A stretch of 64,000 bases of DNA from Micrococcales bacterium (lineage in GTDB: Bacteria > Actinomycetota > Actinomycetes > S36-B12 > GCA-2699445). The notes beneath the pieces were generated by a model, which saw only the letters and a list, made by a program, of their open reading frames with translations, did no database searches and was not told the DNA's origin. Each line of letters begins with the position of its first letter. The stretch's first letter is position 1. Shown piece after piece: positions 1 to 64,000 of this stretch. The DNA is taken from assembly GCA_002699445.1 (NCBI GenBank), contig PAAU01000020.1, forward strand, positions 1 through 64,000. The letters run 5' to 3'. The translations under genes were made by a program, and so were the position numbers.

Positions 1-90
1 AGAAAACCCCGGCGAAGAAAACCCCGGCGAAGAAAACCCCGGCGAAGAAAACCCCGGCGAAGAAAACCCCGGCGAAGAAAACCCCGGCGA
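1..90 (+). repeat. Perfect 15-bp tandem repeat (agaaaaccccggcga) x6, continuing upstream of window or starting at its edge
   Basis: Six identical 15-mers read directly at 1-90; encodes KKTPA units. Confidence 0.97.
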
Positions 91-644
91 AACCGGCTCC
101 TGAGACTAAGGGCGCAACCAGCGGTAAAGCCGAGCGGCAGAGGCCTATCGAAGCCACAGTTCTGCCGGGACCACACGCTCGGCCTCGAGTCGCCGCTCCG
201 ACAGTGATACACACTGATGGTGCCAACGCTCTTGCTGTGTCAGTGCCGGCCACCGGATTGGCGACTAAACGGGATGAGCAGCCGTGGTCGGCTGCCGAGT
301 TGGCGCACATTCGAGAACAGTTGAGCGAGGAGCTCGAGAACCTCAGTCTCGAGTTGGCAGCCATGCGCAGTGAACTCCGAGACTTGTTAGCTGAGGTTGC
401 CGATGGGGCTGGCGATGACGATGCCGACACTGGTAACAAGGCATACGAGCGAGAACGCGAGATGGCCTTGATGGCCAATGCTGTTGAGATGCGGGAACAA
501 GTCGAACATGCGCTTGCCTTGGTGGATACCGGTGAGTACGGACTTTGCGAGCGGTGCGAACAGCCCATCGGAAAAGTTCGACTGCAGGCGTTTCCGCGGG
601 CAACTCTCTGTCTCTCTTGTAAGCAAAGGCAAGAACGCCGTTGA
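1..644 (+). CDS. TraR/DksA-type C4 zinc-finger protein with Lys-rich KKTPA-repeat N-terminal tail (5' end outside window)
   Basis: The frame of ORF 204..644 is open back to base 3 (KTPAKKTPAK...KPAPETKGATSGKAERQRPIEATV...). C-terminus has CERC...CLSC zinc-finger cysteines typical of TraR/DksA. Confidence 0.85.
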   Translation, partial: KTPAKKTPAKKTPAKKTPAKKTPAKKTPAKPAPETKGATSGKAERQRPIEATVLPGPHARPRVAAPTVIHTDGANALAVSVPATGLATKRDEQPWSAAELAHIREQLSEELENLSLELAAMRSELRDLLAEVADGAGDDDADTGNKAYEREREMALMANAVEMREQVEHALALVDTGEYGLCERCEQPIGKVRLQAFPRATLCLSCKQRQERR

Positions 645-646
645 CG

Positions 647-652
647 TAGGCT
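647..652 (+). promoter_or_regulatory. Candidate leaderless -10 (TAGGCT) 6 nt before lspA ATG
   Basis: TAGGCT-TAGGGT-ATG. Confidence 0.5.
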
Positions 653-658
653 TAGGGT

Positions 659-1204
659 ATGACTGGTCGTGCCTGGCGCAGCTTAAGTGCCGTAATCGGT
701 TTGGCCGCGATAGTTGTGTTGATCGATCAGATGACCAAAATTTGGGCCCAAAATGAACTTGCGGGCAAGCCATCCATCGAAGTTATTGGTGATCTGCTGC
801 AGTTCACGTATGCACTAAATCCCGGTGCTGCGTTCAGCCTGGGTGGAGATTACACCTGGGTTTTCACTATCGCCGCCACCGCAGTGAGCATCGGCGTCAT
901 TATTTTTGCCGTTCGAGTTCGGTCTGCGTGGTGGCTGCTAGCGCTGGGGTTATTACTGGGGGGAGCGGTCGGAAATCTGGTCGATCGAGCAACTCAGCCG
1001 CCCGGTTTCGGAGTTGGCTATGTTCGGGACTTTATAGAGTTACCTAACTGGCCTATCTTCAACGTGGCAGATATGGCGGTCGTGGCCGCTGCAGCAACGA
1101 TAGTTGTGTTGTCGCTGATCGGAATCTCCGCCACCGAGTCCGCTGTCAGCGGCGAAGACACGGATGAGGAGAAAGCCGCGGCGGCGGGAACTAGTGATGC
1201 CTGA
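659..1204 (+). CDS. lspA: Lipoprotein signal peptidase (signal peptidase II)
   Basis: Membrane protein with GNLVDR and FNVADMAV catalytic Asp motifs. Confidence 0.95.
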
Positions 1205-2114
1205 ACGGCGGACACTGCCAATTCCGGATGGGCTATCGGGGGAACGGGTCGATCTTGGCCTCTCGCGAATGCTCGGAATATCTCGAACTCAGGCCGCGGA
1301 GTTGTTGGCTCAGGGGCGGGTCATCGTGGATGGTGAGGCAGCGCAAAAGTCGGACCGACTCGTCTCTGGCGACTTACTTGAGGTGGAGTTGCCGGATCCT
1401 CCCGAAGTCTCGCCGCCGGAGCCAGTGCCAGGTCTCGCGACTCTGTTTGAAGATGACGATCTCATCGCCGTTAACAAGCCGATCGGAGTCGCGGCTCACC
1501 CTAGCCCGGGGTGGGATGGTCCAACAGTGACTGGTGGCCTGCAGGCCGCTGGCGTGGTGTTGTCAGATTCGGGCCCCGCTGAGCGGCAGGGAGTCGTCCA
1601 CCGGCTCGACGCGGGTACGAGCGGAATCATGGTGCTAGCCAAAAGTCGAAGCGCCTACACGGACTTGAAGCGTCAGTTCAAGGAACGAACCGTCACAAAG
1701 ATTTATCACGCGCTGGTACAAGGACACCCAGATCCCAGCGAAGGAACGATCGACGCTCCCATCGGCAGGCACCCATCCGGCGATCATCGGTTTGCTGTCG
1801 TGGCAGGCGGAAAGCCGAGTATCACTCACTACGAAACGCTCGAGGCCTTCAGGTTTGCCTCGTTACTGCGCGTGAAGTTGGAAACGGGACGCACTCACCA
1901 GATCAGAGTGCATATGGCTGCGACTCGGCACCCGTGTGTTGGCGATCTCGCCTATGGGGCCGATCCGGTCCTGGCTGAGCGACTAGGACTGCACCGACAG
2001 TGGCTGCATGCAGTCCGCCTGGAGATTCAGCAGCCTATTACGGGAGAGTTGATTATTCTTGAATCGCCTTATCCGGCTGATCTTGCTGAGGCATTAGTCC
2101 GATTGGCCGAGTAG
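1197..2114 (+). CDS. rluD: RluA-family 23S rRNA pseudouridine synthase
   Basis: S4 domain plus [16 protein letters not shown] motif; ATG at 1197 overlaps the lspA stop; ORF track start 1164 is probably too early. Confidence 0.9.
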
Positions 2115-2255
2115 GAAAAATGGGAGGGAGCGAAGGTCGGCGCGCCGCAGTGCGGTTCTGGTAGCCATGGCGGGTTAGAGTCTGGGGGTTGCAGCTTACC
2201 CGGCCATTAGTCGCCGTGATTTCCGCAACATTTTTGAGTCAGCAGGAGAGGTCTC

Positions 2256-5200
2256 GTGAGCGATCGGATACGGCAGGATGATTTTGCCCACCTGCATGTA
2301 CATACCGAGTACTCCATGCTCGACGGTGCTGCTCGGCTGGATGATCTGTTCGCCCGAGTGTCAGAGGTTGGCCAGCGATCCATAGCGATGACTGACCATG
2401 GCAATCTTTACGGTGCCTATGAGTTTTACACCAAAGCCCGAGCCGCCGATATCAAGCCGATCATTGGGTTAGAGGGTTACTACGCACCACATGGTCGTGG
2501 GGAACGCTCTCCGATGGATTTCGGTGGTGGCTACGACGATAACGCCGGCGAAATCAGCGAAGGTCGAGGAAAATTCGCCTACACCCACATGACAGTGTGG
2601 GCTGAGAATAATACCGGGCTGAACAACCTATTCCGGCTTTCTAGTCGCGCCAGCGTAGAGGGCTTCTACCGTGCCCCTCGTTTCGATCGTGAACTGCTCG
2701 ATACGTATGGAAAAGGTCTGATCGGGACAACGGGTTGTCCTTCAGGCGAAGTCAATCGGTGGTTGCAAGCGGGGCAGTACGATAAAGCCCTTGCGGTCGC
2801 TTCCGACATGCGAGACATTCTCGGACGTGAAAATTACTTCTGTGAATTGATGGATCACGGAATCGATATCGAACGTAAGTTCCGGGACGACCTCTTACGA
2901 ATCGCAAAAACTCTTGATTTGCCAATGGTCGTCACCAATGACACGCACTATGTGCACGCTGATGATTGGCAGATTCATGATGCCTTTCTCTGCGTTGGTA
3001 CTAAGAGCTTGGTGAGCGATACCAAACGGTTTCGATTCGATAGCCATGATTTCTACATCAAGACTGGTACTGAAATGCGCCAGCAGTGGGCCGACTTCCC
3101 TGAGGCCTGTGACAACACACTCCTGATTGCAGAACGTTGTGAGGTCTCTTTCAACGAGGGTGCCGATTTGATGCCCCGCTTCCCGGTCCCCGCTGGGCAT
3201 ACCGAAGACAGCTGGCTCGTGGAAGAAGTTAAACGGGGTCTCGCCGCTCGGTTCGCTCCAGACCCGATACCGGACGAACACCGGTCACAAATGGAATACG
3301 AGCTGGGTGTTATCGCTCAGATGGGTTATCCGGGTTACTTCTTGGTTGTCGCGGACCTGATCCGTCACGCTAAGGAGAGCGGCATCCGAGTAGGACCTGG
3401 ACGAGGGTCTGCAGCCGGTGCGCTTATTGCCTGGGCGCTCGGTATCACTGAGTTGGATCCTTTGGCACATGGTCTGCTGTTCGAGCGCTTTCTCAATCCC
3501 GAACGAGTATCGATGCCTGATATCGATATCGACTTCGATGAGCGCAGGCGTGGCGAAATGATTCGCTACGCCACCGATAAGTACGGAGACGATCACGTTG
3601 CGCAGATCGTCACCTACGGCACTATCAAGGCGAAAGCAGCGATCAAGGACTCCGCCCGAGTCCTCGGTCAGCCCTTTGCCCTGAGCGATCAAATCACTAA
3701 GGCCATGCCGCCAGCCGTTATGGGAAAGGACGTCCCGCTCTCTGGGATTTTTGATCCTCAGCACCCGCGACACAACGAAGCAGGCGAGTTCCGCGAACTG
3801 TATGAGTCTGATGCCACTGTGCGTGAGGTCGTTGATACCGCTCGGGGCCTCGAGGGGCTGAAGCGACAGGTGGGAGTTCATGCGGCTGGGGTCATCCTCT
3901 CCAGTGAGCCACTCACTGACGTGATCCCGGTATGGCGTCGTGATGCCGACGGGGCCATCATTACCCAGTTCGATATGGGTGCTTGCGAGACGCTGGGCCT
4001 CTTGAAGATGGATTTTCTGGGGCTGCGGAACCTCACAGTTATGGATGATTGCTTGCGTTCCATCGAGCTCAATTCTGGTGAGCAAATCGTCCTAGAGGAA
4101 CTCTCACTGGATGATCGAACAACGTACGAGTTGTTGGCTCGTGGTGACACGCTGGGAGTTTTTCAGCTGGACGGTGGTCCCATGCGTGCGTTGCTGCGGT
4201 CCATGGTCCCTGACAACTTCGAAGACATCTCGGCGGTCCTAGCGCTCTACCGTCCCGGACCTATGGGGGCAAATGCTCACAACGATTACGCCGATCGAAA
4301 GAACGGTCGTAAACCGGTCCAGCCAATTCACCCGGAGTTGGCCGAGCCGCTGGCCGAAATTTTGGGTGACACCTATGGGCTGATCGTCTATCAGGAGCAG
4401 GTGATGGCGATAGCCCAGCACTTGGCGGGTTACTCGCTCGGCAAAGCGGATTTGTTGCGCCGTGCTATGGGCAAAAAGAAGAAGGAAATTCTCGATAAGG
4501 AGTACGTGCCGTTCGCGGATGGAATGAAAGCGAACGGGTATTCCGACGCAGCAATTCAGACGCTCTGGGACATCTTGGTTCCCTTCTCCGACTATGCGTT
4601 CAACAAGGCGCATACCGCTGGCTATGGCCTCGTTGCGTATTGGACCGCCTATCTGAAGGCGAACCATCCAGCCGAATACATGGCGGCGCTGTTGTCATCG
4701 GTCAAGGATGACAAGGATAAATCGGCGGTCTATCTCAGCGAATGTCGACGGATGGGTATCAAGGTCTTACCGCCGGATGTCAACGAATCAGATTCCGACT
4801 TCACCCCTCGCGGCACCGACGTGCGATTTGGCCTCTCCGCAGTGCGCAACGTGGGTGAAAATGTTGTTTCTTCCATAGCGGCGACTCGTCGCAGCCATGG
4901 AAGGTTTGGCGACTTCGTTGATTTTCTGGATGCCGTCGAGATCGGGGTGTGTAATAAGCGCACCATCGAGTCACTCATTAAAGCGGGTGCATTCGATTCA
5001 TTGGGGCACAGTCGGAAGGGTCTGGTCACAGTTCACGAACAAATCGTTGATGCCATGGTCGACTCGAAGCGCGCCGCGGCAGCAGGTCAGTTCGATCTCT
5101 TCGCGAGCGGATCGGACGATAGTGCGGCGGCGGCCCTGCAAGTGTTACCGGAAATCCCCTTGGCGGAATGGGACAAGGCCACCCTGCTCGGGGGCGAACG

Positions 5201-5807
5201 CCAAATGCTTGGTCTGTATGTCAGCGACCATCCGCTGAACGGAGTTGAACATTTACTCCGAAAGATGGTGGATTGTTCCCTAGCTTCGCTCTACGAAGAT
5301 GAAAGACCATCGGGGCAGATGGTGACAATCGGAGGTCTGATTGCTTCGGTTCAGCGCAAAGTTACCCGAGAAAAGGGTCAGCCATGGGCGCTGGTCCAGC
5401 TTGAAGATTTAGATGCGTCGGTGGAAATCGCGGTGTACCCGCGCACCTACGGACCCATCGCAGGCCAGATTGTCGAAGACCGGGTCGCCCTTTTCACGGC
5501 GAGACTGGAGCGTCGCGATGACGAAGCTCTGCGGATCGTAGCGCGAGAGGTCTCTTTTCCCGATCTAGCAGAGCAAGAGCACGGACCGGTCCGGTTAACG
5601 CTCCCGGTATCGAAGTGCGTGCCGCCGGTTGTCGATCAGCTCAAAGAGGTTTTGGCTGATCACCCCGGTACCGTTGAGGTGCAGTTGCACCTCGTGAATG
5701 ACGGTCGTACTACGGTTTTGCGACTAGACGACCGACTCAGAGTTTCGCCCGGACCGGCGCTCTACGGAGATCTAAAGGCGTTATTGGGGTCCGGAGTACT
5801 CGGTTAG
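2256..5807 (+). CDS. dnaE: DNA polymerase III subunit alpha
   Basis: 1183 aa; PHP domain (FAHLHVHTEYSMLDG), PDIDIDFDERRR polymerase motif, C-terminal OB fold. Confidence 0.97.
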   Translation: MSDRIRQDDFAHLHVHTEYSMLDGAARLDDLFARVSEVGQRSIAMTDHGNLYGAYEFYTKARAADIKPIIGLEGYYAPHGRGERSPMDFGGGYDDNAGEISEGRGKFAYTHMTVWAENNTGLNNLFRLSSRASVEGFYRAPRFDRELLDTYGKGLIGTTGCPSGEVNRWLQAGQYDKALAVASDMRDILGRENYFCELMDHGIDIERKFRDDLLRIAKTLDLPMVVTNDTHYVHADDWQIHDAFLCVGTKSLVSDTKRFRFDSHDFYIKTGTEMRQQWADFPEACDNTLLIAERCEVSFNEGADLMPRFPVPAGHTEDSWLVEEVKRGLAARFAPDPIPDEHRSQMEYELGVIAQMGYPGYFLVVADLIRHAKESGIRVGPGRGSAAGALIAWALGITELDPLAHGLLFERFLNPERVSMPDIDIDFDERRRGEMIRYATDKYGDDHVAQIVTYGTIKAKAAIKDSARVLGQPFALSDQITKAMPPAVMGKDVPLSGIFDPQHPRHNEAGEFRELYESDATVREVVDTARGLEGLKRQVGVHAAGVILSSEPLTDVIPVWRRDADGAIITQFDMGACETLGLLKMDFLGLRNLTVMDDCLRSIELNSGEQIVLEELSLDDRTTYELLARGDTLGVFQLDGGPMRALLRSMVPDNFEDISAVLALYRPGPMGANAHNDYADRKNGRKPVQPIHPELAEPLAEILGDTYGLIVYQEQVMAIAQHLAGYSLGKADLLRRAMGKKKKEILDKEYVPFADGMKANGYSDAAIQTLWDILVPFSDYAFNKAHTAGYGLVAYWTAYLKANHPAEYMAALLSSVKDDKDKSAVYLSECRRMGIKVLPPDVNESDSDFTPRGTDVRFGLSAVRNVGENVVSSIAATRRSHGRFGDFVDFLDAVEIGVCNKRTIESLIKAGAFDSLGHSRKGLVTVHEQIVDAMVDSKRAAAAGQFDLFASGSDDSAAAALQVLPEIPLAEWDKATLLGGERQMLGLYVSDHPLNGVEHLLRKMVDCSLASLYEDERPSGQMVTIGGLIASVQRKVTREKGQPWALVQLEDLDASVEIAVYPRTYGPIAGQIVEDRVALFTARLERRDDEALRIVAREVSFPDLAEQEHGPVRLTLPVSKCVPPVVDQLKEVLADHPGTVEVQLHLVNDGRTTVLRLDDRLRVSPGPALYGDLKALLGSGVLG

Positions 5808-5817
5808 GTTCAGTCGG

Positions 5818-6465
5818 TCAACTGCAATTGGGGGATGCCGTTGCAGTCCGGTTGGCCGCAACTGGTTTACCCACAGTGGGAAGGGCTGGGTCGGCCCAAG
5901 CCGCGGACACTTCACCGTCAGTAGCGGTGACTTGAAGCTGCACCACCGCGGTATCGAGTGTGGTGCCGGCCCAGCAAGCCTTCACCTCGTCGGCTTTACC
6001 GAGTTCTTCAGAGGACACTGCCGATCCTGGATCTGTGCCCTTGGGAGCTAAAGCCAGCAGTTGTCGACTGTCGTTTTCTACGCCGCCAGTCGTACCTCGT
6101 ACTTCGAAATAGAGACCGTAAGTGTTAGGAGTAGGCAGTTCTACTTGGGTCACCGAGTCTGTGATCGTCGCCGTCCATTCCTGCTCGCCGTCGGGGCTAG
6201 CTGTTTGGCGAGCCGTGACCAGGCAACCCTCACAGTCACCGGTAAATCGCAACTCAACAACAGTGGTTCCCTCATCCGTTTCCACGTCCTCTTTCTTCGG
6301 GGCCTCGGTAGGAGTGCCCTCAGTTGCAGAGGGGGTCGGCGTGGGGCTCGGAGTAACCGGGGCGGCCGTCCCACCACCGGTCTGAGCGAGAAGTATGGCT
6401 CCGATCGCGAAGATGACCGCAAAGACGACAGCACCGATGATGAATGGGGTCCGAGACTCATGCAT
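5818..6465 (-). CDS. Membrane-anchored or secreted hypothetical protein with Pro/Thr-rich linker
   Basis: N-terminal TM (IIGAVVFAVIFAIGAILLA) followed by PVTPSPTPTPSATEGTPTEAP. Confidence 0.6.
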   Translation of the reverse strand: MHESRTPFIIGAVVFAVIFAIGAILLAQTGGGTAAPVTPSPTPTPSATEGTPTEAPKKEDVETDEGTTVVELRFTGDCEGCLVTARQTASPDGEQEWTATITDSVTQVELPTPNTYGLYFEVRGTTGGVENDSRQLLALAPKGTDPGSAVSSEELGKADEVKACWAGTTLDTAVVQLQVTATDGEVSAAWADPALPTVGKPVAANRTATASPNCS

Positions 6466-6523
6466 GTCCCTATTCTTACCTACTCCCGCCGATTGCGCGG
6501 CAGCACCGGTGTCTAGTGCAAAT

Positions 6524-7084
6524 TCAGCGAGTGATCGGCGCGATCCGAGCCCTTAATGCGTCGATCAGATGTTGCGGTTGGATTTCCAGTTCCAGGCCAC
6601 GACGACCGGCGGAAACCATGACGGTAGGAAAGTGCATGCATGAGGTGTCCACAATCACGGGAAGCTCCTTCTTCATCCCCAGCGGACTGATGCCCCCCAG
6701 TGGGTAACCACTAGCCCGTTCGGCTGTGGCAGGTGCTGCCATTTCGCCTCGCTTCACGCCTACTGCTGCCGCCAAAGCTCGCAGGTCTAGTTGGCCGTTA
6801 ACGGGCAGTAGCGCTACTGCAAGGTGATCATCTAGCTCGGTGATGAGAGTCTTAAAGACCCTTCGATTGTCGACCTTCAGTTTTTCGGCAGCTTCGCTAC
6901 CGTAACTCTGGGTTGCTGGGTCGTGTTGATAGGAGTGCAGCGCATATGGAAAACCGAGTTCGGCGAGGGCTAGTGTTGCGGGCGTAGCAGACGCGGGTCG
7001 GTCCTTTTTCTTGGACTTTTTCCCTTTTTTCTTCGTTTCTTTTGGCTTCGGGGTGCCGTTGGTGTCCGGCTCCGTCGTGTTCAT
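6524..7084 (-). CDS. ybaK: YbaK/EbsC-type aminoacyl-tRNA deacylase with Lys-rich N-terminal extension
   Basis: Core ...ALHSYQHDP...VFKTLITELDDHLAVALLPVNGQLDLRALAAAVGVKR...GYPLGGISPLGMKK...; start placed at MNTTEP. Confidence 0.85.
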   Translation of the reverse strand: MNTTEPDTNGTPKPKETKKKGKKSKKKDRPASATPATLALAELGFPYALHSYQHDPATQSYGSEAAEKLKVDNRRVFKTLITELDDHLAVALLPVNGQLDLRALAAAVGVKRGEMAAPATAERASGYPLGGISPLGMKKELPVIVDTSCMHFPTVMVSAGRRGLELEIQPQHLIDALRARIAPITR

Positions 7085-7118
7085 GGGCGGCTCACTTCGT
7101 GATTTGCGCTGACCTTCG

Positions 7119-7124
7119 TAGACT
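7119..7124 (+). promoter_or_regulatory. Candidate leaderless -10 (TAGACT) 6 nt before hisD GTG
   Basis: TAGACT-AGGGGA-GTG; symmetric TAGACTA. Confidence 0.55.
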
Positions 7125-7130
7125 AGGGGA

Positions 7131-8450
7131 GTGATCAGGCTTATTGACCTTCGAGGAAGCAACTGGGATGCATCCCACGTAATCCCGCGTGCCGGTCAAA
7201 CCCCTGACGACGTTTTCGATCAGGTAGTACCCATCGTGCACGACGTGGCCCAGCGGGGCGCCGATGCAGTGCAGGAGTGGACTAAACGCCTCGATGGCGC
7301 CGTGCCGCAGAGCCTTAGGGTGCCAGCCGACGTCATGGAATCCGCATGGGATGAGCTGGCACCGAGAGTACGAGATGCGCTGGAGACGGCGGCTGATCGA
7401 GTTCGTCAAGTACACCAGCTACAGCGCCCGGTAGAGACTGCCGTGGAAGTAGTGCCCGAGGGCGTGATCGGCCAACGGTGGATTCCGGTGCGTCGGGTCG
7501 GCTTGTATGTTCCCGGTGGTCGAGCCGTTTATCCGTCTAGCGTGATCATGAATGTAATTCCCGCGCAAGTAGCGGGAGTTCAATCTTTAGCTGTGGTGTC
7601 TCCACCTCAGGCAGATCACGACGGATGGCCACATCCCGTCATCCTGGCTGCTTGTCGAATGCTGGGTGTGAGTGAGGTCTACGCCGTAGGAGGGGCACAA
7701 GCAGTTGCACTCCTGGCCTACGGCGCCTCGCTGCCCTCGCAATCCTGCAAGCCTGTTGATTTGATCACCGGTCCAGGAAATGTGTGGGTTACTGCGGCTA
7801 AACGTGCTGTTATGGGTCAGGTGGGGATTGATTCTGAGGCTGGTCCCACCGAAGTAATGGTGGTTGCCGATGACAGCGCCGATGCCAATGTGGTCGCGGC
7901 AGATTTAGTGAGTCAGGCTGAACACGACCCGCTCGCGGCCGCGGTGCTGGTCACTGATTCTCAGCGCTTAGCGCGGGCAGTGGGCGAGGTGCTGGCGGCT
8001 CAGGTCGCTGCGACGAAACACACCGAGCGGATCGCAGCCGCATTGACCGGCGAACAGAGCGCTGTGGTCCTTGTCGAAGATATGGATGCGGCAGTCGCAG
8101 TGGCTAACAGTTACGGGGCAGAACATTTAGAAATCCAGACCATAGCCGCGGAAGAGGTAGCTGCTCGGATCACTAACGCAGGAGCGATCTTCATCGGTGC
8201 CGATAGTCCAGTGTCATTGGGTGACTACGCTGCGGGCTCAAACCACGTATTGCCCACTTCGGGAATGTCCGCCCACTCATCGGGTCTTGGAGTGCATACC
8301 TTTCTCCGCTCCGTTCAGACGATTAAGTACAGCCGTCAAGCCCTTGCCGGGATAGCTGATGCGGTACAGATATTGGCCGATGCAGAAGACCTGCCTGCAC
8401 ACGGTGCCGCAATAGCGGCACGTTTCAACCCAGCCGACGGTGACAACTGA
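7131..8450 (+). CDS. hisD: Histidinol dehydrogenase
   Basis: GPGNVWVTAAKRAVMGQVGIDSEAGPTEV motif. Confidence 0.96.
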   Translation: MIRLIDLRGSNWDASHVIPRAGQTPDDVFDQVVPIVHDVAQRGADAVQEWTKRLDGAVPQSLRVPADVMESAWDELAPRVRDALETAADRVRQVHQLQRPVETAVEVVPEGVIGQRWIPVRRVGLYVPGGRAVYPSSVIMNVIPAQVAGVQSLAVVSPPQADHDGWPHPVILAACRMLGVSEVYAVGGAQAVALLAYGASLPSQSCKPVDLITGPGNVWVTAAKRAVMGQVGIDSEAGPTEVMVVADDSADANVVAADLVSQAEHDPLAAAVLVTDSQRLARAVGEVLAAQVAATKHTERIAAALTGEQSAVVLVEDMDAAVAVANSYGAEHLEIQTIAAEEVAARITNAGAIFIGADSPVSLGDYAAGSNHVLPTSGMSAHSSGLGVHTFLRSVQTIKYSRQALAGIADAVQILADAEDLPAHGAAIAARFNPADGDN

Positions 8451-9535
8451 TGAAATCTTTACCGTTGCGGACCGAACTGGTGGGGGAGGAGCCCTACGGA
8501 GCTCCGACCGACCCGGTACCCGTACGCCTGAATGTCAACGAGAACCCCTATCCACCGCCGCCCGAGGTTGTCTCGGCTATCGGCCATCGATTAGCCGAGT
8601 CCGCAGCTTCGCTGAACCGATATCCCGATCGAGAAGTGCGACGGTTGCGCACCGCACTCGCCGACTATGTCCGCCGTGATATTGACCCGTCCCAGATCTG
8701 GGCAGCGAACGGTAGTAACGAGGTAATGCATCAGATCCTGGGAGCGTTTGCCGGACCTAATCGCTCCCTCTTGACTTTTGCGCCGTCGTATTCGATGTAT
8801 CCCGTCTACGCCCGGGACACCATGACAAAGTTCCGAGCGGAAGACCGGAGCCCGGATTTCAGTATCGATCTCGATCGTGCAGCGGACACAATCGCTGTTG
8901 ACCCGCCAGCAGTTGTCGTGGTGGCATCTCCCAATAATCCGACCGGAACTCCTCTTAGCCCCGACGAGGTTCGTAGGCTGCACAACCTGGTCGAACCAAC
9001 CGGAATTCTCGTCATCGATGAGGCATACGCGGAGTTTTCCGATAGCGACTCAGCTCTTGATCTCGTTGGCGAGCTTGATCATCTGATTGTGGTGCGCACG
9101 TTGAGTAAGGCTTTCGGTCTGGCGGGATTGCGTCTCGGCTATGCGGTGGCCTCCGCCGACGTAGTGGATGCATTGCGCATCGTGCGCCTGCCGTATCATT
9201 TGTCCACTACCACCCAGGAAGCAGCGATCGCTGCTTTGGGGTTCGCGGATGAGTTGTTGGCACCCGTCACCGAAGTAATGAGTGAACGAGAGAAGCTGAT
9301 GGCCTGGCTTTGCGAGCGGAATATTCCTTATGCGCAGTCACAGGCTAATTTTGTCTTGATAGGTCCGCTGGTTGATTCGACTAAGATCTTCGCTAAGTTG
9401 CGAGACCGTGGGGTATTGGTTCGCGAGACGTCAATCCCTGGCTGCCTCCGGGTGAGTATCGGTACGCCAGTGGAGAACGAGACATTCCGCGAGAAGTTCG
9501 GCGAACTCGTCGATCGGACAGGAGCAGTTGAATGA
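8450..9535 (+). CDS. hisC: Histidinol-phosphate aminotransferase
   Basis: [37 protein letters not shown]-enzyme motifs. Confidence 0.95.
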
Positions 9536-10128
9536 GTAGGACGGCATCAGTAGAGCGAAATACGAAAGAGAGTAAAGTCTCGATTCAGCTCGACTTGGAT
9601 GGCACTGGTACTGCTGAGGTAGAAACCGGGGTCCCGTTTTTCGACCACATGTTGGCGCAGCTTGGCAAACACGGGGGCTTTGATCTAGTGGTGCGGACCG
9701 ACGGTGATCTGGAGGTCGATGCACATCATACGGTGGAGGACACGTCGCTGGCTCTTGGACAAGCACTCCGAGAGTCGCTGGGTGACAAGCAGGGTGTCCG
9801 CCGTTACGGCGACTCTCTAGTTCCATTGGATGAAGCGCTCGTACAGTCTGCTGTTGATCTTTCCGGCCGACCCTACTTAGTGCACGAAGAACCTGAGTTA
9901 GTGGAACTAATCGGAAGCTACGACACCACTCTGACTCGACACATTTGGGAGTCCATCGTCGCTACCGCACAAATCACCCTGCATGTTCGGGTACTCAATG
10001 GCCGCAATGCCCACCATATTGTGGAAGCCCAGTTCAAGTCGGTAGCGCGTTCCTTACGAACCGCTGTGCAGCTAGATGAACGTGTGGTCGGGGTGCCAAG
10101 CACTAAGGGAACTTTGGGTGGCAGCTAA
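9532..10128 (+). CDS. hisB: Imidazoleglycerol-phosphate dehydratase
   Basis: [30 protein letters not shown] motifs. Confidence 0.96.
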
Positions 10129-10744
10129 GCCATCCGTAGTCGTCTTCGACTACGGATTCGGAAATGTCCGTTCATGCGAAAACTCGCTTATTCGTGCGGG
10201 TGCTGATGCCACCGTTAGCAGTGACGTTGACCTAGCAGGATCTGCTGACGGACTTGTCGTTCCCGGCGTTGGTGCTTTCGCCGCCTGTATGGCTGGGTTA
10301 CGGCGAGCTGGTGGTGATGAAGTCGTAGCCAATCGGATCTCGGCCGGTCAGCCGGTATTGGGCATCTGTGTGGGGATGCAGATTATGTTCGCCAACGGGG
10401 TCGAGCATGGGGTCGACACCGCCGGGCTCGCACTGTGGTCGGGAACAGTAGAACGGCTTGCTGCACCGGTCTTGCCCCACATGGGTTGGAATACCGTCGT
10501 AGCTCCCCGGTCCAGCCAGCTTTTCGCTGGGGCGACCGAGCAGCGTTTCTATTTTGTCCATTCTTACGCAGTTCGATCTTGGTCAGAATCGTCGACCACT
10601 CGGATAACCACTGCCGAGCACGGCGAAACGTTTGTAGCTGCTGTTGAGGACGGTCCGCTATGGGCCACGCAGTTCCATCCAGAAAAATCAGGGGTGGCGG
10701 GAGCGCAACTCTTGGGCAATTGGCTCGCCGAGATCTCAAAATAG
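10118..10744 (+). CDS. hisH: Imidazole glycerol phosphate synthase subunit HisH
   Basis: GICVGMQ nucleophile motif, [11 protein letters not shown] 10118 overlaps the hisB end. Confidence 0.94.
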
Positions 10745-10815
10745 TGGATGTTCGGCACTAATCCCGTTTGGTTTCGCTACTGTCAGCATCAGGCGTGAAA
10801 TCGGAGGTAGCAGTC

Positions 10816-11214
10816 ATGTCTAACCCCATGCCGGGCTGGTACCCGGATCCAGAAGCGCCAGAACGGCAACGTTTCTGGGACGGTAACAAGTGGACTGAGG
10901 CGCGAGCCTATCCAGTCGCGGGCGGTGATCCCAATATGCCGGGAGCGCAGCACAGCACCGCCGTTCCTGATGAAAAGCGCAAATCTAACCCGTGGGTTGT
11001 AATCGCACTGGTCGCCATTCTGGCGGCTTTGCTGTTCTTCTTCGCGTGGTTCTTCTTGCTCAGAGATAGTGGCACCACCACAGAGCCGATTACGCCCCCA
11101 ACCGCGCCAGTACCAACGCCGCCCCAGCCAACGGCGCCGGCGCCCGTACCCACAACCCCGACACCACCGGTACCTCCCACGCCCACACCCACATCCACAC
11201 CCGACGTCTCCTAG
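10816..11214 (+). CDS. DUF2510 membrane protein with Pro/Thr-rich C-terminal tail
   Basis: [24 protein letters not shown] (DUF2510), one TM, P/T-rich tail. Confidence 0.8.
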
Positions 11215-11240
11215 AGACTTCGTGCGCGAAGGCTGACCAC

Positions 11241-12011
11241 GTGAATGAGACGCTGACTCTTTTCCCCGCTGTCGACGTGGCCGACGGTCGCGCCATTCGA
11301 CTCGTTCAAGGTGCGGTGGGCACGGAATCTGACTATGGCGATCCAGTCGAGGCTGCGGAGCAATGGCAGGAACAAGGGGCGGAATGGATCCACCTCGTTG
11401 ATCTCGATGCTGCTTTCGGCCGGGGATCGAACCGGGATCTCTTAGCTAATGTCGTGGGTCGCCTAGATGTAGCGGTAGAGCTCAGCGGTGGCATCAGAGA
11501 TGATGAGTCGTTGGCAGCAGCTCTTGCGACTGGTTGCCGGCGGGTCAATTTGGGCACCGCCGCCCTGGAGTCGCCCGAGTGGTGTGCCAAGGTGATCGCG
11601 GAACATGGAGACCAAATCGCTGTTGGGTTGGACGTTCGAGGTACGACCCTGTCAGCTCGAGGTTGGACGCGCGATGGCGGCGAGTTATTTGAGACGCTGG
11701 CGCGACTCGACGCCGAAGGCTGTGCCCGATACGTGGTCACCGATGTGGCTCGCGACGGCACCCTCGAGGGCCCCAATCTGGATCTACTGAATTCAGTCTG
11801 CGAAGCGACAAACCGACCGGTCGTGGCATCGGGAGGAGTGGGCAGCTTAGGTGATTTGCATTCGCTGGCGGAACTGATTCCGGTCGGGCTAGAGGGCGCC
11901 ATCATCGGTAAAGCCTTGTATTCGGGAGCGTTTACTTTGCCGGAAGCAATCGTTGCGGCCGAGCCGCGTCATAGCTATGTTCGACCGCAAGATTACAGCG
12001 GGACCGATTAG
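11241..12011 (+). CDS. hisA: Phosphoribosyl isomerase A (HisA; actinobacterial PriA-like HisA/TrpF)
   Basis: TIM barrel [18 protein letters not shown]..., [22 protein letters not shown]. Confidence 0.92.
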
Positions 12012-12436
12012 CTTCTGCTTCCTCGAGTGGGGTACGACTCAACCGGCGCGGGATTAGTTATTCGAATGGCGACCGGCTTGCCCGTGGCGCGACCACGAGC
12101 CATCATCATGCTACGTAAAAAGGGGTAACGGAACCCGTATCGTCGCCGAATCAGTGCACTGACTCTGCGAACCACATCAGGATCGTCGCTTACCTCTGCA
12201 GTCGCGGTAGAGAGCCCACCCTGCAATCGACCGCGGCCATCGCTGGGCCCTACCTCGATTTTCGGGTTCTTACGGATTCGTTTCACCTTGCCGGAACCGC
12301 TGTGTGTCAGCACGTAGATGGCTTCGCCCTCACGAGAAATCCATACGCAGGTGCTCACACCACTGCCGTCAGCCCGGTAACTGGTCAGGGCGACATGCCG
12401 GGCGGCCGCGAGACGATCTAGGTCGGGGTTCCCCAT
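12008..12436 (-). CDS. PPOX-class (pyridoxamine-phosphate-oxidase-like, probably F420- or flavin-dependent) oxidoreductase
   Basis: Split-barrel signature [36 protein letters not shown]. Confidence 0.7.
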
Positions 12437-12457
12437 GTGACGTTACTTTACGCCCCT

Positions 12458-12463
12458 TAGCCT
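12458..12463 (+). promoter_or_regulatory. Candidate leaderless -10 (TAGCCT) 6 nt before hisF GTG
   Basis: TAGCCT-AGAAGT-GTG. Confidence 0.55.
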
Positions 12464-12469
12464 AGAAGT

Positions 12470-13255
12470 GTGTCGTTAGCGGTTCGCGTGATTCCTTGTC
12501 TGGATGTGGATGCCGGTCGTGTAGTTAAGGGCATTAACTTCCGAGACCTTCGTGATGCGGGGGACCCCGTAGAGCTTGCTTCGCGGTACAGCTCTCGTGG
12601 TGCGGATGAACTCATTTTTCTCGATATCACGGCTAGCTCCTCCCAAAGGGACACCATGTTTGAAGTTGTCTCGCGGACAGCGGCTGAAGTTTTCATCCCG
12701 CTCACGGTAGGCGGCGGCGTCCGTAGTGTGGCCGACTTTGAGCTACTGCTGCGCGCCGGTGCAGATAAGGTAGGTGTCAATACTGCAGCGGTCGGTCGAC
12801 CGGAGCTGATTGCCGAGGCCGCCCAGCGTTTTGGATCACAATGCGTTGTAGTTTCGGTGGATGCTCGCCGCGCTCCGGCAATGAGCAGTGGTTTCGAGGT
12901 GACCACGCACGGTGGCCGTCGAGGTGCGGGCATGGACGCCCTTACTTGGCTGGCGCATGCCGCTGAGCTAGGGGCCGGTGAGATTTTGCTGAACTCGATG
13001 GATGCTGATGGCACCGAAAACGGGTTTGACGCGGAGATGATCACAGCTGCCAGAGAACTCGTCTCGGTGCCTCTGATTGCTAGTGGTGGTGCCGGAGCCG
13101 CGGCAGATTTTCCGCTCGCGGTGGCGGCAGGCGCCGACGCAGTCCTGGCCGCAAGTGTCTTCCATTTTGGTCAGGTCAGTATCGATGAAGTGAAACAAGA
13201 ACTTGCCGAGGCCGGCTATCCGGTTCGCCGGGTGCCTTCGACCCACGGTCACTGA
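12470..13255 (+). CDS. hisF: Imidazole glycerol phosphate synthase subunit HisF
   Basis: [31 protein letters not shown] signature. Confidence 0.96.
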
Positions 13256-13260
13256 ATGGC

Positions 13261-13932
13261 TCAGTCGCTGTCAAGGTGGAGATGATCGTCCTGGGTTCCG
13301 GTCATTGCCTCTCGAAATGCAGCGACGGCAGCGTCGGTTCCGTCGTAACTGACTTTGGTTTCTCGACGCCCCATGGCGACGAGGACCAGTTCGCCGGGGC
13401 TGCCCGTGATAGTGATCATCGGATCGCCGCCTTTGGCTTTATGTTGAGAGCCGTTCCCGTCGTTTCGGACGAGAGTCACACCGCCGGGAACGCCGTTGAA
13501 CCATACGCGGCCCTGGAGTCGAAGCCGGTCCCAGATGAAGTCCTGCAAGTCTTCGGATAACTCGCGAGGCTGCCAGTCAGCTGTTCCTCTACGAACATCC
13601 TCGTGGTGGACGTAGTACTCCAGCGTATTGAGTTGTCCGTCCATCCAGGGCATGCGGAAAGCAGACCAAATCGGTGGGCCACTGCGGACCAATCCGACCA
13701 GTTTTTCGTAGTCTTGCGACGCCGCATCGGATTCAACTTTCTCCGTCCAAGCAGCCAGCGGCCCCCCTAGTCGACCAAAGGCCGTGTCGGGGCGGCCTTC
13801 CCGCACTACTAGGTGTGCAGCTAGTTCGCGAGTGGTCCAGTCATCACATTGTGTGTGTTGTTTAGGACCGACCGAAGTAAGGAGATCGCAGAGCGCTGCT
13901 CGCTCATGTCGGGACAGATCTATGGCGGACAC
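13261..13932 (-). CDS. TIGR03085 family protein (maleylpyruvate isomerase/DinB-like N-terminal domain)
   Basis: [18 protein letters not shown]...[21 protein letters not shown]. Start placed at GTG 13932 (residue 15 of the track ORF) by family fit and promoter spacing. Confidence 0.75.
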
Positions 13933-13938
13933 AGTGTC

Positions 13939-13944
13939 ATCGTA
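13939..13944 (-). promoter_or_regulatory. Candidate leaderless -10 (TACGAT) 6 nt before TIGR03085 gene GTG
   Basis: Minus strand TACGAT-GACACT-GTG. Confidence 0.4.
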
Positions 13945-14001
13945 TGGAGTCACACCACACAGGTGAAACACCACCCCGGGTTAGGACGGCACAATAGACT
14001 T

Positions 14002-14358
14002 ATGTCGCAACTAAGTGAGTTCATGAGTCGGGCTAGGTTTAATGCCGATGGCCTCATTCCGGCCATCGCTCAGGATCGAGAAACTGATGAGGTGCTCATG
14101 CTCGCTTGGATGGATGCGGATGCATTGAGGCGCACTCTGGACACGGGCCAAGCTACCTATTTCAGCCGTAGTCGCCAAGAACAGTGGATCAAAGGCGAAA
14201 CCTCGGGAAACACTCAAGAGGTGCTCTCGGTCCGACTCGACTGTGATGGCGATACTGTGCTGCTAGCGGTAAACCAGACTGGTCCGGCTTGTCACACGGG
14301 CCAACGTAGTTGCTTCGACAATGGGCCGTCAGTCGTGCCAGTCGAGGATGTGTCATGA
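14002..14358 (+). CDS. hisI: Phosphoribosyl-AMP cyclohydrolase
   Basis: [25 protein letters not shown]...[22 protein letters not shown] 14002. Confidence 0.95.
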
Positions 14359-15920
14359 GTTACGAATACGGCATCGTTTATCCCGATGCCGACAGTTTTG
14401 CTGCGATGGCGAAAGAGCGGCAAGTCATTCCCGTCTTTCGGACTCTGCTAGCAGATGACCACACCGCGATTTCTCTATATCGGGCACTAGCTCAGGAACG
14501 ACCAGGATCATTCCTTTTGGAATCAGCCGAAGCGGGGAAGGCTTGGTCTCGTTACTCCTTTATCGGAGTTCGTAGTGCAGCCATGTTGACGGCGGATGAC
14601 GGTCGTGCTCGTTGGTTGGGGCAACCTCCAACGGGGATACCGACCACTGGTCTGGCTGTGGAGGTACTGCGTGACACGATCGCGGCTCTGGCCACTCCCA
14701 CGATCGAGGGATTGCCACCTTTCACGTCCGGGATGGTCGGTTACATCTCCTACGATGCCGTTCGACGCTGGGAAAGACTTCCGGACAATAACCCTGACGA
14801 GGTGACGCTTCCGGAGTTGGCGATGTTGCTGGCTACCGATGTCGCCGTCTTGGATCACATGACCGGCACTGTCTGGTTGGTAGCTAATGCAATCAATTTC
14901 GATGGTGCCCCGGAACGCTCTGAACGAGCCTACGCAGACGCATTGGTCAGGCTAGATCGGATGACCGCCGATTTGACTGAGCCTCGGTCTGCCCAAGCGG
15001 CCACGATGGACGTATCGGTACAGCAGATTTCTCGATCGCGAACCGAACCCGACGACTACTTGGCAGCGGTCGAGGTTGCCCGCGAGCATATTGAGGCAGG
15101 AGATGCGTTCCAAATTGTCTTGTCACAGCGCTTCGATATCGACTGCCCGGCGAGTGCGCTTGATGTCTATCGGGTGCTGCGAACGAGTAATCCGAGTCCG
15201 TACATGTACCTACTTCGACTGCCCAAAGTTGATGCCACTGACCTGGAGTCGGAAGTCGGATTTGATGTAGTGGGATGCTCGCCAGAGGCATTGGTGACGG
15301 TCCGGGATGGTCGTTGCATGATGCACCCGATTGCGGGAACACGGCCGCGAAGTGTTGACCCAGAGGTGGATTCGGCCAATGCCGATGAGTTGTTGGCCGA
15401 CGAAAAAGAACGCGCTGAGCACTTGATGCTCGTGGATTTGGGCCGAAATGATCTGGGGAGAGTGTGTGTCCCTGGTTCCGTTGAAGTTGTCGAGTTCATG
15501 CAGATCGAACGGTATAGCCACGTCATGCATTTGGTTTCTACAGTCGTGGGTGAGGTAACACCTGGACGCACCGCTTACGACGTGCTTGCGGCGACTTTCC
15601 CCGCAGGAACACTGTCAGGTGCGCCAAAAGTGCGCGCGATGGAGCTCATCGATGAACTCGAGCCAGTGAAGCGTGGACTCTATGGCGGGGCAGTCGGGTA
15701 CTTCGATTTTGATGGTGGCTTGGATACCGCTATTGCCATTCGCACGGCGGTTATTAGAGATGGCGTAGCCCACGTTCAGGCTGGTGCCGGCCTGGTTGCG
15801 GACTCGAATCCACGCCATGAGTTTGAGGAATGTCGCCACAAGGCGGCCGCAGTGCTGAAAGCGGTGGCAATCGCCAGTACCATGACATCAACGGAAGGGC
15901 TGCAGCTAGATGAGCACTAA
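14355..15920 (+). CDS. trpE: Anthranilate synthase component I
   Basis: LLESAE (Trp-binding), [37 protein letters not shown] motifs; ATG 14355 overlaps the hisI stop. Confidence 0.95.
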
Positions 15921-16107
15921 CCACGGAAACACTCCGGCGGCGTGGACTGCCAGTATCGTCATCATGTTGGCTTTCCTCATCGGGACCATCGCGGTGGTTA
16001 TCGCGAACTGGCCGATGTTTTGGATCGGGGGCGTCGGTCTCGGTATCGCTGGCATTGTCGCTAGCTGGGTGATGTCCATGATGGGTATGGGCAAAGCCCG
16101 AGCCTGA
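15910..16107 (+). CDS. HGxxPAAW family small membrane protein
   Basis: [17 protein letters not shown]..., two predicted TMs; overlaps trpE end. Confidence 0.85.
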   Translation: MSTNHGNTPAAWTASIVIMLAFLIGTIAVVIANWPMFWIGGVGLGIAGIVASWVMSMMGMGKARA

Positions 16108-16115
16108 CGGCTGGC

Positions 16116-16826
16116 GTGACTGAATCACCGGTGCGCGGCACCGTTCTCGTCGTAGAGGATGAGCCAGCGATAGCGGATGTTGTCGCCATGTACCTTCGAC
16201 GAGACGGTTTCGAAGCCGTATTAGTAAATGATGGAGCCGTCGCGTTAAGTGCTGTTCGCGAGCATTCACCGGTAGCAATCGTGTTGGATGTAGGGCTCCC
16301 ATCCTTGGATGGCACTGAGGTGTGCCGTCAGCTGCGAGCTAATGGTGATTGGACTCCGGTCCTCTTTTGCACCGCCCGTGATGACGAAATAGATAGAGTT
16401 CTCGGTCTGGAGCTGGGCGGTGATGACTACGTCACCAAACCGTTTAGTCCGCGAGAACTTGTTGCGCGCGTCAAAGCGGCGGTTCGACGAGCAGCAGGTC
16501 CCGCCACCGTCGCCGAAGTTGGGCGGGTTCGGGTGGATGCCGACGCCCGACGATGCTGGGTCGACGGGACGGAGATTGCCCTAACGGCTACCGAGTTTGA
16601 TCTGTTGAACTATCTCCTGGCGCGAACGGGTCGGGTAGTGGCGCGAGGCGAGTTATTGGGCGAAATTTGGGGGTATCCGGAGTCCGTTGGTACGAGAACG
16701 GTCGACGTCCACATTGCGCAACTGCGAGCAAAACTCGGTGACGCTAGCCCCATTCATACAGTTCGTGGTGTTGGCTACACGATCCGTCCACCGGAATCTG
16801 GGAGTTCTGAGCTCGGCGATGCCTAG
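16116..16826 (+). CDS. OmpR-family DNA-binding response regulator
   Basis: Receiver VLVVEDEP...IVLDVGLP...DDYVTKPF plus winged-helix VRVDADARRCWVDGTEIALTATEFDLL. Confidence 0.93.
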   Translation: MTESPVRGTVLVVEDEPAIADVVAMYLRRDGFEAVLVNDGAVALSAVREHSPVAIVLDVGLPSLDGTEVCRQLRANGDWTPVLFCTARDDEIDRVLGLELGGDDYVTKPFSPRELVARVKAAVRRAAGPATVAEVGRVRVDADARRCWVDGTEIALTATEFDLLNYLLARTGRVVARGELLGEIWGYPESVGTRTVDVHIAQLRAKLGDASPIHTVRGVGYTIRPPESGSSELGDA

Positions 16827-18192
16827 GTCCCGAAATCGTTTCAATAGTCTGACTGCCCGCATCGTGGGTCTAACAGTCTTAGTCGCAGTGATCGCCACGG
16901 CTGTTACGGCGCTAGTCGCGTTTCCACTTATCAGCCAAGGGGCGCAAGCCCAGGCGGAGTCTGAACTTAATCGAGTAGCAGATGTCTCCCAGGCGGCCTT
17001 GCGGTCACCTGTCGATACCGAAGCAGTTACTCGGTTGCGAGATGAGTTAGAGACTGCTGGAATAACTGCTTTCATCATCGGCTCTCGCCTCACGCCGGTC
17101 CCAGGATTAGATATTTCCGTGCAAGAGGAAATCTTGCGGGGGCGGTCCATCTCAGGGACTGCCACCGTATCTGGTTCCGAGGTGATGGTTGCTGGCAGGC
17201 CGTTGCAAGGCGGCCTGGGGTTGGTGCTTCTGGCGCCAGCAGATGCTGGCGAACTTGCCGGAGATAATCTTCGGACTGTGCTCGTCGCCTTGCTGGTGGG
17301 ATTAGCTGTTGCTGTGGTGATCGGTCTGCTGGCCGCAAGACGACTAACTCGACCACTTCGACGTGCGGCTCAAGCAGCGGAACGGTTGTCTACTGGTGAG
17401 CGTGAAGTGCGACTCGACTCAAGTGGTCCTGATGAAATATCCGATATCGCGGTCTCGCTGAATCAACTAGGGGACTCACTGGCACTAAGCGAAGGAAGAC
17501 AGCGAGATTTCTTGCTTTCGGTCTCTCACGAGTTACGGACTCCGCTGACCGCGATCCGTGGCTACGCCGAAGCCCTCTCGGACGGTTTGGTTAGCGACCC
17601 ACCTGAAGTCGGTAGTGCGGTTGTCGGCGAGACCCGTCGCTTGGAAAGACTGGTCGCAGATTTGCTCGATCTGGCTCGTCTGGGTGCAGTCGATATGTCT
17701 ATCGAGCTAACTGAAACAGATCTCAGCGATTTAGTGAATCAGACGGCTCAGGCGTGGTCTGGTCGTTTTGATCAGGCAGGAGTTTTGTTGCGGCTGGAAG
17801 TTCCCGAAGAACCGGTCGTCGTACGCGCCGATCCGGAACGAGTGCGCCAGATCTTGGACAACCTCATCGAGAACGCTCTTAGAATGACGCCGGAAGGACA
17901 GCCAGTCGTTCTTGCCATCACCCGGGCCGGTCAGTACGGCGCCCTCTCGGTGCGAGATGGTGGCGTGGGCTTGACGAAGGATGACATGGCGGTTGCTTTC
18001 GAACCCGCCGCCCTTTTTAGTCGTTACCAAGGTGTACGCAAGGTCGGTACCGGGGTTGGGTTAGCCCTAGTAGGTCGGTTGGCGGATCGCATGGCGGGGG
18101 TTGCTCAGGTGTGGGCGGCTCCGGAAGGTGGAGCTGCTTTTGGGGTCTGGCTGCCACTGGCCTCGGTAGCAGTCAGTGCTCGTCCGGAGTGA
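16819..18192 (+). CDS. HAMP-containing sensor histidine kinase
   Basis: Two TMs, HAMP, H-box FLLSVSHELRTPLTAI, N-box QILDNLIENALRMT, G2 GTGVGLALV; overlaps response regulator stop. Confidence 0.93.
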   Translation: MPRSRNRFNSLTARIVGLTVLVAVIATAVTALVAFPLISQGAQAQAESELNRVADVSQAALRSPVDTEAVTRLRDELETAGITAFIIGSRLTPVPGLDISVQEEILRGRSISGTATVSGSEVMVAGRPLQGGLGLVLLAPADAGELAGDNLRTVLVALLVGLAVAVVIGLLAARRLTRPLRRAAQAAERLSTGEREVRLDSSGPDEISDIAVSLNQLGDSLALSEGRQRDFLLSVSHELRTPLTAIRGYAEALSDGLVSDPPEVGSAVVGETRRLERLVADLLDLARLGAVDMSIELTETDLSDLVNQTAQAWSGRFDQAGVLLRLEVPEEPVVVRADPERVRQILDNLIENALRMTPEGQPVVLAITRAGQYGALSVRDGGVGLTKDDMAVAFEPAALFSRYQGVRKVGTGVGLALVGRLADRMAGVAQVWAAPEGGAAFGVWLPLASVAVSARPE

Positions 18193-18213
18193 TCAAAACA
18201 GTACCTGCAGGTG

Positions 18214-18231
18214 GACCCCGCGGTTGGGGTC
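18214..18231 (+). other. Small GC hairpin upstream of trpC (GACCCC-GCGGTT-GGGGTC)
   Basis: 6-bp perfect stem, 6-nt loop; no U-tract follows. Confidence 0.35.
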
Positions 18232-18296
18232 TTGGTCCGGCTCGCTACTGTGAGGCGCACACTAGGCATTAACCCAAGTTCCCGGGGAGGCCACCA

Positions 18297-19097
18297 ATGA
18301 CGGTTCTGGACGATATTCTCGCGGGTGCCCGCGAGGATGTTGAACTGCGCATGGCGGAAACTCCTCTCGAAGTCTTGAAAAATCGTGCTGCGCAACAGGA
18401 CCGCCCCCGTGACTGTATTTCGGCACTGCGAGATGGCGGGGTCCAAGTCATCGCGGAGGTAAAGCGAGCGAGCCCAAGTGGGGGAGTCCTGGCCGATATT
18501 CCTGATCCTGCCGCGCTGGCCCAGCGCTACGAAGCCGGTGGTGCTCACATGATCAGTGTGCTCACAGAGCAGCGTAGATTTGATGGTTCGTTAGCTGATC
18601 TAGCAGCAGTCCGGGCCGCCGTGGACATCCCGGTACTGCGAAAAGACTTCGTGGTGACTTCATACCAGTTGTGGGAAGCCCGAGCCTACGGTGCCGATGC
18701 GGTGCTCCTTATTGTTGCCGCTCTGGAGCAAGACGCGTTGGTCAGCTTGATCGAACGAACCCGATCACTGGGGATGGTGCCACTTGTTGAGGTCCATGAC
18801 GTGTGGGAAGTGGAAAGAGCAGTAGCTGCTGGTGCCGAACTCATCGGGGTGAATGCTCGTAATCTCAAGACGCTGAACGTAGACCCCGGGGTCTTCGCCA
18901 CAGTCGCGCCAGCCATACCGCCAGCATGTCTCAAGGTGGCCGAGTCAGGCATCAAAAGCACCAGAGACCTGCTTTCCTACGCCCATGAGGGTGCGGATGC
19001 GGTGCTGGTCGGTGAATCGTTAGTAACGCAAGGTGATCCTGAAGCTGCAGTGCACGAGCTTGTGACGGCAGGTGCGCACCCATCGCACGGAGGTTAG
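18297..19097 (+). CDS. trpC: Indole-3-glycerol phosphate synthase
   Basis: [13 protein letters not shown]...[31 protein letters not shown]. Confidence 0.95.
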
Positions 19098-19107
19098 CGT
19101 GGGAGGT

Positions 19108-20322
19108 ATGACTTCTCAGCCAGCAGTCTCGGACAAGTTTGGTGACTATGGTGGCCGCTTTGTTCCTGAGGCTCTCATGCATGCACTGGATGAACTTGCC
19201 GCAGAGTTTGATGCCGCAATAAACGATCCGGGTTATGTCGCCACCTTGAACGACCTGATGGTCAATTATGTCGGCAGACCTAGCCCACTGACCGAGGCGC
19301 GTAGGTTCGCGGCTCAATGCGGAGGCGCGACTGTGCTTCTGAAGCGTGAGGATTTGAACCACACTGGGAGCCACAAGATCAACAATGTCTTGGGTCAACT
19401 ATTGCTGACCAAGCGCATGGGCAAGAAACGAGTGATTGCGGAGACTGGGGCGGGGCAGCACGGTGTTGCAACTGCAACCGCCGCGGCACTCATGGGAATC
19501 GAGTGCACGGTGTATATGGGAGAAGAAGACACCCGTCGGCAAGCACTCAACGTCGCCCGAATGAAAATTCTGGGTGCGGAAGTAGTGGCAGTTACTGCGG
19601 GCACGAGAACTCTCAAGGATGCGATCAACGAGGCAATGCGAGATTGGGTCACCAACGTTGATGACACCCATTACGTGCTCGGTACTGTCACCGGACCCGC
19701 GCCCTTCCCTCGGGTAGTACGTCACTTTCAATCCATCATCGGGCAGGAAGCTCGAGAGCAGGTCCTAAGACGCTATGAACGGCTACCCGACGCCGTTCTC
19801 GCCTGTGTCGGCGGTGGTAGCAACGCGATGGGATTGTTCAGCGGCTTTGTGGACGATCCTGACGTTCAGTTATACGGTTTCGAGGCTGGCGGCCGAGGCA
19901 TTGCTAGCGGTGAGCATTCCGCCCGATTTAGCGGGGGTACCCCAGGAGTCCTGCACGGTGCTCGGACCTACATCTTGCAAGACGAGTTCGGTCAGACACG
20001 ACCGTCGTACAGCATCAGTGCTGGTTTGGATTATCCCGGCGTTGGTCCGGAGCACGCCTGGCTACACGACACCGGGCGCGCCAATTACGAACCGATCAAC
20101 GACGAAGAAGCGATGACGGCTTTCCGTCTCTTGTCGCGCACAGAGGGAATAATCCCAGCTATTGAGACTGCCCACGGTATAGCTGGAGCCATGCGAGTTG
20201 GTCAGCGGCTGGGTCCGGACGCCGTCTTGTTGGTGAACCTTTCTGGGCGCGGTGACAAGGACGTCGATACAGCGGCGGCCTATTTCGGTCTTATCGATGA
20301 TGCCGCGGCAGCAGAGCTATGA
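19108..20322 (+). CDS. trpB: Tryptophan synthase beta chain
   Basis: [37 protein letters not shown]. Confidence 0.97.
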
Positions 20323-21119
20323 CAGTAAGTGTGGCGGAGGCATTTCAGGCGGCTCGAGGTGAGGGGCGGGCCGCAATAATCGCTTACCTTCCTGCTGGCT
20401 TCCCGGATCGCGCTTCTTCGATTCGTCTTATTCGGGCCATGATCGACGCCGGAGTCGACATGGTCGAAGTAGGGGTACCGTACTCCGACCCGGTTATGGA
20501 TGGCCCAGTGATTTGTCGGGCTGCAGAGATCGCGCTGGAAGCGGGCGCCACGACCGCGGATGCGCTAGAGGTGGTGCGGGCCTGCTCAGACACCCCCGCT
20601 GCTATGTTGACGATGTCCTACTGGAACCTCATTGAGGCATATGGTCCTGAGCGATTCGCGGCAGATCTTGCGGCTGCCGGTGGCGCGGGAACGATTACCC
20701 CAGACCTCACCCCAGAAGAAGGTCAACAATGGATTGCCGACAGTGATAGCAAACAACTGGCGCACGTCTTCTTGGCGGCCCCGTCATCAGGCGATTCTCG
20801 CTTGCAACTAGTGGCTGACTCCAGCGCGGGCTTTGTTTATGCTGCTTCACTCATGGGAGTCACCGGAGTGCGCTCCGCGGTAGGCGGAACGGCAGAAGAG
20901 TTGGTGTCTCGCCTCAGGCAGGTGACTGACACACCCGTGGCCGTTGGCTTAGGCGTTTCAACCGCCAAACAGGCCAGTGAAGTAGCCGCATTTGCAGATG
21001 GCGTCATCGTGGGGTCCGCCTTCGTCAAACGAATCCTAGAAGCACCAGACATCGATGCCGCCGAGGGTTCGGTAGCCGAACTAGCTGGGGAACTCGTGGC
21101 GGCTTCACATCGTCAATAA
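20319..21119 (+). CDS. trpA: Tryptophan synthase alpha chain
   Basis: [21 protein letters not shown] overlap with trpB. Confidence 0.95.
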
Positions 21120-21177
21120 CGTAGGACGCTAGATTGACAACAACGAGGTCGCTACCGCCCAGAGTGGAGATTCCAGA

Positions 21178-21810
21178 ATGACTACGGAAGCTGTTGCCGG
21201 CGCCCCTACTGAGCCGGAACCGAGCGATGATCAGCGGCGGTACGTCTGGCCGGCAGTGGAGATGTTGGTATTCGGCGCCATCGGCCTGATAGCAGCTCTA
21301 GTGCTATCCATCGATGCAGTCGTGCTGGCGGCAAATCCGGATGCCGTGTTGTCCTGCAATATCAACTCGAAGATCAGCTGTGGCGCAGTGGGAACTTCTT
21401 GGCAGGCTGAGGTCTTCGGTTTTCCCAACAGTTTTCTCGGCCTCTTGGCTGAACCGGTAGTTATCACCCTTGCAGTTTCTATTCTGGCCTGGCGGGGTCG
21501 TGTCTTGTTTCCTCGCTGGTTCATGGTGACTGCTCAGGCTGTCTACAGCATCGGTCTCGTCCTGGCCTTTTGGTTATTCCACCAGTCGTACTTCGAAATC
21601 GGAGCGCTCTGCCCTTGGTGTCTCACGGTGACGGCCACAACGCTCTTAGTCTGGATGTCACTAACCCGCATCAATGTGCTGCAAGGGAACTTGGGAGCTG
21701 GCCTTAAACGTTCCTTGGAGACACCGATTGTGGTCTATAAGGCCGACATAGTGGTATCGGTAGTCATCTTGGCGATCATGGCGGGAATGATCGTTTATGG
21801 CTACCTATGA
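21178..21810 (+). CDS. Vitamin K epoxide reductase (VKOR) family membrane protein
   Basis: Multi-TM, LSCNINSKISCG Cys pair and CPWC active site. Confidence 0.9.
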   Translation: MTTEAVAGAPTEPEPSDDQRRYVWPAVEMLVFGAIGLIAALVLSIDAVVLAANPDAVLSCNINSKISCGAVGTSWQAEVFGFPNSFLGLLAEPVVITLAVSILAWRGRVLFPRWFMVTAQAVYSIGLVLAFWLFHQSYFEIGALCPWCLTVTATTLLVWMSLTRINVLQGNLGAGLKRSLETPIVVYKADIVVSVVILAIMAGMIVYGYL

Positions 21811-21893
21811 TTCGGTCGACCGGTTGACCTCCGGACGGCAACGCGCAACGTACAATCCAGAAAAGGTGTGGCGATCGGAGGGATCCGCAGGAC

Positions 21894-22676
21894 ATGGGTA
21901 GCTCGAATAAGGCGAGACAACGTGCAGCAGAGGCACGTGCTGCTGAGGAATCGGCTCAAAAGCGGCGACAGCGCATTATCAATTTCAGTATTGGTGGCGT
22001 GTTGGTTTTGGTTGTACTTGCCATTGTCGGCGGAGCCTTCCTCACGAGTCAGTCCAACCAGCAGGCCGATAAGCCAAACCCCGATGCTGCCATACCGGCG
22101 GGGACGATTCCGACCGGACAGGATTACGAATACGGAGTTCCCAAGAACGAGGCTTCTGGCAAACCGGTATTGGAGATCTGGGAGGACTTCCAGTGCCCTG
22201 CCTGTGCCCAATTCGAGGCAATTTTCGGCAGCACGGTTAGCGAGATAGCGGAGAAAGATTTGGCCAGAGTCATTTGGCGAAGTACCTCATTCCTCGACGC
22301 AAACTTCCCCGGTCAGAACTCGCAGCGCGCTGCGGCAGCCTGGGGTTGTGCCGTGGATGCCGGTAAGAAGACCGAATATCACGATCTCGTCTACGCGAAC
22401 CAGCCAGCGAACGAGGGGGACGGTTGGACGCAAGAGCAGTTGATCGGTTTCGGCGACCAAGCCGGTATCAAGGGTGATGACTTCACTACTTTTGAGCAAT
22501 GTGTAGTCGACAAGACGTACATGCAATGGGCCGCGAACGGCACAATCGCTATGGCCGAGGCTGGCGTTGGTGGCACTCCGGGTCTCTTCTTAGATGGAGA
22601 GGAACTGACCGACGAACAACGGTCTTCGCCAGACGCGTTGCTTCAAGCGGTCCAGGAGGCCGGCAAATCCGAGTAG
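21894..22676 (+). CDS. DsbA-family membrane-anchored thioredoxin-fold protein
   Basis: TM anchor, EDFQCPACAQFE active site. Confidence 0.9.
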   Translation: MGSSNKARQRAAEARAAEESAQKRRQRIINFSIGGVLVLVVLAIVGGAFLTSQSNQQADKPNPDAAIPAGTIPTGQDYEYGVPKNEASGKPVLEIWEDFQCPACAQFEAIFGSTVSEIAEKDLARVIWRSTSFLDANFPGQNSQRAAAAWGCAVDAGKKTEYHDLVYANQPANEGDGWTQEQLIGFGDQAGIKGDDFTTFEQCVVDKTYMQWAANGTIAMAEAGVGGTPGLFLDGEELTDEQRSSPDALLQAVQEAGKSE

Positions 22677-22692
22677 TCGGGAAGAAGGCCTC

Positions 22693-23634
22693 GTGACCCT
22701 ACCACTGAGTATCCCCAGTCCAGAGCAAGGTGTTTGGTATCTCGGTCCACTGCCGGTCCGTGCTTACGCGTTGCTCATCATTGTGGGGATCGTTGTAGCG
22801 ATCTGGCTGGGTGAAAAACGCTGGGTCGCTCGTGGTGGTCGCCCTGGCACCGTCATGGACGTGGCCATCTGGGCGGTGCCTTTCGGTATCGTCGGCGGCC
22901 GGATCTATCACGTGATTAGCGACAACCAGCTCTACTTCAGCGAGGGCGGTTCCGGATTCGCGGGTGCCATCCAGATTTGGCAGGGTGGGCTGGGAATCTG
23001 GGGTGCGGTGTTGTTTGGAGGCCTAGGGGCCTGGATCGGCTGTCGTCGAGCAGGAGTGCCTTTGCCGGCGTTTGGTGATGCCATCGCTCCCGGTATCGTG
23101 CTAGCCCAAGCCATTGGACGGCTAGGCAACTACTTCAACCAAGAGCTTTTTGGTGCCCCAACTGATGTGCCTTGGGGGCTCGAGATAGATCTTGCTAATC
23201 GTCCGCCCGGGTACGAAGGCTTCGAGACTTTCCATCCCACCTTTCTGTACGAAATGCTGTGGAATTTGGCGGTGTTCGCCATTCTGTTATGGGCGGATCG
23301 AAGGTTCCGGATGGGCCACGGCAGAGTATTCGCCCTATACGTGGCGCTCTACTGCCTTGGTCGGCTTTGGATCGAAATGCTGCGAATCGATACGGCGAAC
23401 TACATATTTGGACTGCGTCTGAACGTGTGGACGTCGGTCCTTGTCGGAGTAGGAGCTTTGGTTTGGCTCATCGTCAGCGCCCGACGGCGTCCGGGTAGAG
23501 AGGACCCAGCGATCTTGGATCCGGAATCGGACGTAGCCAGCAAAACCGCCCATGATGACGACAGCGAAAACGACGCGGAACCGAGCGCGGACGTGGAAGT
23601 GGATACCGGGGCGGAAGCCGAAGAGGATCGCTAG
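22693..23634 (+). CDS. lgt: Prolipoprotein diacylglyceryl transferase
   Basis: GGRIYHVISD, AIGRLGNYFNQELFGAPT signature; acidic C-terminal tail. Confidence 0.95.
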   Translation: MTLPLSIPSPEQGVWYLGPLPVRAYALLIIVGIVVAIWLGEKRWVARGGRPGTVMDVAIWAVPFGIVGGRIYHVISDNQLYFSEGGSGFAGAIQIWQGGLGIWGAVLFGGLGAWIGCRRAGVPLPAFGDAIAPGIVLAQAIGRLGNYFNQELFGAPTDVPWGLEIDLANRPPGYEGFETFHPTFLYEMLWNLAVFAILLWADRRFRMGHGRVFALYVALYCLGRLWIEMLRIDTANYIFGLRLNVWTSVLVGVGALVWLIVSARRRPGREDPAILDPESDVASKTAHDDDSENDAEPSADVEVDTGAEAEEDR

Positions 23635-23866
23635 GGCTGCGGCTGCGGACTACAAGGTTGCCTTCTCGGCAAGGAACTAACGACCACTGCGATCCACACC
23701 ACGGCAAGTACGTCTGGGGTTCCAGCGGTTCCCACAATCGCGGAAAACCAGGCCGGATCAGTTCCGTGGCCGGATCGAGGAGTGACATCCGATTCGGCTA
23801 ACGGTTCACTCGCGCTCAGACCGTAGTGAGTCCGGCGGTACGGAGATAGGCGGAAGGGGCCAGGGA

Positions 23867-23896
23867 TTGTGCGGATCCGGGTCCGCCAGTTATGCT
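23867..23896 (+). promoter_or_regulatory. Candidate gltB promoter: TTGTGC-N18-TATGCT
   Basis: Hexamers read directly; about 90 bp upstream of gltB ATG. Confidence 0.3.
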
Positions 23897-23901
23897 CCTA
23901 G

Positions 23902-23925
23902 TCACGGGCCAACGTCGTCCCGTGA
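23902..23925 (+). other. Perfect 7-bp hairpin in gltB 5' leader (TCACGGG-N10-CCCGTGA)
   Basis: Inverted repeat read directly, just downstream of the candidate -10. Confidence 0.5.
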
Positions 23926-23983
23926 GCCCTTATGCCCTTTCCGCCCAGCGGTCGGATATGTGCTGCCGACGACGGAGGTAACT

Positions 23984-26900
23984 ATGAATAAACAGCTGCC
24001 CGTAGCTCAAGGGTTGTACGACCCTGATTTTGAGCACGATGCATGTGGTTTGGCCTTCGTGGCAACCCTGACCGGTGAGCCTAGTCACGACATCGTCGTG
24101 AAGTCGTTGACCGCACTAAAGAATCTAGAGCATCGAGGCGCTTCCGGCTCAGAGCCAGATTCGGGCGACGGAGCCGGCATTCTCACTCAGATACCGGACG
24201 ACTTCTTTCGCAACGTCGTGGATTTTGATCTACCCCAGGCTGGTCACTATGCGGTTGGAATCTCATTCTTGCCACAAGGTGACGAACTAGCGGCTGAGGC
24301 CGCCCAGCGCATCGATGCAATAGCTGATGAAGAAGGCCTCCGAGTTCTCGGCTGGCGCGACGTTCCGATCGACGTCAGCACCTTAGGTCAGACCGCCAAG
24401 AGCGTTATGCCGCGGTTTCGGCAGTTATTTGTTGCACCGGCAGATGGTATGGCAACTGGAATGGATCTAGAACGACTGGCGTTTTGCCTACGACGTCGGG
24501 CTGAAGTGGAAACTGACGTCTATTTCCCATCATTGTCCTCCCGCACTATCGCGTATAAGGGAATGCTCACCACGGAACAACTAGAACTGTTTTTCCCAGA
24601 TCTTCTCGATGTGCGCTACGCCTCTGCCATCGGTTTGGTGCACTCCAGGTTCTCTACCAACACCTTCCCCTCGTGGCCGCTGGCTCACCCATACCGGCTT
24701 ATAGCTCATAACGGCGAAATCAATACCGTGATGGGCAACCGAAACTGGATGCGAGCGCGCGAAGCGATGCTCACCAGCAAACTCATTCCCGGTGATCTCA
24801 CTCGGTTGTTCCCCATTTGCTCGCCAGGTGGGAGTGACTCGGCCTCCTTTGACGAAGTCCTCGAATTGGTGCACCTTGGTGGTCGCTCCCTGCCGCATGC
24901 GGTCCTGATGATGATTCCTGAGGCGTGGGAAAACAACCCTGACATGGATCCGGCGCGACGGGCTTTCTACGAATTCCACTCGACGTTCATGGAGCCCTGG
25001 GACGGGCCCGCAAGCGTTTCATTCACCGACGGAACGCTCATTGGGGCAGTACTGGACCGAAATGGTCTACGCCCGGGACGTTTCTGGGTGACAGACGATG
25101 GTCTAGTCGTTCTTGCCTCAGAAGCGGGCGTCCTTGATATCGATCAGTCAACAATCGTACGCAAGGGAAGGCTTCAGCCGGGACGAATGTTCCTAGTCGA
25201 CACCGCCGCAGGTCGAATCCGTGAGGATGATGAGATCAAGGCGGAGCTTGCCGCAGCGCAGCCTTATGAAGAATGGCTCCGTCAAGGAATTATTCATCTC
25301 GATGATCTTCCTGACCGGGAACACGTTGTTCATTCGCGGGAATCAGTCCTCCGCCGACAACAGACCTTTGGCTACACCGAAGAGGAGTTGCGGATACTCC
25401 TGTCTCCAATGGCTCGCAACGGTGCCGAACCAATCGGATCAATGGGTACTGACACGCCGATAGCAGCCATCAGCGATAGATCTCGCATGCTATTCGACTA
25501 CTTCTCCCAGTTGTTTGCTCAAGTGACCAATCCGCCGCTAGATGCGATTCGTGAAGAGATCATCACCTCATTGGGCACCAGTATTGGTCCGGAAGGTAAC
25601 GTCCTGGAACCTGCGGCTTCGCACTGCCGTCAGGTGCGGTTGCCGTTCCCGGTCATTTCCAATGATGACCTGTCCAAGATTCTCCATATTGATGCTGACG
25701 GTGATCGTCCTGGTCTCGCGGCGGCGCGCGTTTCTGGCTTGTATCGGGTGGCCGGCGGCGGTGAAGCGCTGCAGCGTCGACTTGATGAAATTTGTCGTGA
25801 GGTTGATGCACTGATCCGTCAGGGCAACCGTTTTATCATTTTGTCGGATCGAGAGTCTGACGCTGAGCGTGCACCGATACCCTCCCTGCTCCTCACTGCG
25901 GCAGTTCACCATCATTTGGTGCGAGAAAAAAGCCGCACCATGGCGGGCATCATTGTGGAAGCAGGTGATGTTCGTGAGGTTCATCATGTGGCGCTGCTTA
26001 TTGGGTATGGTGCTGCTGCGGTGAACCCATATCTAGCTATGGAGACGGCCGAAAATTTGGCACGTCGCGGGATGCTTGGCGATACACCGCCGGACACTGC
26101 GGTACGCAACCTCATCAAGGCCCTGGGCAAGGGCGTCCTGAAAGTTATGTCCAAAATGGGCGTCTCCACCGTGACGTCTTACTGTGGTGCTCAAATCTTT
26201 GAAGCCATTGGGCTCTCTCAGGAACTAGTAGATCGATATTTCACAGGTACCACCTCCAAACTGGGTGGCATCGGGCTGGACGTTATTGCTGAAGAAGTCG
26301 CGCAGCGTCATCGAGTGTCCTACCCGCCAAGTGGAATTTCTCCGGCTCATCGTCGGTTGGCAGTGGGTGGCGAATACCAGTGGCGTCGCGAAGGCGAGCC
26401 ACACCTCTTTGATCCCGAGACGGTATTCCGGTTGCAGCACTCCACCAAGGAAAATCGGGCGGACATCTTTCGGGAATACACCGACGCGGTAGACGATCAG
26501 TCGGAGCGACTCATGACGCTCCGCGGTCTCTTCGATTTGAAGGTAGGCGAACGTCAACCGATTTCGCTGGATGAAGTAGAGCCAGCCAGCGAAATCGTGA
26601 AGCGCTTTTCCACGGGTGCGATGTCCTATGGTTCGATCTCCGCAGAAGCTCATGAAACCCTGGCTATCGCAATGAACCGTCTTGGAGCCAAGTCCAATAC
26701 TGGCGAAGGTGGTGAGGATCCAGAAAGATTCCAGCCTATGCCCAATGGCGATTCCAAGCGTTCGGCGATCAAGCAGGTAGCTTCGGGTCGTTTCGGCGTC
26801 ACCAGCGAGTACCTCGTTAATGCGGATGACATCCAAATTAAGATGGCCCAGGGCGCGAAGCCCGGTGAGGGTGGTCAACTGCCGGGGCACAAGGTGTACC

Positions 26901-28507
26901 CGTGGGTTGCCAAGACTCGGCATTCGACCCCAGGCGTGGGTTTGATATCGCCGCCACCGCACCATGACATCTACTCGATTGAAGATCTGGCCCAGTTAAT
27001 TCACGATCTCAAGAACGCTAATGACCGGGCCCGGATTCACGTGAAGCTCGTGTCTGAAGTTGGCGTTGGAACTGTCGCTGCCGGTGTGAGTAAAGCTCAC
27101 GCGGATGTCATTTTGATTTCTGGCCACGACGGCGGTACTGGTGCGTCTCCGCTGACTTCACTAAAGCACGCGGGCGCGCCTTGGGAGCTGGGCCTCGCGG
27201 AGACCCAGCAAACCTTATTGCTCAATGGCTTGCGCGATCGAGTAGTGGTCCAAACCGACGGACAGATGAAGACTGGTCGAGACGTCGTGATCGCGGCACT
27301 GCTCGGTGCTGAAGAGTATGGCTTCTCGTCGGCGCCGCTGGTAGTCATGGGTTGCATCATGATGCGGGTGTGTCATCTAGATACCTGCCCTGTGGGCGTA
27401 GCGACTCAAAACCCTGAGCTGCGGGAAAGATTCACTGGTCAAGCTGACCATGTGGTGAACTTCTTCCTCTTCATCGCGGAGCAGGTCCGGGAATATCTGG
27501 CCGCTTTAGGCTTTCGTTCGCTCGATGAGGTGATTGGCCACACGGAGATGCTGGATACCAAGACTGCAGTGAGCCACTGGAAGGCTCACGGGATGGATTT
27601 GTCGCCCATCTTGCATGTCCCTGAGGTAGATCACCCTCGGCATCAGCAGGTGGCGCAGGACCATGGCCTAGAGCACGCATTGGACAACCAGCTCATCGAA
27701 ATCTGCCATGATGCCATCAAGAATGGCGAACCAGTTCGGGCGCAGGTCCAGATTCGAAACGTCAACCGAACCGTGGGAACCATGCTCGGGTCCAGGGTCA
27801 CTCGAGCCAACGGCGGTGAAGGCTTGCCCGACGAGACGATCGACCTGACCTTGATTGGTTCGGCAGGTCAGTCCTTCGGCGCATTTGTTCCCAGCGGGAT
27901 CACTCTGAGACTTGAAGGTGACGCAAACGACTACCTAGGCAAGGGATTGTCCGGTGGTCGACTAGTGGTCCGACCGAATCGAAGTGCTGTGTTCGCTGCT
28001 GAAGATCACATAATTGCAGGCAACGTGATCGGTTACGGTGCCACCGACGGTGAGATTTACCTGCGAGGTCGTGTGGGTGAACGATTCTGTGTTCGTAACT
28101 CGGGCGCAGTGGCAGTCGTTGAAGGTATTGGCGATCACGGGTGCGAATACATGACTGGTGGCCGAGCAGTAGTCCTGGGAGCCACCGGCCGAAATTTCGC
28201 AGCTGGCATGTCCGGTGGAACCGCGTACTTGCTGGACCCGGATCCGATGCGGATCAATACCGAAATGGTTCAGTTGGAGCCGCTAGATGAAGAAGATCGA
28301 GAATTCCTATTGTATGCAATCCGGCGTCACTTCGAGGAGACAGAATCGGTAGTAGCGGAGCAACTCTTGGCAGATCCGGAAGCGTCGTTAGCGCGCTTCG
28401 GCAAAGTCATGCCGATCGACTATAAGCGCGTGCTCCAAGCTCGTGCTCGTGCAGAACTAGAGGGCCGCGATCCAATCGCGGCAGTGATGGAGGCAACCCA
28501 TGGCTGA
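23984..28507 (+). CDS. gltB: Glutamate synthase large subunit
   Basis: Amidotransferase Cys in [20 protein letters not shown] domains; ATG 23984 ([14 protein letters not shown]). Confidence 0.97.
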
Positions 28508-29954
28508 TCCCCGAGGATTCATGAAGAGCGGCAGGGAACTGCCGAAACGACGACCAGTCGATGTGCGTATCCGCGATTGGCAAGAGGTCTATGAAGAGAT
28601 GTCCAGCGAGGGCGTTCGAGAACAAGCCGGCCGCTGTATGGACTGCGGGATTCCCTTTTGTCACAACGGTTGCCCGCTCGGAAATCTCATCCCCGAGTGG
28701 AATGATCTGGTCTGGCGTGACGACTGGCGAGTTGCCAGTGAACGTCTCCATGCAACTAATAACTTTCCGGAATTCACCGGACGCCTATGTCCGGCTCCCT
28801 GCGAGACGGCTTGTGTTCTAGGGATCAATCAGCCAGCGGTCACTATCAAACAGGTTGAGGTTTCGATTGTGGACCGAGCCTGGGATGAAGGTTGGATACG
28901 TCCGCAGATTCCGGATCGGCAGTCGGGAAAGACCGTAGCGGTCGTTGGCTCCGGCCCGGCGGGGCTCGCCGCGGCGCAACAGTTGGCGCGAGCTGGCCAT
29001 ACCGTGGCGGTGTATGAAAGATCGGACCGCATCGGTGGGCTGTTGCGGTACGGCATCCCGGAATTCAAGATGGAAAAGGTTCAGTTGGATCGACGACTGG
29101 AGCAGATGACGGCTGAAGGCGTTCGATTTCGCACTGGTATCGAGGTAGGTACTGACGTTACCGGTGAAGAGCTTCGGCGACGCTATGACGCGGTCGTATT
29201 GGCGAATGGAGCCACACTCGGCCGGGAGCTCCCCGTCCCGGGCAGAGAGTTGGACGGTGTTCATCAAGCGATGGAATTCCTGCCGCTCGCGAACCGAGTA
29301 GTTGCTGGTGACATAGATGACTCACCTATCGATGTCGAAGATGCTCACGTTGTGATCATCGGCGGCGGTGATACGGGAGCAGATTGCTTGGGGACTTCTC
29401 ACCGACAGGGTGCCGCCTCGGTGACCCAGCTGGAGATCATGCCGCACCCACCCGAGCATCGTCCGGATTCACAGCCGTGGCCGACGTATCCGATGACTTA
29501 TCGTGTATCCACCGCGCATGAAGAGGGTGGCGACCGTGTGTACGCGGTGTCCACCCAAGAATTCGTTCCTGGCGAGGACGGTCGAGTGGCTGCGCTTCGC
29601 TTGGTAGAAGTTGAATCAGTCGATGGCAAGTTCCAGTCAGTCGCAGGTAGCGAACGAGAGATACCCGCAGACTACGTATTTCTGGCTATGGGCTTCACTG
29701 GTGTCGAGCCGGGTGGCTGGGTAACTCAGTTTGGTGTGGGACTTGATGAACGAGGCAACATAGAGCGCGAGGATGACTACAGCACCTTGGCGGATGGAGT
29801 TTTTGTTGCTGGTGACTCAGGTCGCGGCCAATCGCTCATTGTTTGGGCCATTGCGGAAGGTCGGGCAGCGGCGGCGTCGGTAGACGCGTATCTCAGTGGA
29901 AGCACCAATCTTCCGCGGCCAATACCTGCTTCGGCTCGCTCCCTCACTGTGTAA
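28500..29954 (+). CDS. gltD: Glutamate synthase small subunit
   Basis: [17 protein letters not shown] Fe-S cysteines; [20 protein letters not shown]. Confidence 0.96.
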
Positions 29955-30066
29955 CCAGGCGCAACTCGAGAGGCAGCCGGGCAAGTCCAAGTCGCAAAGT
30001 CGCAATGTTGAGCTTCGCTGACTGCAATACTCACAGCTGACCGTACCGAGTTTGGGGTCAGTGGCT

Positions 30067-31215
30067 ATGTCTGAGCAGGAGCACACCGAGCGGCAGCCAC
30101 TTCGTGTGCCAGAAACTTTGCAATCGATCGCTGGTATCACCTGGCGCCTTCTCATTATTGGGATCGCCTTCTACCTCTTAGTGATGGCGTTAAATCTGAT
30201 TTTTCCCGTAGCTATTGCGTTCTTCCTTGCCATGTTCACCACGGCTTTGGCTGATCCGATCGCCAGGATTTTTATGCGGGTCTTGCCGAAGTGGTTGTCG
30301 GTGGTCCTCGCATTACTATTGATCTTCTTGGCATCAGTATTCTTGATCGGGCGAGTGATCGGGTCGATTGTTGAGCAGGGACCGGCGTTGGCCGAGGCGA
30401 TCAGCGCGGGTATTACTGAAATTGAAAATTGGCTGCAGCAGGGTCCGTTAAGCCTCAGTTCAGATCAGGTGGGACAGGTCGAGCAAAAGGCTCAAGAAAT
30501 GCTTGCTAGTTTCGGGCAATCCGCGGTCGAACTGGTAGTTAATGAGTTGGGAACGCTGGGGACTCTCATTGTCGCCGGCTCTGTTTACATCTTCGGAACT
30601 ATTTTCTTCATGACAACGGGCCGTGAGATTTGGAAGTGGGCAGTCGATTGGGCGCCGGATCGCACCCGAGCGGCCGTGGACGTATGTGGACAACTGGCCT
30701 GGAACAACATCGCTGGTTATACCCGAGGTGTCGTTCTAGTGGCGATTGCCGACGCCACCTTGGTCCTGATTGGATTGCTGATCTTGGGGGTACCGCTGGC
30801 ACCGGTTTTGGCTGCCGTTGTCTTTGTCGGCGCCTTCATTCCTGTGATTGGTGCGCCTATCGCGACGCTCCTCGCTGCGCTCGTTGCCCTTGCGACAATG
30901 GGCCCCACGACAGCTCTCTTAGTCGTCGTTCTTACCGTGATCGTGGGTTCGTTCGATGGTGACGTTTTGCAACCCCTGGTTATGGGCCGCACCGTACAAC
31001 TCCATCCATTGGCCATCGTGTCGATTATCGCCGTTGGTGCCATCACTTTGGGAATTGTGGGAGCGCTTATCGCTATCCCGGTTGCTTCGTCGATCTATGC
31101 GGTGCTGAAATATCTGACAGGTCGGGACCCCAATCATCCGTTCCCACCTGATCAGACCGCTGATGATTCAACGGTGGATAAGGTGGGTCAGCCCGAGCCG
31201 GCGAAAGGTTCTTAG
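30067..31215 (+). CDS. AI-2E family transporter (PerM/UPF0118-like)
   Basis: Multi-TM; VLGVPLAPVLAAVVFVGAFIPVIGAPIAT...GDVLQPLVMGRTVQLHPLAI. Confidence 0.88.
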   Translation: MSEQEHTERQPLRVPETLQSIAGITWRLLIIGIAFYLLVMALNLIFPVAIAFFLAMFTTALADPIARIFMRVLPKWLSVVLALLLIFLASVFLIGRVIGSIVEQGPALAEAISAGITEIENWLQQGPLSLSSDQVGQVEQKAQEMLASFGQSAVELVVNELGTLGTLIVAGSVYIFGTIFFMTTGREIWKWAVDWAPDRTRAAVDVCGQLAWNNIAGYTRGVVLVAIADATLVLIGLLILGVPLAPVLAAVVFVGAFIPVIGAPIATLLAALVALATMGPTTALLVVVLTVIVGSFDGDVLQPLVMGRTVQLHPLAIVSIIAVGAITLGIVGALIAIPVASSIYAVLKYLTGRDPNHPFPPDQTADDSTVDKVGQPEPAKGS

Positions 31216-31217
31216 AC

Positions 31218-32615
31218 ATGTCCGGTACTTCATCTTCTGACAAGGACAGAGAGTCCGGCAAAGATATTCGCAAGCGGTTGCCACGAAAACACTTGGGATC
31301 GTTTGATATCGGTAAACGTGACGTAGCATCCCTCTTTCTCGCAGCGCATCAGAACCAAGATCCGGAGTTGGTCGCGCTAAGTGCTGCTTCGATGGCCACG
31401 TCTCCCTATGTCTTTTTCCAGGGTTCCGCCAAGCAAATGGCTAATGATTTAGCCCAACAGTCAGACACTGGACTCCGTTGCCAACTGATCGGAAACGCTG
31501 ATCCAAGAAACTTTGGTGGTTACGGATTACCCGGAAGAGAGATAGTTTTTGATGCAGTCGATTTCTGCGAGACGCATGAGGGTCCCTTCGAATGGGACGT
31601 AAAGCGACTGGTTACTGGCGCTCTATTGATGGGAATGGATCGAGGAGCTTCCGACCGTCAAGCAAGAAAGCTAGCAAGCATCGCGGCCAACAGTTATCTA
31701 GATGCGATCCGAGGATTCGATCGGGAGTCAATGCTGACGGTCTGGTACTCGCAACTCGATGATGATGACTCGGTTGCGGTATGGGCCGAATCTGGAGGTG
31801 CTCGGACGGTCGCGGAGGTAATGAGGAGCGCTAAGCGCGCGCGTCGTCGAACGAACCAACACGCAGCTCAAGAAATGACGAAGAAATCGGGAAGCAAGCG
31901 GCGGTTCCGGCGAAAACTGCCGCTACTTGAGCCGATTAGTGATCTTTTATCTGAGGCTGATGCCGCCAGATTGCGACAGGCTGTTGACCGCGGCTGGCAG
32001 GCGCACCTCGCATCTTTAGGGAGAAATCGCCAATACTTGCTGAGTCGGTATCAATTGGTGGACCTGGCTCGCCTCGTGGTGGGGGTCTCCGGATCATCGG
32101 TGAGACGTTATGCGGCGCTTCTCGTCGAGGAAGGCGATGTGAATGAACCGGTCGTCCTAGAGCTAGCGGAAGTGGGTTCTTCCGGTCTCCAACACCATGT
32201 GCCGACGGTTAGCTATGACAGCGATGCCCAACGACTGATCACTGGGCAACGGATGATTCAGGCGACACCGGATCCGTTCCTGAGCTGGCTGGATTTTGCA
32301 GATCACGACGGTACTGAGCGCACTTGGCAGATTCGTCAGCTTCGGGACTGGAAGCGGTCGCTAGATTTTGCCAACACTGGTGAGCGTGGCCAGACCGTAT
32401 TTATGAAAATGTGTGGTTGGGCGCTTGCCAGAGCTCATGCCCGCTCAGGCGAGCGTCACGCAATCGCCGGATATGTCGGTCGAAACTCGACCACGGCGAA
32501 CGCGTTAGTCGCTTTCGCGGACGCCTATGCAGCCCAGATTGTCGACGATCATCGGACCTTCTGCGCCGCAATCGCAAAGGGGCAGATAGCTGTGCCTCAT
32601 GCTGATAACGAGTAA
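31218..32615 (+). CDS. DUF2252-family protein with altered core motifs
   Basis: SPYVFFQGSAKQMANDLA, GPFEWDVKRL, RQLRDWKRS, CGWALARAHARSGE, GYVG match recalled DUF2252 features; GNADPRNFGG and AVDFCET diverge from GDxHxxNFG and NDFDE. Confidence 0.85.
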   Translation: MSGTSSSDKDRESGKDIRKRLPRKHLGSFDIGKRDVASLFLAAHQNQDPELVALSAASMATSPYVFFQGSAKQMANDLAQQSDTGLRCQLIGNADPRNFGGYGLPGREIVFDAVDFCETHEGPFEWDVKRLVTGALLMGMDRGASDRQARKLASIAANSYLDAIRGFDRESMLTVWYSQLDDDDSVAVWAESGGARTVAEVMRSAKRARRRTNQHAAQEMTKKSGSKRRFRRKLPLLEPISDLLSEADAARLRQAVDRGWQAHLASLGRNRQYLLSRYQLVDLARLVVGVSGSSVRRYAALLVEEGDVNEPVVLELAEVGSSGLQHHVPTVSYDSDAQRLITGQRMIQATPDPFLSWLDFADHDGTERTWQIRQLRDWKRSLDFANTGERGQTVFMKMCGWALARAHARSGERHAIAGYVGRNSTTANALVAFADAYAAQIVDDHRTFCAAIAKGQIAVPHADNE

Positions 32616-32686
32616 CGCCCAGGCAACGCACAATGAGTCGTCGACTAGTAGGCTAATCCAGACCAACATGAGTACCAGGAGGACTA

Positions 32687-33121
32687 GTGACCGAGACGGA
32701 TATGGAACTGGGGCCCATCGATTATTTGGTGGTGGAATATTCTCCTGCCGGTCCCAGCGGTGAGGCGCTGCCTCATTTGATCGAGATGGTCGATCGAGGA
32801 ATCATCCGGATCCTGGACGTAGCCCTCATCGTCAAAGCCGATGACGGCAGCCATCAGCGCATTGATTTGGCTGACGTCATGCCTATGGGCATCGTGGAGT
32901 TAGGGCTTCTAGACGGAGCCGCCACCGGGATGCTGGATGCGGACGATATTGCGGAGGCAGCTGCGGTAATCGAAGCCGGTCGCGTAGGTGCAGTTCTGGT
33001 ATACGAGAACTCGTGGGCCGCGCCCTTCGCCACTGCGCTTCGTCGGGCTGGCGGACAGGTTGTCGCGGGTGGACGTATCCCGGTGCAGGAAATTCTTGAA
33101 GCGTTAGAAGAAATCGACTAG
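32687..33121 (+). CDS. DUF6325 family protein
   Basis: MELGPIDYLVVEYSP...LPHLIEMVDRGIIRILDVALIVKADDG; followed by SHOCT protein. Confidence 0.75.
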   Translation: MTETDMELGPIDYLVVEYSPAGPSGEALPHLIEMVDRGIIRILDVALIVKADDGSHQRIDLADVMPMGIVELGLLDGAATGMLDADDIAEAAAVIEAGRVGAVLVYENSWAAPFATALRRAGGQVVAGGRIPVQEILEALEEID

Positions 33122-33131
33122 GAGTAGAGAT

Positions 33132-33419
33132 ATGCCAAGGTTAATTAGAGCTGCCACTCGAACCGCAGTCGTTGCAGGCACAGCCACGGCGGTTTCTGGG
33201 CGAGTAGCCAGGCGCCAAAACGATAAATGGTCACAACAACAGGCCGAGCAGCAGGCACAGCAAGCTGCCCCGGCACCGCAGGCTGCCCCGCCAGCCCCGG
33301 CACCAAGCAGTGCGGATGACCAGATTGCGCAGTTGAAGCGTCTCGAGGAACTAAAGACAGCTGGAGTTATCAGCGAGGCTGAATACGAGTCGCAGCGCAA
33401 GAAGGTCTTAGGATTCTGA
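33132..33419 (+). CDS. SHOCT domain-containing protein
   Basis: C-terminal DQIAQLKRLEELKTAGVISEAEYESQRKKVLGF. Confidence 0.85.
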   Translation: MPRLIRAATRTAVVAGTATAVSGRVARRQNDKWSQQQAEQQAQQAAPAPQAAPPAPAPSSADDQIAQLKRLEELKTAGVISEAEYESQRKKVLGF

Positions 33420-33481
33420 TCCATCGCAGACCGTAACAGTGGCTAGGGCGTAACTACACTGCGCTGGCCGAAGGCTCCCGC

Positions 33482-33487
33482 TAGAGT
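33482..33487 (+). promoter_or_regulatory. Candidate leaderless -10 (TAGAGT) 6 nt before pyk ATG
   Basis: TAGAGT-CCAAGA-ATG. Confidence 0.55.
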
Positions 33488-33493
33488 CCAAGA

Positions 33494-34909
33494 ATGCGCC
33501 GAGCCAAAATTGTCTGCACGATGGGGCCGGCGACTGCGGGCTACGAAACTACCCGGAACCTGGTTGTTGCGGGAATGGATGTAGCTCGACTGAACTTGAG
33601 CCACGGTACTTACGCCGACCATGAAGCCACCTATGCGAACATTCGGCGTGCGGGTGATGAAGTAGGTCGTGGTGTTGGCATTCTTGCGGATCTGCAGGGG
33701 CCGAAAATCCGGCTCGGTGAATTTCTCGACGGAGCGGTCGACTTGGTGGAGGACGATGAGTTCACTATCACCGTCGAGGATGTGCCAGGCGACCAGAAAG
33801 TTTGCTCAACCACCTACCCCGGCCTACCGGAAGACGTATCGCCTGGGGACCGAATTCTTATTGATGACGGTCGTGTAACTGTCGAGGTGTCGAGCGTGGC
33901 CGGCCCTAGAGTTGCCACCCGAGTTGTCGAGGGGGGCCGGCTCTCGAATCATAAAGGTTTGAATCTTCCTGGAGTAGCAGTCTCAGTGCCCGCTCTGACC
34001 CGGAAGGATGAGGCAGATTTGAGGTGGGCGATTCGCCTCGGAATCGACATGATCGCCCTGTCCTTCGTTCGGCAGCCGGAAGATATCGAGCTTGTGCACC
34101 AAATCATGGACGAGGAAGGCCGGCGGTTGCCGGTACTAGCTAAAGTGGAGAAACCACAAGCGATCCATCAGCTGGAAGAAATCGTCGCCGCCTTCAACGG
34201 GGTAATGGTCGCTCGCGGTGATCTAGGGGTTGAACTTAAGCTGGAGGAAGTGCCGCTTGAGCAGAAGCGGGCGATCGATCTGTGCCGACGTGCAGGAAAA
34301 CCCGTGATTGTGGCGACTCAGATGCTGGACTCCATGATGGCTGCGAGCCGACCTACCCGTGCCGAGGTGTCAGATGTAGCAAATGCCGTCTTGGATGGTG
34401 CCGATGCGTTGATGCTGTCCGGGGAGACGAGTGTTGGGGTTAACCCACAGCATGTCGTGGAGACCATGTCGACGATCATCGAGCATGTCGAGACTGAAGC
34501 TTTGGAGCGCCTCAGCACGGCGCCACAGGAGAAAGAGGCTTCAACCGCGCGGGCTATAACCCGTGCTGCGGTTAGCGTTGCTCACGAGGTTGATGCGCAG
34601 TACATCATCGCTTTCACGGAAACTGGCTCCACTGCCCGCTTAATTTCGCGGCATCGCTCGACTATCCCGCTCTTGGCTTTTACTCCAAACCCAGAGGTAC
34701 GAAGTCGATTGGCTTTGGTCTGGGGCGTTGAAACCTTTATGGCACCTCAGGTGCGCCATACAGATGACCTCGTGCAACAGGTGGATACGTCATTGCTGTC
34801 CATTGGTCGAGTGACGCTTGGGCAGCGGTTAGTGATCGTCGCCGGGGTCCCACCTGGCGTGCCAGGTACGACTAATGGCATGCGAGTTCACACAGTGGGA
34901 CATGGATAG
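33494..34909 (+). CDS. pyk: Pyruvate kinase
   Basis: KIVCTMGPAT, ADLQGPKIRLG, MVARGDLGVE, VATQMLDSM. Confidence 0.97.
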   Translation: MRRAKIVCTMGPATAGYETTRNLVVAGMDVARLNLSHGTYADHEATYANIRRAGDEVGRGVGILADLQGPKIRLGEFLDGAVDLVEDDEFTITVEDVPGDQKVCSTTYPGLPEDVSPGDRILIDDGRVTVEVSSVAGPRVATRVVEGGRLSNHKGLNLPGVAVSVPALTRKDEADLRWAIRLGIDMIALSFVRQPEDIELVHQIMDEEGRRLPVLAKVEKPQAIHQLEEIVAAFNGVMVARGDLGVELKLEEVPLEQKRAIDLCRRAGKPVIVATQMLDSMMAASRPTRAEVSDVANAVLDGADALMLSGETSVGVNPQHVVETMSTIIEHVETEALERLSTAPQEKEASTARAITRAAVSVAHEVDAQYIIAFTETGSTARLISRHRSTIPLLAFTPNPEVRSRLALVWGVETFMAPQVRHTDDLVQQVDTSLLSIGRVTLGQRLVIVAGVPPGVPGTTNGMRVHTVGHG

Positions 34910-34930
34910 TTTCCAGTGTGGGTCCGCGAG

Positions 34931-35419
34931 CTAGTCCAGTGACTTGCTCGCATCTGCATTGAGCACGCCCCAGGCGATGAGTTCCTCCGCTAGGGCCGAT
35001 GGTGTGGTGTCGTAGATCACCGCGAGTGTGCGGAGGTCATCACCACGTACAGTCAAGACTCGGCCGTTGTAGTCGCCCCGCTGCGCTTGAATGGCGTTGA
35101 GGTAACGGGTCAAAGGTCCCGACTTATCGGGTGGAACATTGGCCAACTTTTCCAGGTCGATCACGATGCGTGCGGGTGGTTCGTGTGAGGCGGTGGCTGA
35201 ACCACCCGGAAGTAAGACGGCAACTGGCACGCCATAAAAGTCCGCCAGTTGAGCGAGCTTGGCGACAGTGACTGCTCGATCTCCCCGTTCGTAGGAACCG
35301 ATCACGACAGCCTTCCACTTGCCGCCGGACTTCTCCTCGACCCGCTGTAACGAGAGTCCTTGCTGCTGCCGGATCGCGCGCAAGCGACCTCCGAGTGCGC
35401 GTGCATATTCCGTGGACAT
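34931..35419 (-). CDS. bldD: BldD-like XRE-family transcriptional regulator
   Basis: HTH RLRAIRQQQGLSLQRVEEKSGGKWKAVVIGSYERGDRAVTVAKLAQLADFYGVP; C-terminal RGDYNGRVLTVRGDDLR; adjacent to pyrR. Confidence 0.92.
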   Translation of the reverse strand: MSTEYARALGGRLRAIRQQQGLSLQRVEEKSGGKWKAVVIGSYERGDRAVTVAKLAQLADFYGVPVAVLLPGGSATASHEPPARIVIDLEKLANVPPDKSGPLTRYLNAIQAQRGDYNGRVLTVRGDDLRTLAVIYDTTPSALAEELIAWGVLNADASKSLD

Positions 35420-35738
35420 ACTCGATCTCCTATCGCGCGATCGTGTGGATTGCCGACTACGGCGAACCAGCGCAATTACTCTTAGTCTCTTGTGTCACGA
35501 CTAGTAACGATGATCACCCCTACCGTACGTAGCGAAACCGAGTCAGCCAACACTGAGAGTGAGATATCGGTCACACTTGTACCGCCACGGGTCTTAACAG
35601 CCGCCTCGGATACCCCCTGAATGCCAGCGCTCATCGTTCGCATAGTGATCTTGGTCTGAGCGAGATCGACTTCACTGGCTTCGTACCGGTGGTCGGTCGC
35701 AGTGTCGGCGACTGTTATCGTGAATCATCCTTTAACCA

Positions 35739-35764
35739 GTCGTCCTGTGAGGCGGCGAAGGAGG
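35739..35764 (+). promoter_or_regulatory. Candidate PyrR-binding RNA hairpin (35739-35756, hexaloop CUGUGA) abutting pyrR Shine-Dalgarno GGAGG (35760-35764)
   Basis: GTCGTC-CTGTGA-GGCGGC folds as a 6-bp stem (two G-U pairs) with a loop matching the PyrR consensus UCCNGNGAGG. Confidence 0.7.
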
Positions 35765-35774
35765 TGGGCCAGCC

Positions 35775-36335
35775 ATGCCCGAACCTGCAGTAGGCCCAGT
35801 CGTACTCGACGCCGCGGACCTCAATCGTGCTCTTACTCGCATTTCGCACGAGATCATCGAATCTGCCCGAGGTGCGGATGACCTCATCATTCTTGGCATC
35901 CCGACCCGAGGCGCCGTATTGGCGCATCGTCTTGCCGAACGAATCTCAGCCGCCGAAGGGCTCGCAGTTCCCTCAGGGTCAATCGACATCACCATGTATC
36001 GCGATGACCTCAATATGCGGCCGGCTCGAGCACTGGGCCACACTGTCATTCCTTCCCGAGGGGTTGATGGCAAAACCGTTGTCCTCGTTGACGATGTGCT
36101 TTTTTCGGGTCGAACAGTTCGAGCGGCTCTGGATGCGATTAACGATATTGGCCGACCGAGAGCGGTGAGATTGGCCGTCATCGTGGATCGGGGCCACCGA
36201 GAGTTACCGATTCGAGCCGATCATGTAGGGAAAAATCTGCCCACTCATCGTGGTGAAAGTGTGCGGGTTCGCTTGTCCGAAATCGATGGACAAGATGAAA
36301 TCGTGTTGTTGCGGGACGCGGAAAAGCAGTCATGA
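35775..36335 (+). CDS. pyrR: Bifunctional pyr operon regulator / uracil phosphoribosyltransferase
   Basis: [37 protein letters not shown]. Confidence 0.96.
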
Positions 36336-37285
36336 TCGAGCATCTGCTGTCGACCGCGGACCTCAGCCGTGATGATGCAGTTTTGATTCTGGATACCGCA
36401 GGGGAGATGGAGAATCTCACCGACCGCTCGGTAAAAAAGTTGCCCGCTTTGCGCGGACGCACTGTCGTCAACTTATTCTTCGAAGACTCCACCCGGACCA
36501 GGATCTCGTTCGAAGCCGCTGCGAAGAGATTGTCCGCTGACGTCATTAACTTCAGCGCCAAGGGTTCGAGCGTGTCCAAAGGAGAATCTCTAAAAGACAC
36601 AGCTCTGACCTTGCAGGCTATGGGGGCAGACGCGGTTGTGATTCGCCATGGGGCTTCGGGAGCTCCCATGCGCTTGGCCAGTGCCGGATGGATCGATGGA
36701 GCAGTGGTTAACGCGGGCGATGGTACCCATGAGCACCCAACGCAAGCCCTGTTGGATGCCTACACGATTCGTCGTCACTTGTGTGGCGGCTCAGGGGACC
36801 TAGCAGGGCTACGGGTCACTATCGTCGGCGATGTCCTGCACAGTCGGGTAGCGCGATCTAACGCGTGGTTACTGCACACTTTGGGAGCGCAGGTGACCCT
36901 AGTGGCCCCACCTACTCTCGTTCCGGTTGGTGTCGATTCCTGGCCAGTGACTGTTTCCTACGACCTCGATACCGTGCTCCCGGAAACGGATGCAGTGATG
37001 ATGCTGCGAGTTCAGGCCGAAAGGATGAACGCTGATTTCTTCCCTAGCACTCGGGAATACTCTCGTCGCTACGGTCTTGATGCTCAGCGTGCGGCTCTGC
37101 TGCCGCAGCGCTCCATCATCATGCATCCAGGTCCCATGGTACGCGGTATGGAGATTAGCGATGACATCGCGGATTCCGATCGAGCGGTGATCTTGGAGCA
37201 GGTCAGCAACGGGGTAAGTGTCCGGATGGCAGTGCTATACCTACTGGTGGGCGGCTCGCGTGAGGGAGCAGGAGAAACATCATGA
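36332..37285 (+). CDS. pyrB: Aspartate carbamoyltransferase catalytic subunit
   Basis: [25 protein letters not shown]. Confidence 0.96.
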
Positions 37286-38580
37286 CTGAGGAATATCTCC
37301 TAACGGGTGCTCGGCCGCTGGGTGGTGACCCGAGCGATATTTGGCTGCGAGATGGTCGGATTTCTCAGATCTCTCCGGCAGGTCAGCTCTCTGCCCCAGA
37401 TGCAGAGTTGATCGATGCCAAAGGGCTTGTCGCACTGCCTGGTTTGGTAGATCTGCACGCTCACTTGCGTGAACCAGGTCGGGAAGATGCTGAAACAGTA
37501 GCCACTGGGACCGCTGCTGCCGCGCTAGGTGGTTTCACAGCGGTACATGCCATGGCTAATACTGATCCGGTTGCAGATACGGCGGGCGTTGTGGAGCAGG
37601 TTTATCGGCTGGGGCAAGCGGCCGGTTACTGCGATGTGAGACCTGTCGGTGCGGTGACAGAAGGTTTGGCCGGAGAGCATTTGGCTGAACTGGGTGCCAT
37701 GGCTGATTCCAGTGCGGCCGTTCGTGTCTTCAGCGATGATGGCCACTGCGTTTCTAACTCGCTGCTTATGCGGCGAGCTTTGGAATATGTCAAAGCTTTT
37801 GACGGGGTGATAGCTCAACATGCCCAAGATCCAGATCTGACAGTTGCCGCTCAGATGAATGAAGGCAAGATGTCGGCACAACTTGGGCTACAGGGTTGGC
37901 CCGCCGTAGCAGAAGAAGCGATCATTGCCCGTGACGTACTGCTCGCGGATCATGTGGGATCTAGACTCCACGTCTGCCACGTGTCGACCGCTGGCAGTGT
38001 TGACCTCATCAGGCGCGCGAAAGAGCGAGGTATCCAGGTGACGGCGGAGGTCACGCCGCACCATTTGCTGCTGACCGATGAACTAGTCGCTGGGTACGAT
38101 CCAGTTTTCAAGGTGAATCCACCGCTTCGGACCGAGGCTGACGTGATGGCGTTACGCGAAGGCTTAGCGGACGGCACGATCGATGTCGTTGCCACCGATC
38201 ACGCACCGCACACTGGTGAGGATAAAGACTGCGAGTGGGCGGTGGCTGCGTTCGGCATGGTCGGGCTGCCAACCGCCCTGTCGGTGGTCCTGGCGACGAT
38301 GGTGGAAACCGAATTGCTGAATTGGCAGGGGGTCGCGGAGCGTATGTCCGTGGTTCCAGCTCAGATTGGTCGAGTAAATGACCAGGGTCGGCCATTGGCC
38401 GAAGGGGAGCCCGCGAACCTCGTGCTTTTTGATCCCGAGGCCCGTTGGACGGTGGATCCGGGTATCTTTCCAGGAGCTTCGCGCAACAGTCCCTTTAAGG
38501 AGATGGAGTTGCCCGGTCGTATCGTGAGTACTTTCTATCGCGGCACCTCGACCGTTCGAGGCGGGGAGTTGCAGTGGTAA
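37282..38580 (+). CDS. pyrC: Dihydroorotase
   Basis: [28 protein letters not shown]. Confidence 0.96.
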
Positions 38581-39125
38581 CTGCGCTCAGCGAACAGGCG
38601 GTGGTCACCGATTGGCCAACTCGTCTTTTGTTGACCGGAGCTACAGCCCTAGTCATAGTCTTCGCGCTTCTACTTCTGCGTAGAGGTTGGCGTCGCCGGG
38701 GAAACCGCCAAGAGTGGGCTGCCTTGCCAGAGGTTATTCAGTCATCGGCCTTGGCCGATGCCATATCGGGAAAGTACATCGGCACCGTACGAGCCGGCGA
38801 CTGGTTAGATCGAATTGTTGCAGGCGGTGCGATGGCCCGTTCCGCAGTGTCGCCGACGAAAGCCGGCCTCCTCCTCGATCGAGAGGGTGAACCGGCGCTG
38901 CTAATACCAGCAGCGAAAATCGAGGCCGTAGAGACTGCCCCGGGCATGCTGCAGAAGGTCTTCGGAGGACACGGCATCGTGGCGGTCACCTGGACTTGGG
39001 GCCAATCTAAAGTAGTAACCGGGATTTGGTTTGCTGATCCAATCGATCAGCAGTCAGTCATTGGGTGGATTGACGACTACGTGGGTAAACCGCCGGAAGC
39101 TCCGGTGCAGAGGGAGGATTCGTGA
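38574..39125 (+). CDS. PH-like domain membrane protein of the actinobacterial pyr operon
   Basis: N-terminal [48 protein letters not shown]; position between pyrC and carA. Confidence 0.7.
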
Positions 39126-40258
39126 TGAGCGAAGCAACGGAAGCAGTGTTGATGCTCGAAGATGGCACCTGTCTTCGAGGTCGCAGTTACGGTGCCGAGG
39201 GGGAGACGTTTGGGGAGGCTGTCTTCACGACGGGAATGACCGGATACCAGGAGACGTTGACTGACCCGTCCTATCACCGCCAGGTGGTAATCCAGACTGC
39301 GCCACATATAGGCAACACCGGCATGAACGATGAAGATGCCGAGTCCCGTCGTATCTGGGTATCGGGGTACGTGGTGAGAGATCCAGCGCCGCGATCGAGC
39401 AACTGGCGGTCTCGACGGGAACTCGTTGACGATCTTGCCGGTTCTGGCGTTGTGGGGATCAGCGGCGTCGATACTCGCTCGCTCACTCGACATTTGCGTG
39501 ATCGGGGGGCTATGCGAGTAGGTATCTTTTCGGGTGATCGGGTATCGAGTGAGACTGAACTACTCGCCCGCGTTCAGTCCAGCCCGAAGATGACTGGTGC
39601 CAACCTCACCGCGGATGTGACGACCCCACAGCCTTACGTGATTGAGCCCGACGGAGATCCGATCGGGACTGTAGCGGCTGTAGATCTGGGAATAAAAGCT
39701 ATGACTCCGCATCGGATGGCCCAGCGTGGACTCCGAGTCCACGTATTACCAGCGTCGATTAGTAGTGAGGACTTGCTTGCCACAAACGCGGATGGGTACT
39801 TCCTCTCGAATGGGCCAGGCGATCCAGCGACAGCAGATCATGCGGTTGATCTGGTCAACTCAGTGCTGTCCGCAGATCTACCGCTGTTTGGCATCTGCTT
39901 TGGCAACCAGGTTTTCGGCCGGGCACTAGGGCTATCGACATACAAACTTAAATTCGGTCATCGTGGGATTAATCAGCCGGTCCTCGACAAAGCCACTGGA
40001 CGGGTAGCAGTAACCGCACACAACCACGGGTTCGCGGTTGACGCCCCACTTGAAGGAAACTTTGCCACGCCCTACGGTCAGGCAGCGGTCAGTCACGTCT
40101 GCCTCAATGACAACGTCGTCGAGGGTCTTCGCTTGCAGAATGGTCGCGCCTTCAGCGTCCAGTACCACCCGGAAGCAGCGGCCGGTCCGCACGATGCCGC
40201 CTATCTCTTCGACAGATTCACCGATCTAGTCCAGGGAGGACGCAATGCCGCTGCGTGA
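39125..40258 (+). CDS. carA: Carbamoyl-phosphate synthase small subunit
   Basis: [38 protein letters not shown]. Confidence 0.95.
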
Positions 40259-43200
40259 AGATATTTCCTCAATAATGGTGATCGGGTCCGGCCCGATTGT
40301 TATCGGTCAGGCCTGTGAGTTTGATTATTCCGGTACTCAGGCTTGTCGGGTACTCAAGGCAGAAGGACTGCGCGTTGTCCTGGTCAACAGCAACCCGGCC
40401 ACGATCATGACTGACCCAGAGTTTGCTGATGCGACCTACGTTGAGCCGATCACGATAGATGTCTTGGAACGGATCATTGCCAAAGAGCGTCCGGACGCTT
40501 TACTGCCTACCTTAGGTGGCCAAACCGCGTTGAATGCGGCGACTGCCCTAGACCGAGCGGGCATCCTAACGAAATACGACGTGGAACTCGTCGGTGCAGA
40601 CATTGATGCGATTGAACGGGGCGAGAATCGTGAAGAATTTCGCGAAATTGTGGCCTCCATCGGAGCGGAGTCAGCACTCAGCCGGATCTGCCACACTCTG
40701 GATGAATGTCTTGCGGCAGCGGAAGAGTTGCACTACCCGGTTGTCGTGCGTCCGTCGTTCACCATGGGCGGGGCAGGGTCGGGATTTGCGTATGACCCCG
40801 ATGGTCTGCGGCGGATTGCGGGGGCCGGACTCATGGCCAGTCCTACCACCGAAGTTTTGCTCGAGGAATCTATTCTCGGATGGAAAGAGTACGAACTGGA
40901 GTTGATGAGAGATAAGCACGACAACGTGGTGGTCGTTTGCTCGATTGAGAACCTCGACCCCATGGGTGTACACACGGGTGACTCCATCACTGTGGCGCCG
41001 TCGCTCACCCTCACCGATCGCGAATACCAGCGATTGCGTGACATTGGTATCGACATCATCCGTGCCGTGGGAGTCGACACGGGTGGCTGTAATATTCAGT
41101 TCGCAGTCAACCCAGCCGATGGCAGAATTATCGTCATCGAAATGAATCCACGTGTCAGTCGGTCCAGCGCTCTAGCAAGTAAAGCCACGGGCTTCCCGAT
41201 CGCCAAGATTGCCGCTCGACTCGCAGTCGGCTACACCCTTGATGAGATCCCGAACGACATCACTGCGGAAACTCCGGCTTCTTTCGAACCGGCACTGGAC
41301 TACATAGTGGTGAAAGTGCCACGGTTCGCCTTCGAGAAGTTCCCCGGATCCGACGAAGTGCTAACTACCACTATGAAGAGTGTTGGCGAGGCTATGGCGA
41401 TTGGCCGAAACTTCACGGAAGCGCTGCAAAAGGCGTTGCGATCCTTGGAACGACCCGAGGCTCAGTTCTCTTGGGTAGGTCAGGCGCCCACCGACTATGT
41501 CGCTCTGCTGGAAGAGGCCAGGATCCCGCGCGATGGCCGCTTGCGACTCGTACAACAGGCCCTCTGGGGCGGAGCCAGCGTCGAAGAAACCCATAGTGCT
41601 ACCGGAATCGATCCTTGGTTCCTCGACCAGATCGCTGTGCTCAATGACATTGCCAACCGGATGGGCAGCGCCGGAGTCCTCCGAGAGGATCTGGTAGCCG
41701 AAGCTAAGCGGCACGGCTTTTCAGATGCTCAGATTGGGGGAATCGTAGGTTTGCCAGAGCCGGTCGTGCGGGGAGTACGGCAAGCATTGGGAATTCGGCC
41801 GGTCTATAAGACCGTGGATACCTGCGCGGCAGAGTTTGCGGCTCGGACCCCGTACCACTACTCCAGTTACGACAGCGAAACTGAGGTTGAACCGGGCGAG
41901 CGGCGAAAGGTCATGATTCTCGGTTCTGGACCGAATCGCATCGGTCAAGGTATCGAGTTCGACTATTCCTGTGTGCACGCGGCGCTCACCCTGCGAGAGC
42001 AGGGGTACGAAACGATCATGGTCAACTGCAATCCAGAGACTGTTTCGACCGATTACGACACTTCAGATCGACTGTATTTCGAGCCACTGACCCTTGAGGA
42101 TGTTCTCGAGATCTATCACGCAGAGAGTCAGACTGGTGAGGTTGTCGGAGTCATCGTTCAGTTAGGCGGTCAAACTCCGCTGGGGTTGGCTCAGTCGCTG
42201 AAGGACCTCGGTCTACCGGTGGTGGGTACGCCACCAGAATCAATCCACCTGGCCGAGGAACGTGGAGCCTTTGGGCGGGTCCTGGCGGAAGTCGATCTTC
42301 CCTCGCCCAAACATGGAACCGCCTTTTCCTTCGAGGAGGCCAGCACAATCGCCAATGAAATTGGGTACCCGGTTCTGGTTCGTCCATCGTATGTTCTGGG
42401 TGGTCGAGGAATGGAAATCGTCTACGACGACGAGATGCTTGCCGGGTTCTTGCAGCGGGCTACGGAACTGAATCCTGACCATCCGGTACTCGTGGATCGT
42501 TTCCTCGACGATGCGATTGAGATAGACGTCGACGCGCTCTTCGATGGTGAGGAGTTGTACCTGGGCGGCATCATGGAACATATCGAGGAGGCCGGAATTC
42601 ACTCCGGCGATTCCGCGTGTTCGCTGCCCCCTATCACTTTGGGACCGGCGGAAGTGGACCGTATTCGACGTTCCACACAGGATCTAGCGGCCGGTATCGG
42701 GGTACGCGGTTTGATGAACATTCAATACGCGTTGTTTGGCGATGTTTTGTATGTTTTGGAAGCTAACCCGCGCGCCTCTCGGACAGTGCCCTTTGTCTCT
42801 AAAGCGACAGCTGTGCCGCTGGCAAAAGCAGCAGCACGAGTAATGATGGGGGAGTCGATCGCTCAGCTACGAGAAGAAGGTGTCTTGCCCCGCGAGGGTG
42901 ACGGGGGGTCGCTGCCTATCGGATCGCCGATTGCAGTGAAGGAAGCAGTATTACCGTTTGGACGCTTCCACGGAGTCGATACCGTGCTAAGTCCAGAAAT
43001 GCGTTCCACTGGTGAAGTGATGGGGATTGACTCCTCATTTGGAACTGCCTTTGCTAAGTCGCAAGCAGGCGCCTACTCCGGCGGATTACCCAACTCCGGT
43101 CGGGCTTTGGTCAGCGTCGCGAATCGTGATAAAAGAGCTATGATTTTTCCGCTCAAACGGCTCGCCGATTTGGGCTTCGAGATCCTGGCGACCGAGGGAA

Positions 43201-43538
43201 CTGCTGAAATCCTTCGTCGCAATGGTCTAAAGGTCGGTCTAGTGCGAAAAAATCGGGACGGTGCGGGTCCGAATGGGGAGCCGACGACGGTGCAAGCGAT
43301 CATGTCTGGCGATGTAGATCTTATCGTGAACACTCCGTTCGGTGTTGGCACGCGGTTAGACGGCTATGAGATTCGAACCGCTGCAGTGACTCGAGGAGTA
43401 CCGTGCATTACTACTACTGCTGGACTGGCCGCTGCCGTTCAAGGGATTGAGGCGCAGCGAGATTCCGAAATTGGAGTGCGCTCGCTACAAGAGCACGCCT
43501 CCGATATTGAAGCGCTACGTAGACAGGAGTTCGGGTGA
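40245..43538 (+). CDS. carB: Carbamoyl-phosphate synthase large subunit
   Basis: 1097 aa, two ATP-grasp halves ([40 protein letters not shown]). Confidence 0.97.
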
Positions 43539-44368
43539 GCCAGGCGGGCCAATGGACCGCCACGGTGATGGCCAGGCGAGACACTGGTGACTACGCGGTA
43601 GTCACGTTATCTGCTGGAACTGACACCTCAGCTGCGCGGGCCGGACAGTTTGCGTCGGTACGGGTGGCAGGTCCGGATTCTGCGCTATTACTTCGGCGGG
43701 CGATGTGGATCGGAGAAGCCACCTCGAGTGGCCGCGACGGTGGCACAATCGAGGTTGTCGCTGACCGCGGTGAGCCAGGTGGCGCGTGGTTGGCAGCTCA
43801 GCCTCAGTCCGCCCGAGTGGATGTGATTGGACCATTAGGTCGCCCCTTTTCGTTGCCACGGGATCCGACCCACTGCCTGTTGATTGGATTTGGAGCCGCA
43901 ACGGCAGCCTTAGTGAAGCTGTCTGAAGAACTCGTTGCCCGCGGCTGCCGAGTGAGATTCTTGCTTTTGGGTCAAGCTGCGGCTTTCGGTGTGTTAGCGG
44001 CCCGTCGGTTCAGTTCCGAAATCGTCGATAGCTCCGGCCGATCCATTGACCCGCGTGAGGCTGTGCTCGATCAACTCGATGACTCGGTGGAGGTCGTGTA
44101 CTCCGCGGGACTTGCAGAGCAGCTGCGTCCGTTGGGTCAGATAGTGACTGAAATGGGGGTGGCGCATCAGACTGCGGTTGAGACGCCATTGGTATGCGGT
44201 AGCCGCACCTGCACCTTGTGCGCCCTTCCAGTGCGAGGACGCGACGGTGTCACCCGTATGGTTCGTGCGTGCACGGAAGGGCCGGTATTTCGAGCTGACT
44301 TAGTGCGCTGGGATGACCTCGGTACGGTTCCTGGCGATTGCCTGGGCGCGGGTGAGGAGGCTCGATGA
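43535..44368 (+). CDS. pyrK: Dihydroorotate dehydrogenase electron transfer subunit
   Basis: Ferredoxin-reductase-like; C-terminal [12 protein letters not shown]...C Fe-S cysteines. Confidence 0.88.
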
Positions 44369-45291
44369 CTGACGCGGTCGATCTTGCTGGTCAACTTTTC
44401 GCTAACCGAGTCTTCGCGGCAGCGGGGTGCGCAGGAACCGGTCGGGAGTTACCCCCACAGGCCGATTTAGCTGGATTGGGCGCAGTCATCACTCGGAGCA
44501 TTACCCCGGAGGCACGCGCTGGACTAGCCGCACCACGGCTAGCTGAGACACCAAGCGGACTTGTCAACGCCTTGGGGCTACCAGGTCCTGGAGTTGAGGG
44601 TTTTCTCGCTGACGAGTTGCCCTGGCTCGTTGAACACGGTGCGGCGGTCATCGTGTCGATCGCTGCCGAATCTGCTGCGGATTATGCGCGTCTAGCGCAG
44701 CGGCTACGCCAGGTCACGGGAATTGTTGCGGTAGAGGTCAACTTATCTAATCCGGTGACGGATTCTGGACGACTGCCGGTTGCCATGGACGCTGGCCTAG
44801 CAGGTGGCGTAGTTCATGCTGTTCGTCGTAACACGGCGGCTGGAATTCCAGTTCTTGCCAAGTTGGCGGGGGATACCACTGACGTTGTGGCGGTTGCGAG
44901 GGCATGCGCTGGCGCGGGCGCCGACGGTGTCTCCTTGATTAATGCGGTGAGAGGTATGGGAATCGATGTGGCTACCGGACAGCCGTCATTGGGTGCTTGG
45001 CTAGGTGGGCTTTCGGGCCCAGCGATAAAGCCGATTGCCTTGCGCGCGGTGTGGGAAGTGCATGCTGCCCTACCCGAGCTCCCGATCATTGCAAGTGGTG
45101 GAGTGCGGACCGGAACCGATGCAGCCGAGATGATGATGGCAGGTGCAAGTGCCGTTTCTATCGGTACCGCGTTGCTCACGGACCCGGCCGCGGGGGCTCG
45201 CATTCGAGAAGAACTAGCGGTGATCGCTGCCCAGCGCGAGGGCGGGTATGCGGGCCTTCTAGGATGCGCACATCGGGAGGTCACGGCATGA
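44365..45291 (+). CDS. pyrD: Dihydroorotate dehydrogenase, class 1B type
   Basis: VEVNLSNPVTDSG, LAKLAGDTTDVV, IASGGVRTGTDAAEMMMAGA; pairs with pyrK. Confidence 0.92.
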   Translation: MTDAVDLAGQLFANRVFAAAGCAGTGRELPPQADLAGLGAVITRSITPEARAGLAAPRLAETPSGLVNALGLPGPGVEGFLADELPWLVEHGAAVIVSIAAESAADYARLAQRLRQVTGIVAVEVNLSNPVTDSGRLPVAMDAGLAGGVVHAVRRNTAAGIPVLAKLAGDTTDVVAVARACAGAGADGVSLINAVRGMGIDVATGQPSLGAWLGGLSGPAIKPIALRAVWEVHAALPELPIIASGGVRTGTDAAEMMMAGASAVSIGTALLTDPAAGARIREELAVIAAQREGGYAGLLGCAHREVTA

Positions 45292-45983
45292 CGTCAATCA
45301 ATGGGCTCGCGGTGGCCCTCGACACTGTGACAGTCGAAGAGGCAAGTGATTGGGCTGCAGCTGTAGCCCCGCACGCTGAACTCATTAAGTTAGGTTTGGA
45401 GTTTTTTCTGCGGAATGGGGCCGTCGGAGTGGCCACCGTCAGAGAGGCGGCACCAGACTGTGGTCTCTTTCTGGACCTAAAGCTGCACGATATCCCTGCG
45501 ACAGTCGCGGGTGGGGCTCGCGCCGTGGCAGCTTTGGAGCCGGAGGTGTTGACCGTCCATGCGGCTGGCGGTGCCGATATGGTGACGGCCGCCGCCACGG
45601 AACTCCCGAATACAATTATTGCCGCGGTCACTGTCCTGACGTCGCTCAGCGCTGCAGATCTGGCGGAACTCGGAGTGCCTGACTCAGAAACCCTAGTTCC
45701 ACGTTGGGCCACGACAGCAGTATCGGCAGGCGCGCGGGCAATCGTTTCCTCGGCTCGCGAAGTGGCAGCTATCCGTGCGGCAGTAAAGCCCGAAGTGGCA
45801 TTGATCACCCCAGGAATCCGACCTTTGGGTGCGAGCAGCGACGATCAGGCTCGGGTGGCTACTCCGAAGCGAGCAATCGAGGCAGGGGCCAATGTTCTTG
45901 TTGTAGGTCGTCCGATCACGCAAGCGGTTGATCCAGCACAAGCTGCGGCGGCCTTAGCTGCTGAGATCAGAGACGCGCGATGA
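45288..45983 (+). CDS. pyrF: Orotidine 5'-phosphate decarboxylase
   Basis: VALDTVT, LFLDLKLHDIPATV, TPGIRPLG; ATG 45288 overlaps pyrD stop. Confidence 0.94.
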   Translation: MTSINGLAVALDTVTVEEASDWAAAVAPHAELIKLGLEFFLRNGAVGVATVREAAPDCGLFLDLKLHDIPATVAGGARAVAALEPEVLTVHAAGGADMVTAAATELPNTIIAAVTVLTSLSAADLAELGVPDSETLVPRWATTAVSAGARAIVSSAREVAAIRAAVKPEVALITPGIRPLGASSDDQARVATPKRAIEAGANVLVVGRPITQAVDPAQAAAALAAEIRDAR

Positions 45984-46312
45984 GTGCAGATAAACGTCCA
46001 CCAATCATCAGCGAGCAGCAGCGGGCCGTTGGTAGGCAGGCTGCCGTTGCGGGGCGTCGGTTGCGAGCAACGCTAAAGCAGGAACTGCGACAGGGGCGCA
46101 TTGAGTTCGAGGACATCTTGCGAATAGCGCGACGCGACGATGAGCGGGGTCGAGCTGCGATCCGACTGCGGGTGGGAGAAGTTCTCCTAGCCTTACCGGG
46201 GATGGGACCGGCGCAAGCAGAACAGCTGTTAGCCAGGACTGAAATCAGTGGGCAACGTCGGATCGGTCAACTGGGTGAACGGCAGCGGGAACGCTTGGAA
46301 TCTGGACTATGA
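45980..46312 (+). CDS. mihF: Actinobacterial integration host factor (mIHF)
   Basis: RRLRATLKQELRQGRIEFEDILRIARRDD...ALPGMGPAQAEQLL; upstream of gmk. Confidence 0.93.
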   Translation: MSADKRPPIISEQQRAVGRQAAVAGRRLRATLKQELRQGRIEFEDILRIARRDDERGRAAIRLRVGEVLLALPGMGPAQAEQLLARTEISGQRRIGQLGERQRERLESGL

Positions 46313-46866
46313 CTGGTCGCCTCATTGTCATTAGCGGCCCATCCGGGGTAGGTAAGGGAACGGTGATCGCCGAAATACTTCGACGTCGACCAGATATTTG
46401 GCTCTCCGTTTCGACCACAACGCGTGTGCCTCGGCCTGGCGAACAGGATGGTCGTGAATATTTCTTTGTCTCCGAGGAAAAGTTCACTGAGATCATCGAG
46501 AACAGGGGGTTTCTGGAATGGGCCCGCTACGCCGGTAACCTCTACGGCACCCAACGCGATCCTGTGGCTCAACGTAAGTCAGTGGGAACTTCAGTGTTAC
46601 TAGAGATCGATTTGGCGGGCGCCCGGCAAATTCGTCGAAATGATCCGGATGCCTTGCTGGTATTTATTTCACCGCCTGATGAGGAGGAGTTAGAGCGTCG
46701 GCTGCTCGGTCGGGGCACTGAATCGTCCTACGTGGCGCGGGATCGATTGGCGCGAGCCAAGGATGAAATTGCTGCTTCTGGAGAGTTCGATCGGGTCTTG
46801 GTGAACTCGGAGGTATCGGCAACTGCAGATGAGTTGCTAGCATGGTGTGAAAGCTCAGGAGCCTGA
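46309..46866 (+). CDS. gmk: Guanylate kinase
   Basis: VISGPSGVGKGTV; STTTRVPRPGEQDGREYFFVS. Confidence 0.96.
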   Translation: MTGRLIVISGPSGVGKGTVIAEILRRRPDIWLSVSTTTRVPRPGEQDGREYFFVSEEKFTEIIENRGFLEWARYAGNLYGTQRDPVAQRKSVGTSVLLEIDLAGARQIRRNDPDALLVFISPPDEEELERRLLGRGTESSYVARDRLARAKDEIAASGEFDRVLVNSEVSATADELLAWCESSGA

Positions 46867-46936
46867 GCACCGGTCTCACGCAGGGCACACCAGCTATTGA
46901 GCCCAGCGAACGCAACATCGGAAGGCGACCGAAACC

Positions 46937-47302
46937 ATGTCTACTAGACCCCAAGGCATTACTCACCCCTCGATTGATGAGCTGCTGCAATCTACCGAGT
47001 CGAAGTATTCGTTGGTCATCTACGCCGCCCGACGTGCGCGGCAGATCACCGGCTACTACTCCCAGATGGGTGACTACCTGCTGGAATACGTAGGTCCGCT
47101 CGTAGAGACCCAGCCGCAAGAGAAGCCCATGAGTATCGCGATGCGCGAGATTCACGCAGGTCTGCTCGTCGCCAGTGTGGATGAAGGTGGCGAAGCTGAC
47201 GCTGACGCAGAAGAAGTTGTGGAAGTAAAGGTCGACGATGTTCCTGCGGGGGAGCCTGAGCTCGTCGCCATTGATACCGCTGAAATCACCGAGGACGACT
47301 GA
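46937..47302 (+). CDS. rpoZ: DNA-directed RNA polymerase subunit omega
   Basis: [21 protein letters not shown]...[19 protein letters not shown]; acidic tail. Confidence 0.93.
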
Positions 47303-47310
47303 CTCCGCCC

Positions 47311-48510
47311 ATGTCTTCCGTCGTTGTCGGCGTCGGTGGGGGAATCGCCGCTTATAAAGTCGCAGGCTTGGTGCGGTTATTTACCGAGGCTGGCCACGAC
47401 GTGACGGTTGTTCCCACCCGAGCGGCACTGCAGTTTGTTGGGGAACCCACCTGGGCCGCTTTATCGGGAAACCCGGTCAGCACCGAGGTGTGGGATCGGG
47501 TCCATCAGGTCAACCATGTTGCTGTCGGCAAACAAGCGGATCTCGTCGTTATAGCGCCGGCAACTGCGGATTTGATGGGTCGAGCGGCTGCGGGCCTAGC
47601 GGACGACTTGTTGACTGCGACCTTGCTTACTGCGACATGTCCTCTTGTCTTCGCCCCCGCCATGCACACCGAGATGTGGATGCATCCCGCCACTGTGGCC
47701 AACGTCGATACCTTGCGGCAGCGAGGGGCGGTAGTTGTAGAACCGGACAGCGGCCGATTGACCGGTTCTGATTCCGGGCCAGGCCGACTCCCGGAAGTAG
47801 AAGCAATCTTTCGCATTGCGACAGAGCTACTTGCCCCTCCTGACTTAGCTGGCCTAAAAATAGTGGTGACCGCTGGCGGTACCCGGGAGCCTATTGACCC
47901 GGTTCGTTTCCTCGGCAATCGTTCGAGTGGCAAACAGGGGTACGCATTGGCAGCTGCAGCGGCCCGTAGGGGCGCCGACGTTACCTTAATCTCTGCCAAT
48001 ACGTCCTTACCGCCTCCTCCGGATGTGGCGGTTGTGTCAGTTGAGACTGCAGCTCAACTGGCAACTCAGGTGCATAAATACGCAACCGATGCAGACATCA
48101 TCGCCATGGCCGCCGCTGTTGCCGATTTCCGACCCACCGAGGTTAGCCGGGTGAAGCTGAAGAAAGATTCTGCCGCGGAGCCGGACACGATTGCTTTGGA
48201 GCGTAACCCTGACATTCTGCTGGAGTTGGTCGCTGCCCGGTCATCCGGTCAAGTAGTCGTTGGATTTGCAGCAGAAACCGGCGATGAATCGGCTGAAGTA
48301 CTCGAATATGGTCGGAAGAAGCTGGCGGCTAAAGGATGCGATGTTCTCGTGGTCAATGATGTATCAGGCGGTGAAGTATTTGACCGACATGACAACGAGG
48401 TCATCGTCCTTGACCGTTTCGGGGGCCAGCGGCAGTATCCACGCTCAGACAAATCAGTTGTAGCGGACCAAATCTTGGATGCGGTAGCGGACTACCGAGA
48501 TCAGGACTGA
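47311..48510 (+). CDS. coaBC: Bifunctional phosphopantothenoylcysteine decarboxylase/synthase
   Basis: VVVGVGGGIAAYKVAGLVR; GGTREPIDPVRFLGNRSSGKQGYALA. Confidence 0.95.
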   Translation: MSSVVVGVGGGIAAYKVAGLVRLFTEAGHDVTVVPTRAALQFVGEPTWAALSGNPVSTEVWDRVHQVNHVAVGKQADLVVIAPATADLMGRAAAGLADDLLTATLLTATCPLVFAPAMHTEMWMHPATVANVDTLRQRGAVVVEPDSGRLTGSDSGPGRLPEVEAIFRIATELLAPPDLAGLKIVVTAGGTREPIDPVRFLGNRSSGKQGYALAAAAARRGADVTLISANTSLPPPPDVAVVSVETAAQLATQVHKYATDADIIAMAAAVADFRPTEVSRVKLKKDSAAEPDTIALERNPDILLELVAARSSGQVVVGFAAETGDESAEVLEYGRKKLAAKGCDVLVVNDVSGGEVFDRHDNEVIVLDRFGGQRQYPRSDKSVVADQILDAVADYRDQD

Positions 48511-48692
48511 CGAGTCGAGCTGTGAGGATCGCAGCGCCAGCGACGGACCCGCAACAGTTGTTGTCGAGGGAGGCTTGTACCTTAGCCCTGAATGAACCGT
48601 TAGAGTCAGGCAGCGGAACGATTATTCAGTGGTGAAGACGTGGGTGACTAAGTCTGACTGATGTGGCGCCCGCTAGGACTATTCGCGACTGC

Positions 48693-48708
48693 ATGGGCAA
48701 GAGCCCAT
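48693..48708 (+). other. Hairpin in metK upstream region (ATGGGC-AAGA-GCCCAT)
   Basis: 6-bp perfect stem with tetraloop AAGA, 132 nt upstream of metK start. Confidence 0.4.
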
Positions 48709-48839
48709 CGTCACGGACGAAGTAGGATCCATAACTAAATCTGAAATCGAGAATGTGATGTCTGCGGATGTAGGCCGATTTCCCCTCACCTGCTGCATCA
48801 ACCACGATTCTCCGTAACTAAATCGAAAGAGGCAGAACA

Positions 48840-50033
48840 GTGGCTAATCGCCTATTCACATCTGAATCCGTGACCGAGGGTCATCCGGATAAGATGGCGG
48901 ACCAGATCAGCGATGCCATCCTGGACGACATAATTCGTCAGGATCCAGAGAGTCGGGTAGCAGTAGAATCGATGCTCACTACCGGTCAGGTCCATGTAGC
49001 CGGAGAGGTCCGCACCAACGGGTTCGCCGACATCATCGAAATCGTCCGTCGAGTCGTGCTGTCCATCGGTTATGACTCTTCCGTTAAGGGATTCGATGGT
49101 GACTCATGTGGCGTTTCGGTATCCATCGGCAAACAGTCACCCGATATTGCGCAGGGTGTTGACGATGCTATGGAAGGCCGCGTGGAGCACAGCGGGGATC
49201 CACTAGATCTGCAAGGGGCGGGCGACCAAGGTCTGATGTTCGGCTATGCCTGCCGCGATACACCGCAGTTGATGCCGCTGCCGATCTCATTGGCGCATTC
49301 CATGGCCGCTACTTTGGCTCGAGTTCGCCATGACGGAGTGCTGCCATATTTACGTCCTGATGGCAAAACTCAGGTAACGGTTGAGTATGAAAACGATCAG
49401 CCAACGCGAGTGGACACCGTAGTTGTCAGTACGCAGCACGCCCGCGACATTTCCTTGGAAGGGATGCTGACCCCCGACTTGCGCAAGCACGTTGTGGAGA
49501 CCGTCCTAGCCGAATATGGCCTGAGCGCCGACGGCACCCGACTGTTAGTCAATCCCACTGGGAAATTTGAAATCGGCGGACCGATGGGTGACGCGGGGCT
49601 CACTGGTCGGAAAATCATCGTAGATACGTACGGCGGCATGGCTCGTCACGGCGGCGGTGCATTCTCGGGTAAGGATCCGTCCAAGGTGGATCGTTCCGCT
49701 GCCTACGCGATGCGTTGGGTCGCCAAGAACGTCGTTGCTGCCGGACTTGCTGATCGCTGTGAAGTCCAGGTTGCCTATGCCATCGGCAAGGCTTACCCAG
49801 TGGGTCTCTTTGTTGAGACCTTCGGTACGGAGTCCGTCCCGGCCGACCAGATTGCCGAGGCAGTTGAGCAGGTATTTGATCTTCGGCCGGCAGCTATCGT
49901 GGCGGATCTGGAATTACTCCGTCCCATTTACCAGCAAACGGCCGCCTACGGACATTTTGGTCGTGAGTTGCCGGACTTCACCTGGGAGCGCACAAATAAA
50001 GCCGATGCTCTAGCGGCCGCGGTGCGCGGTTGA
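48840..50033 (+). CDS. metK: S-adenosylmethionine synthetase
   Basis: [59 protein letters not shown] start. Confidence 0.97.
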
Positions 50034-50040
50034 TCAACAC

Positions 50041-51975
50041 GTGACCGATCAGATTCCGCTGATCGGACCTCGAGGAGGTCTGCTTCCCCGCAGTGCTCGG
50101 AAGTCGACGCAAGCAGTAGCTGGCCGAGTGCAAGTTTTGCTGGAGACTGCGCTGCCGCAGCTCGACCGGTTGCTGGATTTCGCGGTTCCGAAGCGGTTGG
50201 CTCAGCAGGCACTTCCTGGAGTCAGAGTCCGAGTGACCGTCGCGGGTCAGCGACACTCCGGATTCATAGTCGCGGTTGAGCAAGATTCCGACTACGACGG
50301 ACCATTGCGCCCGTTGGACGCCGTAGTGTCATCAGTGCCCGTGCTAACGCCCGAGGTTTTGCAGTTGTGTCAAGCGGTCGCGAGTCATTACGCCGGTGGG
50401 CTGAGTGATGTGGTGCGTCTCGCGGTTCCGCCTCGAGTGGCCAGTTCGGAATCGGGATGGATTGCGGGTGGACCAACGGCAGGTAACGAGGACCCGATCG
50501 ACTCCAACCTGGCCAGTGCGTTGGATCAATGTGGTGGGCGAGCGGTATGGACGGTACCACCCGGAACGAGCTGGGTTGCTGATCTAGTCGGTGCTGCCAC
50601 GACTGTCGCGGCACGTGGTCAGGGGGTTCTGATCGTGCTGCCCGATGGCCGTGACGTCGAGCAGATGGAAGCCGAACTAGGTCGGGCGGGAAATCGAAAT
50701 TTCGCAGTCTTGCGGGCGGAAGAAGGCCCGACGGTGCGGTATCGCAATTTCCTGAAAGTGCTCGCCGGAAAGACGCCAGTTGTGATTGGGACACGGGCTG
50801 CGGTCTTTGCCCCGGTACCCAACATAGGTCTGATGATGATGTGGGATGACGGAGATCCGACTCACAGTGATCCCCGTACCCCATATCCGCATGTACGGGA
50901 AGTGCTGACACTCCGTAGCCATCTGACCGGGGCTGGGTTTTTGATAGCCAGTCGCTCCCGGACCTGTGAATCTCAGCGTCTCGTCGAGCGAGGCTGGGCT
51001 GCGGACATCAGTGAGCGTCTAGCGCTTCGAGAGGCCAAGCCGCTGGTCACGACTACCGACGACCGGATCCAGTCACCGCTTGACCTCGTGCGTCGTTTTC
51101 CGCAGGCGGCTGTAAACCTGATCAGGCAGGGCCTCACTGTGGGCCCGGTGCTTATACAAGTGGCTCGTACTGGGTATATCCCGGTGAGCGCTTGCCAGAA
51201 TTGCCGAAATATAGCGGCGTGCCCCGCATGCGAGGGTGCAATCGAAGTCACCCCAGGTGGGTCTCAGTGCCGTCGATGCGATTGGTCGGGCGAGTTTCAT
51301 TGTCCCGAGTGTGGCTCTCATCAGTTGCGTGCTGTTCGTACCGGGGCTGGCCGAACGGCTGAAGAAGTGGCCCGGCTATTTCCGAGGGTCCCAGTGACGC
51401 TACGCATGGCTGGAGAGATCGATGAAACTGAGATCAGCACCGGCATTGTGGTCGCAACACCAGGTTTAGAGCCGGAACTCCCGGGTGGATACGCGGCTGC
51501 ATATCTCCCTGATGCCCAAGACGACTTATGGTTATCTGATGCGCGGGCAGGAGAAAACGCGTTACGCCGATGGTTCAATGCAGTGGCGTTGGTCCGACCG
51601 GGAGCCCGCGTCATGATCAATGCTGATCCGGCGGAAGAGTCGGTGCAAGCACTGATTCGTTGGGATCCGGTGGGTTTCGCAAGAGCTGAGTTGCACATCC
51701 GGGCTGAAGCAGAATTACCTCCGGCTCAACGACTCGTGCAGTTGGATGGAGGTGAAGCTGCCCTTGGCGGCATAGTGGCAGCGGTTCAGGAGCAGGTGGG
51801 ATCGTTGAGGGTGCTTGGCCCGCGACAGCTAGATGATTCAGACCAGTTCCGTACCTTGCTTACTGGTCCGGACGGCGTTGATTTGGTCTCGGCGGTGCGC
51901 CGCAGCGTTGTTGCGGCCGCTACCGCCGGGCGGGAACCGGTGCGGGTTCATGTCGATCCAGTCGAACTGGACTGA
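50041..51975 (+). CDS. priA: Actinobacterial replication restart protein PriA (helicase-motif degenerate)
   Basis: Position between metK and def; Zn cysteines CQNC...CPAC...CRRC...CPEC; no recognisable Walker A. Confidence 0.9.
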   Translation: MTDQIPLIGPRGGLLPRSARKSTQAVAGRVQVLLETALPQLDRLLDFAVPKRLAQQALPGVRVRVTVAGQRHSGFIVAVEQDSDYDGPLRPLDAVVSSVPVLTPEVLQLCQAVASHYAGGLSDVVRLAVPPRVASSESGWIAGGPTAGNEDPIDSNLASALDQCGGRAVWTVPPGTSWVADLVGAATTVAARGQGVLIVLPDGRDVEQMEAELGRAGNRNFAVLRAEEGPTVRYRNFLKVLAGKTPVVIGTRAAVFAPVPNIGLMMMWDDGDPTHSDPRTPYPHVREVLTLRSHLTGAGFLIASRSRTCESQRLVERGWAADISERLALREAKPLVTTTDDRIQSPLDLVRRFPQAAVNLIRQGLTVGPVLIQVARTGYIPVSACQNCRNIAACPACEGAIEVTPGGSQCRRCDWSGEFHCPECGSHQLRAVRTGAGRTAEEVARLFPRVPVTLRMAGEIDETEISTGIVVATPGLEPELPGGYAAAYLPDAQDDLWLSDARAGENALRRWFNAVALVRPGARVMINADPAEESVQALIRWDPVGFARAELHIRAEAELPPAQRLVQLDGGEAALGGIVAAVQEQVGSLRVLGPRQLDDSDQFRTLLTGPDGVDLVSAVRRSVVAAATAGREPVRVHVDPVELD

Positions 51976-52027
51976 CCGCGACAGCTAACGACAAGTAGGC
52001 TGGTAACCGAGTCCAAGGAGTGTTGCT

Positions 52028-52573
52028 GTGTCTGTGAAAGAGATTCGACTGTTCGGCGATCCGGTGTTGCGCACTCCGGCGCAGGAAGTCGACACCTACG
52101 ACAAAGAGCTGCGTCGTCTGGTGCAAGACCTCACGGACACCATGTTGGATGCGGGTGGTGCGGGATTGGCCGCCCCACAGCTCGGTGTGGGATTAAGAGT
52201 CTTTAGCTGGTGTGTAGACAACGAAGTTGGCCATTTGATCAATCCTTCTTTGGACCTGTCCGAGGACATCCAAGAGGAGGAAGAGGGCTGCTTGTCTATC
52301 CCGGGTGTCTACGTGGACACTCGGCGGTCCTATGGAGTCGTGGCTAAGGGTTGGAATATGCACGGTGATCCCGTGACGATCGAGGGCACCGAACTGCTCT
52401 CCCGTGCGATCCAGCATGAGACAGACCATCTTGACGGCATTCTCTTCATCGATCGGTTGGATCCGGAGCAACGTCGTGAGGCCATGAAGCTCATCCGTGA
52501 GGCGGAGTGGTTTGGCCAAGAGCAGCCGGTGATTAAACAAAGCCCTCACCAAATCTCTGGGAAATGGCTTTAA
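52028..52573 (+). CDS. def: Peptide deformylase
   Basis: GGAGLAAPQLGVG, EEEGCLSIPG, QHETDHLDG. Confidence 0.96.
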   Translation: MSVKEIRLFGDPVLRTPAQEVDTYDKELRRLVQDLTDTMLDAGGAGLAAPQLGVGLRVFSWCVDNEVGHLINPSLDLSEDIQEEEEGCLSIPGVYVDTRRSYGVVAKGWNMHGDPVTIEGTELLSRAIQHETDHLDGILFIDRLDPEQRREAMKLIREAEWFGQEQPVIKQSPHQISGKWL

Positions 52574-52576
52574 GCA

Positions 52577-53506
52577 GTGAGACTCGTTTTTGCTGGGACA
52601 CCAGACGCCGCGGTTCCTTCCTTGCGCCGCATTCTTGGTTCAGAGCATGAGGTCGTCGCGGTTGTCAGTCGGCCTGATGCGCGAAGTGGGCGCGGGCGCC
52701 GGGTTGCTCGTTCGCCAGTTGCAGTTGTGGCCGATGAGGCGGGTGTACCCGTACTGCAGCCTACGTCGCTCCGTGATGAAGAGTTCTTGGCTGAACTGGT
52801 TCGATTAGCTCCCGACGCGGCTCCGGTTGTTGCCTACGGTGGCCTGATCCCGCCGGCGGCCTTGGAGATACCGAAGCGAGGGTGGATAAATCTGCACTTC
52901 TCACTACTGCCAGCCTGGCGGGGTGCGGCTCCGGTGCAGCATTCGATTTGGGCCGGGGACGATATCACCGGTGCCAGCACTTTCCTCCTCGAAGAAGGCC
53001 TCGACACCGGACCGATTTTTGGAACGCTGGTCGAAGTCTTAGACCCGAAAGACACAACTGGTGCGGTCCTGGAGCGGCTGGCGCATTCAGGCGCTGACCT
53101 ACTCTTAGCCACTCTCGACGGCCTCGCGGCAGGGGAACTAGTTCCGCAACCGCAACCAAGTGAAGGAGTGAGCCTGGCGCCAAAGATTAGCTCTGAGGAT
53201 GCGCGGATCGATTGGAGTCGACCTGGTCTGGCCATCGAGCGGCAACTGCGGGCGCTGGCTCCAGCTCCTATGGCTTGGACTACCTATCGAAACGAGCGGG
53301 TGCGGATTTATCCGGGTCAGTTAGTCTCCGATGCTGATCCACTGCCTCCCGGCCATCTCCGGCAGGCAACACGTAATGGTTGGCAGGTCGGTACTGGCTC
53401 GCAGGCGTTGCTGTTAGGCGATGTTCAGGCGGCGGGCAAGAAGAAGATGACTGCGGCCGACTGGTTACGCGGTGTGAATCAACCCGAGACGGAGCCGATG
53501 CAGTGA
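52577..53506 (+). CDS. fmt: Methionyl-tRNA formyltransferase
   Basis: VFAGTPDAAVPSL, NLHFSLLPAWRGAAPVQHSI. Confidence 0.96.
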   Translation: MRLVFAGTPDAAVPSLRRILGSEHEVVAVVSRPDARSGRGRRVARSPVAVVADEAGVPVLQPTSLRDEEFLAELVRLAPDAAPVVAYGGLIPPAALEIPKRGWINLHFSLLPAWRGAAPVQHSIWAGDDITGASTFLLEEGLDTGPIFGTLVEVLDPKDTTGAVLERLAHSGADLLLATLDGLAAGELVPQPQPSEGVSLAPKISSEDARIDWSRPGLAIERQLRALAPAPMAWTTYRNERVRIYPGQLVSDADPLPPGHLRQATRNGWQVGTGSQALLLGDVQAAGKKKMTAADWLRGVNQPETEPMQ

Positions 53507-54924
53507 GCGATCGGCCCCGGCGCCGCCCCAAATCTGCTGAAGTAGATCCGGCGCGACTAGCTGCGTACACCCTGCTTCGTGAAGTCGCAGAATCTGGGGC
53601 CTACGCAAATCTGGCACTACCGAAAATCTTGCGGGATAGATCCATCTCTGGCACCGATGCGGCATTCGCCACCGAGTTGGCGTTTGGCACACTGCGCCTG
53701 CGGGGCCGATACGACGCCATCATCGCTCAGTGTTCCAGTCGATCGCTGGACGAGATTGATGATCGAGCGCTAGATGTTTTGCGCTTAGGATGCCACCAAA
53801 TCCTTGGAATGCGGGTTCCCGACTACGCGGCAGTGAGTTCGAGTACCGCCCTAGTTCGTCGAGTAGGTAGATCGGGCGCGGCAGGTTTCGTCAACGCCAT
53901 TTTGCGTCGGATTGCTCAGACTGAGCTGACAGATTGGTTGGCGACCCTCCCGCCACGGGTCGAACAGGATGGCAACGATCATCTTTTCGCTGTGAACTCG
54001 CACCCTCGATGGATCGGAGCAGCACTTGCAGCGTCTCTGGCCAGTGATGGGCAGGAGGGGAAGTTAGCAGAACTGTTAGCGGCCAATAACTCAGCTGCAC
54101 CGGTCACCCTGGTGGCTCGACCTGGACGCATCTCGGCGGCTGAGTTACAGAAACAATCCGAGGGTGATCCAGGGCGGTACTCTCCATGGGCCGTTCGAAT
54201 TACTGGAGACCCGGGTCGGATCGAGGCGGTGCGGAACGGTGACGCGGGTGTCCAGGATGAAGGCAGCCAGTTGATCGCACTTGCGTTGGTGCGGGCCGAA
54301 GTCGACTGTGCCGATGATCGATGGCTCGATATGTGTGCGGGTCCTGGAGGCAAGGCTGCCGATTTGGCTGGTCTTGCGGAACAAGCAGGAGCAGAATTGA
54401 CCGCTGTGGAGCAGCACTCTCATCGGGCTGATCTGGTAAAACAGACCCTCGGTCCGGATAGTCGGGCTCTGGTGGTTTCAGGTGATGTACGTCAGTTGCC
54501 AATAGGTAGCGGTTTCTCTCGAATCTTGCTGGACGCACCGTGCACTGGGTTGGGTGCTTTACGCCGCAGACCCGACCTACGTTGGCGTCGATCGGCGGCA
54601 GATCTGCCGGGTCTGCGGCACTCGCAGCAAGAGTTACTCGATACGGCGCTGGACTTGCTGCGCCCAGGCGGTGTTGTCGCCTACGCGACATGTTCACCAC
54701 ATCTTGGTGAGACTGATGAAGTGATCGATGCGGTGATAGCCGACCGAGTCGACGTGGAGCAGCTCAACGCGAGTGAGTTAATTCCGGAAGTGGACGGGGC
54801 AGGTTCTGGCGCAGCATTGCGGCTCTGGCCGCATCGACATGACACCGATGGTATGTATTTGGCCCTATTACGCCGTACTGACAGTTCCGCGAATGAACCT
54901 GCGACCAGGTCACCCGACGGATAG
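53503..54924 (+). CDS. rsmB: 16S rRNA (cytosine-967-C5)-methyltransferase family protein
   Basis: NusB-like N-term, [38 protein letters not shown] 53503 overlaps fmt stop. Confidence 0.93.
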
Positions 54925-54934
54925 CCTGCACACC

Positions 54935-55603
54935 GTGGGCCTTCAGATTTCGCCAAGCACCCTGTCCAGCGACTTTGCGATCCTGGCTGAAGAATGCCGA
55001 CGGGTGTCGTCGGCTGACTGGCTCCATGTCGATGTCATGGATAACCATTTTGTACCGAACCTCACCCTTGGGTTACCCGTGGTCGAGTCAATGCTCAAAC
55101 ATGTGGAGCAGCCTATTGATTGTCACTTGATGATCGAGGATCCAGACCGATGGGCACCGGCCTACGCCGAGGCTGGCGCGGGCTCGGTGACGTTTCACGT
55201 CGAGGCCGCCCATGCTCCCATTCGGTTGGCGCGAGAAATACGTCACCAAAACGCGCGGGCTGGTATGGCCCTAAAGCCAGCGACCCCGGTGGAACCGTAT
55301 GCCGAAATGCTGACCGAGATCGACATGCTGCTCATCATGACGGTGGAACCAGGATTTGGTGGGCAAAAGTTTCTCGATATCGTGGTCCCGAAAATTCAAC
55401 GGGCTCGAGAGTTGATCAGTGGCCAAGACATCGACGTGTGGCTACAGGTAGATGGTGGAGTTTCTGAGGACACCATCGGGATTTGTGCTGAAGCGGGTGC
55501 GGATGTTTTCGTAGCTGGCTCTGCCGTCTTCAATGCAGAAAACCCCAATGATGCCATCACCAAATTGCGTCAGTTGGCTACAGCCGCCCAATCGAATCTC
55601 TAG
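54935..55603 (+). CDS. rpe: Ribulose-phosphate 3-epimerase
   Basis: [43 protein letters not shown]. Confidence 0.95.
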
Positions 55604-55684
55604 AAGTTCGACGTCATTCGCGGCTCTTCGGGTCGCCAAGAACAACCAAATTCGCGGATATCTGATGGAAATTGGTGTCTCAGG

Positions 55685-56725
55685 GTGTTGGAGCGCGACA
55701 ATGTGATCGTGGAAATAACCGCAGCAATGCAGAGGGCCATCGAACTGGCTCGGCAATCCGCCAATCCGTCACCCAACCCTCGGGTTGGATGTGTCTTGAT
55801 CTCTCCAGACGGAGATGTGGTGGGTGAGGGTTGGCATGACGGGCCTGATCGACCGCACGCTGAGGTGGTAGCGATCACCGAAGCCGGACAGCGTGCGGCA
55901 GGCGCGACCGCCGTTGTCACACTCGAGCCTTGTAACCACACTGGTCGTACCGGACCGTGCGTTCAAGCCCTTGTCGACGCCGGAGTGGGCCGTGTGATTT
56001 ACGGTCAGTCGGACCCAAATCCCGAAGCAGCAGGAGGAGCCGGCCAGTTGCGGGCCGCCGGCATCCAGACTGAGGGCGGCCTCATGGCAGCGGAAGCACG
56101 CGATCTCAACTACACCTGGTCTTTTGCAATGGAGCATGGCCGACCCTGGGTGCGGTGGAAGACCGCGGCAACTCTGGATGGTCGGGTTGCTGCGGTTGAT
56201 GGTTCCAGTCGATGGATCACCGGGGAAGAAGCCCGCGAGGATGTACATCTACTTCGGGCGGAGGCGGATGCAGTAATGGTAGGAACGGGTACATTATTTT
56301 CCGATGATCCGGAACTTACCTGTCGGCTACCCGAGGTGCAGCGTCAACCGCTGCGAGTGGTCGTCGGACAGCGGGCGGTCCCCGCGAAGGCGCGGATTCG
56401 ATTGGCCGAGCCAATGTCGGCTTTCGTCCATGTTCCTAACCGACAGCCGGAATATGCCCTAGCTGAGTTACGCCGACGAGGTGTGCACAGTGTCTTGTTG
56501 GAAGGCGGTCCCACTCTGGCGCGTGCCTTCCTCAAAGCTGGCTTGGTGGACTCGATCACTTGGTACTGCGCACCACTACTGTTAGGTGCCGGCCGTGAGG
56601 TAGTGCCCTCGTTGGGAATCGCGTCGTTAGCGGCTGCGATGCGCTTCAAGGTGTCCCAGTTGCGCCAGGTGGGGGATGATGTGCGTATCGATATGGAACC
56701 GGACCCGGGTCTGGATGGGAGCTAG
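55685..56725 (+). CDS. ribD: Bifunctional pyrimidine deaminase/reductase
   Basis: NPSPNPRVGCVLI, HAEVVAI, TLEPCNHTGRTGPC; TTG start or slightly downstream. Confidence 0.94.
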   Translation: MLERDNVIVEITAAMQRAIELARQSANPSPNPRVGCVLISPDGDVVGEGWHDGPDRPHAEVVAITEAGQRAAGATAVVTLEPCNHTGRTGPCVQALVDAGVGRVIYGQSDPNPEAAGGAGQLRAAGIQTEGGLMAAEARDLNYTWSFAMEHGRPWVRWKTAATLDGRVAAVDGSSRWITGEEAREDVHLLRAEADAVMVGTGTLFSDDPELTCRLPEVQRQPLRVVVGQRAVPAKARIRLAEPMSAFVHVPNRQPEYALAELRRRGVHSVLLEGGPTLARAFLKAGLVDSITWYCAPLLLGAGREVVPSLGIASLAAAMRFKVSQLRQVGDDVRIDMEPDPGLDGS

Positions 56726-56727
56726 CT

Positions 56728-57339
56728 ATGTTCACCGGCATCGTGCGGGAAATCGGCCGGGTGGCGCAATTGCAACCGTTAGATACCGGAGAGGTGCGCC
56801 TCACTGTTTCAGCTGACGAGGTTTTGCGGGGTGCGGGTTTGGGTGATTCGATTGCGGTCAACGGGGTATGTCTGACGGTGGCGGCGCAACAGGACACGGC
56901 CTTTACCGCTGATGTCATGGCTGAAACGTTAAGACGATCAACGCTGGGATCATTGATCGATGGCTCGCCGGTAAATTTGGAGCCAGCGGCTACCCCCACG
57001 ACAGCGCTGGGCGGGCATATCGTGCAGGGCCACGTCGATGGAACCGGAACTGTCTTGCGACGCGAGCCCAGCGGAGATTTTGATGAAATTACTTTCGCCC
57101 TGCCGTCAGGGTTGGATCGCTATCTGGTGGAAAAGGGATCCGTCGCAGTGGAAGGAGTCTCACTAACGGTGGCGGCAGTCGGTGAAGAAGACGGTTCCGA
57201 TTGGTTTCGAGTGGCGCTGATTCCGTCTACGCTGCAGCACACCACCTTGGGTCAGCTACACAAGGGTGATCAGGTGAATCTGGAAGTGGACGTGCTGGCT
57301 AAGTACGTCGAGCGCTTACTGCCGGGAGGCACAGCATGA
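56728..57339 (+). CDS. ribE: Riboflavin synthase alpha chain
   Basis: [12 protein letters not shown]; lumazine-binding repeats; [11 protein letters not shown] / [11 protein letters not shown]. Confidence 0.95.
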
Positions 57340-58628
57340 TTCCAGCGGACCGAATGCTTGCTGAAGATGATGAAAATCAGCCGAAGAAGTCGCCAGAACG
57401 GGAAGTAGCGCCGACAGAGGTACGGCTTGATGTGGTCGTGGATGCTATTGCTGCGATTAGGAGCGGTCATTCGGTCGTGGTCGTGGATGATGCGGATCGA
57501 GAAAATGAAGGCGATCTCATCTTCGCCGCGAGTCGTGCGACACCAGAAATTGTCGGGTTCATGATTCGCCACACTTCTGGAGTGGTGTGTGTGCCGATGG
57601 AAGCAGAGCAACTGGATCGACTTGAGCTGCCGCCAATGACGGCAGTCAATCAGGATAGTAAGCAAACCGCGTATGCGGTGTCGGTCGATGCCCGGGATGG
57701 GATCAGCACCGGAATATCGGCCGCGGACCGAGCTCACACCATTAAGGTCCTTGCAGATTCGGCTACCGAACCGTGGGAGTTGACCCGTCCCGGGCACATT
57801 TTTCCGCTTCGCGCGGTCCCGGGGGGCGTGCTCCGTCGAGCGGGTCACACCGAGGCTGCTGTTGATTTGGCAAGACTCGCGGGTCTTACTCCGGCTGGTG
57901 CAATCGCTGAGTTAGTGCACGAAGATGGATCGATGATGCGTGCTCCCGAGTGCCGGGAGTTCGCAGACGAGCATGGCCTGACCATGATTTCCATCGCGGA
58001 CCTGATCGCCTACGTCCGTCGCACCGAGACTCAAGTTGAGCGAGTAGTCGAGACCGAGTTGCCGACCGAGTTCGGAGATTTCCGCGCTATCGGTTACCGA
58101 TCCACCATCGATGGCCAAGACCACATTGCCCTAGTGACGGGTGATGTGGGCGATGGTCAAGACCTGCTGGTTCGAGTTCATTCAGAATGTCTTACGGGCG
58201 ATGCGTTGGGGTCGGTGCGTTGTGATTGCGGGCCGCAGTTGCACACTGCGCTACGCGCTGTTGCCGAGGAGGGTCGTGGCGTCGTGTTGTATTTGCGGGG
58301 TCATGAAGGTCGCGGAATTGGACTGCTGCAAAAGCTACATGCCTACCGGCTTCAGGATGCTGGTCGAGATACGGTCGACGCCAATCTGGATCTCGGTCTC
58401 CCGGCAGACGCCCGAGAATACGGAACGGGTGCGCAAATTCTGGCCGATCTAGGGATAAAGACGGTGCGATTGTTGACCAATAATCCTGCCAAGCGAGCGG
58501 GTCTAGAAGGCTATGGCATCAGGATCGTCGATCGAATCCCGCTCGTTGTAGGGCAAACTGAACACAACCAGGAGTACCTGCGCACAAAACAACTGCGCAT
58601 GGGTCACGAGATAGCACAGGAGTGGTGA
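57336..58628 (+). CDS. ribBA: Bifunctional DHBP synthase / GTP cyclohydrolase II
   Basis: [42 protein letters not shown]; short charged N-terminal extension. Confidence 0.95.
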
Positions 58629-59131
58629 TGAGTGGAATCGGAGCCCCGGCTCGAGCATCGGAAATCTCCGGCCTACGGGTCGCCGTAGTAGCCGCTTCGT
58701 GGCATGAAGAAGTTATGTCGGGTCTGATTGCTGGGGCCCAAAATCAGGCACGCAAGCAAGACGTCGCAACAGAGCTTTTCCGGGTTCCTGGTTCCTTCGA
58801 GCTACCTATCGTAGCTATGCGGGCTGCGACGTCAGGCTATGACGCGGTGATCGCACTGGGGGTGATCGTGCGCGGTGGCACTCCACATTTCGACTACGTG
58901 TGTCAGGCCGCCACCGATGGTTTGGCTCAGGTTGCCCTGACGACTGGAGTCCCGGTTGGGTTCGGCGTTCTTACCTGCGATGACCTCGATCAGGCGCTGG
59001 ACCGTGCCGGCTTATCGGGCAGCAACGAGGATAAGGGTGGAGAAGCGTTGGCCTCGGCGGTCAGCACTCTCGCGACCCTTCGAGATATTGGTAGCGGCCA
59101 GCGCCCCTATGCTGGCTTTACACCATCCTAG
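58628..59131 (+). CDS. ribH: 6,7-dimethyl-8-ribityllumazine synthase
   Basis: [46 protein letters not shown]. Confidence 0.95.
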
Positions 59132-59134
59132 GGA

Positions 59135-59404
59135 GTGGCAGTGAAAACTGTTGAGGCACTATTTGCCGAGATTCAGCAGCGGGCGGAGGATCGGCCGGCA
59201 GGTTCGGGGACCGTCAGGCTCCTAGACGGCGGTGCCCACGCGATCGGGAAAAAAATTGTTGAAGAAGCTGCGGAAGTGTGGATGGCCGCTGAGCACGAAG
59301 ATCCCCAGCGGACGGCAGAAGAGATCTCACAGTTGATCTATCACCTCGAGGTACTGATGGTGTCTCAAGGAATTGCTCTGTCCGACGTTTACGAATACCT
59401 GTGA
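59135..59404 (+). CDS. hisE: Phosphoribosyl-ATP diphosphatase
   Basis: [20 protein letters not shown]...[14 protein letters not shown]. Confidence 0.95.
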
Positions 59405-59410
59405 GGCGTC

Positions 59411-60256
59411 ATGCTACGAATTGCTCTACCCAATAAGGGACAACTGTCCGAACCTGCAAAGGCTATGTTGCGGGAAGCCGGCTATCGTGGCGCCAGGAAT
59501 CCTCGTGATCTCGTCATTACCGATCAAGAAAATGACGTGGAGTTCTTTCTACTGCGACCACGAGATATTGCCACTTATGTAGGTGCCGGCACTCTCGACT
59601 TAGGGATTACCGGCAGAGATATGTTGGCAGATTCCGGTTCCGATGCTCAGGAAGTCCTACAGTTGGGGTTCGCTCCATCAGCTTTTCGACTGGCAGCACC
59701 CAACGGCTCAGTCTCGGACCTCACCGAGATCGGTGGTCTGAGGATCGCCACCTCCTACCCCATCTTGTTGAGTGCCTATCTGGCCGCGGTTGGGGTGCAG
59801 GCTGAGGTCATTTCGCTTGATGGTGCGGTCGAGAACGCGGTCCGACTCGGAGTCGCGGATGCAGTCGCAGATGTTGTGGATACGGGAACAACGCTGCGGC
59901 AGGCTGGACTGGAACTGGTCGGTGAACCGATCTTGCTGAGCGAGGCGGTTTTAATCAGGCGCAATGAGGCTCCCTCTTCCGCTGGTGTAGATCGATTCGT
60001 GAAGCGACTGCAAGGGGTTCTCACCGCACGGGCATATGTCTTAGTTGACTATGACATTCCGTTGGATCGTGTCAAAGAGGCCTGTGAGTTAACCCCAGGA
60101 CTCGAATCACCGACAGTATCCCCGCTCCACGATGAAGGTTGGGCGGCGGTGCGCGCGGTGGTGCCGAAGTTGGAGGTTCATCGGATTATGGACAAACTCG
60201 CTGACATGGGCGGTCGTGGCATTCTGGTGACCGCTATCTCTGCTTGTAGGTTGTAG
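59411..60256 (+). CDS. hisG: ATP phosphoribosyltransferase
   Basis: LRIALPNKGQLSEPAKAML, DLGITGRDML, DAVADVVDTGTTLRQAGLE. Confidence 0.96.
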   Translation: MLRIALPNKGQLSEPAKAMLREAGYRGARNPRDLVITDQENDVEFFLLRPRDIATYVGAGTLDLGITGRDMLADSGSDAQEVLQLGFAPSAFRLAAPNGSVSDLTEIGGLRIATSYPILLSAYLAAVGVQAEVISLDGAVENAVRLGVADAVADVVDTGTTLRQAGLELVGEPILLSEAVLIRRNEAPSSAGVDRFVKRLQGVLTARAYVLVDYDIPLDRVKEACELTPGLESPTVSPLHDEGWAAVRAVVPKLEVHRIMDKLADMGGRGILVTAISACRL

Positions 60257-60272
60257 GAAGCAGGAGGCGGAA

Positions 60273-61355
60273 ATGGCGCAAGGCAGCACAAAAAAATCGA
60301 CTGGCTCCCGGAAAAAAAAGACGCAGACGGGTAAATCAACCGCCAGGAAACGGAACTCCGCGACTAAATCAGGCGTGAAAAAGAAGCAGAGCGCGAAGCC
60401 TTCAGCGGCGCGCTCTGCTCCCAAGAAGTCTGGAGCCACAAAGACCAGTTCGAAGAAGACCTCTCCGAAATCAAGGTCGAGCGGCAAACCACAACGATCC
60501 CCGGTCAGCGAAGCAGAAGTCTCGGTGAATTCCCCCACTTCGGCGGTCCCATCAGATCGAGAGTGGCCGGGCTCCCCCGTGCGACGAAGCCTCGGGGCTG
60601 CGTTGCTGGGCTTAGCTGGAGCGGGTCGGTTTGCTTCGGGTGACAGTCAGGTCATGCCGGGACCGGGTGGTGAGTTGCCAGGTGAGCCAGTAGTAGATGT
60701 TGCTTTGGGAGCGCTCGATATGTTTCTCGCGGCAGGGGAGCGAGTGACTGACGCGGTAAGGGATCGTATAAATCCTGCCGTTACGGATGCTCTAGGTCCG
60801 GCGACCAGTTCCGTGACCGGAGTTTCCGGGACCGGAATGGATGTTCTGGGATCGGTCACTGGTCCCCTCGCGGAGCGGGGCCGCCGGTTGCGCGCAGTTT
60901 CCGAGCACGAGGCTGCGGCCGCTGTAGCAGCTGTACTTCCAGAAACTATTGAGTTAGCGATGACTCAAATTGATCTGACTGATCTGGCTATCAATCACAT
61001 AGATCTCGAACGATTACTAGAAGCCGCTGTTGAACAGGTCGATATGACGCAGTTCGCCATTGACCATATGGACTTGCCGCGTCTCGTGGCGGCGAGCCTC
61101 GAGCAGGTGGATCTGACTGAGATTGCCATGGACAAAGTCGACTTCGCCCGCACACTTCCTATGGTGATGGAGCAGGTCGACATGATTGCTCTGGTGAGGG
61201 AACAGATTGATCCGGCCAAACTCGCCGCGTTCATTCGAGACAACGTAGACCTCACCGAAGCGATCAGGACGACCCCGGGAGCAGTAGCCGGTGACGCGAT
61301 GCGAGGCGTCACGAAGCGCGCCCGACGCATTGTAGGTGGGACCGAGGAGGGCTAG
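60273..61355 (+). CDS. Hypothetical protein: H1-like Lys/Ser/Thr-rich tail plus C-terminal VDL-type repeats
   Basis: KSTGSRKKKTQTGKSTARKRN...; SD aggagg upstream; repeated [QxDxTxxAxx-xxDxxRxxxxxxE] units. Confidence 0.85.
   Translation: MAQGSTKKSTGSRKKKTQTGKSTARKRNSATKSGVKKKQSAKPSAARSAPKKSGATKTSSKKTSPKSRSSGKPQRSPVSEAEVSVNSPTSAVPSDREWPGSPVRRSLGAALLGLAGAGRFASGDSQVMPGPGGELPGEPVVDVALGALDMFLAAGERVTDAVRDRINPAVTDALGPATSSVTGVSGTGMDVLGSVTGPLAERGRRLRAVSEHEAAAAVAAVLPETIELAMTQIDLTDLAINHIDLERLLEAAVEQVDMTQFAIDHMDLPRLVAASLEQVDLTEIAMDKVDFARTLPMVMEQVDMIALVREQIDPAKLAAFIRDNVDLTEAIRTTPGAVAGDAMRGVTKRARRIVGGTEEG
60966..61274 (+). repeat. About 4.5 copies of a degenerate 23-residue (69-nt) protein repeat, alternating 10 + 13 residues
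   Basis: QIDLTDLAIN|HIDLERLLEAAVE, QVDMTQFAID|HMDLPRLVAASLE, QVDLTEIAMD|KVDFARTLPMVME, QVDMIALVRE|QIDPAKLAAFIRD, NVDLTEAIRTT. Confidence 0.85.
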
Positions 61356-61472
61356 CCGCTAGTTTGGCGGGGCGTCCTGATGAAAGTGATCCAGCGGCTC
61401 TAGTCGGGGTCGGTGGCTCTGGGTCGTTGGGTAGTTCCTGACAAGAGTATGCGCAATGTCCGCTGATCTGAA

Positions 61473-61478
61473 TAGAGT
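61473..61478 (+). promoter_or_regulatory. Candidate leaderless -10 (TAGAGT) 6 nt before carboxyltransferase ATG
   Basis: TAGAGT-AGAACG-ATG. Confidence 0.55.
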
Positions 61479-61484
61479 AGAACG

Positions 61485-62987
61485 ATGAGCACATTGCCGA
61501 CCGCGGACTTGCTCGAGGAAGTCCTGGATCCCGGAACGTGGCGTCCGTGGGACGTCCCAATTGTGGACGGGGTATCTGACTCCGATTATCGCGACGAGCT
61601 TCAAGCAGCAGCGACCAATGCTCATTCAGATGAGTCGGTGATTACCGGCTCTGGGCGGGTGGACGACCAACCAGTAGCTGTTATCGCGGGAGACTTTAGC
61701 TTTCTTGCCGGCTCCATTGGACGGGTAGCCGCTGATCGGATCATGGGCGCAGCAGATCGTGCCACAGCGTTGGGGCTGCCATTGCTCGCACTTCCTGCAT
61801 CTGGTGGCACCCGGATGCAAGAAGGTACGCCCGCATTCCTCCTTATGGCCGGGATAGCAGCAGCGATAAGGCGTCACACCGACGCTGGTTTGCCCTATCT
61901 GGTCTATTTGCGAAATCCCACGCTGGGCGGAGTCTTGGCCTCGTGGGGGTCTCTGGGCGATACCGTTCATGCTGAACCTGGCGCACTCATCGGATTTCTT
62001 GGCCCTCGAATCTACGAAGGTTTGACCGGTGAAGACTTTCCCGCTGAAGTTCAGACTAGTGAGGCTCTCGCAGCGGCTGGTGTCATCGATGGAGTGATGT
62101 CTCCGGAGCAGTGGCGGGATTTTGTCGGTTCCGTCGTGCGTGCGCTGCGAGCACGCCCTGAAAGTCAACAGCCATTGCTGAGTTGGGAATCGGCGGGTGC
62201 TGGTGGCGGGGCGGCCGCGGATGCCGACCTCCGCCTCGTTGCACCGGAACATTTCGAAGGATGGGCGGCTGTGACGGCAACTCGGGAACCGCAGCGTCCA
62301 GGTCTAGACGCGTTGCTCTCCCATACCGTCGACTTCGCGGAAATCTCGGGCACCCAGGCGGGTGAGCGGGCAGCAGCTACGACGGCAGGCATTGGTCAGA
62401 TAGCTGGACTGGGTTGTGTGCTGGTCGGGTTTGATCGAGGTAAGCAGGACGCGGGACAGGCGGTAGGCCCTAGCGATCTTAGGCTCGCGCGCCGCGCGAT
62501 GGCGCTCGCGGAGAGGTGGCAGCTGCCCTTGGTAACTGTCATTGACACCGATGGTGGCGAACTGAGCGTTGCCGCCGAGACGGGGGCCTTGGCCGGAGAG
62601 ATCGCTCGTTGTCTTGCAGACCTCGCCGCTCTACGGACTCCGGTCTTATCGATCTTGTTGGGTAGCGGAGTGGGTGGGGCAGCACTCGCTCTCCTGCCCG
62701 GAGATGTAGTGCTGGCCGCCGCAGACTCATGGGTGACCCCGCTGCCCCCTGAAGGGGTATCTCTCATTATGTACCGCACTATTGACCGAGCCGCCGACAT
62801 TGCCAACGCGCAGAGTATTACGGCGAGCGATCTGGCACGCATTGGAGCTGTGGACCGTATTGTGGCTCCGCCCAAACCGGGTATGCCGAAATTCTCCGTC
62901 GCAGTCGGGGAGGAACTGTCCAGAGCCGTAGGCACTCCGCTGGACTTGGGGGCACGGGCCGCTAAATGGTCCAGCTTATGGGCCTAA
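61485..62987 (+). CDS. Carboxyltransferase (acetyl/acyl-CoA carboxylase alpha/beta-like) domain protein
   Basis: LLALPASGGTRMQEGTPAFLLM...NPTLGGVLASWGSLGDTVHAEPGALIGFLGPRIYE; second crotonase-like half. Confidence 0.85.
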   Translation: MSTLPTADLLEEVLDPGTWRPWDVPIVDGVSDSDYRDELQAAATNAHSDESVITGSGRVDDQPVAVIAGDFSFLAGSIGRVAADRIMGAADRATALGLPLLALPASGGTRMQEGTPAFLLMAGIAAAIRRHTDAGLPYLVYLRNPTLGGVLASWGSLGDTVHAEPGALIGFLGPRIYEGLTGEDFPAEVQTSEALAAAGVIDGVMSPEQWRDFVGSVVRALRARPESQQPLLSWESAGAGGGAAADADLRLVAPEHFEGWAAVTATREPQRPGLDALLSHTVDFAEISGTQAGERAAATTAGIGQIAGLGCVLVGFDRGKQDAGQAVGPSDLRLARRAMALAERWQLPLVTVIDTDGGELSVAAETGALAGEIARCLADLAALRTPVLSILLGSGVGGAALALLPGDVVLAAADSWVTPLPPEGVSLIMYRTIDRAADIANAQSITASDLARIGAVDRIVAPPKPGMPKFSVAVGEELSRAVGTPLDLGARAAKWSSLWA

Positions 62988-62994
62988 ACCGTCG

Positions 62995-63333
62995 CTACCG
63001 CCTGCGGGATTGACCTTCGCCGGGCCCTTCGCCTGGTGGGTCAGGGATTTCTTGGGCCTCGCGAAATGCTTTTTGCAGTGTACTGAGTCCATCTCGTAAC
63101 GGAGCTGCGTGGTGATGTCCCAACTGTGGTGCTGCAGCGTTAATCAGCCCCGCAAGGGCTTCAATCAAGATTCGTGCCTCTGCTAGGTCCTGTTCTTCCT
63201 CAGTATTTTCAAACAGTCCCAGTTTTACTGCCGCGGCCGTCATCAGATCGGTGGCGTGAGCACCAAGAATTTCCACAGCCGACAGCCTCATGAGGTCGCG
63301 GGTTGCAGAAGTAGAGTGCGGCTCTTGGGCCAT
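62995..63333 (-). CDS. DUF1844 domain-containing protein
   Basis: MAQEPHSTSATRDLMRLSAVEILGAHATDLMTAAAVKLGLFE...DLAEARILIEALAGLI; divergent from infC. Confidence 0.85.
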   Translation of the reverse strand: MAQEPHSTSATRDLMRLSAVEILGAHATDLMTAAAVKLGLFENTEEEQDLAEARILIEALAGLINAAAPQLGHHHAAPLRDGLSTLQKAFREAQEIPDPPGEGPGEGQSRRR

Positions 63334-63339
63334 GCTGTG

Positions 63340-63345
63340 ACCGTA
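63340..63345 (-). promoter_or_regulatory. Candidate leaderless -10 (TACGGT) 6 nt before DUF1844 gene ATG
   Basis: Minus strand TACGGT-CACAGC-ATG. Confidence 0.5.
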
Positions 63346-63391
63346 CCTCGACAATGGACTTGCCCTGGGGTGGGGGTTGTCATCTACACTT

Positions 63392-63485
63392 TGACTGATC
63401 CTGCCAATCAGACGGTCAGGACCTGCAAGCGGACATGCGTCCCACCGCGCAGCTGAGGCTAGCGCGGTCGCCAACCTAACGGTTG
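63392..63485 (+). promoter_or_regulatory. Candidate structured infC leader (three successive hairpins)
   Basis: 63392-63418 (CTGAT/ATCAG core); 63444-63468 (ACCGCGC AGC TGAG GCT A GCGCGGT); 63472-63485 (CAACC TAAC GGTTG). Confidence 0.45.
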
Positions 63486-63556
63486 TTGTCGCTCCGCCCT
63501 GCATGTCTATCTTCGGGTTGGCTAGTGAAGAAGAATGCGACAACCAAGGAGGCGCT

Positions 63557-64000
63557 ATCAGCGAAGAACCACGCATCAACGACCGGATCCGAGTCCCAGA
63601 AGTGCGTTTGGTGGGACCAAACGGGGAACAGGTAGGAATCGTTCGTATCGACGACGCATTGCGGCTCGCTGCGGAAAGTGATCTCGATCTGGTCGAGGTG
63701 GCCGCCAACAGTCGTCCGCCGGTTTGCAAGTTGATGGACTACGGCAAGTTCAAGTATGAAGCTGCTCAAAAAGATCGAGCGGCTCGCCGTAATCAGACGC
63801 AGACCGTGGTTAAAGAGATGAAACTTCGTCCCAAGATTGATCCACATGATTATGAGACCAAGAAGGGTCACATTGTCCGATTCTTGAATCAGGGTGACAA
63901 GGTCAAAGTCACAATCATGTTCCGAGGTCGAGAGCAGTCTCGCCCCGAGCTCGGCTTTCGACTCTTGGAGCAACTCTCGGAAGATATAGAAGAGATCGGA
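63557..64000 (+). CDS. infC: Translation initiation factor IF-3 (3' end outside window; probable AUC start, in-frame ATG at 63503)
   Basis: [68 protein letters not shown]...; SD aaggagg just upstream of ATC 63557. Missing from the supplied ORF track, probably because it runs off the end. Confidence 0.93.

Follow-up and report, generated by a model that had tools for sequence, protein, structure and literature searches.

In the Thermus pyr leader, the PyrR site reportedly covers the ribosome-binding site that serves a leader ORF. In Mycobacterium smegmatis, Fields and Switzer are said to have found a PyrR loop before pyrR, no attenuator, and the first ribosome-binding site as the target. PyrR-dependent translational repression has been reported in this species (Fields and Switzer, 2007, J Bacteriol 189:6236), and this work is cited in later papers (PMC13328217, PMC6455119, PMC12369341, PMC10672894). 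UMP is established to strengthen, and PRPP to weaken, the binding of PyrR to RNA (summarised in PMC12369341). PyrR sites and two actinobacterial families were covered by a comparative study (PMC3766115). The locus described below was analysed in a 64,000-nucleotide stretch of DNA (the window), in which a hairpin before pyrR is very likely, judging from its sequence and conservation, to act as an autogenous translational operator for the pyr operon.

Organization of the pyr operon

The genes of the operon and the matches used to name them were as follows.

35775..36335, plus strand, pyrR, UMP-responsive regulator / uracil phosphoribosyltransferase (NF003547, 8e-82, above cut-off)
36332..37285, plus strand, pyrB (ATGA overlap with pyrR)
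37282..38580, plus strand, pyrC (ATGA overlap)
38574..39125, plus strand, bacterial PH-domain-like protein gene (PF25362, 5.6e-23)
39122..40258, plus strand, carA (GTGA overlap)
40245..43538, plus strand, carB (14-nt overlap)
43535..44368, plus strand, pyrK-like dihydroorotate dehydrogenase electron-transfer subunit (PF10418; NF000797 below cut-off)
44365..45291, plus strand, pyrD, type 1B-like dihydroorotate dehydrogenase (NF005574, 5.2e-87)
45288..45983, plus strand, pyrF (NF001273, 4.3e-64; ATGA overlap)
45980..46312, plus strand, mihF, actinobacterial integration host factor (NF041260; ATGA overlap)
46309..46866, plus strand, gmk, last gene of the overlapping chain (TIGR03263, 2.4e-64; ATGA overlap)

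Each of the ten junctions between pyrR and gmk is an overlap, in eight cases of the ATGA or GTGA kind; the original prediction that the chain of overlapping genes extends through pyrF, and perhaps through mihF and gmk, was borne out. The gap between gmk and rpoZ is 70 nt. The PH-domain-like gene is joined to pyrC and carA, between which it sits, by overlapping codons, and a bldD-type regulator gene (NF050110, 34931-35419) is divergent from the operon. Structures matched by the window PyrR in the PDB were 1w30, 5iao and 1non, and the protein retains the blocks aligned with the Bacillus, Mycobacterium and Thermus PyrR structures.

Leader and putative promoter

No full consensus promoter was found in a sigma-70 scan. 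A putative -10 box was assigned from its conservation in homologues.

35716..35721, plus strand, putative -10 box TATCGT, starting 12 nt before the hairpin

Of 72 distinct homologues, 64 have a TANNNT motif 12-30 nt upstream of the hairpin, where shuffles would give 9.7 (sd 2.6). Transcription is predicted to start at about 35727-35728, so that the leader (about 48 nt) would begin at the hairpin. No terminator-like site was detected in a scan of 35420-35800, in agreement with the original prediction that no terminator lies between hairpin and gene. An upstream ORF from the GTG at 35720 was considered and rejected; it lies ahead of where transcription is predicted to start and is not in the pyrR reading frame.

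Structure of the hairpin and pairing of the Shine-Dalgarno sequence

The elements of the hairpin, which spans 35 nt (35728-35762), and the evidence for each are listed below.

35728..35733, plus strand, 5' arm of the lower stem P1, TCCTTT, the anti-Shine-Dalgarno (anti-SD) arm (RF00515 alignment, MFE fold, pair probabilities, covariation)
35734..35738, plus strand, one-sided internal bulge of 5 nt, AACCA (RF00515 alignment, MFE fold)
35739..35744, plus strand, 5' arm of the upper stem P2, GTCGTC (sequence, MFE fold, homologues, covariation)
35745..35750, plus strand, hexaloop CTGTGA, which fits CNGNGA (sequence, homologous hairpins)
35751..35756, plus strand, 3' arm of P2, GGCGGC (sequence, MFE fold, homologues, covariation)
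35757..35762, plus strand, 3' arm of P1, GAAGGA, overlapping the Shine-Dalgarno (SD) sequence (RF00515 alignment, MFE fold, pair probabilities)
35758..35764, plus strand, pyrR SD AAGGAGG, with five of its seven bases inside P1 (sequence, pair probabilities)

The upper stem and hexaloop had been described correctly in sequence and position, as had the loop-region string TCCTGTGAGG (35743-35752), the GGAGG at 35760-35764 and the ATG at 35775. The extent of the hairpin had been captured only in part, since the lower stem (35728-35733 with 35757-35762) and the 5-nt bulge were missed. The SD had been placed 4 nt beyond the structure, which must be corrected: the hairpin reaches 35762, and the SD is largely contained in it because the 3' arm of P1 holds most of AAGGAGG. 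The predicted PyrR site thus shares bases with the ribosome-binding site of pyrR, the first pyr gene, and the ATG follows 12 nt past the SD arm. All parts of a PyrR binding loop are present: the consensus loop, the bulge and both stems.

The same lower stem, bulge and upper stem were obtained from the MFE fold and from the alignment to RF00515. Two of the six P2 pairs are G-U. In the predicted leader (35727-35800), lower-stem pair probabilities were 0.78-0.89, and the unpaired probability was 0-0.12 for the SD bases AAGGA and 0.42 and 0.89 for the final GG. The hairpin energy was -11.0 kcal/mol, of which -6.0 was contributed by the upper stem. Compared with shuffles this fold energy is not unusual (z 0.17); it was therefore dropped as evidence, and the case for the hairpin rests on conservation.

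Specificity of the site

Across the 2.4-Mb genome, the loop consensus TCCNGNGAGG is matched exactly 81 times and a reversed control 46 times. By itself it is expected 3.5 times by chance in a random 64-kb window and was for this reason dropped as sole evidence. A composite of loop, upper stem, lower stem, SD and start codon occurred once in the 64-kb window and in none of 200 Markov-random windows. With a covariance model, a single site was recovered genome-wide up to E = 10, namely the pyrR hairpin (E = 1.1e-9).

No match was returned by an Rfam scan of the window at the gathering threshold. In a permissive scan, RF00515 (PyrR binding site) aligned to 35728-35762, including the SD arm, over model positions 4-37 of 115 only; the match (24.3 bits against a gathering score of 54) falls below threshold because the terminator half of the model is absent here. 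On the minus strand, Ms_IGR-2 gave a sub-threshold match (14.5 of 45 bits), which was discarded as chance level.

Conservation and covariation

PyrR protein similarity was the sole basis for collecting loci, of which 30 came from nearby genomes (including that of the window) and 80 from named genomes. The hairpin was present just upstream of pyrR in all 110 loci, a set that includes at least five fetched twice from the same genome and that holds 73 distinct hairpin sequences. The loop consensus was exact in 105 of the 110 pyrR loci and had one mismatch in the other 5; the CNGNGA hexaloop was found in 73/73 distinct hairpins. In aligned homologues the bulge starts with AA and is 3-6 nt long. 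The pyrR start codon lies 0-15 nt past the SD arm in 107/110 loci, and the median probability of lower-stem pairs 2-5 was 0.89 (108 loci).

Several pairs vary among homologues with pairing retained: C-G, G-C, A-U and U-A at P2 pair 2; C-G, U-A and G-C at P2 pair 3; U-A and C-G at P1 pair 1, as in UCCUU:AAGGA versus CCCUU:AAGGG in Brachybacterium. The lower stem of Arthrobacter is shifted (CCUUUU:GAAAGG). On alignment A1 the covariation score was 0.168, compared with 0.109 for shuffles (0/500 as high) and 0.080-0.120 for slid controls, and both sides had changed in 7 of the 12 pairs. Shorter hairpins are placed out of register in the lower stem by MAFFT, so a second count of pairs used a register fixed by the loop and TTAA. 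When changes were mapped on the PyrR tree, at least 8 changes of state were counted at P2 pair 2, at least 4 at P2 pair 3 and at least 12 at P1 pair 1, U-A/U-G switches included. The check proposed at the outset was whether relatives conserve the loop and stem; they do, with covariation in both stems.

Distribution in Actinomycetes

With covariance model R1, the element was detected in 390 of 396 Actinomycetes genomes (120/122 genera) and in 196 of 297 genomes across the phylum. All 50 R1 matches whose position was compared with that of PyrR were on the same strand, 13-134 nt upstream of the PyrR homology. Three of the six class genomes with no R1 match also lack PyrR (G012, with a match of 4e-4 only; G034 and G650, with no match). 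In a fourth (G651), the PyrR match is in two pieces behind a leader with a terminator; in a fifth (G553), a tandem double loop was missed by the model. The sixth (G621, locus L220) has an intact-looking pyrR with no recognisable hairpin upstream.

Two R1 matches, some 4-16 kb apart, are often found in genomes of one family (f14). The extra hairpin precedes carA in all six two-copy genomes examined (L226, L228, L229, L231, L233, L234), and these carA copies have the same AAGGAGG arm with the start codon directly behind. A hairpin upstream of a CarA-like frame was also seen in a genome of another class (L195, family f47). The element thus accompanies pyr genes, including carA in some genera, and not one coding sequence, which speaks for a role in regulating pyrimidine synthesis.

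Tandem CNGNGA loops before one SD were observed in two separate lineages (L014 and L041, of the family of the window genome, and L219, in G553). They are seemingly contained within one lower stem; the two loops are shown uncleanly by MFE folds. Tandem PyrR loops could allow cooperative binding. In a limited literature search, no open-access account was found of how the element is distributed over the class, of its carA copies or of the tandem loops.

Proposed mechanism and alternatives

PyrR very probably grips the hairpin and so covers the ribosome landing site. At high UMP, PyrR-UMP would bind the loop and bulge and lock the lower stem; the anti-SD arm UCCUUU would then hold the SD bases AAGGA, and the 30S subunit could not initiate at pyrR. 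At low UMP and high PRPP, PyrR would release the hairpin, and the ribosome would open the lower stem, which is weak at about 5 kcal/mol. With five of the seven SD bases paired within the hairpin, repression would be by direct sequestration and not only by a neighbouring roadblock. Since the free RNA is itself predicted to close the lower stem (pair probability about 0.9), the site would be partly shut beforehand and PyrR would do no more than adjust it. Repression of pyrR would be passed down the operon to gmk by translational coupling, which is made possible by the overlap, mostly ATGA or GTGA, at every junction; spread along the operon may be aided by Rho or mRNA decay.

The best surviving alternative extends this last step: after a block of translation, mRNA decay or Rho-dependent termination would make the transcript level carry most of the regulation. 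The length of the operon and its polar coupling make this plausible, but block of the SD would still be required as the first step, and we consider it improbable as the main account. It is less probable still that the hairpin is independent of PyrR and acts alone as a translational silencer or as a metabolite or temperature sensor. In its favour, formation of the lower stem is predicted without protein, but the loop and bulge fit the PyrR recognition consensus (CNGNGA in every distinct hairpin), the hairpin occurs at pyrR and carA, and it is absent in the three sampled genomes without pyrR. Transcription attenuation of the Bacillus type, in which bound PyrR favours a downstream terminator over an antiterminator, shares a binding loop identical in kind and occurs as hairpin plus terminator, at the Rfam gathering score, in four sampled loci of other classes of the phylum, but is very unlikely here given the lack of a terminator-like site in 35420-35800, the short predicted leader, which opens with the hairpin and has the start codon 12 nt after it, and the failure of all 14 class loci scanned to reach the RF00515 gathering score. 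Translational repression by PyrR at the SD, as originally predicted for a PyrR-type hairpin at the head of a long coupled operon, fits the sequence evidence better than attenuation.

Comparison with known systems

Beyond the class Actinomycetes, 28 R1 matches were sampled. Behind some of them pyrR starts directly after the SD. In others the SD is followed by a short ORF within a leader of 50-210 nt, and several of these have a terminator before pyrR. Loci with a leader ORF, as in Thermus, were L180, L181, L183, L185, L187, L204, L205 and L214. The phylum seems to have two modes of PyrR control that use the same hairpin, because at the Rfam gathering threshold the four terminator-type loci were recognised and, in the same scan, none of the 14 class loci. 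A broader reading is slightly favoured on balance: the SD-embedding hairpin would be a near-universal pyr operator of Actinomycetes, around which PyrR control in the phylum has diversified (block of the pyrR SD, carA copy, tandem loops and, in other classes, leader ORF or terminator), with translational and transcriptional control interconverting by what follows the SD. The presence of direct-block and terminator forms in one phylum makes the evolutionary relation between attenuation and translational control directly testable.

The element has a close counterpart in RF00515 and the Bacillus pyr attenuator, with which it shares a 35-nt loop with lower stem, one-sided bulge, upper stem and CNGNGA. 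In contrast to these, it has no terminator or antiterminator half, and its lower-stem arm doubles as the SD; it is missed by the standard RNA library because the model there includes the Bacillus terminator. As in the Thermus pyr leader, a PyrR hairpin lies over a ribosome-binding site, but the start that would be blocked in the window is that of pyrR itself and not of a leader ORF. Translational repression by PyrR is already known from M. smegmatis, with which the window shares a PyrR loop before pyrR, no attenuator and, as predicted here, the first ribosome-binding site as the target. The window adds an uncultured lineage of Actinomycetes and differs from the M. smegmatis report in that the SD pairing and covariation were followed across the class, from sequence only. 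An observation in a single species is thereby extended to a prediction for the whole class, with a precise model of the base pairing: in nearly all sampled Actinomycetes, PyrR acting at the ribosome-binding site should set pyrimidine synthesis.
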